Part shown: in pieces, positions 1 to 30,640 of the stretch | Position numbering within the stretch: the stretch's first letter is position 1 | Layout: the number at the start of each line of letters is the position of its first letter | Origin: a virus | Length of the DNA stretch: 30,640 nt | Direction: 5' to 3' (one strand) | Virus record (IMG/VR): IMGVR_UViG_3300044646_001426 | Coordinates: 1 to 30,640 of that record | Program-made: the position numbers and the translations under genes | The notes under the pieces: model-generated | Seen by the model: only the letters and a program-made list of their open reading frames with translations | Told to the model about the DNA's origin: nothing | Databases searched by the model: none

Positions 1-114
1 AAGTTCCCATGGCCATCAAGACCAAAGCGCAAACCATTGAAGAAGAAACGAAAACAAAACAGAAGCACAAAATGGATCGAGCGCATCGAGGCCAAGCTCG
101 CCGACTCCGAATGA
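1..114 (+). CDS. C-terminal end of an unidentified upstream gene (partial)
   Basis: An open frame runs from the left edge to a TGA at 112-114, giving 37 residues. It is very basic at first (about residues 8-24 are rich in Lys and Arg) and ends in a short helical-looking stretch, IERIEAKLADSE. The start lies outside the window and no family is recognisable from this fragment. It sits about 100 bases upstream of the terminase small subunit, where lambda-like phages often carry small late-control or HNH genes, but nothing here identifies it. A different frame (9-197) is also open; I prefer this one because its C-terminus looks more protein-like. Confidence 0.4.
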   Translation, partial: KFPWPSRPKRKPLKKKRKQNRSTKWIERIEAKLADSE

Positions 115-197
115 GGGGGGCGGCATGGGAACCCTACCGAAATGGTTCAACCATCGCAGTTTGCCAGTCGCTCGCTTCTTTTTTGAGCGTTGCATAG

Positions 198-215
198 TTT
201 GACATCGTTGCATTG
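198..215 (+). promoter_or_regulatory. TTTGACA boundary motif before the terminase small subunit
   Basis: TTTGACA occupies 198-204 and the TTG start candidate of the next gene follows 8 bases later. It is the first of nine gene-boundary copies of this heptamer in the window. There is no -10 hexamer at a normal distance, so it is not called a sigma-70 promoter here. Confidence 0.35.
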
Positions 216-875
216 TCCGTGGGAATCACGGAATTAAGCAACAGCCTCGGCATCGACAAGTCGGTCGTCTCCCGCCTCGTCAAGAAAGGCATGCCCACGA
301 CCTCCGTGGACGCCGCCCAGGCGTGGCGTGAGACGAACGCACCGCCGAGGGCCAAGCGCGGCCAGCGCGGCGAAGCGCCACCTCCGCCGAAACTCTCAAA
401 GGTCGCCGAACCTCCGAGAGTGTCAGAGCCTGCCGACCCTCTGCCAGTTCCTCCACCGCCGCCGGTTCACGACAGCGCACCCGAGCCGGACGACGAAGAC
501 AACACGCCGCGCCAATCCCTCCGCCGCGCCCGCCTTGCCGAGAAGGTCGGTTACAACGAACTCGTCATCTGCAAGCGCAACGGCGGCTCGGTCGAAGACA
601 TCCGCAAGGCAAACCAAATCTATATCGCCAGCCGGAACAACCGCATCAAAGCCGAGAAGGATTTCAAAGACTGGCAACGCCAGGAAGCCATCACCCTCTT
701 CTACGACGAAGCGCGCGACATCACGAGCCGCCCGCACATCACCGCCAAGCAGCTCCTCGAAGTCATGCCCAAGACCCTCGCCACCCGGCTGCACGGCCAG
801 CCGCAGAAAACCATCGAAGCCACCCTTGCCGAGTGGGCCGACAACCTCACGACCATCATCCGAAAAGCCATATGA
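213..875 (+). CDS. terS: Terminase small subunit, Nu1-like
   Basis: A protein of about 220 residues, predicted to recognise the packaging site and load the large subunit onto DNA at the start of genome packaging. The N-terminus (ITELSNSLGIDKSVVSRLV, about residues 4-22) has the form of the winged helix-turn-helix of Nu1-type small subunits. A Pro-rich linker follows (about 45-95), then a helical, charged C-terminal half expected to mediate oligomerisation and large-subunit contact. No ATG lies near the start; TTG at 213 or GTG at 219 are the only reasonable choices after the in-frame TAG at 195-197. Its stop overlaps the next start as ATGA. It is separated from the large subunit by four cargo genes, which is unusual. 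The call rests on the HTH and position rather than strong sequence recognition. Confidence 0.75.
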   Translation: MSVGITELSNSLGIDKSVVSRLVKKGMPTTSVDAAQAWRETNAPPRAKRGQRGEAPPPPKLSKVAEPPRVSEPADPLPVPPPPPVHDSAPEPDDEDNTPRQSLRRARLAEKVGYNELVICKRNGGSVEDIRKANQIYIASRNNRIKAEKDFKDWQRQEAITLFYDEARDITSRPHITAKQLLEVMPKTLATRLHGQPQKTIEATLAEWADNLTTIIRKAI

Positions 876-1381
876 CCATCGAACACCTCAAAACCTCCGA
901 CCTCATCCCCTACGCGCGCAACGCGAAAAAGCACGACGCCAGCCAAGTCGCCAAGCTCGCCGGGAGCATCCGCGAGTTCGGCTTTACCAACCCCGTCCTC
1001 ATCGACAAGGACAACGGCATCATCGCCGGTCACGGGCGCGTGCTCGCCGCTCAATCCCTCGCCCTCGAGGCCGTCCCCTGCATCCGCCTCGGCCACCTCA
1101 CCGACACGCAGCGCCGAGCCTACATCCTCGCCGACAACCGCCTCGCCGAGATCGGCGGCGGGTGGGATGAGGAAATGCTCAAGCTCGAGCTGGCGGATCT
1201 ATCACAAAATGCGGATCTCGATTTCGACCTGACCGGATTTTCAGATACCGACCTGCACAAGCTTTTGATCGAAACAAAAGAAGACGCACCTCCTGATGAC
1301 TTCAAAGAATTCGATGAGGGCATCGAGACGGATCACAAGTGCCCGCGCTGCGGATACGAATGGAGCGGCAAGACGAAATGA
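872..1381 (+). CDS. ParB/Srx-fold protein with C-terminal zinc ribbon
   Basis: 169 residues starting at the ATG that overlaps the terminase stop (ATGA). Residues about 5-95 match the ParB N-terminal/sulfiredoxin fold: an N-terminal strand with SDLIPYARNAKKH, a helix, a PVLIDKDNGIIAGHGR segment carrying the GHGR phosphate-binding motif at about 53-56, and a LADNRLAE helix. The C-terminus ends in a single CPRCGYEW knuckle, half of a zinc ribbon. In phages and mobile elements such domains are frequently fused to or placed beside DNA methyltransferases, and some are nucleases or nucleotide-dependent switches. Here the next gene is a cytosine methyltransferase, overlapped by ATGA at 1378-1381. Its role is unknown. 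I infer DNA binding, or control or targeting of the modification enzymes, rather than plasmid partition, because no ParA is present. Confidence 0.8.
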   Translation: MTIEHLKTSDLIPYARNAKKHDASQVAKLAGSIREFGFTNPVLIDKDNGIIAGHGRVLAAQSLALEAVPCIRLGHLTDTQRRAYILADNRLAEIGGGWDEEMLKLELADLSQNADLDFDLTGFSDTDLHKLLIETKEDAPPDDFKEFDEGIETDHKCPRCGYEWSGKTK

Positions 1382-2694
1382 ATGCAAAAATAATTTTGCG
1401 AGAATTTGGGGGGGGGGAGGTTGAGCGTTCAATCGATCTCCCAGCTCCAACCATAATGGCTGGAGGAATAGCTGCGGTAGGACACTCACAGTATTTCATA
1501 CAGCCTTCGAATTCAAAGCATGAGACAAAAACCGAAATGAATAAACCTCCTTACAAAGTCCCAAGCATGGAGGAAATCCGTGCGCTCCCCTGGAATGGAT
1601 TCACCGCAGCCTCCACATTCAGCGGGTGCGGCGGTTCCTCTACAGGCTACCGCATGGCAGGGTTCAAGTTGCTATGGGCTTCGGAGTTTATCGACGCAGC
1701 CCGTGATTCTTACAAAGCAAACGCCGCTCCACACACGATCGTCGACGGCAGGGACATCCGCGAAGTCCAACCCGAGGACATTCTAAAGGCTACCGGCCTT
1801 AAGCCCGGCGAGCTTGACCTGTTCGACGGTTCCCCGCCGTGCGCTTCATTTTCTACCGCAGGGAAACGCGAAGCCGGATGGGGCAAGGTAAAAAAATACA
1901 GCGACAAGGAGCAAAGGACAGACGACTTGTTTTTTGAATATTCTCGGCTCATCCGTGGCCTACAGCCTAAAACTTTTGTCGCTGAAAATGTCAGCGGCCT
2001 CATCAAAGGAACCGCAAAAGGCTACTTCCTCGAAATCCTCAAAGAACTCAAGTCCTGCGGCTATCGCGTGAGTTGCAAAGTCCTCGATGCGCAATGGCTC
2101 GGCGTCCCGCAAACAAGACAGCGGACTATTTTTATCGGCGTGCGTGAAGACCTCGGCATCGATCCAGTTCATCCCAAGCCGCTCGCGTATCGCTACAGCG
2201 TGCGGGATGCGCTGCCGTGGATAACTCGAGTTGTTCATGATACTTCAGGCCAGTTTGGGGTAGGAGAAATCACAGACCGGCCAAGCCCAGCGATTACCGT
2301 TGGCGTGAACTCAGTGAACAGCCTGCATTTTAAGGTTGATGGGCCAGAACCAGAAACCGACATAAGCCGCTACGCTATCGGCGCAGAGTGGGACAATTTA
2401 AAACCCGGCGAGCAGTCCGACAAATACTTCAATCTTGTTCGGACCGATCCAGACAAGCCAAGCCCAACCGTATGCGGGTCGCATGGTAATAGCTCAACGG
2501 CTGGGATTACGCACCCGCATGAAAAGCGAAAATTCACCATCGCCGAACTCAAACGCATCTGCGGATTCCCTGATGACTTTATTCTGAAAGGAACCTACGC
2601 GCAGCAATGGGAACGCTGCGGGCGTGCCGTCCCTCCCGTCATGATGTCGCACATCGCCGCAACAGTGCGCGACGAAATACTCAGGAAGCTCTAA
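1378..2694 (+). CDS. C5-cytosine DNA methyltransferase family enzyme with an altered motif X
   Basis: 438 residues from the ATG coupled to the ParB stop; an internal ATG at 1537 (residue 54) would give 385 residues and sits just before the first recognisable domain. Family motifs are clear: motif I FSGCGGSSTGYRMAGF at about 81, motif IV DGSPPC with the catalytic Cys at 155, motif VI ENV, motif VIII QTRQRTIFIGV, and motif X CGRAVPPVM near 414. The usual Gly-Asn of motif X is Gly-Arg (codon 2623-2625). The enzyme should attack cytosine C6 and transfer a group from a SAM-type donor to C5. Residues 1-53 contain a 10-G tract and a stretch (ERSIDLPAPTIMAGG) resembling the internal 'PAPT' strands seen later at about 300-370, as if a piece of a second methyltransferase were joined on. 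No restriction endonuclease lies nearby. Confidence 0.9.
   Translation: MNAKIILREFGGGEVERSIDLPAPTIMAGGIAAVGHSQYFIQPSNSKHETKTEMNKPPYKVPSMEEIRALPWNGFTAASTFSGCGGSSTGYRMAGFKLLWASEFIDAARDSYKANAAPHTIVDGRDIREVQPEDILKATGLKPGELDLFDGSPPCASFSTAGKREAGWGKVKKYSDKEQRTDDLFFEYSRLIRGLQPKTFVAENVSGLIKGTAKGYFLEILKELKSCGYRVSCKVLDAQWLGVPQTRQRTIFIGVREDLGIDPVHPKPLAYRYSVRDALPWITRVVHDTSGQFGVGEITDRPSPAITVGVNSVNSLHFKVDGPEPETDISRYAIGAEWDNLKPGEQSDKYFNLVRTDPDKPSPTVCGSHGNSSTAGITHPHEKRKFTIAELKRICGFPDDFILKGTYAQQWERCGRAVPPVMMSHIAATVRDEILRKL
1408..1417 (+). repeat. G10 homopolymer near the methyltransferase start
   Basis: Ten consecutive G residues lie 30 bases after the first ATG of the methyltransferase gene. In the current length the frame from 1378 stays open into the enzyme. 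Gain or loss of one G would break translation from 1378 but not from the internal ATG at 1537. Such tracts are typical slip sites. Confidence 0.85.
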
Positions 2695-2695
2695 T

Positions 2696-4063
2696 ATGTG
2701 CGGAATCGCTGGCGCGACAAATACAAGCCGGGAAAAAGTGCAGGGGATGCTGGACCGCATTCAGCACAGGGGGCCAGATGGGCAGGGCATCTTTGACCAC
2801 GCGGGAGTCATGCATGGGCATGTTCGCTTGGCGCTTGTCGATTTAACCTCTGCCTCGTCACAACCCTTTCGGCGTGACGGAGCCACACTGACTTTCAATG
2901 GAGAAATCTGGAACTTCCGCGACTTGCGGGCCGAGCTGGAAGCGCACGGCGAAAAGTTTGTGAGCACTGGAGACACGGAGGTTTTTTTAGCGATGCTGAA
3001 CCGGTTCGGCCTTTCTGCTCTTGAAAAAATCGACGGCATGTTTGCCTTCGCTTGGTCATCAAAAGCTGGAGAGCATTGGCTTGTCCGCGACAGCTTTGGG
3101 AAGGTGCCGCTTTATGTTGGCAAAACGCGAGGCGGCTATATGTGGGCGAGTGAGCGAAAGGCTTTCCCCTTCGGTATGCAACCCATCTCCGTGCCGCCTG
3201 GATATGCTTTTAATTTACTCACTGGAGAATGGCGCAAGTGGTATAAAATGCCGCAACCTACGCACTGCGGACAGGATCAGGTTTTAACATACCTGCGGGA
3301 AGGCGTAGGCAAACGGCTGGATGCTGATGCGCCTGTGTGTTGTTTGATCTCTGGCGGTCTCGATAGCAGCATCATTCTGGCCTTGGCAAAGGAGCGCCGT
3401 GCGGATGTCGTCGCATTCACTGCCGTTTACAATCCGGCATCTGACGACGCAAAGAGCGCGCGGCGGTTATGCTCGGATTTAGGCGTCCCGCTTTTCGAGG
3501 TGCCGGTTACACTCGATGAGTCAGGAATAACGCAAGCGATGCAGGCCATCGAAATCCCATCAAAGGCTCAAATCGAAATCGCCACCCTATGCCTGCCGCT
3601 TGCAAAGCGTGTTTATGCTGAAGGATTCCGCGCGTGTTTGTCGGGTGAAGCGGCAGATGAGATTTTCGGCGGGTATGGGAATTTCTGCATCCAAGCATCA
3701 AAGCAAAACGATGCGGGCGTCATTGAGTTAAGGAAGGCACTACTTAGCAAAATGGCACGAGGTAATTTCGTGCGATGCAACAAAGCATTCATGGCTCATG
3801 GCGTAGAATGCCGGCTCCCCTTCATGGAACAGCGCCTTGTCGAGTCAGCTATCCAACTTGGCAAAAGCGACTCAAGACCCGGCAAGGTTTTACTCAAAGA
3901 AGCCTGCAAAAACATTCTTCCGACATGGGTAATAAAACGAGTGAAAGACACCTTCCAAGGCGGCAGCGGAATCTCAGATGAGATTGCGAAACGCTACACA
4001 TCACCAATCAAATACTACAACGCCGAGATGCGTAAAATGTTCGGCTACCTTCCAGAAAACTAA
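2696..4063 (+). CDS. Glutamine-dependent asparagine-synthetase-like amidotransferase (AsnB family, compact)
   Basis: 455 residues, about 100 shorter than typical AsnB. The N-terminal class II glutaminase domain is intact: MCGIAG with the Cys2 nucleophile, RGPDG, a RLALVDLTS loop, NGEIWN, a GDTEV segment and RDSFGKVPLY. The C-terminal synthetase domain has the pyrophosphate loop SGGLDSS (about 220), SGEAADEIFGGY (about 315), CRLPFMEQRL and the KVLLKEACKNILP segment with its conserved Lys. It should therefore hydrolyse glutamine and channel ammonia to an AMP-activated carboxylate. In bacteria the acceptor is aspartate, but in a phage modification block the acceptor could be a carboxylated base. 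The ATG follows the methyltransferase stop by one base and the stop overlaps the next start (TAATG), so the genes are co-translated. Its codon use is less C-rich than the structural genes, suggesting separate acquisition. Confidence 0.9.
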   Translation: MCGIAGATNTSREKVQGMLDRIQHRGPDGQGIFDHAGVMHGHVRLALVDLTSASSQPFRRDGATLTFNGEIWNFRDLRAELEAHGEKFVSTGDTEVFLAMLNRFGLSALEKIDGMFAFAWSSKAGEHWLVRDSFGKVPLYVGKTRGGYMWASERKAFPFGMQPISVPPGYAFNLLTGEWRKWYKMPQPTHCGQDQVLTYLREGVGKRLDADAPVCCLISGGLDSSIILALAKERRADVVAFTAVYNPASDDAKSARRLCSDLGVPLFEVPVTLDESGITQAMQAIEIPSKAQIEIATLCLPLAKRVYAEGFRACLSGEAADEIFGGYGNFCIQASKQNDAGVIELRKALLSKMARGNFVRCNKAFMAHGVECRLPFMEQRLVESAIQLGKSDSRPGKVLLKEACKNILPTWVIKRVKDTFQGGSGISDEIAKRYTSPIKYYNAEMRKMFGYLPEN

Positions 4064-4707
4064 TGACAATCCCAACCGACTGGACTTTCAAAACCGCCGA
4101 TGTCGCAGGAGCTTTTGACCGGCATGTGCGCGAGCAACTTCCGTGGTATGACCTCACGACGGGAGTGGTCGCGCATGTGGCGCGGCACTACATACCGGAG
4201 GGCGGGCGCGTGTATGATATTGGAGCCAGCACAGGGAATGTCGGGAACGCTATCGCGGACACACTTACAGCCCGCAAGGCGGAACTAATTCCCATCGATA
4301 ATTCGGCGGCCATGTCGGAAATCTATTGCGGCCCCGGCAGCCTTGTCATCGCAGACGCTGCCGAGTTTGATTATCAACCCTTCGACCTTGCCGTTCTTTT
4401 CTTGTGCTTGATGTTTGTCCCACCATCGAAGCGCGGGGAATTTATCGCTCGGCTTCGTTCTCGCATCCGGCCAGGCGGGGCGATCATTGTTTTCGACAAG
4501 TGCGAACCGGCCACAGGCTATGTCGCCACGGTCCTCTGGCGGCTGGCACTCGCAGGCAAGACGGCGGCAGGAGTAGACGCCCGCGAGATATTGGCAAAAG
4601 AGCTATCCCTTGGAGGCATCCAGCGACCGATCAACCCGCGCGAAATAGAACCCGCCACCGAGATTTTCCGCTTTGGAGATTTCGCCGGATGGATTATCGA
4701 GCCATGA
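4063..4707 (+). CDS. CmoA-like class I SAM-dependent enzyme (candidate carboxy-SAM synthase)
   Basis: 214 residues with a Rossmann SAM fold. Motif I is VYDIGASTGNVG (about 50-61) and motif II is LIPIDNSAAM (about 75-84), both very close in pattern to CmoA, which has YDLGCSLGAAT and IIAIDNSPAM. The preceding REQLPWYD also resembles the SVPGY region of CmoA. The middle (LFLCLMFVPPSKRGEF, then IRPGGAIIVFDK) and the end (FRFGDFAGWI) follow CmoA order as well. CmoA converts SAM plus prephenate into carboxy-SAM. If that activity is conserved, this gene supplies an unusual donor to the adjacent cytosine methyltransferase. Alternatively it is an ordinary methyltransferase of the same fold. The start overlaps the upstream stop (TAATG) and its stop overlaps the terminase large subunit start (ATGA). 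Confidence 0.75.
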   Translation: MTIPTDWTFKTADVAGAFDRHVREQLPWYDLTTGVVAHVARHYIPEGGRVYDIGASTGNVGNAIADTLTARKAELIPIDNSAAMSEIYCGPGSLVIADAAEFDYQPFDLAVLFLCLMFVPPSKRGEFIARLRSRIRPGGAIIVFDKCEPATGYVATVLWRLALAGKTAAGVDAREILAKELSLGGIQRPINPREIEPATEIFRFGDFAGWIIEP

Positions 4708-6407
4708 CCCCCGCCGCCGAAGCCCTACGCGAACACCTGCGCTCGATCTACGCGCCGATTGACCGGCGCACCGTTACCGAGTGGTGCGCTGACGAGGTGA
4801 TATTGAGCGAGCGGCAGACGCAGATGCCCGGAGCATTTTCGACACGCCTCACGCCCTACCTCCGCGAGCCGCTCGAGTGCTTCGGCGATGTCGATGTTTC
4901 CGACCTCGTCCTCGTCTTCGGCACGCAGACCGGCAAGACCACGATGGTGCAAGCAGGCACCGCCTGGCGCATCGTGAACAAGCCGCAGCCCGTCGTGTGG
5001 GTCATGCCCACCGAAGGCCTCGCCCGATCATTCTCCGAGACGCGCTGGCTCCCGCTCTTCGACGACAGCGCCACGCTCGCCGCTCAGAAGCCAGCGGACC
5101 GGCACCGATTCAAAAACCTCGAGCAGCATTTTTCGCGGTGCTCGCTCGTCTTCGTCGGCAGCAACTCCCCGGCAAACCTCGCCAGCCGCCCCGCCGGACT
5201 CCTTCTTATGGACGAGGTGGACAAATTCGCCCGCGAGACCGACCAAGAAACCTCCGCGCTTTTCCTCGCGGAGAACCGCACCAAGTCCTTCGTCGGCGCG
5301 CTTCGCGTCAAGACCAGCACACCCACCACGCCGGACGGCGCGATATGGCAGGAGTTTTTGAAAGGCACGCAGGAAAAATTCATGCTCGAGTGCCCGCATT
5401 GCCACGAGCGCATCGAGCTTTTGTGGGAGCAGGTAAAGTGGGACACCGAGGCGAAAGTGGCCGGCAAGTGGAACATGGCGCGCGTCGAAGAGTCCACTCG
5501 CTACATTTGCCAGCGGTGCGGAGGCGAGTGGAACGACGGCCAGAAGATCGAAGCCCTGCAAGACGGCAAATGGCAGGCCACAAACCCCAGCGCCCAGCGC
5601 GGCTTTCGCAGCTTCCACCTTAATTCCCTCTACGCGCCGTGGCGCTCCTGCACATTCGGCGCGCTCGCGGTGAAATTCCTACGCGACAAGGACACGCTCA
5701 ACGGCCTCCAAGATTTCACCAACAGCACGATGGCCATGCCGTGGGAGCAGGTCGAGACCAGCATTGGAGACGCCAACATCCTCAGCCTCCGAGGCGACTA
5801 CACGCGCGGCACCTGCCCGATCGAGCCAGCGCACATCGTCACCTGCGCCGACATCGGCCAGGATAAACAGCACTGGACCACGGTCGCCTTCGACGCCAAC
5901 GGCCAGAGCTATGTCCTCGACTACGGCACCACGCTCACCATCGAAGACCTCCTCGCCGACTCGCCCCGCCGCATCTACCGCACGCCCAGCGGGCAGGAAG
6001 TCCGCCCCGAGTGCGGCCTCATGGATTCCGGCTTCGCCACCTTCCGCGTTTACACCGCTTGCCAAGTCAGCGCCGGATTCTGGCACGCCGCCAAAGGCTC
6101 CGGCGCAACCTTCGGCAGCCGCATCGGGCGCACCGTCATAGACGACTTCCCCGGCGTCGTGCTTTACACCTTCGTCGACCACGCCATCAAAACGGAACTC
6201 TTCATCGACCGCATCCGCAACGGCAAGCCCCCGCTCGCCATCCCGCGCGACACCACCGAGGACTTCCTACGCGGCATGAGCGGACAGCGCCTCGTCCCCC
6301 GCAAGACCGCCACCGGGCAAGAGTTCGTCTGGAAATCCGTGGCGCAAGATCACTACATGGACGCCGTGAAACTCTGCCATGTCGCCTGGCACATCTTGAA
6401 AAACTGA
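4704..6407 (+). CDS. terL: Terminase large subunit, GpA type
   Basis: 567 residues. The packaging motor ATPase plus nuclease that pumps DNA into the prohead and cuts concatemers. The ATPase domain shows Walker A FGTQTGKTT (about 72-80), LVFVGSNSPANLASRPAG ahead of Walker B LLLMDE (about 166-171), and the coupling region KTSTPTTPDG. Two CxxC pairs (ECPHCHE, and CQRCGGEW about 60 residues later) form the zinc-binding insert seen in lambda gpA relatives. The C-terminal half carries acidic residues expected for the RNase H-like nuclease (TCADIGQDKQHW, GLMDSGFAT and HYMDAVKLCH near the end). The ATG at 4704 overlaps the previous stop; an upstream extension in the same frame from 4404 has no merit because it overlaps the CmoA-like gene entirely. 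The length is slightly below lambda gpA (641), so the extreme termini may be reduced. Confidence 0.95.
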   Translation: MTPAAEALREHLRSIYAPIDRRTVTEWCADEVILSERQTQMPGAFSTRLTPYLREPLECFGDVDVSDLVLVFGTQTGKTTMVQAGTAWRIVNKPQPVVWVMPTEGLARSFSETRWLPLFDDSATLAAQKPADRHRFKNLEQHFSRCSLVFVGSNSPANLASRPAGLLLMDEVDKFARETDQETSALFLAENRTKSFVGALRVKTSTPTTPDGAIWQEFLKGTQEKFMLECPHCHERIELLWEQVKWDTEAKVAGKWNMARVEESTRYICQRCGGEWNDGQKIEALQDGKWQATNPSAQRGFRSFHLNSLYAPWRSCTFGALAVKFLRDKDTLNGLQDFTNSTMAMPWEQVETSIGDANILSLRGDYTRGTCPIEPAHIVTCADIGQDKQHWTTVAFDANGQSYVLDYGTTLTIEDLLADSPRRIYRTPSGQEVRPECGLMDSGFATFRVYTACQVSAGFWHAAKGSGATFGSRIGRTVIDDFPGVVLYTFVDHAIKTELFIDRIRNGKPPLAIPRDTTEDFLRGMSGQRLVPRKTATGQEFVWKSVAQDHYMDAVKLCHVAWHILKN

Positions 6408-6410
6408 CCT

Positions 6411-6623
6411 GTGAAAAAATCCCAACTCTGGAAAATCTATGTGGCAAAAAATCCCGCTTTCGAGCGCGATGGAAATGTTACTTTGTCAACGCGCGGCCTG
6501 CGCAAGCTCTTCGACCAGACATGGGACTTGGCCTACCACGAAGGCGAAGATGAGATCGAACACACGCCGGTCACCGACTCAAAAGGCGTGGATGACCTCA
6601 TGAAAATCTTCGGCATGTCCTGA
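6411..6623 (+). CDS. Small protein of unknown function
   Basis: 70 residues from a GTG at 6411, three bases after the terminase stop. It is mixed-charge with several aromatic residues (SQLWKIYVAKNPAF at the start, then RGLRKLFDQTWDLAYHEGEDE) and no membrane segment or Cys. Position just after the large terminase is where gpW-type or other head-joining proteins can occur, but the better candidate for that role lies immediately upstream of the portal. No family recognised. The gene is probably translated by re-initiation from the terminase message. Confidence 0.6.
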   Translation: MKKSQLWKIYVAKNPAFERDGNVTLSTRGLRKLFDQTWDLAYHEGEDEIEHTPVTDSKGVDDLMKIFGMS

Positions 6624-6625
6624 TC

Positions 6626-6686
6626 ATTTCGGTGCGTTCACCGAAATGCTCCCCGAACTTTTCCCCGAACTTTTCTCCGAACCTTT
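6626..6686 (+). repeat. Perfect hairpin overlapping a four-unit 12-bp tandem repeat
   Basis: A perfect 9-bp inverted repeat (ATTTCGGTG at 6626-6634 and CACCGAAAT at 6639-6647, loop CGTT) begins three bases after a stop codon. Its right arm is the first unit of a 12-bp series: 6639-6650, 6651-6662, 6663-6674 and 6675-6686. Units two and three are identical (CCCCGAACTTTT), and the others share the core NCCGAA. One helical turn is about 10.5 bp, so successive units face nearly the same side of the helix. It lies about 80 bp upstream of a promoter, so it may be a protein-binding array or a transcript-ending structure. Confidence 0.7.
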
Positions 6687-6767
6687 TACCTGAACCGCCC
6701 GCCGAGCTAGGTTTTAAGCGGCTCCGCAAGCCTCCAAAATTATTTTCATTTTCTTGAAAAAAAGTTG

Positions 6768-6795
6768 TTGACGAGAAATCAAGAGGGTGTATTTT
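6768..6795 (+). promoter_or_regulatory. Sigma-70-type promoter for the small-gene operon
   Basis: TTGACG at 6768-6773 and TATTTT at 6790-6795 are separated by 16 bp in an AT-rich stretch, with an A/T-rich tract just upstream (6741-6763). Transcription would begin near 6802, about 50 bases before the ATG at 6852. It is the clearest sigma-70-like promoter in the window and would let the genes at 6852-8458 be expressed independently of the late operon. Confidence 0.65.
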
Positions 6796-6851
6796 GTCCA
6801 TAGATCGAAGGCACCACGCCAACGACGAAAACAAAAAACCAAAACGACAAA

Positions 6852-7121
6852 ATGAACTCCAAAAAAACCACAAAGACCGAACTGCAAAACGCCGTTGATT
6901 CATTCCGCTACCGCATGAGTTGGGTGACAGGCGGAACAAGCGAAGAAGTTCGCCGCCAAGCTCCAGTCGCTGTCATTGAACTTGAAGAAATGGCAAAGAA
7001 AGTTGCCGAGCTTCTTTGCAACTTGTCCAAGCCAGCGCTTCGAAATGAGCACCTCTGCGACTACGCCTCCCGCATTCCTTCAATGCTTGCAGAATATCGC
7101 CGCCGATTCCTCGCCGCCTAA
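6852..7121 (+). CDS. Small helical protein of unknown function
   Basis: 89 residues. It begins with a basic, hydrophilic segment (MNSKKTTKTELQNAVDSF) and is otherwise predicted mostly helical, with an amphipathic stretch AVIELEEMAKKVAELLCNL at about 40-58. No recognised motif and no signal peptide. It is the first gene after the promoter at 6768-6795 and is preceded by an A-rich, SD-less leader. Low C-richness compared with the head genes suggests it belongs to a separately acquired cargo operon (6852-8458). Confidence 0.7.
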   Translation: MNSKKTTKTELQNAVDSFRYRMSWVTGGTSEEVRRQAPVAVIELEEMAKKVAELLCNLSKPALRNEHLCDYASRIPSMLAEYRRRFLAA

Positions 7122-7149
7122 CAATCCAAAATTCAACAAAAACGAAAAA

Positions 7150-7566
7150 ATGAACACACAAGCCGCAACACTTAAAACCCTCAAAAACTTCATCGGCGAA
7201 GCCCAGCTTCGCACAATGTTTCAACTCTCGGTGAATGGCGAAGAGCGCGAGTTTTTCACAGACAAAATGATAGAGCTTGAATCCACCATCCAGACCATGC
7301 CGAAAACCTACGAGACCGACGGCCAAGGCCGCGCCGCAAAAATCACCCTTCATTATTTCAAGGGCGGCTGTGATTGGTGGATTGTCGAGCGCGACATGGA
7401 GCAAGAGCAACACCAAGCCTTCGGCCTCGTCAGCCTCGGATACGAACCCGAACTTGGATACATCAGCCTGCCCGAAATCCTCAAAGCAGGCGCGGAGTTA
7501 GACCTCCACTGGACCCCCACAACCGTCGGCGAAATCTTGGAAAAACAATCCGCTTTCGCCGCCTAA
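7150..7566 (+). CDS. DUF2958-like protein
   Basis: 138 residues from ATG 7150, chosen because the upstream extension in this frame overlaps the previous gene and the ATG sits behind the same A-rich leader type as its neighbours. The C-terminal half carries the pattern typical of DUF2958 proteins: HQAFGLVSLGYEPELGYISL followed by a DLHWTP element. These proteins are common in plasmids and mobile elements near replication or single-strand-DNA functions, and their biochemical role is not known. The N-terminal region is helical (AATLKTLKNFIGEAQLRTMF). It shares the small-gene operon with unrecognised neighbours. Confidence 0.7.
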   Translation: MNTQAATLKTLKNFIGEAQLRTMFQLSVNGEEREFFTDKMIELESTIQTMPKTYETDGQGRAAKITLHYFKGGCDWWIVERDMEQEQHQAFGLVSLGYEPELGYISLPEILKAGAELDLHWTPTTVGEILEKQSAFAA

Positions 7567-7576
7567 CAACCCACCC

Positions 7577-7599
7577 GGCGCGGGTTCGATCCCCGCGCC
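7577..7599 (+). other. tRNA T-arm-like hairpin
   Basis: GGCGCGGG (7577-7584) pairs perfectly with CCCGCGCC (7592-7599) around a 7-base loop TTCGATC, the exact size and consensus of a tRNA T-loop, followed by ACCA. There is no D-arm or anticodon arm in the preceding 50 bases, which are the end of the DUF2958 gene. It may be a remnant of a tRNA 3' end, such as an old attachment site, or an mRNA hairpin between two small genes. Confidence 0.5.
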
Positions 7600-7618
7600 A
7601 CCAACTAACACGAAAAAA

Positions 7619-7780
7619 ATGAAAACCTCAGATAAACAACTCTACAACGCCCTGTCTTACCTCGTCCTGTTCGGGAAGCAGTTGAAAAACACGCTTGAGG
7701 AACTGACCTTCGCCATCGAAAAATCCGAAAGCCTTCTCATCGCCCACAACCTCAAAACCTCCACCCGCTCGAAAAAATGA
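7619..7780 (+). CDS. 53-residue protein of unknown function
   Basis: A short gene starting at ATG 7619 behind an A-rich leader and ending at TGA 7778-7780, where its stop overlaps the next ATG (ATGA). The product is helical with alternating hydrophobic positions (SYLVLFGKQLKNTLEEL) and a basic C-terminus (STRSKK). No membrane segment strong enough to call. Support comes from codon use, the shared leader style and the overlap with the next gene. No family recognised. Confidence 0.6.
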   Translation: MKTSDKQLYNALSYLVLFGKQLKNTLEELTFAIEKSESLLIAHNLKTSTRSKK

Positions 7781-8127
7781 AAATCCAAGACATCTACAAC
7801 ATCACGCTCAACGCCGCAGACACTAAAGCCAGCGAGCAAATCCAAGTCGGCTTTTATCTCGAAAAAAACATGGGCTACGGGAAAAAGACGATTGCCGACA
7901 ATCAGACCGATCTTCGTCAAGCCGTCCGCGTCATGCGTGCCGGAATGACCGACAGCGAAAGTGAACGCCTTGAGCGCGCCCGGCTCGAACGCACGGGCGT
8001 CGAATATGACGCCGAGCAGGGAACCATTGCCGAGGAATTTTCCGAGACCGTCGGCGACCTCATCGACGCTCTGAATAACAGCGACTACAACTGCTCGCTT
8101 ACGGTCATCGAGGAGGCCGCCAAATGA
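7777..8127 (+). CDS. Acidic protein of unknown function
   Basis: 116 residues, with ATGA overlaps at both ends. The product is acidic overall, with strands near the N-terminus (MKIQDIYNITLNAADTK) and a charged helix (SERLERARLERTG) in the middle. The last 30 residues are strongly acidic and hydrophilic. I see no catalytic motif. It sits between two other small cargo genes and a DNA-binding regulator, so a regulatory or host-takeover role is possible, but that is conjecture. Confidence 0.7.
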   Translation: MKIQDIYNITLNAADTKASEQIQVGFYLEKNMGYGKKTIADNQTDLRQAVRVMRAGMTDSESERLERARLERTGVEYDAEQGTIAEEFSETVGDLIDALNNSDYNCSLTVIEEAAK

Positions 8128-8270
8128 AGACCGAAATCAAATTCAAAACCATCGGAACTCGAGCCGTCGTCTCAAAGGAAATCACCCCCGCGCAGGCCGC
8201 CGAAATCATGCAAAAGAATCCAAACATCACCCAAGTGGACACTCCCTCCGGCTACTACCCAAGGCCATGA
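8124..8270 (+). CDS. 48-residue protein of unknown function
   Basis: Starts at an ATG overlapping the previous stop and ends at TGA 8268-8270, which overlaps the next start (ATGA). The sequence has two beta-like stretches (TEIKFKTIGTRAVVS) and a helix (PAQAAEIMQKNP). It is too short to assign. The double overlap and ordinary codon use support it being translated. Confidence 0.6.
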   Translation: MKTEIKFKTIGTRAVVSKEITPAQAAEIMQKNPNITQVDTPSGYYPRP

Positions 8271-8458
8271 GCAAAAAGCCCACCACCCACGGCGGCCCGC
8301 GCAAAGGATCGGGCCGCCCCAAAGGCGCGAAGAGCAAGAACGCCAAAGGCCGGACAGCCGTGACGCGATCCGTCTCCATGCAGCCCGAATCGTGGGACAA
8401 GCTCGACCGCCAGCGCGGCGACCAGTCACGCGGCAAGTTTATCGAGAGCAAACTCTGA
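8267..8458 (+). CDS. Small ribbon-helix-helix-like DNA-binding protein
   Basis: 63 residues in two parts. Residues about 9-20 (GGPRKGSGRPKG) are an AT-hook-like, Gly/Arg/Lys-rich stretch that could bind the minor groove. Residues about 33-63 read as a ribbon-helix-helix: a strand TRSVSMQP, then helix ESWDKLDRQRGD, then helix SRGKFIESKL. Proteins of this sort act as dimeric repressors on inverted repeats. The gene ends the cargo operon, and an inverted repeat overlapping a perfect TATAAT begins 15 bases after its stop, which makes autoregulation or control of the downstream head genes plausible. The match is by pattern only. Confidence 0.65.
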   Translation: MSKKPTTHGGPRKGSGRPKGAKSKNAKGRTAVTRSVSMQPESWDKLDRQRGDQSRGKFIESKL

Positions 8459-8473
8459 TACAATTATTATGAC

Positions 8474-8537
8474 TTATACCTCATCCGGTATAATCAAAGA
8501 CTATCTCCGTTGCCGTATATCTCATCGGGCTTGATTA
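8474..8537 (+). promoter_or_regulatory. Operator-like inverted repeats overlapping a TATAAT box
   Basis: TTATACC (8474-8480) and GGTATAA (8487-8493) form a 7-bp inverted repeat with a 6-bp spacer, and its right arm overlaps a perfect -10 TATAAT (8489-8494). The match at -35 is weak (TTATGA at 8467-8472, 16-bp spacing). A second related copy, TATATCTCATCGGG at 8516-8529 versus TATACCTCATCCGG at 8475-8488, lies 41 bp downstream. TAATCAA (8491-8497) and TTGATTA (8531-8537) form a further inverted pair. The region sits directly behind a ribbon-helix-helix gene and ahead of the head operon. A 21-codon frame at 8469-8534 crosses it but looks accidental. Confidence 0.6.
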
Positions 8538-8590
8538 GATATCCCCCAGCAAAACCAAGTCACGCTTGAACAACTCGCCAGATTCTAATC

Positions 8591-8613
8591 TTTGACACGC
8601 CCGCCGAGGCGTG
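8591..8613 (+). promoter_or_regulatory. TTTGACA motif with hairpin enclosing a GTG start
   Basis: TTTGACA (8591-8597) runs into CACGCC (8596-8601), which pairs with GGCGTG (8608-8613) across a 6-base loop. The GTG at the end of the right arm is the start of the next gene. Same architecture as at 8882-8906 and 13030-13054. Confidence 0.5.
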
Positions 8614-8886
8614 ACCGACCTCGACAAAATCAGCGGCGTAAAATCCTACCTCCGCCGCACCAAGACCACCGCCGAACTCGAAGCCCTCGCCGACGCCGCG
8701 TTTCTCTCCGCCTCCGAGGAAGTCGTCATCACATCCATCTCAGGCGACGGCACCGCCTCGAGCGGACAGGTCTCGTTTCCAAAATGGCTCCTCCTCCAAG
8801 CCCTGGAAGAAATCCTCTCCGAAGGCGCGAACGGACGCCAACTTTTCAACATCGCCGACCGCTCCCGCTACGGGACCGCCGTTTGA
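8611..8886 (+). CDS. Small head protein, gpW-like by position
   Basis: 91 residues from a GTG that lies inside a hairpin. The first half is helical and charged (VKSYLRRTKTTAELEALADA), followed by two strands (EEVVITSISGDG and TASSGQVSFP) and a helix (KWLLLQALEEIL). Length and position immediately before the portal match gpW, the lambda head-completion protein that joins the portal vertex, but I see no decisive sequence match. Its stop codon is the TGA inside the next TTTGACA motif, 16 bases before the portal start. Confidence 0.6.
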   Translation: MTDLDKISGVKSYLRRTKTTAELEALADAAFLSASEEVVITSISGDGTASSGQVSFPKWLLLQALEEILSEGANGRQLFNIADRSRYGTAV

Positions 8887-8906
8887 CACGCCCGCCTCGG
8901 CGTGTC
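8882..8906 (+). promoter_or_regulatory. TTTGACA motif with 8-bp hairpin linking stop and GTG start
   Basis: TTTGACA at 8882-8888 contains the TGA stop of the upstream gene. GACACGCC (8885-8892) pairs perfectly with GGCGTGTC (8899-8906) over a 6-base loop, and the GTG start of the portal gene (8902-8904) is inside the right arm. A ribosome finishing the upstream gene would melt the stem, so this arrangement could couple the two translations. Confidence 0.55.
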
Positions 8907-10626
8907 CGCGAAAATCAAAAAATCAAGTTGGGGTGGAACCCGCCCCGGAGCAGGCCGCCCCCGCAAGCTCGACGCCAAAGCCGCTGCCTTCGAAGCCGCC
9001 CAGCCCTCTCTGAATCGCGGCCTCGTCTGGATTCCGACCACCGATCCCAAGCGCGAACTCACCGCGCACACGCGCCTTGAAATTCTCCGACTCTCCCGCT
9101 GGCTCTACAACAACGCCCCGCAGGCCACCTACCTCGTCGAGCACCTCGCCCAACGCGCCATCGGCACCGGCATCGTCGTTCAGCCAAAGACCAGCAACAC
9201 CGAGTGGAACAAAAAGGTCGATCAGTATTTCGAGGACCGCAACTGCGCCGAGGCATGGGCCTTCGACGCGTCCAGCCAAGTCAATTTCTACACCGCGCAA
9301 TCCCTCATCCTCCGCCAAGTCGCCATCGACGGCGACTTCTTCGCGCAGTTCTTGAAAACCAAAGACGGCGCGGCCCGCGTCCGCTTCATCGGCGGAGAGT
9401 CCATCGGCGGCGCCGGTTCTTTCGCCACCGATTCGCACGACGGCGTCATCCTCGACCGCTTCGGCGCGCCCGTAGCCTACACGCTCAACAGCGAAGACGG
9501 CCTCCGCATCCCCGCCGAAGACATCCTCCACTTCCGTCACATCCGCCGCCACTCCCAGCCCCGTGGCGTCTCGTGGTTCCACGCCGCCGCCGCCAACCTC
9601 CGCGACATCAGCGAAATCAACGCATTCGTGAAGGGCGCGTATAAGGCAGGCGCTCAGGTCGGCTACATGATCACCTCCACCGAAGTCGCCAAGATCGGCC
9701 TCGGTGCTGGAATGAAGACCACCAGCAACGAAGTCGGCGACCTCACCACCACCGACCTCCCGAACGGCATCCTCCTCCCGCGCCTCAAGCCAGGCGAAAA
9801 GCTCGAAGCCTTTAAAAACGACATTCCCGGTCAGACCTACGAAGCCGTCATGCGCGCCCTCCGCTCGGATGTCGCGTTCGCCATTGGCCTCCCGCCCGAG
9901 GCCATGATGGTCAATGTCGGCCTCGCCGGAACCGAGCAAAGAGCCGTCCTCGAGGTCACGCAAAACTTCCTCGAGCGCCTGCAACAGCAGGTCATCGATC
10001 AGTTCTGCCGACCGTTCTACAAATACTGGCTGTGGCATGAAATGCAGGCCGGTCGCCTTGAATACCCCGGCGATGATTGGTGGCGCCACGAATGGCTCGC
10101 CCCGCGCAAGATCACCGTTGATTCCGGCCGCGACGCCCGCGCCTACAGCGAGCAGCTCGACAAAGGCCACCTCAGCCCGACCCGCTACTACAACATGCTC
10201 GGCCTGCGCGCCACCGAGGAAGAGGACGATGTCATCGACACCTACCTCCGCCGCAAAGCCAAGTGCGACGCCCTCGGCCTCGATGTCTCGCAGGTCTTCC
10301 CGAACTCCCTCCGCAACGGCATCGCCGCCCAACAACCCGCCGAGCCGGATGACGACGACTCTAATCAATCTCCCGCCATTTCCGATCTTCAAGCCAAGGA
10401 AAAACTCGATGCCATCGGCGTTGCTGTCCGCGCTGGCGTTTTGACTCCAGAGCAAGCGCTCGAGCAGTCCGTCCGCCAATCCTTGGCGCTGCCCGAAATG
10501 GGATCGGATGTCTTGTCCGAATGGCAACAAAACCCAATCCGCTCGCCGATCACTCTGAGCAGTGAACTCGCGGGCGCAGATGCCACCACTAACCCCACTC
10601 CCGAAGACAACCCAACCGAACCATGA
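8902..10626 (+). CDS. Portal protein, lambda type
   Basis: 574 residues. Forms the dodecameric ring at one capsid vertex through which DNA passes and to which the terminase and tail attach. Hallmarks of the lambda gpB family include ELTAHTRLEILRLSRWLYNN (about 51-70), AQRAIGTGIVV, a long region with QVAIDGDFFAQFL, IRRHSQPRGVSWFH, and a C-terminal stem region with LPPEAMMVNVGLAGTEQRA. Unusually, residues about 6-15 read WGGTRPGAGRP followed by basic residues, an AT-hook-like lead normally seen in small DNA-binding phage proteins. The GTG start is inside a hairpin; its stop overlaps the protease start as ATGA. The last 60 residues are acidic and Pro-rich. Confidence 0.95.
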   Translation: MSAKIKKSSWGGTRPGAGRPRKLDAKAAAFEAAQPSLNRGLVWIPTTDPKRELTAHTRLEILRLSRWLYNNAPQATYLVEHLAQRAIGTGIVVQPKTSNTEWNKKVDQYFEDRNCAEAWAFDASSQVNFYTAQSLILRQVAIDGDFFAQFLKTKDGAARVRFIGGESIGGAGSFATDSHDGVILDRFGAPVAYTLNSEDGLRIPAEDILHFRHIRRHSQPRGVSWFHAAAANLRDISEINAFVKGAYKAGAQVGYMITSTEVAKIGLGAGMKTTSNEVGDLTTTDLPNGILLPRLKPGEKLEAFKNDIPGQTYEAVMRALRSDVAFAIGLPPEAMMVNVGLAGTEQRAVLEVTQNFLERLQQQVIDQFCRPFYKYWLWHEMQAGRLEYPGDDWWRHEWLAPRKITVDSGRDARAYSEQLDKGHLSPTRYYNMLGLRATEEEDDVIDTYLRRKAKCDALGLDVSQVFPNSLRNGIAAQQPAEPDDDDSNQSPAISDLQAKEKLDAIGVAVRAGVLTPEQALEQSVRQSLALPEMGSDVLSEWQQNPIRSPITLSSELAGADATTNPTPEDNPTEP

Positions 10627-11747
10627 CCACACCCACATCCACCCCGAAATTTTATGCACTGGAAAAATCCGACAACGGCGAGGCAACGATCCATCTCTAC
10701 GATGAGGTCGGTGCTTTCGGCTCAGGCTCAAAAGAATTCCTCGCAGACCTCGCCCGGCTCGACGGCCAGCACATCCACCTTCGCATCAACTCACCCGGAG
10801 GCTCGGTGGTTGAAGGCACCGCGATTTACAACGCTCTCCGCCGCCACAAAGGCGGTCTGACCGTCCACATCGACGCGCTCGCCGCCTCGATGGCCTCGGT
10901 CATCGCCATGGCAGGCGCTCCCGTCTACATCGCCGACAACGCGCTCTTGATGATCCACAACCCGTGGACCGTGAGCGCGGGAGACAGCGACCAGCTCCGC
11001 CGCGAAGCCGACCTCCTCGACAAACTCAAAGACTCCCTCCGCAACGCCTATGTGCGCAAGACCGGCATGGAGGCCGACCGCATCGCCGAGATGATGGACC
11101 AAGAGACCTGGCTCGACGCCGTCGAAGCCGTGGCTCTCGGATTCGCCGATGCCATCGAGGAAGGCGTCGCCGCCGCAGCCACTGCGACCCCCGCCCAACT
11201 CCGCGCCCGATTTGACAAGTTCGCGCAGGGCATGACCCAGCCCGAAACCCAAGAGCCCGCCGCTCCCGAAGTCCTCGAGGAGCCAGCCGCCACCGTCGTC
11301 AGCGAATCCGCCGATTCGTCCACTCCGTCTGATTCGTCCGATTCCACGGAGCCAGCCGCCGAGCAGCCCGCAGAAGTCGAGCCAACCCCCGAGCCAGAGC
11401 AACCCGCTCCCGCCGAACCACAAGCTCGCGCCACCGCAGCCGACGCGATCCTCGCCAAATACAACGAAGTGATCGCCCGCGCCGAAGCCGCCGAAGCTCA
11501 CGCCAAAGCGATCGAAGCCAAGCTCGACCTCGTGAAGGGCGAACTCGCCACCAAGTGCGAAGACCTCGACCGCCTCGAGCGCTCCCTCGGTCTCTCGCCC
11601 GCCCGCATCGTTCCCGCCGTCGATCAAGCGCAAGACTCCGGCTCGATCTACGACCAGTGGAAAAACTCCACCGGCGCCGACAAGACCCGAATCTTCCGCG
11701 CCAACCGCAAGGCCCTCGAAGCCCACGCAAAACTGCACGGCGTTTGA
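10623..11747 (+). CDS. Head maturation protease (ClpP fold) with C-terminal scaffold-like domain
   Basis: 374 residues. Residues about 20-180 are a ClpP-type serine protease: INSPGGSVVEG oxyanion loop, the nucleophile in ALAASMAS (Ser89), MIHNPW (His112) and MDQETW (Asp159). This enzyme cleaves head proteins, including its own scaffold part, during maturation. Residues about 190-265 are a low-complexity linker rich in Ala, Glu, Pro and Ser with SDSSDST-type repeats. The remainder is a coiled coil (EAAEAHAKAIEAKLDLVKGELA) ending in a basic helix, like the scaffold portion of lambda C/Nu3 or the scaffold-protease fusions of other phages. No separate scaffold gene is present, and an internal start could yield the scaffold alone. 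The start overlaps the portal stop. Confidence 0.9.
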   Translation: MTTPTSTPKFYALEKSDNGEATIHLYDEVGAFGSGSKEFLADLARLDGQHIHLRINSPGGSVVEGTAIYNALRRHKGGLTVHIDALAASMASVIAMAGAPVYIADNALLMIHNPWTVSAGDSDQLRREADLLDKLKDSLRNAYVRKTGMEADRIAEMMDQETWLDAVEAVALGFADAIEEGVAAAATATPAQLRARFDKFAQGMTQPETQEPAAPEVLEEPAATVVSESADSSTPSDSSDSTEPAAEQPAEVEPTPEPEQPAPAEPQARATAADAILAKYNEVIARAEAAEAHAKAIEAKLDLVKGELATKCEDLDRLERSLGLSPARIVPAVDQAQDSGSIYDQWKNSTGADKTRIFRANRKALEAHAKLHGV

Positions 11748-11798
11748 CACCCCACCACTCCACGAAACCCAACAACCTAACCACCACCACCCACTAAT
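11748..11798 (+). promoter_or_regulatory. A/C-rich, almost G-free leader of the capsid gene
   Basis: After the upstream stop in TTTGACA, 51 bases contain a single G and are dominated by A and C, including AACCACCACCACCC just before the ATG. No Shine-Dalgarno sequence is present. Comparable leaders precede the tail tube (13775-13823), the coiled-coil fibre (22706-22758) and the gene at 24161. An unstructured leader of this sort would favour strong, SD-independent initiation. Confidence 0.55.
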
Positions 11799-12704
11799 AT
11801 GGCCACCACCATCTCATCCGAACTCAAACTGAATGTCGTCCTCGACAGCGCGCTCGTCGCACTGCGCGAGTCGCTTCTCCCGCTCAACTCCTTCTCGACT
11901 GTGTTCAACAGCGTCCCGCTGCAAGGCACCGACAAGATCAGCGTTCCGTTCTTCCCTCTCGCCACTGACGCGACGAGCGACTTCAGCGGCACTTACGCTT
12001 TCAACGACACGAACGCGATCAACTCCCGCGAGATCACGGTCAACAAGCGCAAGTATCAAGCGCTGTCCTTCACCTCGAGCGAACTCGCCCGCCAGCCCTA
12101 CTTCAACCCCGAACAGTTGGGCTTCCTCAAAGGCCGCAAGCTCGCCGAGGACATCCTCCGCGACATCCTCTCGATCGTCACCCTCGCCAACTACGGCGCG
12201 GCGATCCACACCGGCGCGGCTTCCGCGTTCGATTCGGATGACCTCATCACCATCAAGACCGCGCTCGATCAGGCCAAGTGGTCCAAGACCAGCCGCACCA
12301 TGATCCTCGACAACGCCTACGAAGGCGCGCTCTTGAAGGACAGCGCGATCAAAAACGCCGCCGCAGTCGGCAGCGCCACCGCGATCCAAAACGGACGCCT
12401 CCCGCAGATCGCTGGCTTCGATGTCATCGGAACCAACCTCATCCCCGGCAACAGCCAGAACCTCGTCGGCATGGTCGCGCTCCCCGAAGCGATCCTCGTC
12501 GCCTTCTCGCCCATCAAGCCATCCCCTGGCGTGCTCAACCACCTCACAGCCTACGAGACCGCCGTCGATCCCGAGACCGGCCTCACCATCGAATACCGCA
12601 GCTGGGCTGACCCCGACACCGACACCGAGAAGCAAGTCCTCGAGGTCAACTACGGCTACGCACTCGGCCACGCCGCCGCCCTCAAGCGCATCGTCTCGGC
12701 CTAA
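11799..12704 (+). CDS. Major capsid protein
   Basis: 301 residues, the main shell subunit. The call is from position (directly after portal and protease) and from its pattern: MATTISSELKLNVVLDSALVAL, a beta-rich VPLQGTDKISVPFFPL strand pair, an EITVNKRKYQALSFTSSELAR hairpin, and the AGFDVIGTNLIPGN and VGMVALPEAILVAFSPI strands near the C-terminus, similar to shell proteins of other phages with P22- or HK97-like folds. It has no recognisable protease-cut prodomain of its own. It is preceded by a G-free leader that suggests high expression. A decoration protein is not obvious; the next small gene might serve. Confidence 0.85.
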   Translation: MATTISSELKLNVVLDSALVALRESLLPLNSFSTVFNSVPLQGTDKISVPFFPLATDATSDFSGTYAFNDTNAINSREITVNKRKYQALSFTSSELARQPYFNPEQLGFLKGRKLAEDILRDILSIVTLANYGAAIHTGAASAFDSDDLITIKTALDQAKWSKTSRTMILDNAYEGALLKDSAIKNAAAVGSATAIQNGRLPQIAGFDVIGTNLIPGNSQNLVGMVALPEAILVAFSPIKPSPGVLNHLTAYETAVDPETGLTIEYRSWADPDTDTEKQVLEVNYGYALGHAAALKRIVSA

Positions 12705-12709
12705 GTCTA

Positions 12710-12952
12710 ATGCGCCTCGGCCTCACACTCACCCGCACCGGCAACACTTGGAAGGTCGAAGCCCTTCCGAGTGTCCCGCTCGCCGACCAGCTCGCCGCCT
12801 TCAAGGCCAAGCAAGTCGCCGGCGAGTTGACCGCAGACGAAACGCTCGTCGTCTCCCTCGGCGACACCCTCAAGCGCCACCTCTGCAAAGCCAAGCCCGC
12901 TCCCGCCGTTGAGGTGGAAGCCGAAGAGTCGCCAAAGCCCAAAAAGAAATAA
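12710..12952 (+). CDS. Small protein after the capsid, unknown function
   Basis: 80 residues, five bases after the capsid stop. A beta-like N-terminus (LGLTLTRTGNTWKVEAL), a central helix (LADQLAAFKAKQVAGEL), and a charged tail with EVEAEESPKPKKK. Placement corresponds to the gpFI/decoration position of lambda. No similarity recognised. The gene ends just before an intrinsic terminator. Confidence 0.6.
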   Translation: MRLGLTLTRTGNTWKVEALPSVPLADQLAAFKAKQVAGELTADETLVVSLGDTLKRHLCKAKPAPAVEVEAEESPKPKKK

Positions 12953-12990
12953 CCAGTCCGCGGCCGCTACCTGCACCGCACCCGCACAAA

Positions 12991-13032
12991 GCCCTCGGCA
13001 GTCTCACTCCTGCCGGGGGCTTTTCTTTTTTT
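12991..13032 (+). terminator. Intrinsic terminator after the capsid cluster
   Basis: An 11-bp stem, GCCCTCGGCAG (12991-13001) with CTGCCGGGGGC (13010-13020), one G-T wobble and an 8-base loop, is followed by TTTTCTTTTTTT (13021-13032). This is a strong rho-independent terminator on the + strand. It would reduce transcription into the tail genes relative to the capsid. Confidence 0.9.
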
Positions 13033-13054
13033 GACACGCGCCCAGTGGCGTGTC
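13030..13054 (+). promoter_or_regulatory. TTTGACA motif and hairpin with GTG start right after a terminator
   Basis: TTTGACA (13030-13036) is fused to the end of the terminator T-run. GACACGC (13033-13039) pairs with GCGTGTC (13048-13054) over an 8-base loop and contains the next GTG start (13050-13052). Confidence 0.5.
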
Positions 13055-13370
13055 GCCCGCATCCCGCAACGCCCTCGCTCTCCGCTCCGCGCAACTGCGC
13101 CAAACCGCCCACGGCACCACGGTCAAGTTTCGCCAGGCTGAAATCCGCGTCGGCCTCGCTCCCGTCTCCATCGGCCTCGACCTCGAAACCGGCGGACTCC
13201 GCCAAGGCGGCGAGTTTTCGATCCGTTTCTTGGCCGCCGACCTGCAAAGCCCACCGCGCCGAGGCGAAGCCGTCACCTTCTCCGCCAAAACCTACTTCCT
13301 CTCGCAGATCAGCGAAACCCACGCCCCCGGCGAATACATCGCGACGATGTCACCAGGAGGTGCGGCATGA
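13050..13370 (+). CDS. Head-tail connector candidate
   Basis: 106 residues from a GTG within a hairpin. Predicted beta-rich core: TTVKFRQAEIRVGL, VSIGLDLETGGL, EFSIRFLAADLQ, then AVTFSAKTYFLSQI. A beta-rich protein of this size located between capsid and tail completion genes fits an FII-like head-tail connector, but I do not recognise a specific family. The stop codon (TGA 13368-13370) overlaps the next ATG and a strong ribosome-binding site sits within the gene's last codons. Confidence 0.55.
   Translation: MSPASRNALALRSAQLRQTAHGTTVKFRQAEIRVGLAPVSIGLDLETGGLRQGGEFSIRFLAADLQSPPRRGEAVTFSAKTYFLSQISETHAPGEYIATMSPGGAA
13356..13361 (+). promoter_or_regulatory. Perfect Shine-Dalgarno for the tail terminator candidate
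   Basis: GGAGGT at 13356-13361 is spaced 5 bases from ATG 13367. It is the only perfect SD I see at a gene start in the window; most other starts rely on overlap or A/C-rich leaders. Confidence 0.7.
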
Positions 13371-13774
13371 ATATCCCCGTCGAGTCCTCCCTCGCCGCGT
13401 GGCTCCGCGCCCTGCCCGACTTTGACGGCATCCCCGTCCACACCGGCCAGAGCGCCGAGACCATCCCGCAGGACCAAAGCGTCCTCCTCGCCGGTTGCGA
13501 AAGCACCGAAGCCGTCGCGCGCGGATTCTACAAAGCGACCGCGAGCATCGTGTTGGTCACTCCCTCCGTCATCGAAGGCTCGCTCGAAACCCACACCGCC
13601 CTCGCCGATTCCCTCCGCAGTTCCCTCCTCGCCGCGACCGACTTGGCCGACGCCTTCGCGCCCGATCTGACCCTCGCCGGAGCCGACCTCCGCTCGGTCG
13701 ATGACACGCAGAGCGACGGCCGCTGGGTCACCACCGCCGCGCTGACCCTCGCCTTCACGACCTCCGGCATTTGA
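13367..13774 (+). CDS. Tail terminator or completion protein candidate (gpU/gpZ position)
   Basis: 135 residues. Pattern of helix (ESSLAAWLRALPDFDG), strand with GCESTEA, strand KATASIVLVTPS, and a helical middle (TALADSLRSSLLAA), then a beta strand pair at the end (RWVTTAALTLAFTTS). This alternating pattern and the position before the tail tube suit a gpU-like tail terminator. Translation starts from the window's best SD. The stop codon is the TGA of the next TTTGACA motif. The assignment is positional. Confidence 0.6.
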   Translation: MNIPVESSLAAWLRALPDFDGIPVHTGQSAETIPQDQSVLLAGCESTEAVARGFYKATASIVLVTPSVIEGSLETHTALADSLRSSLLAATDLADAFAPDLTLAGADLRSVDDTQSDGRWVTTAALTLAFTTSGI

Positions 13775-13823
13775 CACGCGACCCCCTTCCGAAACCCGCA
13801 ACCAAACCAACCCAACCACCACC

Positions 13824-14192
13824 ATGGCCGCCACACTCTATCGCTCCACCGCAGTCAGCTCCGCCGAATACGGCACACCTGATGTCACAGGGCTCATCGT
13901 CACCAGCTTCAGCGTCAACGAAACCGCATCGCTCTCCGAGGTCAAAGATGACCAGGGAGGGGTAGTCGCCGTGGCGGTCGCCGAGCCCATCCAAGAAATC
14001 TCCATCGAGGGCATGCGCACCGGCTCTTTCACCGCAAATGTCGGCAGTGCGCTGACCATCACCATGCCCGCCTCCGTCGATCTCGGCGCCACCACGATCG
14101 TGACTGGCCTGACCTCGAACTTCGCGGCGGAACAATTTGAGACCGTCTCTCTGACCGCCCGCTCCTACCAGACCACGATGACGGCTTCCTAA
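13824..14192 (+). CDS. Major tail tube protein candidate
   Basis: 122 residues, almost entirely beta-strand-like and rich in Thr, Ser and Ala: LIVTSFSVNETASL, AVAVAEPIQEISIEG, SFTANVGSALTITM, TTIVTGLTSNFAAE, QFETVSLTARSYQ. It sits behind a CA-rich leader like the capsid's, which suggests abundant expression, and directly before the frameshifted tail chaperone and the tape measure. That is the standard position of the gpV-like tube protein of long-tailed phages. It is short for that family (lambda gpV is 246), close to the length of the compact single-domain tube proteins. Confidence 0.7.
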   Translation: MAATLYRSTAVSSAEYGTPDVTGLIVTSFSVNETASLSEVKDDQGGVVAVAVAEPIQEISIEGMRTGSFTANVGSALTITMPASVDLGATTIVTGLTSNFAAEQFETVSLTARSYQTTMTAS

Positions 14193-14211
14193 GCCCAGCC
14201 CGCACCCAGCG

Positions 14212-14240
14212 CCCGGAGCGGATTGATTCACCGCTCCGGG
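14212..14240 (+). repeat. Perfect 10-bp hairpin between tail tube and next gene
   Basis: CCCGGAGCGG (14212-14221) pairs perfectly with CCGCTCCGGG (14231-14240) around ATTGATTCA. No T-run follows, so it is more likely an RNA-stabilising or processing hairpin protecting the tail tube message than a classical terminator. Confidence 0.7.
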
Positions 14241-14256
14241 TTCCCCATCACGACAA

Positions 14257-14661
14257 ATGACGACAAAACCTCTCGCAGTATTTTCCACCCGGGACCTCAA
14301 ACTCGCCACGATCCTCCTCACGCTCGGCTTCGAGCCGGAGAACCCCGCCGCTCCCGCCACACGCATCCGCCGCGATTCGGGCGACGAGACGACCGTTTTT
14401 CATTTCCTCGCCAACCATCCCACCTCCGGCCAGCAGGCCAACCAGGTCATGGAGTGGTTCCGCGATGCCGACATCTTCCTCGAGAAAAACCCCGAGCATC
14501 CCGTCGCCTACATCCTCGCCGCGCTCAAGAACCGAGACACGCTCGTCTCGGTCGTCAAAGCCACCCCGCGCCAGCTCGTTTTCGAGCGCAACGGCAAGAT
14601 CGTCTCGATCTCCGAGAACGCCACCGAGGCCGACAAAAAGCGCTTCGCTAAATTTTTATGA
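14257..14661 (+). CDS. Small tail-region protein with DUF5659-like N-terminus
   Basis: 134 residues. The N-terminus FSTRDLKLATILLTLGF (about 9-25) matches the short motif of DUF5659 domains, a family of tiny phage/bacterial proteins of unknown role. The rest (about 60-134) contains helices and a final strand pair with VFERNGKIVSIS. It lies between the tail tube and the tail chaperone, a position with no fixed lambda counterpart. Its stop overlaps the next ATG as ATGA. Moderately sure of the domain, unsure of function. Confidence 0.6.
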   Translation: MTTKPLAVFSTRDLKLATILLTLGFEPENPAAPATRIRRDSGDETTVFHFLANHPTSGQQANQVMEWFRDADIFLEKNPEHPVAYILAALKNRDTLVSVVKATPRQLVFERNGKIVSISENATEADKKRFAKFL

Positions 14662-15074
14662 AAAACAAAAACGACAAATCCACCGCCAACGAAACCCTCG
14701 AAACCGACGACGAAGTCCTGCGCGAAGCCGCCATGCGCGACGGCACCAAGCGCGTCGGCAAGTTCAAGCTCCGCCCCTGCGTCCCCGGCACCATCTCCAT
14801 CATCCGCTCGAACCTCCTCGAGAAGCGCGATGAGTTTTGGTTCGTCGCCGCCTTCGCCTTCGTCCACTCCGCGCCGCTCGAGGATGTCCTCGCCGTGGAC
14901 TCCGACCCCGAGGAATTCAACCGCGCCGTCCGCCGCTGGCAGCTCGAGAACATCGCCGACCTCGATGACCAGAACGAACTCTCCAAGCTCGTCTCCGCTG
15001 CATGGGATCGCGTGAACGCCGCCGAGACCAAAGCCAAGCACCCCTCCACCGGAAGCCCCACCTCGGGGGAGTAG
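14658..15074 (+). CDS. Tail assembly chaperone, gpG-like
   Basis: 138 residues. Acidic N-terminus (ETLETDDEVLREAAMRDG), a central compact domain (KFKLRPCVPGTISIIRSNLL, EEFNRAVRRWQLENIADL), and a flexible, charged tail. In long-tailed phages the gene just before the tape measure encodes a chaperone made in two forms, the longer by programmed frameshift. Here the downstream -1 frame (15068-15295) is open, lacks a credible start of its own, and is tightly coupled to the next gene, exactly the expected arrangement. The protein presumably coats and protects the tape measure during tail polymerisation. Confidence 0.75.
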   Translation: MKNKNDKSTANETLETDDEVLREAAMRDGTKRVGKFKLRPCVPGTISIIRSNLLEKRDEFWFVAAFAFVHSAPLEDVLAVDSDPEEFNRAVRRWQLENIADLDDQNELSKLVSAAWDRVNAAETKAKHPSTGSPTSGE

Positions 15075-15133
15075 CATCCCCCAACTGGCTTGCCTCTTAT
15101 GTCTACCGCCTCGCAAGCATCACCGGTTGGGGG
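15065..15133 (+). promoter_or_regulatory. Predicted -1 frameshift signal: G-run, TAG stop and downstream stem
   Basis: The 0-frame reads ggg gag TAG at 15066-15074 within a run of five G (15065-15069), so the P-site tRNA on GGG can re-pair at GGG after slipping back one base. Six bases later an 11-bp stem begins: CCCCCAACTGG (15078-15088) with CCGGTTGGGGG (15123-15133), one G-T wobble and a 34-base loop. This spacing is optimal for a -1 stimulator. The -1 frame has a stop at 14966-14968, so the slip must occur after it. The heptamer GGGGGAG is not a textbook slippery site, hence the moderate confidence. Confidence 0.65.
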
Positions 15134-15295
15134 TTTCACGCCTGCATGTGGGAAGTCCCCTTTGCTGCCGGGCTCCAAATATTGGACGCCGATTCATTCC
15201 AGCATGGCGTTCCTCGCCTATATCTACGCCGCAATCCGCAAGCGGATTTTGACTCCCTCGCGGCAATAGAAAGCGCCTTCGCAAAAATCACATGA
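15068..15295 (+). CDS. Frameshift extension of the tail chaperone (gpT-like)
   Basis: About 75 residues in the -1 frame, read as SPNWLASYVYRLASITGWGF, then MWEVPFAAGLQILDADSF, with a helical C-terminal end. The WxxxxxVYxLxxIxxW pattern and the short size match the gpT extension of lambda gpGT. The frame has no convincing independent start: the first ATG (15002) lies in an Arg-rich shadow of the upstream frame. Its TGA at 15293-15295 overlaps the next ATG (15292), which shows that this frame really is translated. The full fusion would be about 212 residues. Confidence 0.75.
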   Translation, partial: GVASPNWLASYVYRLASITGWGFHACMWEVPFAAGLQILDADSFQHGVPRLYLRRNPQADFDSLAAIESAFAKIT

Positions 15296-16143
15296 GCAAC
15301 GCCACCATACAAATCGAATCGACCGGCCTCGAGGAGATGTTTCGCTTTTATGGCGCGGTGAAGCAAAAGACCTTGCCGGACACGCTCCGCATCCACGCGC
15401 GCCTGCTGTGCGTGGAACTCGCTCGCCGCACTCAGCCTTTTGGTGACAAGTCAGGCGGCGAAAAGATAGGCGAAAAAGCGATCTCTCGTGACCTGCTCGG
15501 CCGAGGAGGTGGCAGTAAAGGAAAGAACCGCGCAGGCATCTTTGCGCCTCTCACCCCATTCATGCAAGAGCACGCACTTTTCAACAACACCAGTGAAAAC
15601 ATCAGATTGTTCGCTCGAAAAGACGGCACGGTTTACGGCACGGATCGCGCTCATTTCATGCCAGACGCTTCCACTTCGACCCTGAGAGGCATTCATAAAA
15701 GCAACTTTGTAAATGGACGCATGTCCGCCGCAGGTGGAGATACTCGCGATATCGGACGCTGGAAATTCATTAACCAGTATTTCGTGATGCCGGACACCTT
15801 GAAGGATTACATCGCCATGCAACACGCCAAAGTCGGCCTTGCTAAATCCGGGTGGGCATGGTGCGCCAAGCAGTTAAAAAATCCAGTAAAAGGCAGCGCT
15901 ACGCGAGGGATTCCCAAATGGGTCACGCGGCACCTTGGCGATTACGGACTCGGGCGTGTCGAAGACAATGCGGACGATCAGGCAAACCCCAGAATCACAC
16001 TCACAAATACCAGCAAATATGCCGACAAGGTTTGCCGTGAGTCTGAGCGAGATGCCGCCGTAGTGATCGTCGTCCAGAAAATGATCAAACAACTCGCCAA
16101 CATTCTGCGCTACGAGCGCAAACAACTTCAGAAAGCCGCCTGA
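15292..16143 (+). CDS. Tail-region protein of unknown function
   Basis: 283 residues. A helical N-terminus (LEEMFRFYGAVKQKTLPDTL) with LARRTQPFGDKSGG, then a Gly/Lys-rich loop (GRGGGSKGKNR), and further mixed regions ending in a basic helix (IRLNILRYERKQLQ-like). Several Trp residues around WKFINQYFVMPDTLKDY. It lies between the tail chaperone and the tape measure, where minor tail proteins occur. GC content is lower than in neighbouring genes, suggesting a different history. The start overlaps the previous stop (ATGA) and three bases separate its stop from the next start. No family recognised. Confidence 0.75.
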   Translation: MSNATIQIESTGLEEMFRFYGAVKQKTLPDTLRIHARLLCVELARRTQPFGDKSGGEKIGEKAISRDLLGRGGGSKGKNRAGIFAPLTPFMQEHALFNNTSENIRLFARKDGTVYGTDRAHFMPDASTSTLRGIHKSNFVNGRMSAAGGDTRDIGRWKFINQYFVMPDTLKDYIAMQHAKVGLAKSGWAWCAKQLKNPVKGSATRGIPKWVTRHLGDYGLGRVEDNADDQANPRITLTNTSKYADKVCRESERDAAVVIVVQKMIKQLANILRYERKQLQKAA

Positions 16144-16146
16144 CCT

Positions 16147-18333
16147 ATGGCCGACGCAACCGTCACATTCGCAGCCAAAGACCTGAACCTCGGGTCCACA
16201 ATCGACAAACTCAAAAAGGAACTCGGCGCCACGCAGGACGCCGCCAAGAACGCCTCCAAAGGTTTCGGCATGAGCTTCGGCAAGATCGGCGCCGCCGCCG
16301 CTGTCGCCGGTGCAGCCGTGAAGGTCGGCATGATGGCCGTCGAGGCCGCCACGGCCGGTGCTCGTGCGGTCGTGGATGGTTTCGGCCAGGCCATCGATCT
16401 CGGCGGCAAGCTCAACGATCTTTCCTCCCGCACCGGAGAATCTGCCGGGAATCTCCTCGTGCTCCAGCGCGCTTTTGAAAACACCGGAGTCAGCAGCGAC
16501 AAGGTCGGCACCAGCCTCAACAAACTTCAAAAGTTCATGGCGGAAGCCGCTGCCGGGGGCGCGGAGCAATCGGCAACGATGAGTGCTCTTGGTATTTCCA
16601 TGAGCGACTTGGAAGGCAAGACGCCCTCCGAGCAGATGCAAGTCTTCGCCAAGAAGATCGCTGGCATTTCCGACCCCGCCGAGCGCGCCCGCGCCGCGAT
16701 GGAAGTTTTCGGGAAATCCGGCGGCGAGCTTTTGCCGGTGCTTAATAATTTCGCAGGCGAGATCGATGCCGCCAAAGGCCAACTCGGCAGCCTCCCCGGC
16801 GTGATGGACCGCAGCGCCTCCGCCATGGATTCCCTCGGTGACAACTTTTCAGCAATCAAAAACAAGACGATGGAATTCGCCGCAGGCTTCCTCGAGGATG
16901 CACTGCCTGCGCTGAATGCTTTCACGACCTCGCTGACCGGCGTCGATGCCGCTGGCTGGGGGCAGAAACTCATGGGCCAGGTGATGAGTGTTGCGGATTT
17001 CCTCATCGGCGCATTCAAGGCCCCCATGCCAGCTATCGAAGCCCTCGGCGCGGCGCTCATCGCAGGCGCGAAAACCGCTGGGAACAACTACCTCAACTCG
17101 CTCATCGATGCAGGCAAGTTCCTCTCCGCCTTTTTCTCCAGCTCCTTGCCAGGCATTATCGCAGGCGTCCTCGGAAACTCTTTGATCAAAGCGTTCGTAG
17201 ACAGCGCCAAGTATTTCATCGATGCCATTCGAGGCGTAATCAAAGCCTTCGAGACCTGGCTAGGCGCAGCCATCACGAATGTCGTGGATTTTTTCACGAC
17301 CAAATTCTCCCGCGTGCTCACCGCCGTGGCGCAGGATTTCCAAGCCGCGATGAAAGATCCGATTGGGTTCGTATCGGGCAAGCTCGACAGTGCCTTGAAG
17401 GGCGTCATGGAAAACGGCGGGAACACCTTCCAGACATCCTTCGAGAAAGCCGGAGGCTCTGGCCTAGATAAACTCAGCGCCGGTCTCGGAGCCGCCTCGG
17501 CTGAATACGGGGCCAAGATCGTGGATGGCTCGATCCGCGCAAAAGATGAATTCGGCAAGCTCGTGAACACCCTCGAGAAGAGCGACAAGGACTTCTTCGG
17601 CGCGAAAGAATCCACCACCGTCGCCTCCGAGAAATTGGCCGCCGTTACCGAGTCCGGCAAGAAGCTCCGCGAGGAATTCGAGAAATCCACCATCGCCGCC
17701 GATGCCACCGCCACGAAAACCAAAGGCGCAGCCGGTGATGCCGAGGAGGTCGCAAAATCCTTTTCCAAAGCCGAAGGCTCGGCAGGGAACATTAAAAAAG
17801 AACTCTCCGAATCCGCCAAGCTCTTCAAAAGCATCGAAGAAGCGCGCGCCAAAGATGCGGTCGATAAAGGCGGCAAGAACACTAAAGCCGCGCAAGACGC
17901 GATCGCTCGGGGAGACTTTGCCGGAGCCGAGCGCGCCGCCGGTCGCATCGCCCGCCAAGAGGAAAGCATCGCCCAAAAAGCCGCCGACAAGCAAGCCGCC
18001 GAGGAATTCGCCGCCCTGCCATTTAGGCAGCGCGTCGCCGCAGGCCAGCAATCTTTCCGCGACAGCTTCGCCAAAAAAGACACCGCCGTTGCTTCTTCGG
18101 ATGTGGCGCCTAAGTCTCTTAAAGATCGCCAAGCTGAAGCCAACGCATCCTTCCGCGAAAAATTTGCCAAAAAAGACACCGCCGTAGACCGTCCCGGCCG
18201 ATCCGGTCAAACCGCCTCCCAAGCCAGTGGCTCCGACAAAAAATCCGGCGGCCTCGACTCCCTCGTCGGCGAAATCAAAACCCTCCTCGAAAAAATCGAA
18301 CCCCGCCTCCCCGTCGCCGCCCTCGCCGCCTAG
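16147..18333 (+). CDS. Tape measure protein
   Basis: 728 residues, which at roughly 0.15 nm per residue suggests a tail near 110 nm. Typical tape measure features: an N-terminal coiled-coil region (STIDKLKKELGATQDAAKNASKGF), Ala/Gly-rich hydrophobic helices (GAAAAVAGAAVKVGMMAVEAA and later LSAFFSSSLPGIIAGVLG), the conserved FGKSGGELLPVLNN stretch at about 187-200, and a long charged helical C-terminal part. Residues about 635-690 contain a near-duplicate, SFRDSFAKKDTAV and SFREKFAKKDTAV, separated by about 32 residues. It sets tail length, scaffolds the tube and is ejected with the DNA. No lysozyme or peptidase domain is seen. Confidence 0.9.
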   Translation: MADATVTFAAKDLNLGSTIDKLKKELGATQDAAKNASKGFGMSFGKIGAAAAVAGAAVKVGMMAVEAATAGARAVVDGFGQAIDLGGKLNDLSSRTGESAGNLLVLQRAFENTGVSSDKVGTSLNKLQKFMAEAAAGGAEQSATMSALGISMSDLEGKTPSEQMQVFAKKIAGISDPAERARAAMEVFGKSGGELLPVLNNFAGEIDAAKGQLGSLPGVMDRSASAMDSLGDNFSAIKNKTMEFAAGFLEDALPALNAFTTSLTGVDAAGWGQKLMGQVMSVADFLIGAFKAPMPAIEALGAALIAGAKTAGNNYLNSLIDAGKFLSAFFSSSLPGIIAGVLGNSLIKAFVDSAKYFIDAIRGVIKAFETWLGAAITNVVDFFTTKFSRVLTAVAQDFQAAMKDPIGFVSGKLDSALKGVMENGGNTFQTSFEKAGGSGLDKLSAGLGAASAEYGAKIVDGSIRAKDEFGKLVNTLEKSDKDFFGAKESTTVASEKLAAVTESGKKLREEFEKSTIAADATATKTKGAAGDAEEVAKSFSKAEGSAGNIKKELSESAKLFKSIEEARAKDAVDKGGKNTKAAQDAIARGDFAGAERAAGRIARQEESIAQKAADKQAAEEFAALPFRQRVAAGQQSFRDSFAKKDTAVASSDVAPKSLKDRQAEANASFREKFAKKDTAVDRPGRSGQTASQASGSDKKSGGLDSLVGEIKTLLEKIEPRLPVAALAA

Positions 18334-18338
18334 CCACC

Positions 18339-19157
18339 ATGCCACAAATCATCTACCGCAAGACCGCCGCATCGCCATGGATGAAGCAAGGCGACCGCCT
18401 CACGAAGACCTTCTCAAGCGGCCTCTGCCTCATCCAGCAGACCTATATCGCCCCCAAAGCCTTGGCCACCTACGACGCCTTCGAGGAAGGCGACGCCATC
18501 GGCGAATCGCAGCCGTGCATCGATGGCGCCTACATCTTCCCAGCCCCTGACTACCAAGACACCGGCGACGGATTCATGCGATGCACCGTCACAGCCTACG
18601 GTCGCTGGAGGCCAGGCCAGCACATTTCGCGCCAAAAGCGCGCGATGACTTTAAACATAACGGGGAGCGTGAACGGCATACTAGACCCTTTTAGCGATGG
18701 AAGTGAAAGTAATGAAGGTGGTTCTAGCACGGTTTCATACACCATGACGGACTCAATAGATGTCTTGGCCGACGACATTACTGTTGTCTTTGTTGCTGCC
18801 AAGGGGAGCAATCTTTCGCTGTTGCCACCATCTTCGCAGATCACTATCCACACCCTAACCGGCGAGCTAATTACAAATCAATTATCAATAACCCATTTAC
18901 AAGAATTGCTTGGTCGAGGAATAACCGCTAGATACTATAAGCCCGCCATGGGCGGAGAGGGGCAAACATCGATAGTCATTTTCGATATTGATCAAGATTT
19001 TTGGAGTGGAGACTTTACAGCAAAGCCCCATGGTATTTCTTTAAATCTAACTCGATGCGAAAGTGTTGATTACGGGCAATTTCAAGAATACACGGCTTCG
19101 TTCCAAGCGGCTGGAGAGTCGATCACCAGCACACCGTTCGCTTTCACTAAAATCTGA
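18339..19157 (+). CDS. Tail-tip protein with an AT-rich variable domain
   Basis: 272 residues. The first 100 residues (for example SGLCLIQQTYIAPKALATYDAFEEGD) are encoded by GC-rich DNA like the tape measure gene. From about base 18640 to 19085 the DNA becomes clearly AT-rich, encoding a beta-rich segment with many Ser, Thr and Ile residues (TVSYTMTDSIDVLADDITVV). The end (GQFQEYTASFQAAGES) returns to GC-rich. This is a mosaic gene: a conserved attachment part with an inserted, probably surface-exposed, domain. The position after the tape measure fits a distal tail or tail-tip protein. The next gene starts within its stop (TGATG). Confidence 0.65.
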   Translation: MPQIIYRKTAASPWMKQGDRLTKTFSSGLCLIQQTYIAPKALATYDAFEEGDAIGESQPCIDGAYIFPAPDYQDTGDGFMRCTVTAYGRWRPGQHISRQKRAMTLNITGSVNGILDPFSDGSESNEGGSSTVSYTMTDSIDVLADDITVVFVAAKGSNLSLLPPSSQITIHTLTGELITNQLSITHLQELLGRGITARYYKPAMGGEGQTSIVIFDIDQDFWSGDFTAKPHGISLNLTRCESVDYGQFQEYTASFQAAGESITSTPFAFTKI

Positions 19158-19432
19158 TGGCCGCCGACCCGCCAGTCTCATTCCAGGAAAAAGCGCAGAG
19201 CGGCGGCGATCCTGCGACTGGCGGATACCCATATCAGCTCAAAGCCAGCGACTTGGATAAAAACTTTGTATTCGCAACTCTCGATGCCGACGACTCGCTC
19301 ATCGAGACGACCACCGGAAAAGGCGGCCACGCTCAGCGCAAACTCAAAATCCCCGCCGCTCCGAGCAGCGGCACGCATGTCCTCGGCGCGGTGGGCGGCG
19401 CACTGCAATGGCTCGCCACGGAGGAGTGCTAG
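19157..19432 (+). CDS. Small tail-tip protein of unknown function
   Basis: 91 residues starting in the stop of the upstream gene. Composition is hydrophilic (VSFQEKAQSGGDPATGGYPY, then KNFVFATLDADDSLIETTTG) with a final beta-like HVLGAVGGALQWLA. The 'HVLGAVGGALQWLATEEC' end resembles fibre-stalk endings that carry a folding tail, but no family is recognised. It is followed by a large AT-rich inverted repeat. Confidence 0.55.
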   Translation: MAADPPVSFQEKAQSGGDPATGGYPYQLKASDLDKNFVFATLDADDSLIETTTGKGGHAQRKLKIPAAPSSGTHVLGAVGGALQWLATEEC

Positions 19433-19436
19433 CACA

Positions 19437-19529
19437 AGTCTTAAGTCTTAAGTTTGTAAGTTTTAAGACACGCCACCGAGACAATCACGCAAACGGCCAC
19501 TTAATACTTAATTCTTAAAACTTAAAACT
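19437..19529 (+). repeat. AT-rich imperfect palindrome of about 93 bp
   Basis: A left arm of about 32 bases (19437-19468), made of TAAGTCT/TTAAGT repeats, is largely complementary to a right arm of about 30 bases (19500-19529). It includes a perfect nested 12-bp pair, TAAGTTTTAAGA (19457-19468) and TCTTAAAACTTA (19513-19524). The 31 bases between are GC-rich and gene-like (ACGCCACCGAGACAATCACG). Embedded in a GC-rich phage region, this looks inserted, as a miniature mobile or repeat element, or as a long regulatory hairpin ahead of the gene at 19537. Confidence 0.7.
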
Positions 19530-19536
19530 CTCTCCC

Positions 19537-20409
19537 ATGACCCTAGGCCGCACATCATCCGGAGCCATCAAAATCAAAACCGACGACGGCCTCCGCGCGG
19601 TGTCGTGCGGGTGTTGTGGGAATTGCGGCATCGCTGTCTTTACTGAGGGTCAAGTTGCTCCGACAAATCCTCCTAAATTTAAATACATAACGGTTGAGAT
19701 AGATATGCCGCTATACAACATAGGTTCATTTAATTCATCCCTGCCTGCTAATGAATGGGTTTGTGAAGGAGATGGAGACTTCATAACCTGCATGCCATTT
19801 CCACAAAATCAGGGTATAGCAAGCGAGCGCAAATCCTATAAAATCACATCACGCCTAAAAATTGTGCCAAATGTCTTTAATCAAGACGGCACGCCTTTTT
19901 GTGGATGTGAAGTGGTAAAGGCTTCAGGTATCCACGAATCCTTTCGAGAGGGGTGGAGCGGTAAAGAACATTGCGAAGGCCCCAATTGTTGGTTTCGTTC
20001 TTCATACGAGGAATTCATTTCAAGCATTGAAGACGCGAGTTGGACGACATGGGCAGATGAAAACGGCAAATTGTATTTAAAAGAAAAAACAACTGCTGCA
20101 AAATGGGGGCACTCCGTCTGTATAGGACAATATGCCGACCAGTGGGATAATAAATGGGAAGGCACTGAACACTGCCCTTCTTCTATTCGATGTGGCCCAG
20201 GAATATATTTTACGGATTTCCCAAGTCATATGGGGCCAAATTCAGGGTGGGTTTACTCCGAACCAGCTTCCGAAATGGGATTTCTGAAACGGCAGTTTAA
20301 CCGTGTTTATCAAACAAATTTGGGGGATGTCTACGAAACCGAAAGCCATACCCTCCACAACACGCTTGCCGAAATCTGGGGGCAGAACCAACTCGAAATG
20401 CGGCCATGA
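19537..20409 (+). CDS. Cys-rich receptor-binding candidate with AT-rich core
   Basis: 290 residues. The N-terminus (TLGRTSSGAIKIKTDDGLRA, GC-rich DNA) is followed by a knot of Cys (VSCGCCGNCG), and the rest contains further Cys pairs (FCGCEV, HCEGPNCWF) and many Trp and Tyr residues. DNA from about 19660 to 20330 is AT-rich, unlike both flanks, which indicates a swapped module. Aromatic and Cys content suits a disulfide-stabilised, ligand-binding surface protein. The stop overlaps the next gene (ATGA). I cannot name a family; receptor binding is inferred from location and modular composition. Confidence 0.6.
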   Translation: MTLGRTSSGAIKIKTDDGLRAVSCGCCGNCGIAVFTEGQVAPTNPPKFKYITVEIDMPLYNIGSFNSSLPANEWVCEGDGDFITCMPFPQNQGIASERKSYKITSRLKIVPNVFNQDGTPFCGCEVVKASGIHESFREGWSGKEHCEGPNCWFRSSYEEFISSIEDASWTTWADENGKLYLKEKTTAAKWGHSVCIGQYADQWDNKWEGTEHCPSSIRCGPGIYFTDFPSHMGPNSGWVYSEPASEMGFLKRQFNRVYQTNLGDVYETESHTLHNTLAEIWGQNQLEMRP

Positions 20410-20825
20410 AATTCACTCCTGCCAAATTTCAAACAAAAACCGAAATGCTCGCCAGTGATCGGAAGAGCGAGTTCGCGGCGGTCTTGGAGACCAGCGAAAT
20501 ATACAAGCTCAACTCAGCAGGCGAATACGAGTTTCTTTCGAAGTTTTCTATGGCCCCGGCCACACCGCCCAGCCTCCCGCAACAAGCCGTTAGCTTCGGC
20601 AAGTCCCTCATCAACTGGACCACCTCCGGCTTCACCGCAACCCCGCCCGACATCCTCGCCGCCCGCGAAGCCATCTGCCGCGCCTGCCCCGAGTGGAATT
20701 CCGCCGCGCTGAACAACACCGGCCGCTGCCGCAAGTGCGGCTGCAGCACCTGGGCGAAGATCCGCATGGCCACCGAGCGCTGCCCGATTGGCAAATGGGA
20801 AGCCGTGCCGAGACCGGAAACCTAA
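20406..20825 (+). CDS. Zinc-ribbon-ended tail-region protein
   Basis: 139 residues. The first 90 residues begin with a mixed, basic segment and contain a helix (SFGKSLINWTTSG). The last 50 form a Cys-rich motif: CRACPEWN, then GRCRKCGCS, then CPIGKW, that is CxxCP, CxxCGC and CPxGKW, resembling a small zinc-ribbon family found near phage tail genes. Six Cys could bind one or two zinc ions. Its start overlaps the upstream Cys-rich gene by four bases, so the two probably act together. Function unknown. Confidence 0.65.
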   Translation: MKFTPAKFQTKTEMLASDRKSEFAAVLETSEIYKLNSAGEYEFLSKFSMAPATPPSLPQQAVSFGKSLINWTTSGFTATPPDILAAREAICRACPEWNSAALNNTGRCRKCGCSTWAKIRMATERCPIGKWEAVPRPET

Positions 20826-20888
20826 CCGCATCTTTTCGCCCTCCGCCTTCCGCTCTCCGCATTAGGAGACGCTCGGAGAGCCGCCCGA

Positions 20889-20916
20889 TTTGACACCCGC
20901 CGCTCGCTCGAGCGGC
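20889..20916 (+). promoter_or_regulatory. TTTGACA motif with 8-bp hairpin directly before ATG
   Basis: TTTGACA at 20889-20895 is followed by GCCGCTCG (20899-20906), which pairs with CGAGCGGC (20909-20916). The right arm ends exactly at the ATG (20917), so the start lies at the base of a strong stem. Unlike the GTG cases, no upstream stop is involved here. Confidence 0.5.
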
Positions 20917-21465
20917 ATGAAACTTTTCCTCGACCAAAAAAACCGGCGCTTCGTGAAGTCCGCCGCGAGCAATGTCGCTTTGCAGACGCTCGTGCTCAAG
21001 CGCCGCGACCAAGTGCCGATCGAGGTCATTTTCGTTGAGAACGGCGTCGCCATCTCCGCGATCCCCGGCACGCAGACCACCGTCGCGCTCAAGTCCTCGT
21101 TCTCCGACGCCAACTTTCTCGCTCTGGCGGCCCACGGCCAAACCATCCTCGATCTCAATACCCAGCCGATTGAGGCCGCCTTCTCCTCGTCCCCCGACAG
21201 CATCCCCGCCTACCTCGAGGTCAAGTGGACCGCTCCGAGCCAAGCCCTCCGCACGGCGACCCTCCAAGTCGAGATTCAAAACTCCGTCATCATCGGCACC
21301 GAGGGCACGCCCGCCGCAGTTCCCGACGGCAAAGCCACGCAGGCTGAAGCCGAAGCAGGCACCGACAACGACAAGTGGATGACGCCTTTGAGGACGGCGC
21401 AGGCCATCGCCTCCTTCAACACCTCCGCAGGCATCGGCTTCATGCCAGCCCCGACCGCGCCATGA
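20917..21465 (+). CDS. Tail fibre/attachment protein with TPLRTAQAI repeat
   Basis: 182 residues from ATG 20917, preferred over TTG 20890 because it follows the hairpin and begins cleanly (MKLFLDQKNRRFVKS). Middle is beta-rich (VPIEVIFVENGVAISAIPG, LRTATLQVEIQNSVII). The end carries a fibre hallmark, ATQAEAEAGTDNDKWMTPLR followed by TAQAI, the 'aGtDndkyvTPl' repeat of many tail fibre and collar proteins. It probably forms the fibre base. Its stop overlaps the next ATG (ATGA). Confidence 0.7.
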   Translation: MKLFLDQKNRRFVKSAASNVALQTLVLKRRDQVPIEVIFVENGVAISAIPGTQTTVALKSSFSDANFLALAAHGQTILDLNTQPIEAAFSSSPDSIPAYLEVKWTAPSQALRTATLQVEIQNSVIIGTEGTPAAVPDGKATQAEAEAGTDNDKWMTPLRTAQAIASFNTSAGIGFMPAPTAP

Positions 21466-22481
21466 GCCAGCAACTCGTCCGTTTCATAAATTTCGGCATC
21501 GACCCGCAGGCTCCGCAAAAGCCCGACTCCGGCAAGCGCCTCTATCTCCTGCCCAACGGCGACTTCGCCACCATCGACGCGGATGGCGTTGTCACCACTT
21601 TGGCGACGACCTGGGACGCCATCACCGGCAAGCCGACCGAATTCCCCCCCGAGCCTCACCTTTCCACAAAGATCACCGACTTCGCGGCCGCCGTCGTCGC
21701 CGCCGCGCCTCCGACAACTAACGCCAGCCTGCTCACCACCGGCACGCTGCCAGACGCCCGCCTCGCCGCTACCATCGCCCGCAGTGCCGACCTGACCACG
21801 GAGCAAAATGCACGCATCGCCGGAGATGCCGCGCTCTCGACGCGGATTGATTATCTAGCAGCGAATCTGGACCCAGCCGCGCTCGACAGCATCGCCGAAG
21901 CAGCCGCCAGCATCGGCAGTCTCCAGACCCAGATCGACGGAAAATCCCCCATCGGCCACACCCACGCCGCCACCGAGATCACCGGCCTCTCGAGCTACAT
22001 CATCGCCGCCGCCCCCGGCCTGCAAATCAACACGAGCGTCCGCATCGGCGACGGCACCAGCGTCACCTTCCCAATCGACGGCCTAGTCAGCTCCGACCCC
22101 GAGCATGTCTTGGTTGCGCTCAACGGCGTCACGCAAACCCCCGGCACCGACTACACGGTCAGCGAAGCCACCGGCACGATCACCTTCGACACCGCCCCGA
22201 GCGCCGGAATGCAAATCTCATGCACCGCCCTCGGCCTTCGAACCGTCCAGCGCCCGATCGACCCCACCCTCTACCTCTTCGCCTTCGACCAATCCGCCAA
22301 CGGCCTCACCACCTACAGCGGCCGCCTCCTCAATGCCGACCGCCCCGCCGCGCCAGCCCTGCCCGAGACCGCCACCACCTGGACCGTCAAGCGATCCACC
22401 CTCAACGCCGCAGGCCAAATCCTCGCCACCGCCACCGCCGTCGGCTCGTGGGCTAACCGCGCATCGCTCTCCTACACATGA
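21462..22481 (+). CDS. Tail fibre protein with HTH-type fibre motif
   Basis: 339 residues. Fibre features: TTWDAITGKPTEFPPEPHLS (about 48-67), LTTGTLPDARLAA, then GKSPIGHTHAATEITGLSSY (about 165-184), classic trimeric fibre motifs around Gly-His-Thr-His. A beta domain (VRIGDGTSVTFPIDGL, VLVALNGVTQTPGTDY) follows. The C-terminal 70 residues (from 22269: FAFDQSANGLTTYSGRLL to WANRASLSY) recur in the gene at 23758. Start chosen at ATG 21462, which overlaps the upstream stop. Confidence 0.8.
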   Translation: MSQQLVRFINFGIDPQAPQKPDSGKRLYLLPNGDFATIDADGVVTTLATTWDAITGKPTEFPPEPHLSTKITDFAAAVVAAAPPTTNASLLTTGTLPDARLAATIARSADLTTEQNARIAGDAALSTRIDYLAANLDPAALDSIAEAAASIGSLQTQIDGKSPIGHTHAATEITGLSSYIIAAAPGLQINTSVRIGDGTSVTFPIDGLVSSDPEHVLVALNGVTQTPGTDYTVSEATGTITFDTAPSAGMQISCTALGLRTVQRPIDPTLYLFAFDQSANGLTTYSGRLLNADRPAAPALPETATTWTVKRSTLNAAGQILATATAVGSWANRASLSYT

Positions 22482-22705
22482 CGACAATCACCGAGAGCAA
22501 CATCACGCAGACGCTCGATCTCTCTTCGTTCGAACTCACCCTCCCGCCGAGCGTCGTCGAATACCCGAGCCGCTCGAGCTTCCCGAGCATCGGAAAACCG
22601 GACCGACTCTACATGGCCCTCGACGAAGGCATGCCCTACCGCTGGAGCACCACCGCGAGCGCCTACGCCCTGATGATTCCCATCATCGATGCCGGCACTT
22701 TTTGA
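22478..22705 (+). CDS. Small fibre-cluster protein of unknown function
   Basis: 75 residues. Starts within the previous stop (ATGA). The sequence ITQTLDLSSFELTLPPSVVE then YMALDEGMPYRWSTTA and YALMIPIIDAG is beta-like with no charge clusters; no recognised domain. Its TGA is part of the TTTGACA motif at 22701-22707. It may be a fibre chaperone or cap, but that is guesswork. Confidence 0.6.
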   Translation: MTTITESNITQTLDLSSFELTLPPSVVEYPSRSSFPSIGKPDRLYMALDEGMPYRWSTTASAYALMIPIIDAGTF

Positions 22706-22758
22706 CAATCACCCACCCACGAACAGCCCAAACAACCACCACCAACACCTAATTAGCC

Positions 22759-23676
22759 ATGGCCAATCCCATCATCAAAATCAAACGCGGTTCAGGCGCT
22801 CCCGTCTCCTTGCAGACTGGTGAAGTCGCATTCGACACGCTGAACAAGTCACTCTTCATCGGCACAGCCGAAGGCGTGTTGCCAATCGGCGGCGAGCACA
22901 TCTTCGCCAAAAAGACCTATGTTGACAGCGCCGTTTCGAGCGAGCAATCCGCCCGCGAAGCAGCCGACACAACTCTCACCACGAACCTCAACGCCGAAAT
23001 CTCCCGCGCTCAAGGTGCCGAAAGCGACCTCGCTGACGACATCGCCGCTGAGACCTCCGCCCGCCAATCCGCGATCAGCTCCGAGCAATCCGCTCGCGAA
23101 GCAGCCGACCTCGTTCTCGACGGAAAAATCTCGACAGAGAAAGGCCGCATCGACGCGATCCTCTCCGCCGCTGATGCCGACAAGGACAGCTTCGCGGAAA
23201 TCGTCACCCTGATCAATTCGGTCGATCTCACGAACGACAACGCCCTGGCATCCGCAATCTCCTCGATCAACGACGACATCGCCGCCGAAGAGACTGCACG
23301 CATCGCTGGCGATTCTGGCCTTCAGACCTCGATCAATACCGTCTCGAGCGACCTCTCCGCGCTGACCACACGAGTCACCGCAGCGGAAGCAGATATCGTT
23401 TCGGAAGAGTCCGCTCGCATCGCCGCCGTCTCCGCCGAGGCCGCAGCTCGCGCTTCGGATGTGTCCGGCCTCGAGTCCGACATCGCCGCAGTCCAGTCGA
23501 ATCTGGATTCGGAAAGCTCGACTCGTTCGACAGCCGATACCTCGTTGTCCAACAGAATCACGACCTTGGAGAACGCCAGCGCGGACAGCCGCCTGGACGC
23601 AGTCGAGGCCGATGTGGCCGACCACGAGACCCGCATCACTGCCCTCGAGACCACGATCGACGGCGGCAGCTACTAG
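22759..23676 (+). CDS. Coiled-coil tail fibre with Mtd-N-like head
   Basis: 305 residues. Residues about 5-37 (IKIKRGSGAPVSLQTGEVAF, then NKSLFIGTAEG) match the short N-terminal beta domain of fibre and tropism-determinant proteins. Most of the remainder is a heptad-like coiled coil with repeated SSEQSAREAAD units (62-72 and 108-118), ending in a heptad-rich stretch (LDAVEADVADHETRITALET). A long trimeric fibre shaft is expected. The A/C-rich, SD-less leader matches other abundant structural genes. Only a short tail (DGGSY) follows the last heptads, so the receptor-binding tip may be supplied by another gene. Confidence 0.75.
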   Translation: MANPIIKIKRGSGAPVSLQTGEVAFDTLNKSLFIGTAEGVLPIGGEHIFAKKTYVDSAVSSEQSAREAADTTLTTNLNAEISRAQGAESDLADDIAAETSARQSAISSEQSAREAADLVLDGKISTEKGRIDAILSAADADKDSFAEIVTLINSVDLTNDNALASAISSINDDIAAEETARIAGDSGLQTSINTVSSDLSALTTRVTAAEADIVSEESARIAAVSAEAAARASDVSGLESDIAAVQSNLDSESSTRSTADTSLSNRITTLENASADSRLDAVEADVADHETRITALETTIDGGSY

Positions 23677-23686
23677 TAACTAACCC

Positions 23687-23729
23687 AACCCCGGCGGGGC
23701 GCTCCATAGCGCCTCGCCAAGCGGGGGTT
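23687..23729 (+). repeat. Long GC-rich hairpin after the fibre gene
   Basis: GGCGGGGCGCT (23693-23703) pairs with AGCGCCTCGCC (23708-23718), one wobble, loop CCAT. The flanking AACCCC (23687-23692) can pair with GGGGTT (23724-23729) across a 5-base bulge. There is no T-run, so it is not a standard terminator and may protect or process the message between two fibre genes. Confidence 0.7.
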
Positions 23730-23757
23730 CCCAAACCCGCAAAACAAAAACCGCCAC

Positions 23758-24138
23758 ATGGCAAACCCACAAATCATCCCAAAACGCAGCACGGTCACCG
23801 GGCGCATCCCGAGCACGACCGACCTCGCCCTCGGCGAGATTTGCGTGAACCACGCCGACCGCCGCCTCTACAGCCGCAACCCCAGCACGGGACAGGTGTA
23901 TAAATTAGCAGGCACCAAAGACGCCCCCGATCGCGTCTGGGCATTCGACCTCTCCGCCGACGGCACCACCACCTATCTCGGCTTCCTCCTTTACTCGGAC
24001 TTCCCGTCCACCGGCTCGGTGTATGACAGCCCGAACTGGGAAATCTCCCGAACCATTTTCAACGCCGCAGGCACCACCAGCACCGAATCCAGCGCCACCG
24101 GCGCGTGGTCAAATCGCCCCTCCCTTTCCTACAGCTAA
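23758..24138 (+). CDS. Short fibre protein: Mtd-N-like head plus shared C-terminal module
   Basis: 126 residues. N-terminal IIPKRSTVTGRIPSTTDLAL then GEICVNHADRRLYSRN corresponds to the head of the neighbouring fibre at 22759. The C-terminal half (VWAFDLSADGTTTYLGFLLY to WSNRPSLSYS) is similar to the end of the protein at 21462. So this is a compact fibre built from the two ends of its neighbours, with no shaft. It is preceded by an A/C-rich leader (CAAAACAAAAACCGCCAC). Role in attachment inferred from the modules. Confidence 0.75.
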   Translation: MANPQIIPKRSTVTGRIPSTTDLALGEICVNHADRRLYSRNPSTGQVYKLAGTKDAPDRVWAFDLSADGTTTYLGFLLYSDFPSTGSVYDSPNWEISRTIFNAAGTTSTESSATGAWSNRPSLSYS

Positions 24139-24160
24139 AAACCTCAAAAAAACCACCACC

Positions 24161-24442
24161 ATGATCGCCACCAACCCCATCGTTATCGGAGAAAAGTCTT
24201 TCGACCTTTTTTCGCTCAACCTCGCCATCACCGGCAAATACAACGCCGATGGATCGAGCGACGCCAATGTCGCCATGCGCCTCATCCCGACCCGCATCGA
24301 AGACGGCGAGGTCATCACCGCTGACGCCGAGGCCAAGGGCATCGCGCTCGGATCACTCGCAGGCAGCGACGAGGCCACCCAGCAGGCCGTTGCCTCAATC
24401 CAAACCGCCCTGCAACAATTCATTCTTTCGAAAGGACTTTAA
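24161..24442 (+). CDS. Small fibre-cluster protein of unknown function
   Basis: 93 residues. ATG 24161 follows AACCACCACC, the strongest example of the recurring leader. An N-terminal beta part (NPIVIGEKSFDLFSLNLAIT) is followed by beta strands and helices (TQQAVASIQTALQQFILSKG). Unrecognised. Ends one base before the start of the large fibre gene; possibly a fibre-assembly protein. Confidence 0.6.
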   Translation: MIATNPIVIGEKSFDLFSLNLAITGKYNADGSSDANVAMRLIPTRIEDGEVITADAEAKGIALGSLAGSDEATQQAVASIQTALQQFILSKGL

Positions 24443-24443
24443 T

Positions 24444-26912
24444 ATGCCAGATGTAAGAGCATTTCGTTCGGGTAATTGGAGCGACACAACAGCAACCTCG
24501 CCATGGTGGAATGGCACGGCTATTTTTGCACCAGCGGCAGGGGATGTTGTTTATTCAAACAATTTTACAATCACGGTTGATGTAAGCGCGACTTGCACAA
24601 CCATCACAAACCTATCCGCATCTTCGCGAGTTTGGAAGGATGGGGCAACCGCTTCCGCATCTGGTGGAGGTGGATATTCTCTAGCAAATGGTGTAACTTT
24701 AACGGCAAACTTGAATGGCGGCCAGGCCAATGCAAGTCTTTTAACATTAAGCGGAACAAATTCAGCTGCTGTTGTTGGCAATGTAAATAATACAAATCAG
24801 GCAGGAAGCACGGCTATCGCTATAACATGTTCTTCATCTGGCACTCTAACAATCACTGGTAATATCACAGGAGGCGGTAGTAGTTTAACTGGCCTCGCGG
24901 TTACAAATACATCCACAGGAACAATAAATGTAACCGGAAATGTATTGGGCGCAATAGCTCATGCGTTAAATAATGCGGCCACAGGAACTATCTCTGTAAC
25001 CGGGAATGTGACGGCAGGAGTCTCCGCTGCTGGTGCTAACAACGCCTCTACTGGAGCATTTACAATCATTGGTGACATAACTGCAACTAATGGCGCGGCC
25101 GGTTTCGTGTCAGCTAACGCTAGCGCAACGAACCGCCTTTCTGGCTCTTTTATCAATAGCGCCAACGGAACGGCGGCGGTATATGCAGCTAGATATTTCC
25201 TTAACTCGCAACCGCTTAATGCACGCACACGCTACGCATTAAACGGAATCGGCACCTATGTGGATATGTTCACCGCCGACAACTCGACTGCTCTCAACCA
25301 AGCCGCGCCGACCGATGTTCGCGCAGGCGTGGCATACGGAATCGGGAACTCGCAGACCGGACGCCTCACCGTCCCAGCTCGCGGATCGGTGGCGCTCTCG
25401 GTGAACTACGGGCCAAGCATGCCATTCACGGCAACCCGCAGTGGCACGACCGCAACGGCAACCTTGGCGTATAGCTACCCGCTTGTCGTCGGTGATAAGT
25501 TTGCCGTGACCGGCGCGAGCAATTCCGAATGGAACGGAACCTACACCATCGCCTCGGTGGTGTCTGGAACATCGGTCACATTCACCGTTCCGGATACGCA
25601 CAGCGTCACCGCAGGCACAGGCGCAACAATGCAGACCACCGGCACAGCCGTCCTCGATCCGACTGCCGTGGCTAGCGCTGTGTGGGGAGCCGCCAGCCGC
25701 ACCATCACCGGCGGCGTAGTTGACACGCTCACCAACGCACCGACCGTGCCGACGCCAAGCCAAATCGCCAGCCAGGTGAGAACGGAGCTATCCACCGAGC
25801 TTTCGCGCTTGGATGTCGCCACCAGCACCCGCGCCGTGGCCGCTGACATCCCGACCTCGGACATCTCGGCCATCAAGAGCAAGACCGATGCGTTGCCGAG
25901 CGACCCCGCCGACCAAAGCCTCGTTGAAGCTGCCATCTTTGGTCTCACGATCCCCAGCGTGGTCCAGATCCGAACAGAACTGGATTCCAACTCGACCAAG
26001 CTCGCCAACCTCGACGCCACGATCTCGAGCCGCTCAACCCTCACGACCGGCGACCTCCCGAGCGTGCCTAGTGCCGCCTCGGTAGCCTCAGCCGTCCGCA
26101 CCGAACTGACCGAAATCTCGAACCTTGATGCTTCCGTTTCGAGCCGACTGGCCTCGGCCTCTTACACCGCGCCAGCCAACTCGGACATCTCCGCGATCAA
26201 AAGCAAAACCGACAACCTCCCGGCCTCGCCCGCAGCGGTCTCGGACATCCCAACCACCGCGCAGATCAGCGCAGCCGTGGAAGGCTCGCTCCTCAACGAA
26301 GGCGACGGCCAAGCCGTGCTCAACGCCCTCGTCGGCGCCATCGGAAACACCAACCTCTCGGAAGTTTCGCTGGTCGCCGCAATCCGCAGCGACCTCGAGC
26401 GCACCGGAGGCAAGATCGACAGCATCCCGACCGATTCCGCTCCGAGCGCGGCCTCTGTGGCAACAGCCGTGTGGAGCGCCAGCACCAAAGAGATCACCGG
26501 AGGCGTGGTCGATACCCTCACCAACTCGCCCGATGTCCCGACCGAGGCCGAAATCGCCAGCCAAGTCCGCACCGAGCTTTCTGTTGAACTCGGGCGGATC
26601 GATGCCGCCATCAGCTCCCGCCTCGCGCCATCCGGCACCTTGGCGACCGTCACGACCCTCACTAATGCGCCAACAGTCCCAAGCGCTGCCGCCATCGCCG
26701 ACGAGGTGCGCGTGGAACTCGCCACCGAACTCGCCCGCATCGATGCACCAGTCAGCGGTGCGACAGCCCCAAGCGCCGCCACCGTGGCCAGCCAAGTCCG
26801 CACGGAGTTGACCGCCGAACTCGCCAAAGTCTCGGCCCTCAACACCGAGCGCCTCGCGAATGTCGCGACTACAGCCATCGTAGGCAACCTCATCGCTCAG
26901 GCGAACTCATGA
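24444..26912 (+). CDS. Large modular tail fibre/adhesin
   Basis: 822 residues, the largest protein here. The N-terminus contains PDVRAFRSGNWSDTTATSPW, a common fibre head. Residues about 30-250 are low-charge, Asn/Thr/Gly-rich, beta-helix-like (NITGGGSSLTGLAVTNT, TINVTGNVLGA), encoded by AT-rich DNA (24444 to about 25230). A beta-sandwich-like region follows (VNYGPSMPFTATRSGTTATA, then WNGTYTIASVVSG). The C-terminal 400 residues repeat the unit AVWxAxxxxITGGVVDTLTN plus QIASQVRTELSTELSRLD, with partial copies SDISAIKSKTDALPS and SAASVASAVRTEL. It probably mediates host or surface attachment. ATG 24444 was chosen since upstream frames overlap another gene and GAAAGGA lies at a reasonable distance. 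Confidence 0.8.
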   Translation: MPDVRAFRSGNWSDTTATSPWWNGTAIFAPAAGDVVYSNNFTITVDVSATCTTITNLSASSRVWKDGATASASGGGGYSLANGVTLTANLNGGQANASLLTLSGTNSAAVVGNVNNTNQAGSTAIAITCSSSGTLTITGNITGGGSSLTGLAVTNTSTGTINVTGNVLGAIAHALNNAATGTISVTGNVTAGVSAAGANNASTGAFTIIGDITATNGAAGFVSANASATNRLSGSFINSANGTAAVYAARYFLNSQPLNARTRYALNGIGTYVDMFTADNSTALNQAAPTDVRAGVAYGIGNSQTGRLTVPARGSVALSVNYGPSMPFTATRSGTTATATLAYSYPLVVGDKFAVTGASNSEWNGTYTIASVVSGTSVTFTVPDTHSVTAGTGATMQTTGTAVLDPTAVASAVWGAASRTITGGVVDTLTNAPTVPTPSQIASQVRTELSTELSRLDVATSTRAVAADIPTSDISAIKSKTDALPSDPADQSLVEAAIFGLTIPSVVQIRTELDSNSTKLANLDATISSRSTLTTGDLPSVPSAASVASAVRTELTEISNLDASVSSRLASASYTAPANSDISAIKSKTDNLPASPAAVSDIPTTAQISAAVEGSLLNEGDGQAVLNALVGAIGNTNLSEVSLVAAIRSDLERTGGKIDSIPTDSAPSAASVATAVWSASTKEITGGVVDTLTNSPDVPTEAEIASQVRTELSVELGRIDAAISSRLAPSGTLATVTTLTNAPTVPSAAAIADEVRVELATELARIDAPVSGATAPSAATVASQVRTELTAELAKVSALNTERLANVATTAIVGNLIAQANS

Positions 26913-27208
26913 CCCCCGAGTCCGCCCTGAGCTTTGTCAACCACGCCGCGCGACAGGATGCCACCTGGCACCTGATCGCGCTCGTGGTGATCGGCCTCAT
27001 TTTTGCCAGCGTGCTTTTCCGCTGGTTCACCCGCCGCCTTGAGCGCGTCGAGTCGAAGATGGACCAGCAGAACGAAGAATTCGTCACCTACCTCAAAACC
27101 GCGAACCGCGAAATGCTCGAAGTGATTTCCAGCAACCAGCAGACCACCAACCGCGCCATCACGATCATGGACCGGCTGGAATCCAAGCTCGACCGCCACA
27201 ACAGCTAG
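26909..27208 (+). CDS. Membrane protein with coiled coil: inner spanin or holin candidate
   Basis: 99 residues; start overlaps the fibre stop (ATGA). One transmembrane segment (WHLIALVVIGLIFASVLFRWF, about 20-40, split here only for description) is preceded by a short, weakly charged N-terminus and followed by a long charged coiled coil (RRLERVESKMDQQNEEFVTY, then ANREMLEVISSNQQTTN). A single N-terminal membrane helix with a periplasmic coiled coil is the design of inner spanins; a holin would usually have a shorter soluble part. It opens the lysis region. Confidence 0.6.
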   Translation: MTPESALSFVNHAARQDATWHLIALVVIGLIFASVLFRWFTRRLERVESKMDQQNEEFVTYLKTANREMLEVISSNQQTTNRAITIMDRLESKLDRHNS

Positions 27209-27233
27209 GGCTTTGACACGCCGCGCCAACTCG

Positions 27234-27407
27234 ATGAAAGCAATCTTCTTTGTCCTCGACCGTCTCTCCGAGAACTCTACATGGCGCGGACTGATTCTCG
27301 TCGCCGTCGCCCTCGGCGTGAAGCTCGAGCCAGAACTTCAAAACCAGATCGTGGCGGCCGGCCTCGGCCTCGTCGGAACGATCAACATTTTCCGAAAAGA
27401 AAAATGA
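27234..27407 (+). CDS. Small membrane protein, holin candidate
   Basis: 57 residues from ATG 27234, which follows TTTGACA (27212-27218) by 15 bases. Hydrophobic stretches LILVAVALGVKL (about 20-31) and IVAAGLGLVGTINIF (about 39-53) are linked by EPELQNQ, a pattern common in small phage holin-like proteins with paired short helices. Basic C-terminus (RKEK). Its stop overlaps the next gene (ATGA). Position next to a lipoprotein and an amidase supports a lysis role. Confidence 0.6.
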   Translation: MKAIFFVLDRLSENSTWRGLILVAVALGVKLEPELQNQIVAAGLGLVGTINIFRKEK

Positions 27408-27655
27408 CCCCGCCCCGCGTCGCGGCAACCATGGTGATGCTGGGATGGATATTTCTGGCGCTCGCCTTCCTGACCTCGTGCGTGGCCGTCCCGATGCCCC
27501 CATTTGGCGACCGCGTCGGCGAGGCAGGCACGCTCCACCTCCGCACCAGCGTTCGCTTTGAGCCGCGCCTGACTGAAGGCGAAGCCGCCAACCGCGATCT
27601 CTGGAACGCTCTTGGCGAATTTCAGAAATCAATCCCCGCGCTCAAGGACAAATGA
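27404..27655 (+). CDS. Small lipoprotein, outer spanin candidate
   Basis: 83 residues. The N-terminal hydrophobic segment MVMLGWIFLALAFL (about 10-23) leads to a lipobox LTSC with the lipidated Cys at about 26. A Pro-rich stretch (VAVPMPPFGDR) and a charged remainder follow. A short lipoprotein beside an amidase and a coiled-coil membrane protein is typical of an outer spanin. Its stop overlaps the amidase start (ATGA). Confidence 0.65.
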   Translation: MTPPRVAATMVMLGWIFLALAFLTSCVAVPMPPFGDRVGEAGTLHLRTSVRFEPRLTEGEAANRDLWNALGEFQKSIPALKDK

Positions 27656-28260
27656 TCAGCCTCCTCGCTCGCTTCTTCATGCTCCCCAAGCCCGCGCAAT
27701 CTCCCGCGCCACAGCCCGAGCCGAAGCCCGCGAAGCCATCCAAAACCTCCCCGGCCAAAACCTCCGGCACCATCAAGCCCGAGCCGAAGTTTTACCAGCA
27801 GACGAACAAACGCACGCCGAACATCAGCGCGGGCCGCGTCATCAAGCCGACGCACATCGTCCTGCATCACACCTCCGGCGCTTACGCCGGAAGCGTCTCG
27901 TGGTGCAGCGATCCCGTCAGCAAAGTCAGCTACCACTGCATCATCGCCCGCAACGGCAAACGAACCGCCCTCGCCCTCCCCACCCAGCGAACCTGGCACG
28001 CCGGGGTCAGCTCGTGGCAAGGCCGCAAAGACGCCAACTCATTTTCTGTCGGCATAGCCTGGGAAGGCGACACCTACCAAACTCCGCTCAGCGAAGACGC
28101 CCTCCTCAGCGCCGTCGAATATCTCCTCCCCATCCTCCGCGAGCACCACATCCCGCTCGCCAACATTATCCGCCACGCCGATGTCGCCCCCGGCCGCAAA
28201 GACGACTGCTCCCCCGCCGCGCACGCCGCCCTCCTAGCCGCCCTCAACCGAGTGCTCTGA
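27652..28260 (+). CDS. N-acetylmuramoyl-L-alanine amidase (endolysin)
   Basis: 202 residues. After a short hydrophobic N-terminus (ISLLARFFML) and a Pro/Lys-rich linker (about 15-45), residues about 60-202 form an amidase_2 domain: IVLHHTSG with the zinc His, the conserved TWHAGVSSW, SFSVGIAWEGD, and RHADVAPGRKDDCSP with the second zinc His, a catalytic Lys and a zinc-ligand Asp. It should cut the bond between MurNAc and L-Ala in peptidoglycan at lysis. The N-terminal hydrophobic part could act as a weak signal-anchor. It overlaps the lipoprotein stop. Confidence 0.9.
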   Translation: MISLLARFFMLPKPAQSPAPQPEPKPAKPSKTSPAKTSGTIKPEPKFYQQTNKRTPNISAGRVIKPTHIVLHHTSGAYAGSVSWCSDPVSKVSYHCIIARNGKRTALALPTQRTWHAGVSSWQGRKDANSFSVGIAWEGDTYQTPLSEDALLSAVEYLLPILREHHIPLANIIRHADVAPGRKDDCSPAAHAALLAALNRVL

Positions 28261-28261
28261 T

Positions 28262-28504
28262 ATGGCAAAGAAACCCGCCCCGCCAAAAGACCGCGAGGCC
28301 GTCATGCTCCAAGCCCGCGCCCTCCTCGCCGAGCATTTCGCCCACGGCATCTGCGTCGTCTCGTGGGAAGACGAGGCCGTCACCTACAACATGGATTTCC
28401 AATTCGGAAACCAGTTCGCAGCCAAAGCCCTCGCCCGCGAAGCCGAAGAACTTCTCTGGCCCTACGAGGAAGAAGAGGAAGAAGACGAGGAGGAAGAAGC
28501 GTGA
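28262..28504 (+). CDS. Small acidic-tailed protein of unknown function
   Basis: 80 residues beginning one base after the amidase stop. A basic N-terminus (MAKKPAPPKDR), a helical middle (REAVMLQARALLAEHF), a strand-rich part (CVVSWEDEAVTYNMDF), and a final run dominated by Glu and Asp (about 14 of the last 16 residues). Such acidic tails can mimic DNA or bind basic proteins, but no specific function is visible. The stop overlaps the next GTG start (GTGA). Confidence 0.65.
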   Translation: MAKKPAPPKDREAVMLQARALLAEHFAHGICVVSWEDEAVTYNMDFQFGNQFAAKALAREAEELLWPYEEEEEEDEEEEA

Positions 28505-28758
28505 AAGCCACTCTCGAGTTCACCCTGCCCGAAGAACGCTGCGAGCACATCTGCGCCGTCAAAGGCATGGACACGATTTTAATAATCGACGACCTCCTTC
28601 AAGAAATCCGCGCCTTCCTTAAACATGGCAGCGGCGAATTTCGCGAATGGCGCGACGAAGAAGGCCGCGAGTGCAAAGCCTGCCCCGCCACGCTCGAAAA
28701 AATCCGTTCCTTCATTTGGGAACTCCGAAAAGACAACGAGATTCCCGACCTCCCATGA
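28501..28758 (+). CDS. Small protein of unknown function
   Basis: 85 residues from GTG 28501 in the overlap with the previous stop. The beta-like N-terminus (KATLEFTLPEERCEHICAV) and helices (IIDDLLQEIRAFLKHG, ACPATLEKIRSFIWELRKDN) carry four Cys (ERC, HIC, REC, KAC). I do not recognise a family. The stop overlaps the next ATG. Confidence 0.65.
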   Translation: MKATLEFTLPEERCEHICAVKGMDTILIIDDLLQEIRAFLKHGSGEFREWRDEEGRECKACPATLEKIRSFIWELRKDNEIPDLP

Positions 28759-29492
28759 CCCCAATCAAGAAATGGAAAAAATGGATGGCCGTGGGATGCT
28801 CACACGGCGACCAGATCGACCCCGAAGCCCGCAAGGCCGTCCTAACTTTTAAGGAACGCTGGAAACCTGAGCCGTCCGCGACATTTCACTTGGGAGATTT
28901 TTTGGACTTAGCGGCGTTCAGGACTGGAGCCGTCAACGATCCGAACTCCTCCGACCGCGCCGCCAGCGTCAGCGACGATCTCAGCGCCGGGATTGATTTC
29001 CTCCACGAACTCCGGCCACAGCACATCCTCTTCGGCAACCACGAAGCGCGGCTCTACAAGCTCGCCGCCTCGCCCAACGCTCTCGCAGCGCACGCCGCCA
29101 CGCTCACCATCCAAGCCATCGAAGACGCTGCCAAGAAGCTCAAGGCAAGAGTTTATCCCTACCACATCAGAAGCTACGCCCAACTCGGCGGAACAAAATT
29201 CCTGCATGGCTACATGTTCAATGTGCAAGCCATCCGAGACCACGCCGAGACCTACGGCAACTGCGTCCTCGCCCACCTCCATCGAGTCGGCAGCGAACGC
29301 GCCCGCACGCTCGACGGAGCCACCGGCCACTGCGTCGGCATGCTCGCCCGCTTCGACATGGAATACGCCAGCGCCCGCCGCGCGACGCTCGCATGGTCGC
29401 AAGGCTTCGCCTACGGCCACTATTGCGACACCTCCCTCACCGTGAATCTATGCGAACGAAAAAACGGCCACCCGTGGCTGCTCCCGATCTAA
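28755..29492 (+). CDS. Metallophosphoesterase (calcineurin-like)
   Basis: 245 residues. Motifs of the metallophosphoesterase fold: VGCSHGDQ (about 13-20) with the first metal ligands, FHLGDFLDL (about 44-52), ILFGNHEARLYK (about 90-101) with the GNHE signature, LHGYMFN (about 155-161) and VLAHLHRVG (about 177-185). The enzyme should hydrolyse a phosphodiester or phosphoester using two metal ions. Relatives occur widely in phages, with roles in nucleotide or nucleic-acid processing. The start was taken at ATG 28755 in the ATGA overlap, since an upstream extension from 28647 overlaps another gene. Confidence 0.85.
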   Translation: MTPIKKWKKWMAVGCSHGDQIDPEARKAVLTFKERWKPEPSATFHLGDFLDLAAFRTGAVNDPNSSDRAASVSDDLSAGIDFLHELRPQHILFGNHEARLYKLAASPNALAAHAATLTIQAIEDAAKKLKARVYPYHIRSYAQLGGTKFLHGYMFNVQAIRDHAETYGNCVLAHLHRVGSERARTLDGATGHCVGMLARFDMEYASARRATLAWSQGFAYGHYCDTSLTVNLCERKNGHPWLLPI

Positions 29493-29722
29493 CAAAAGCC
29501 TGGAGCGCTTTTTTCGAGGGTGTCGCCGTTACCGACCCCGCCCAACTCAAAAAAGAAGGCTGGCTGACCAACATGGAAATCGCACAACAATCCGGCCTTC
29601 GAGGAAATGCAGGCAGACAACTCGCAGACTTAGCCGTCCGAAATGGAATTCTCGAAAAACGAGCCGTCAAAATAATGATCAAAGGCAGGCGGTGGAATGT
29701 GAACTTTTACCGGCCAAAATAA
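29450..29722 (+). CDS. Small winged-helix-like protein
   Basis: 90 residues from ATG 29450, overlapping the previous gene's end by 43 bases. Residues about 30-90 have a helix-turn-helix look: WLTNMEIAQQSGL (helix and recognition turn), RQLADLAVRNGILEKR (helix), then a beta wing ending in MIKGRRWNVNFYRP. The N-terminus is basic and flexible. Proximity to the attachment site and integrase suggests a control or excision role, but no excisionase motif is recognised. Confidence 0.6.
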   Translation: MRTKKRPPVAAPDLTKAWSAFFEGVAVTDPAQLKKEGWLTNMEIAQQSGLRGNAGRQLADLAVRNGILEKRAVKIMIKGRRWNVNFYRPK

Positions 29723-29729
29723 GACCTCC

Positions 29730-29967
29730 GCGCAACACCAGCGCAACGCTCTTGCAAATCCTTGATTTACAGCACTAGTTTTTTGATTCGTAATCGATAG
29801 GTCACGAGTTCAAATCTCGTCGTCGGCTCTCTCCTTCTGAAGCCCCTCGAACCGCATAAACACTGGCTCGGCGGGCGTTTTTCTGTATCGCACGAAATGG
29901 ATTGAAATGGCACGGCAAATGGTTGAAATTGCCCCCATGAGCGCAACAAGCGCAACACGGCGCAACA
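29730..29967 (+). promoter_or_regulatory. Repeats flanking the attachment core: candidate integrase arm sites
   Basis: GCGCAACA occurs at 29730-29737, as a one-mismatch copy at 29741-29748, and at 29941-29948, 29950-29957 and 29960-29967, so two copies lie left and three right of the tRNA core. The right copies are 9-10 bp apart, one helical turn, and lie in the first codons of the integrase gene. A second pair, AAATGGATTGAAATGG (29895-29910) and AAATGGTTGAAATTG (29917-29931), also lies just ahead of the gene. Such direct repeats are typical of arm-type integrase or excisionase sites. A weak hairpin followed by GTTTTT near 29842-29883 could end transcription. Confidence 0.55.
29782..29828 (+). 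other. 3' half of tRNA-Thr(CGT): attachment site core (attP)
   Basis: The sequence gives an anticodon loop TTCGTAA (29787-29793) flanked by GA/TC pairs, a T-stem ACGAG/CTCGT around TTCAAAT (29804-29820) and an acceptor strand CGTCGGC with discriminator T. The anticodon is CGT, that is Thr. Upstream of about 29782 there is no D-arm or acceptor strand, and the lower anticodon stem is mismatched, so only the 3' half from the anticodon stem onward is present. That is the usual extent of the identity block of a tyrosine-integrase attP. No CCA is encoded. With integrase following at 29937, this is most likely attP of a non-integrated genome. Confidence 0.8.
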
Positions 29968-30640
29968 AGCCGGTGGTAACCATTCGCACGGCGACGGTGC
30001 GGGGGGAACCTCGATTCGTGGTTTTTTCGCGGATCAATGGCGTCGCCAAGCGGGAATTTTTTCGCACCCAGGCGGAGGCGCGGGTTCATCAGGCGGCACT
30101 CTTGGAGAAGCTGGAGACTCGCGGGACGGAGGCTTTCACCGGCCCGGCGGGAATGACGGTGGCGCAGGGGTGGCGGGAGTTCTGCCTGGCGCGGATGCCG
30201 AAGCTGAAGGATGGGAACCACCGGCGGCTCTTGGAGTGGTGGTGGGGGAAGTTCGTGGCGGAGTATGGCGCGAAGGAACTCCGCGACATCAAAGCGATTC
30301 ACATCGATGCGTTTCTCTCGCGGCCGGGGTGGTCGGGGACTACGGCGAACCAAGGGTTCGTGTATCTCCGGCTCGTCTGGAATTGGCTGGTTCGCTACGA
30401 ACTCACATCGACCAATCCGGTGCTCAAGATCGACACGCCGAAGGCCGCGCCGGAGCATCACCTCTTGACGGTGGCGGAGGTGAAGCGGTTGCTGGCGCTC
30501 ACTAAAAAAGATGCGCGCCTCCGCGCTTGGCTCGTGCTCGGAGTTTTTGGCGGCATGCGAATCTCGGAGGTGTGGCGGTGTGAGCCGAAGCACATCGAGC
30601 ATGAGGAAATCTTTGTGCCGATCCGCAAATCCACGGACAT
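29937..30640 (+). CDS. int: Tyrosine-type site-specific integrase (partial at right edge)
   Basis: An open frame from ATG 29937 runs to the window edge (at least 234 residues). An N-terminal basic, beta-like arm-binding part (SATSATRRNKPVVTIRTATV) precedes a SAM-like core-binding domain (REFCLARMPKLKDGNHRRLL, IKAIHIDAFLSRPGWSG, NQGFVYLRLVWNWLVRYELT). The start of the catalytic domain includes LTVAEVKRLLALT and GVFGGMRISEV with the first catalytic Arg at 208. The remaining catalytic residues, including the tyrosine, lie beyond the window. Codon use is G-rich (many gcg, ggg, cgg codons), unlike the C-rich genes to the left. It would recombine attP (29782-29828) with the host tRNA-Thr gene. Confidence 0.9.
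   Translation, partial: MSATSATRRNKPVVTIRTATVRGEPRFVVFSRINGVAKREFFRTQAEARVHQAALLEKLETRGTEAFTGPAGMTVAQGWREFCLARMPKLKDGNHRRLLEWWWGKFVAEYGAKELRDIKAIHIDAFLSRPGWSGTTANQGFVYLRLVWNWLVRYELTSTNPVLKIDTPKAAPEHHLLTVAEVKRLLALTKKDARLRAWLVLGVFGGMRISEVWRCEPKHIEHEEIFVPIRKSTD

Follow-up and report, generated by a model that had tools for sequence, protein, structure and literature searches.

Between its terminase genes, the viral DNA analysed here (30,640 nucleotides, hereafter the window) carries four genes, ParB-CmoX-CmoY-CmoA, which are likely to form a DNA hypermodification cassette. In the reading that we favor, 5-carboxymethylcytosine (5cxmC) is amidated with glutamine-derived ammonia to give 5-carbamoylmethylcytosine. 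The phage is uncultivated and probably temperate, and the cassette very probably attaches an acetamide-like group to the phage cytosines, shielding the DNA from bacterial enzymes.

The first-pass annotation of the window had put this forward as its best candidate for an undescribed system; in fact, it was published for Synechococcus phage S-B43 by Yang et al. (Nat Commun, 7 Dec 2025; PMC12783734). In S-B43, CmoA makes carboxy-SAM, CmoX forms 5cxmC, and CmoY, the sole CmoY assayed to date, amidates 5cxmC with glycine; carboxymethylated DNA was resistant to HhaI in vitro (PMC12783734). The window phage joins these newly found 5-carboxymethylcytosine systems in the glutaminase CmoY class, and 5-carbamoylmethylcytosine, if confirmed, would count as a base new to natural DNA.

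In the proposed pathway, CmoA would convert SAM and prephenate to carboxy-SAM, and CmoX would transfer the carboxymethyl group to cytosine C5, yielding 5cxmC in the phage DNA; an exchangeable recognition segment of CmoX would fix the short sequence context that is modified. The N-terminal domain of CmoY would hydrolyse glutamine and release ammonia for the amidation, while its synthetase domain would adenylate the 5cxmC carboxylate and join the ammonia to it, giving 5-carbamoylmethylcytosine. Amidation would take away the negative charge, and the DNA would then probably be hidden from nucleases. For the window we infer the donor, the acceptor, the ammonia-using final step, 5-carbamoylmethylcytosine as the product, the sequence context and the protection in vivo. 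Much the same chemistry had been proposed in the first-pass annotation, and it has gained ground at both stages: carboxy-SAM formation and C5 carboxymethylation have been shown for the S-B43 homologues, and the window's CmoX has Arg350; amidation with ammonia from glutamine fits a published suggestion and the intact motifs of CmoY.

A four-gene cassette between the terminase genes

The four genes are closely packed and inserted between the genes for the small and large terminase subunits (Table 1), as the first-pass annotation had described them; all four open reading frames were recovered, and the family matches agree. The TerS/ParB, ParB/CmoX, and CmoA/TerL junctions are ATGA-type overlaps, CmoX and CmoY are separated by 1 nt, and CmoY and CmoA share a TAATG overlap. 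The arrangement was found again in dozens of further viral contigs and is thus not due to chance. The Pfam ParB_N match of the first gene product falls slightly below the family cut-off. ParBc neighbours are mentioned by Yang et al. (PMC12783734), and the ParB-like protein possibly binds DNA.

Table 1. Features of the cassette and its flanks in the window
Feature	Positions	Strand	Evidence
Terminase small subunit-like protein, upstream flank	213-875	+	PHROG 57, weak, E 2.3e-05
ParB N-terminal-like protein, 169 aa, cassette gene 1	872-1381	+	PHROG 620 E 2.5e-55; PF02195 1.5e-05
CmoX-type DNA cytosine C5-carboxymethyltransferase (predicted), 438 aa as annotated	1378-2694	+	PF00145 E 1.6e-55; 8YF3 E 1.6e-70
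CmoX N-terminal insert DLPAPTIMAGGIAAVGHSQYFIQ	1383-1532	+	absent from L008, L009, L010, L014
CmoX variable target-recognition segment	2223-2346	+	blastn breaks vs sister phages; alignment
CmoY, glutamine-hydrolysing class, AsnB-like, 455 aa	2696-4063	+	TIGR01536 E 2.8e-85; GATase_6 and Asn_synthase domains
CmoA-type carboxy-SAM synthase (predicted), divergent phage branch, 214 aa	4063-4707	+	TIGR00740 E 2.7e-14; PHROG 4752 E 2.5e-45
Terminase large subunit, GpA type, downstream flank	4704-6407	+	PF05876 E 6.3e-58; PF20454 E 1.1e-26

Predicted carboxymethyl transfer: CmoX and CmoA

Among solved structures, the best match to the window's CmoX was SpCmoX with Cx-SAM (8YF3), against an E value of 1.1e-24 for M.HaeIII. 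The catalytic DGSPPC aligns with S95-C98 of SpCmoX, and the C5-methyltransferase fold with SPPC was confirmed. In the column of SpCmoX R350, the window has Arg (GRAVPP), whereas M.HaeIII has Asn and the M.HhaI counterpart is Asn304. SPPC and Arg350 are conserved in all 63 of the CmoX-type sequences. This Arg binds the carboxylate and marks a carboxymethyltransferase, and the S-B43 CmoX, which bears it, takes carboxy-SAM exclusively (PMC12783734). Judged by its sequence, the window methyltransferase bears the residue that defines a carboxymethyltransferase.

The first-pass annotation was right about the reading frame and family of this gene; however, the conserved portion of the protein begins only at about position 1537, and the stretch upstream of it is an insert missing from four sister phages (Table 1). 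The N-terminal extension that this insert creates resembles a target-recognition segment, and other CmoX carry similar segments, either as N-terminal fusions or internally.

The window's CmoA scored 53 bits against TIGR00740, under the equivalog cut-off of 193. It had been called CmoA-like in the first-pass annotation, and structure-based comparison bore this out. When its family profile was searched against the PDB, CmoA (4GEK, E 3.1e-21) and YecO (1IM8) came first; the top folds for its AF2 model were CmoA 4IWN (TM 0.80) and 4GEK (range 0.79-0.80), with CysG just behind. The bacterial CmoA of these structures shares the fold but serves tRNA modification.

In E. coli CmoA, Arg199 binds the carboxylate of carboxy-SAM by a salt bridge (PMC3663124), and this column is Glu in the window's CmoA and its branch. 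The branch also has Phe for Asn132, Met for Gln136 and Leu/Ala for His182/Asp183, and it carries a new invariant Arg at each of the columns of Asn179 and Leu207 (Arg160 and Arg188 of the window's CmoA). The branch could bind its ligand differently and either draw the carboxyl group of carboxy-SAM from a donor that is not prephenate or form a different SAM derivative, and the base would then be neither 5-carbamoylmethylcytosine nor a glycine adduct; we consider this quite unlikely. The biochemically verified CmoA of S-B43 likewise has Glu in the Arg199 column and lacks Asn132, which weakens the objection from the missing Arg199, although it keeps Gln136 and Asp183. Other phage CmoA have Ala or Ser in this column in some cases, and Arg is kept in PaBG and in Erwinia and Alcaligenes phages. 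Arg199 is thus no defining mark of phage CmoA, and we rejected its absence as a disproof of CmoA identity.

The lack of Arg199, together with a fold that is also near ordinary methyltransferases such as CysG/BelI, would likewise fit a cassette of separate modification genes, in which the gene resembling CmoA encodes a SAM-dependent methyltransferase of the usual kind and the cytosine methyltransferase gives plain 5-methylcytosine. We regard this as very unlikely, since CmoX has the Arg with which the S-B43 enzyme takes only carboxy-SAM, and since CmoA and CmoX are kept together in 29 of the 32 loci with enough upstream sequence.

Proposed amidation by a glutaminase-bearing CmoY

The window's CmoY keeps Cys2, RGPD, NGE, SGGLDSS, GEAADE and K417, so that both the N-terminal glutaminase with Cys2 and the AsnB-type synthetase with SGGxDS are intact. 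On these motifs, the window is a member of the second, glutaminase-bearing class of CmoY; several relatives have a CmoY at 53-69% identity. This class has been reported, with ammonia proposed as its substrate; a published attempt to express a member yielded no soluble protein, and further CmoY clusters with differing pocket residues were described (PMC12783734). UniProt entry A0A7T0Q3R0 is named in the same paper (PMC12783734).

The pathway might be the same while CmoY joins an amine that is not ammonia, whether glycine, a different amino acid or some small amine, with the glutaminase decayed or only accessory; the product would then be an N-substituted amide of 5-carboxymethylcytosine. The glycine specificity of the one assayed CmoY and the pocket differences among clusters would agree with this (PMC12783734), as would the short Asn_synthase-type ligase without a glutaminase, of the glycine-class type, that occurs together with CmoA in three loci (L028, L043, L044). 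However, Cys2, RGPD and NGE are kept in 40-42 of the 42 sequences of the glutaminase-bearing class, which argues that the domain is under selection, and we consider the use of another amine unlikely.

The AF2 model of CmoY (pLDDT 88) had E. coli AsnB (1CT9) as its top fold match. The two share fold and catalytic motifs, but the E. coli enzyme acts on aspartate. The protein also scores 287 bits against the asparagine synthase equivalog TIGR01536, above the cut-off of 267 bits. These likenesses would suit an enzyme whose product is free asparagine, or one that amidates some other small molecule, the link to the methyltransferase being due to chance or to carriage of a metabolic gene. The first-pass annotation had named co-occurrence of the three genes as a check, and it proved strict: in the 38 viral loci picked by CmoY alone, CmoA adjoined in every case, CmoX in 37 and the ParB-like gene in 36. 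In the sole locus without CmoX, the contig breaks off at that point. CmoX and CmoA were not found in the loci of three distant viral AsnB (L088-L090, 23% identity), and a motif-based genome scan of 84,980 species with the CmoY profile returned no bacterial member of the CmoY class, only a Calditrichota AsnB at 28%. In addition, a CmoY homologue works on 5cxmC DNA (PMC12783734). We rejected free asparagine synthesis on the linkage to CmoA and CmoX, and consider this whole reading very unlikely.

Cassette variants and named systems

Near-identical phages carry the cassette minus CmoY alone, and CmoX there overlaps CmoA directly; this is as expected if amidation by CmoY is an optional final step. 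At the level of sequence, such phages with or without CmoY, and other relatives with the short glycine-type ligase, are newly seen here. Blastn alignments of the window with L008 and L011 break at the variable segment of CmoX, with flanks on both sides 84-97% identical; L013 shows the same break, and L009 a similar one. Sister phages swap the target-recognition segment of CmoX, and this too is newly seen here; the segments of L007, L008, L010, L013 and the window differ. The presence or absence of CmoY in near-identical phages and the swapped segment suggest swappable defences against host nucleases, in the chemical finish as well as in the target sequence, and these phages are natural matched pairs for this idea. 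A near-DNA search of phages gave a sole match to the window, of 76 bases in the head protease gene.

One sister phage, L012, has a CmoA that is 97% identical, but where CmoX would stand it encodes a ParB-methyltransferase fusion (PHROG 5475) and a protein of 130 aa (PHROG 32036). A fusion of the same kind accompanies CmoA in Gordonia phage Evaa and is 47% identical to that of L012. We considered this fusion as a possible second type of carboxy-SAM user but set the idea aside: Pseudomonas and Aeromonas phages with relatives from PHROG 5475 were not among the CmoA matches listed, and a viral scan found no further relatives. PaBG was the only Pseudomonas phage with CmoA among the matches listed.

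S-B43 has the same three enzyme families in a single operon, and its CmoX, which has both SPPC and Arg350, shares about 39-41% identity with that of the window. It differs in gene order (CmoA-CmoY-CmoX), in a location that is not between terminase genes, with no adjoining annotated ParB gene, and in its glycine-ligating CmoY of 271 aa, which lacks the glutaminase domain present in the window. Genes 122-125 of Streptomyces phage TurkishDelight, with a CmoY of the glutaminase class, follow the order of the window (ParB, methyltransferase, glutaminase AsnB, CmoA), and CmoX and CmoY are 64% and 35% identical, respectively. However, its CmoA is only 29% identical and belongs to another branch (Gln136, His182 and Asp183 kept), and the cassette does not lie between terminase genes. 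The engineered M.MpeI N374K also carboxymethylates cytosine C5, taking the group from carboxy-SAM, and has its basic residue at the corresponding site (PMC12783734); in contrast to the window system, it is artificial, acts in a CG context and is followed by no amidation. In Moraxella phage Mcat8, a ParB-like gene, CmoX and CmoA (52% identical) are followed immediately by a packaging gene and the terminase, but CmoY is absent from the locus, and the modification is predicted to end at 5-carboxymethylcytosine.

Locus organization and the published pathway

The 30,640 bases constitute the complete IMG/VR virus record, not an excerpt. ORF and family matching bore out the coordinates and family calls that the first-pass annotation had given for the four cassette genes, whose neighbouring ends abut or overlap.

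Genes of the cassette and its flanks
Gene	Position	Strand	Remark
Terminase small subunit-like	213-875	+	Upstream flank of the four cassette genes
ParB-like	872-1381	+	First of four between the terminase genes
C5 DNA methyltransferase homologue (CmoX)	1378-2694	+	
AsnB homologue (CmoY)	2696-4063	+	
CmoA homologue	4063-4707	+	
Terminase large subunit (TerL), GpA-type	4704-6407		Downstream flank of the cassette

The same annotation had put the system forward as a candidate for an undescribed one; one of this kind was already published on 7 December 2025 (Yang et al., Nat Commun; PMC12783734). In Synechococcus phage S-B43, CmoA produces carboxy-SAM (Cx-SAM), the C5-methyltransferase homologue CmoX uses it to form 5-carboxymethylcytosine (5cxmC), and CmoY, an asparagine synthetase homologue, couples glycine to the carboxylate; the glycine-modified base was detected in virion DNA, and HhaI resistance was seen for carboxymethylated DNA (PMC12783734). 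A survey of IMG/VR v4 and other sets in that paper gave 5,615 CmoX candidates, 4,257 CmoA, 2,251 ligases, and 1,660 ParB-domain neighbours. The second-largest ligase cluster carries a glutamine-hydrolysing domain; the authors suggested glutamine-derived ammonia, and soluble protein was not obtained for its members (PMC12783734). The window cassette belongs to this ligase class. No other paper on this modification was found in the open-licence literature. The locus is real, correctly read, mechanistically sensible, and a member of the published system; our statements on it draw on homology and context.

Enzymes of the predicted pathway

Among solved structures, the window methyltransferase matches S-B43 CmoX with Cx-SAM best (8YF3, E 1.6e-70), followed by M.HaeIII (E 1.1e-24). 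The catalytic SPPC (as DGSPPC) and the carboxylate-binding Arg350 of S-B43 CmoX (in GRAVPP) are present, and both are conserved in 63/63 CmoX-type sequences collected. Wild-type S-B43 CmoX, bearing Arg350, accepts Cx-SAM as its sole donor (PMC12783734). By analogy, the window CmoX very probably uses Cx-SAM.

The first matches of the window CmoA family profile were 4GEK (CmoA of E. coli, E 3.1e-21) and 1IM8 (YecO/CmoA of H. influenzae). CmoA was also the first fold match (TM 0.80) of the AF2 model (pLDDT 84), with CysG-like ordinary methyltransferases close behind. Arg199 is the stated hallmark of Cx-SAM binding in E. coli CmoA (PMC3663124). The window protein has Glu at this position, and Asn132, Gln136, His182, and Asp183 (E. 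coli numbering) are likewise substituted. In the alignment, anchored in this region by Lys198 (66/66) and Leu202 (65/66), positions 199 and 132 of the active S-B43 CmoA are Glu and Leu, while Gln136 and Asp183 are retained; Arg199 is therefore not definitive of phage CmoA. The window branch has a near-invariant Arg in the E. coli Asn179 and Leu207 columns (63/66 sequences). How this branch would hold the carboxylate is the chief weak point of the assignment. We consider it very probable that the window CmoA makes Cx-SAM, as its homologue does.

The AsnB homologue contains the glutaminase motifs (Cys2, RGPD, NGE) and synthetase motifs (SGGLDSS, GEAADE, K417), with residues nearly all invariant among 41-42 relatives; its AF2 model (pLDDT 88) has E. 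coli AsnB as top fold match (TM 0.85-0.86). Co-occurrence of CmoA, CmoX, and AsnB-like genes, a check proposed in the first-pass annotation, held in loci chosen by the CmoY gene alone (at least 48% identity; n=38): CmoA adjoins CmoY in 38/38, CmoX is present in 37 (the exception is a contig beginning within CmoY), and ParB in 36. Three distant viral AsnB homologues from the CmoY scan (loci L088-L090) had neither CmoA nor CmoX within the locus sequences examined. Because the CmoY-selected loci hold CmoA and CmoX, gene linkage favours a carboxymethylation-amidation pathway over free asparagine synthesis. CmoY is very likely to act on 5cxmC DNA and, if it does, ammonia is very likely the amine used. 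The full chain from CmoA through CmoX to CmoY with ammonia probably operates, a judgement made for all steps jointly; the single-step estimates overlap, as one step holding makes the others likelier.

Modularity among related loci

Sister phage L008 (94-97% DNA identity in aligned parts around the cassette) and L010 (84-95%) lack exactly the CmoY gene. At their junction, window base 2690 is joined to 4063, and CmoX and CmoA overlap by ATGA. CmoY is likewise absent from L009, L011, L013, and L014. A pair from a second lineage, with 93-94% identity over ParB and the initial portion of CmoX, comprises one locus with CmoY (L022) and one without (L023). A short S-B43-type (glycine) ligase occupies the CmoY slot in locus L028 and lies near CmoA in L043 and L044. 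The CmoX recognition segment (window 2223-2346) is swapped between the window and sister phages, and in the window an additional recognition-like segment is inserted at the CmoX N-terminus (1383-1532), before the conserved start. These comparisons suggest that the sequence targeted and the chemical finish can both be exchanged. The main text of PMC12783734 does not describe this modularity of CmoY presence or absence and segment exchange.

Other CmoX loci (L011, L022, L036, L049, L084, L050, L032) have peptides similar to the 1383-1532 segment (PAPTIMAGGI...SQY) at the N-terminus, at an internal position, or in small frames of their own, as if segments had moved around.

Possible other CmoA partners and a probable integration module

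In sister phage L012 (658-2531), near-identical to the window (CmoA 97%, TerL 95%), CmoX is replaced by a ParB-methyltransferase fusion (PHROG 5475) and a 130-aa PHROG 32036 protein, with CmoA retained. Gordonia phage Evaa carries a comparable set that includes a phosphatase. The fusion may be another Cx-SAM user, or CmoA there may be a leftover. In locus L038 (5411-6654), a 197-aa protein with an HPPC motif, resembling by eye a truncated C5-methyltransferase, overlaps the CmoA start and replaces full CmoX. Over 7.8 kb, L043 shows no CmoX, although CmoA and a short CmoY-type ligase are present (2682-4774); a frame between these two on the opposite strand (3521-4252) resembles by eye a SET-domain protein. 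In the Staphylococcus phage SPbeta-like locus L092 (3989-5688), cmoA is directly followed by a 332-aa C5-methyltransferase with GSPC, not SPPC, and without the R350-type GR.V motif of CmoX, possibly a different kind of partner.

Window positions 29790-29835 resemble a tRNA gene's 3' half, with no complete tRNA detected by ARAGORN or Rfam, and an open frame matching phage integrases (29907-30640; PHROG 1, E 2.4e-23) runs off the record end. These are probably an attachment site plus integrase, and the phage is thus probably temperate.

Follow-up and report, generated by a model that had tools for sequence, protein, structure and literature searches.

A phage CmoX homologue with a motif X arginine, encoded beside a CmoA-like protein and a glutaminase-type amide ligase

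The stretch of DNA that was analyzed (the window, which is 30,640 bases long and is itself a virus record) encodes, judging from its sequence, a further member of the CmoX systems, accompanied by a ligase of the glutaminase type. In the reading that we prefer, to which we assign a probability of roughly 90% based on sequence and on analogy with a characterized homologue, a phage relative of the C5-cytosine DNA methyltransferases (CmoX) would transfer a carboxymethyl group from carboxy-SAM (Cx-SAM) onto cytosine in DNA, with Arg416 binding the carboxylate of the donor. A CmoA-like protein encoded two genes downstream would produce Cx-SAM from SAM and prephenate, and the product would be amidated by CmoY. 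The latter would activate the carboxylate with ATP and use ammonia from glutamine, giving 5-carbamoylmethylcytosine, a base that presumably shields the DNA of the phage from nucleases of the host. The donor switch to which Arg416 belongs may also include Ser175 and the small residue that follows the catalytic cysteine.

A first-pass annotation had suggested that a basic motif X residue together with a CmoA neighbor marks an enzyme that uses carboxy-SAM. This idea is right but already published, as the combination of CmoA, CmoX and an amide-forming partner was described in 2025 and the activity has been shown experimentally for the homologue SpCmoX (PDB 8YF3), the DNA cytosine C5-carboxymethyltransferase of Synechococcus phage S-B43 (Yang et al. 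2025, PMC12783734). In SpCmoX, the position of Asn304 in M.HhaI is taken by Arg350, which in the co-crystal touches the carboxymethyl group of Cx-SAM. The wild-type enzyme accepts Cx-SAM only and its R350N variant is inactive with both donors. The phage CmoA provides Cx-SAM, and the asparagine-synthetase-like CmoY ligates glycine. The same study counted 5615 CmoX, 4257 CmoA and 2251 ligase candidates as well as 1660 ParB neighbors. It also noted ligase clusters with distinct active sites, including one with a glutaminase domain that is predicted to use ammonia and was insoluble when expressed (PMC12783734). The reaction, the arginine contact and the supply by CmoA are thus demonstrated for SpCmoX; for the window enzyme we infer the same by analogy, and we likewise infer the formation of the amide and the part that positions 156 and 175 play.

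The motif X arginine and its gene cassette

The candidate DNA cytosine C5-carboxymethyltransferase (cmoX-like gene, 438 amino acids, 1378..2694; this and all following window features lie on the + strand) matches PF00145 (E = 1.6e-55), and both its sequence and its predicted model display the C5-methyltransferase fold with the SPPC motif IV. Its best sequence match in the PDB is 8YF3 (phmmer, E = 1.6e-70; next best 1.1e-24). The structure predicted with a 25-sequence alignment (mean pLDDT 75.7) is closest to the same entry (Z 38.4, rmsd 2.3, 313 residues; next best Z 31.9), while M.MpeI (4dkj) scores Z 25.9.

Translated in the frame of the ATG at 1378, positions 2611–2634 read E-R-C-G-R-A-V-P, and motif X as a whole reads E-R-C-G-R-A-V-P-P (2611..2637). 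The codon CGT at 2623..2625 encodes Arg416, in agreement with the first-pass reading of C-G-R-A-V-P-P, and this residue takes the place of the motif X Asn of M.HhaI, M.HaeIII and DNMT1. That annotation had also claimed the replacement of the Asn and had considered that the Arg might lie away from it; in the alignments, the Arg falls on it. By phmmer, GRAVPP is aligned to GNAVP of M.HaeIII, GNAVPP of DNMT1 and GRMVPP of SpCmoX, and by BLASTP (41% identity, E = 2e-82) Arg416 stands opposite Arg350 of SpCmoX, the Cx-SAM carboxylate contact, without gaps through motif X. An alignment slip was rejected because the pairwise alignments are gapless there. Sequencing errors, frameshifts and chance changes at the codon were rejected as well, since the Arg is conserved across relatives (157 distinct enzymes).

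The numbering depends on the start codon. Matches of many homologues begin around window residues 47–56, and with Met54 as the true start the motif X Arg would become Arg363. The N-terminal 53 residues (1378–1536) have low confidence in the predicted model. They include a P-x-P-T-I-x-A-x-G-I segment in common with an Asn-type relative (L060), for which reason the upstream start may be real.

From the ParB-N gene through the terminase gene, starts and stops overlap or nearly so. Upstream of cmoX lies the gene of a 169-amino acid ParB-N-domain protein with a C-terminal CPxCG zinc-ribbon-like tail (872..1381; ParB-like PHROG 620/498/15396, E to 2.5e-55; Pfam ParB_N score just under the cut-off), the stop of which overlaps the methyltransferase start (ATGA). 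A ParB-N neighbor adjoins 146 Arg-type and 32 Asn-type relatives. It thus appears to go with the methyltransferase and not with carboxy-SAM chemistry, and was rejected as a donor-specific part. Downstream follow the cmoY-like gene (2696..4063), the cmoA-like gene (4063..4707), the start of which overlaps the ligase stop, and a GpA-type terminase large subunit (4704..6407; PF05876, E = 6.3e-58; PHROG 15, E = 2e-114), succeeded by a portal, a ClpP-type head protease, a major head protein and a tape measure. With the terminase gene directly behind the cmoA-like gene, the cassette lies within the packaging region of the phage. Relatives in cellular genomes were found at six loci, all in Verrucomicrobiota metagenome-assembled genomes (MAGs), and the host of the window phage is therefore likely a member of this phylum.

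The ligase and the CmoA-like protein

The cmoY-like gene encodes a 455-residue protein that combines an N-terminal class II glutamine amidotransferase (glutaminase) domain, including Cys2, with a PP-loop synthetase domain, and it scores above the cut-off of the NCBI asparagine synthase model (TIGR01536, 287 versus 267 bits). Across 55 ligase sequences, Cys2, Arg44, Gly69, Glu70 and Asp93 are invariant, as are the PP-loop SGG.DS and Lys417, and Asn68 is present in 53. The T-T-x-R motif, which binds aspartate and ATP in asparagine synthetases (PMC5775275), is absent: at the position of this motif of asparagine synthetase B, the window ligase has A-Q-I-E, of which A, Q and E are invariant in the 55 sequences. 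There would be no free aspartate to hold, which fits a DNA-borne carboxylate as acceptor. As the ligase appears to hydrolyze glutamine and lacks the aspartate-binding motif, its predicted product is 5-carbamoylmethylcytosine. No natural detection of this primary-amide DNA base was found in the literature on these systems. A single-sequence predicted structure of the ligase was discarded (mean pLDDT 46.5).

CmoX and CmoA may act as proposed with CmoY adding an amine other than ammonia, or with its glutaminase domain being vestigial. The use of glycine by SpCmoY and the distinct active sites among the published ligase clusters speak for such a variant, yet the conservation of the glutaminase residues argues against it, and SpCmoY itself has no glutaminase domain and almost nil BLAST similarity to the window ligase. 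We consider this variant rather unlikely and retain amidation by ammonia. Among 154 Arg-type loci with CmoA, 40 carry a ligase of this type, 29 a single-domain ligase and 85 none on the DNA examined. Several relatives with a CmoA 96–99% identical to that of the window (L001, L004/L230, L006, L007 and L018) have no ligase between cmoX and cmoA, which indicates an exchangeable module.

The 214-amino acid product of the cmoA-like gene is a candidate Cx-SAM synthase, having E. coli CmoA (4gek, E = 1.2e-12) as its top match in a PDB search of solved structures and also matching PHROG 4752 (E = 2.5e-45). It is best called CmoA-like, because its score against the curated CmoA model TIGR00740 (E = 2.7e-14, 53.4 bits) is under the cut-off of 193.3. 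Its identity to SpCmoA is 19%, and its Glu180 aligns with Arg199 of E. coli CmoA, a carboxylate contact. The weak score and the loss of this Arg would suit an unrelated methyltransferase, with CmoX using Cx-SAM of the host or none at all. This is quite improbable, however, given that CmoA proteins are the top solved-structure matches, that the gene accompanies an Arg-type CmoX in every adequate contig, and that SpCmoA, proven active (PMC12783734), likewise has Glu at the Arg199 position. We thus keep to a diverged homologue of CmoA. A nine-member CmoA alignment was dropped as a query for scanning the collection, being too diverse.

CmoA also occurs in other surroundings. In L231 (658–3175), a CmoA 97% identical to that of the window is found with CmoX replaced by a 495-amino acid ParB-N and class I methyltransferase-like protein, plus a 130-amino acid HAD-like protein; this may represent a non-C5 carboxymethyltransferase or a leftover CmoA. 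In L250 (4411–5654), CmoA overlaps the end of a 197-amino acid protein with an HPPC motif that resembles a shortened C5-methyltransferase, and a full CmoX was not found within 5.8 kb. L254 (2682–4774) combines CmoA with a single-domain AsnB-like ligase, with a SET-domain-like open reading frame between them on the opposite strand; CmoX was not found within 7.8 kb.

Association of the arginine with CmoA and with two further positions

Relatives were gathered with the window protein, Asn-type relatives and a mixed alignment as queries, and some phage records and the matches from a single scan that used a staphylococcal methyltransferase were added. Among the 186 distinct enzymes, 139 have Arg and 39 have Asn at the motif X position. 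CmoA is encoded on the same contig for 136 of the 139 Arg-type enzymes, and the other three contigs end at most 1.3 kb downstream. An Arg equally frequent in enzymes without a CmoA neighbor, which the first-pass annotation had regarded as speaking against its idea, is hence not what was found. None of the 39 Asn-type enzymes has a CmoA, including 18 that are flanked by 3 kb or more on each side. In the count of all loci, which adds genome loci and a CmoA-first scan that is biased toward CmoA, Arg-type loci with adequate flanks number 153 with and 0 without CmoA, against 0 and 18 for the Asn type (Fisher p ~1e-24, a value that ignores shared ancestry). Arg and CmoA likewise occur together at the six loci from Verrucomicrobiota MAGs. 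When the trait columns are left out of the tree, the rows of known context require only two changes between Arg and Asn, and two independent pairs both point in the expected direction (sign test p = 0.5). As the Arg and Asn types form largely separate clades, few independent changes underlie the association.

A column-by-column comparison of 157 Arg-type with 35 Asn-type close relatives yielded three columns that separate the types without overlap, i.e., 416 (R versus N), 156 and 175. Position 156 directly follows the catalytic cysteine (motif IV S-P-P-C with the next residue, 1831..1845; Cys155 at 1840–1842, then Ala156) and is A, S, K or F in the Arg type versus Q or V in the Asn type. Position 175, in the catalytic loop that follows motif IV (the Ser of YSD, 1900..1902), is Ser in 156 of the Arg-type enzymes and in none of the 35 Asn-type ones (E, H, A or P). 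The next best columns fall mostly within the same loop (176–186). From the sequences, a small residue at 156 may leave room for the Cx-SAM carboxylate and Ser175 may bind it; no mention of the change after the cysteine was found in the main text of PMC12783734. A neutral Asn-to-Arg replacement in an ordinary 5-methylcytosine methyltransferase would agree with the observed fold and catalytic motifs, but is very improbable, since the Arg recurs in 157 relatives and fully follows the presence of CmoA, two more active-region positions change in step with it, and a homologue takes Cx-SAM only.

A narrower version of the carboxymethyltransferase reading holds both that the cassette makes 5-carbamoylmethylcytosine via the glutaminase-type CmoY and that use of Cx-SAM needs a three-position switch (Arg416, Ala/Ser156 and Ser175) and not the motif X Arg alone. 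This version is tentative, and we give it slightly less than an even chance. Counting against the carboxymethyltransferase reading as a whole are the weak likeness to CmoA, the few independent Arg/Asn changes, the absence of CmoY in about half of the Arg-type relatives and a motif X Gly in a CmoA-linked enzyme of staphylococcal phages.

The latter is seen in a Staphylococcus SPbeta-like phage (L085, KT429160, 4989–6688), where cmoA adjoins a HhaI-like C5-methyltransferase with Gly in motif X (GGV), a pairing that recurs in L145, L146 and L148. Arg is therefore not universal beside CmoA, and the published filter on R350 and SPPC would miss such enzymes. In these pairs, the carboxylate may be bound by a different residue, or the function may be another one. 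A further locus (L147, 2608–6011) comprises CmoA, a single-domain AsnB-like ligase and a HhaI-type methyltransferase with a motif X Arg and PCF rather than PCQ, and the Arg-type enzyme is followed by another methyltransferase, whose motif X has Gly. The Arg is apparently, and likely, of independent origin here; a search with this enzyme returned the same contig only.

Comparison with known systems

Sequence and synteny independently confirm the motif X Arg as a mark of carboxy-SAM-using DNA methyltransferases. The window adds a diverged homologue, encoded with a ParB neighbor and a ligase of the glutaminase type in what is probably a phage of Verrucomicrobiota, points to a predicted and unreported base (5-carbamoylmethylcytosine), and offers positions 156 and 175 as two further candidates for converting methyltransferases into carboxymethyltransferases. 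M.HhaI, M.HaeIII and DNMT1 have the fold and catalytic mechanism in common with the window enzyme, and differ by their motif X Asn and their SAM donor. The engineered M.MpeI N374K, cited in PMC12783734, can use Cx-SAM owing to a basic residue at this position of motif X; it is a CpG-specific enzyme into which Lys was introduced in the laboratory, whereas the natural enzymes carry Arg.

SpCmoX resembles the window enzyme in its C5-methyltransferase fold, SPPC motif IV, motif X Arg, Ser at the 175 position and small residue after the cysteine, and has adjacent CmoA and AsnB-like genes as well. The window enzyme differs by a longer N-terminus and a ParB gene upstream, and its ligase has two domains and is of the glutaminase type, unlike the single-domain glycine ligase SpCmoY. 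By description, this ligase is akin to the glutaminase-type CmoY cluster (A0A7T0Q3R0), in which an AsnB-like protein with a glutamine-hydrolyzing domain is encoded beside CmoX and CmoA and for which ammonia was proposed as donor (PMC12783734). Finally, the gene order of the window recurs in genes 122–125 of Streptomyces phage TurkishDelight, which encode ParB, an Arg-type CmoX (64% identical), a glutaminase-type ligase (35% identical) and CmoA (29% identical); the annotation given there is only methyltransferase or glutamine amidotransferase domain.
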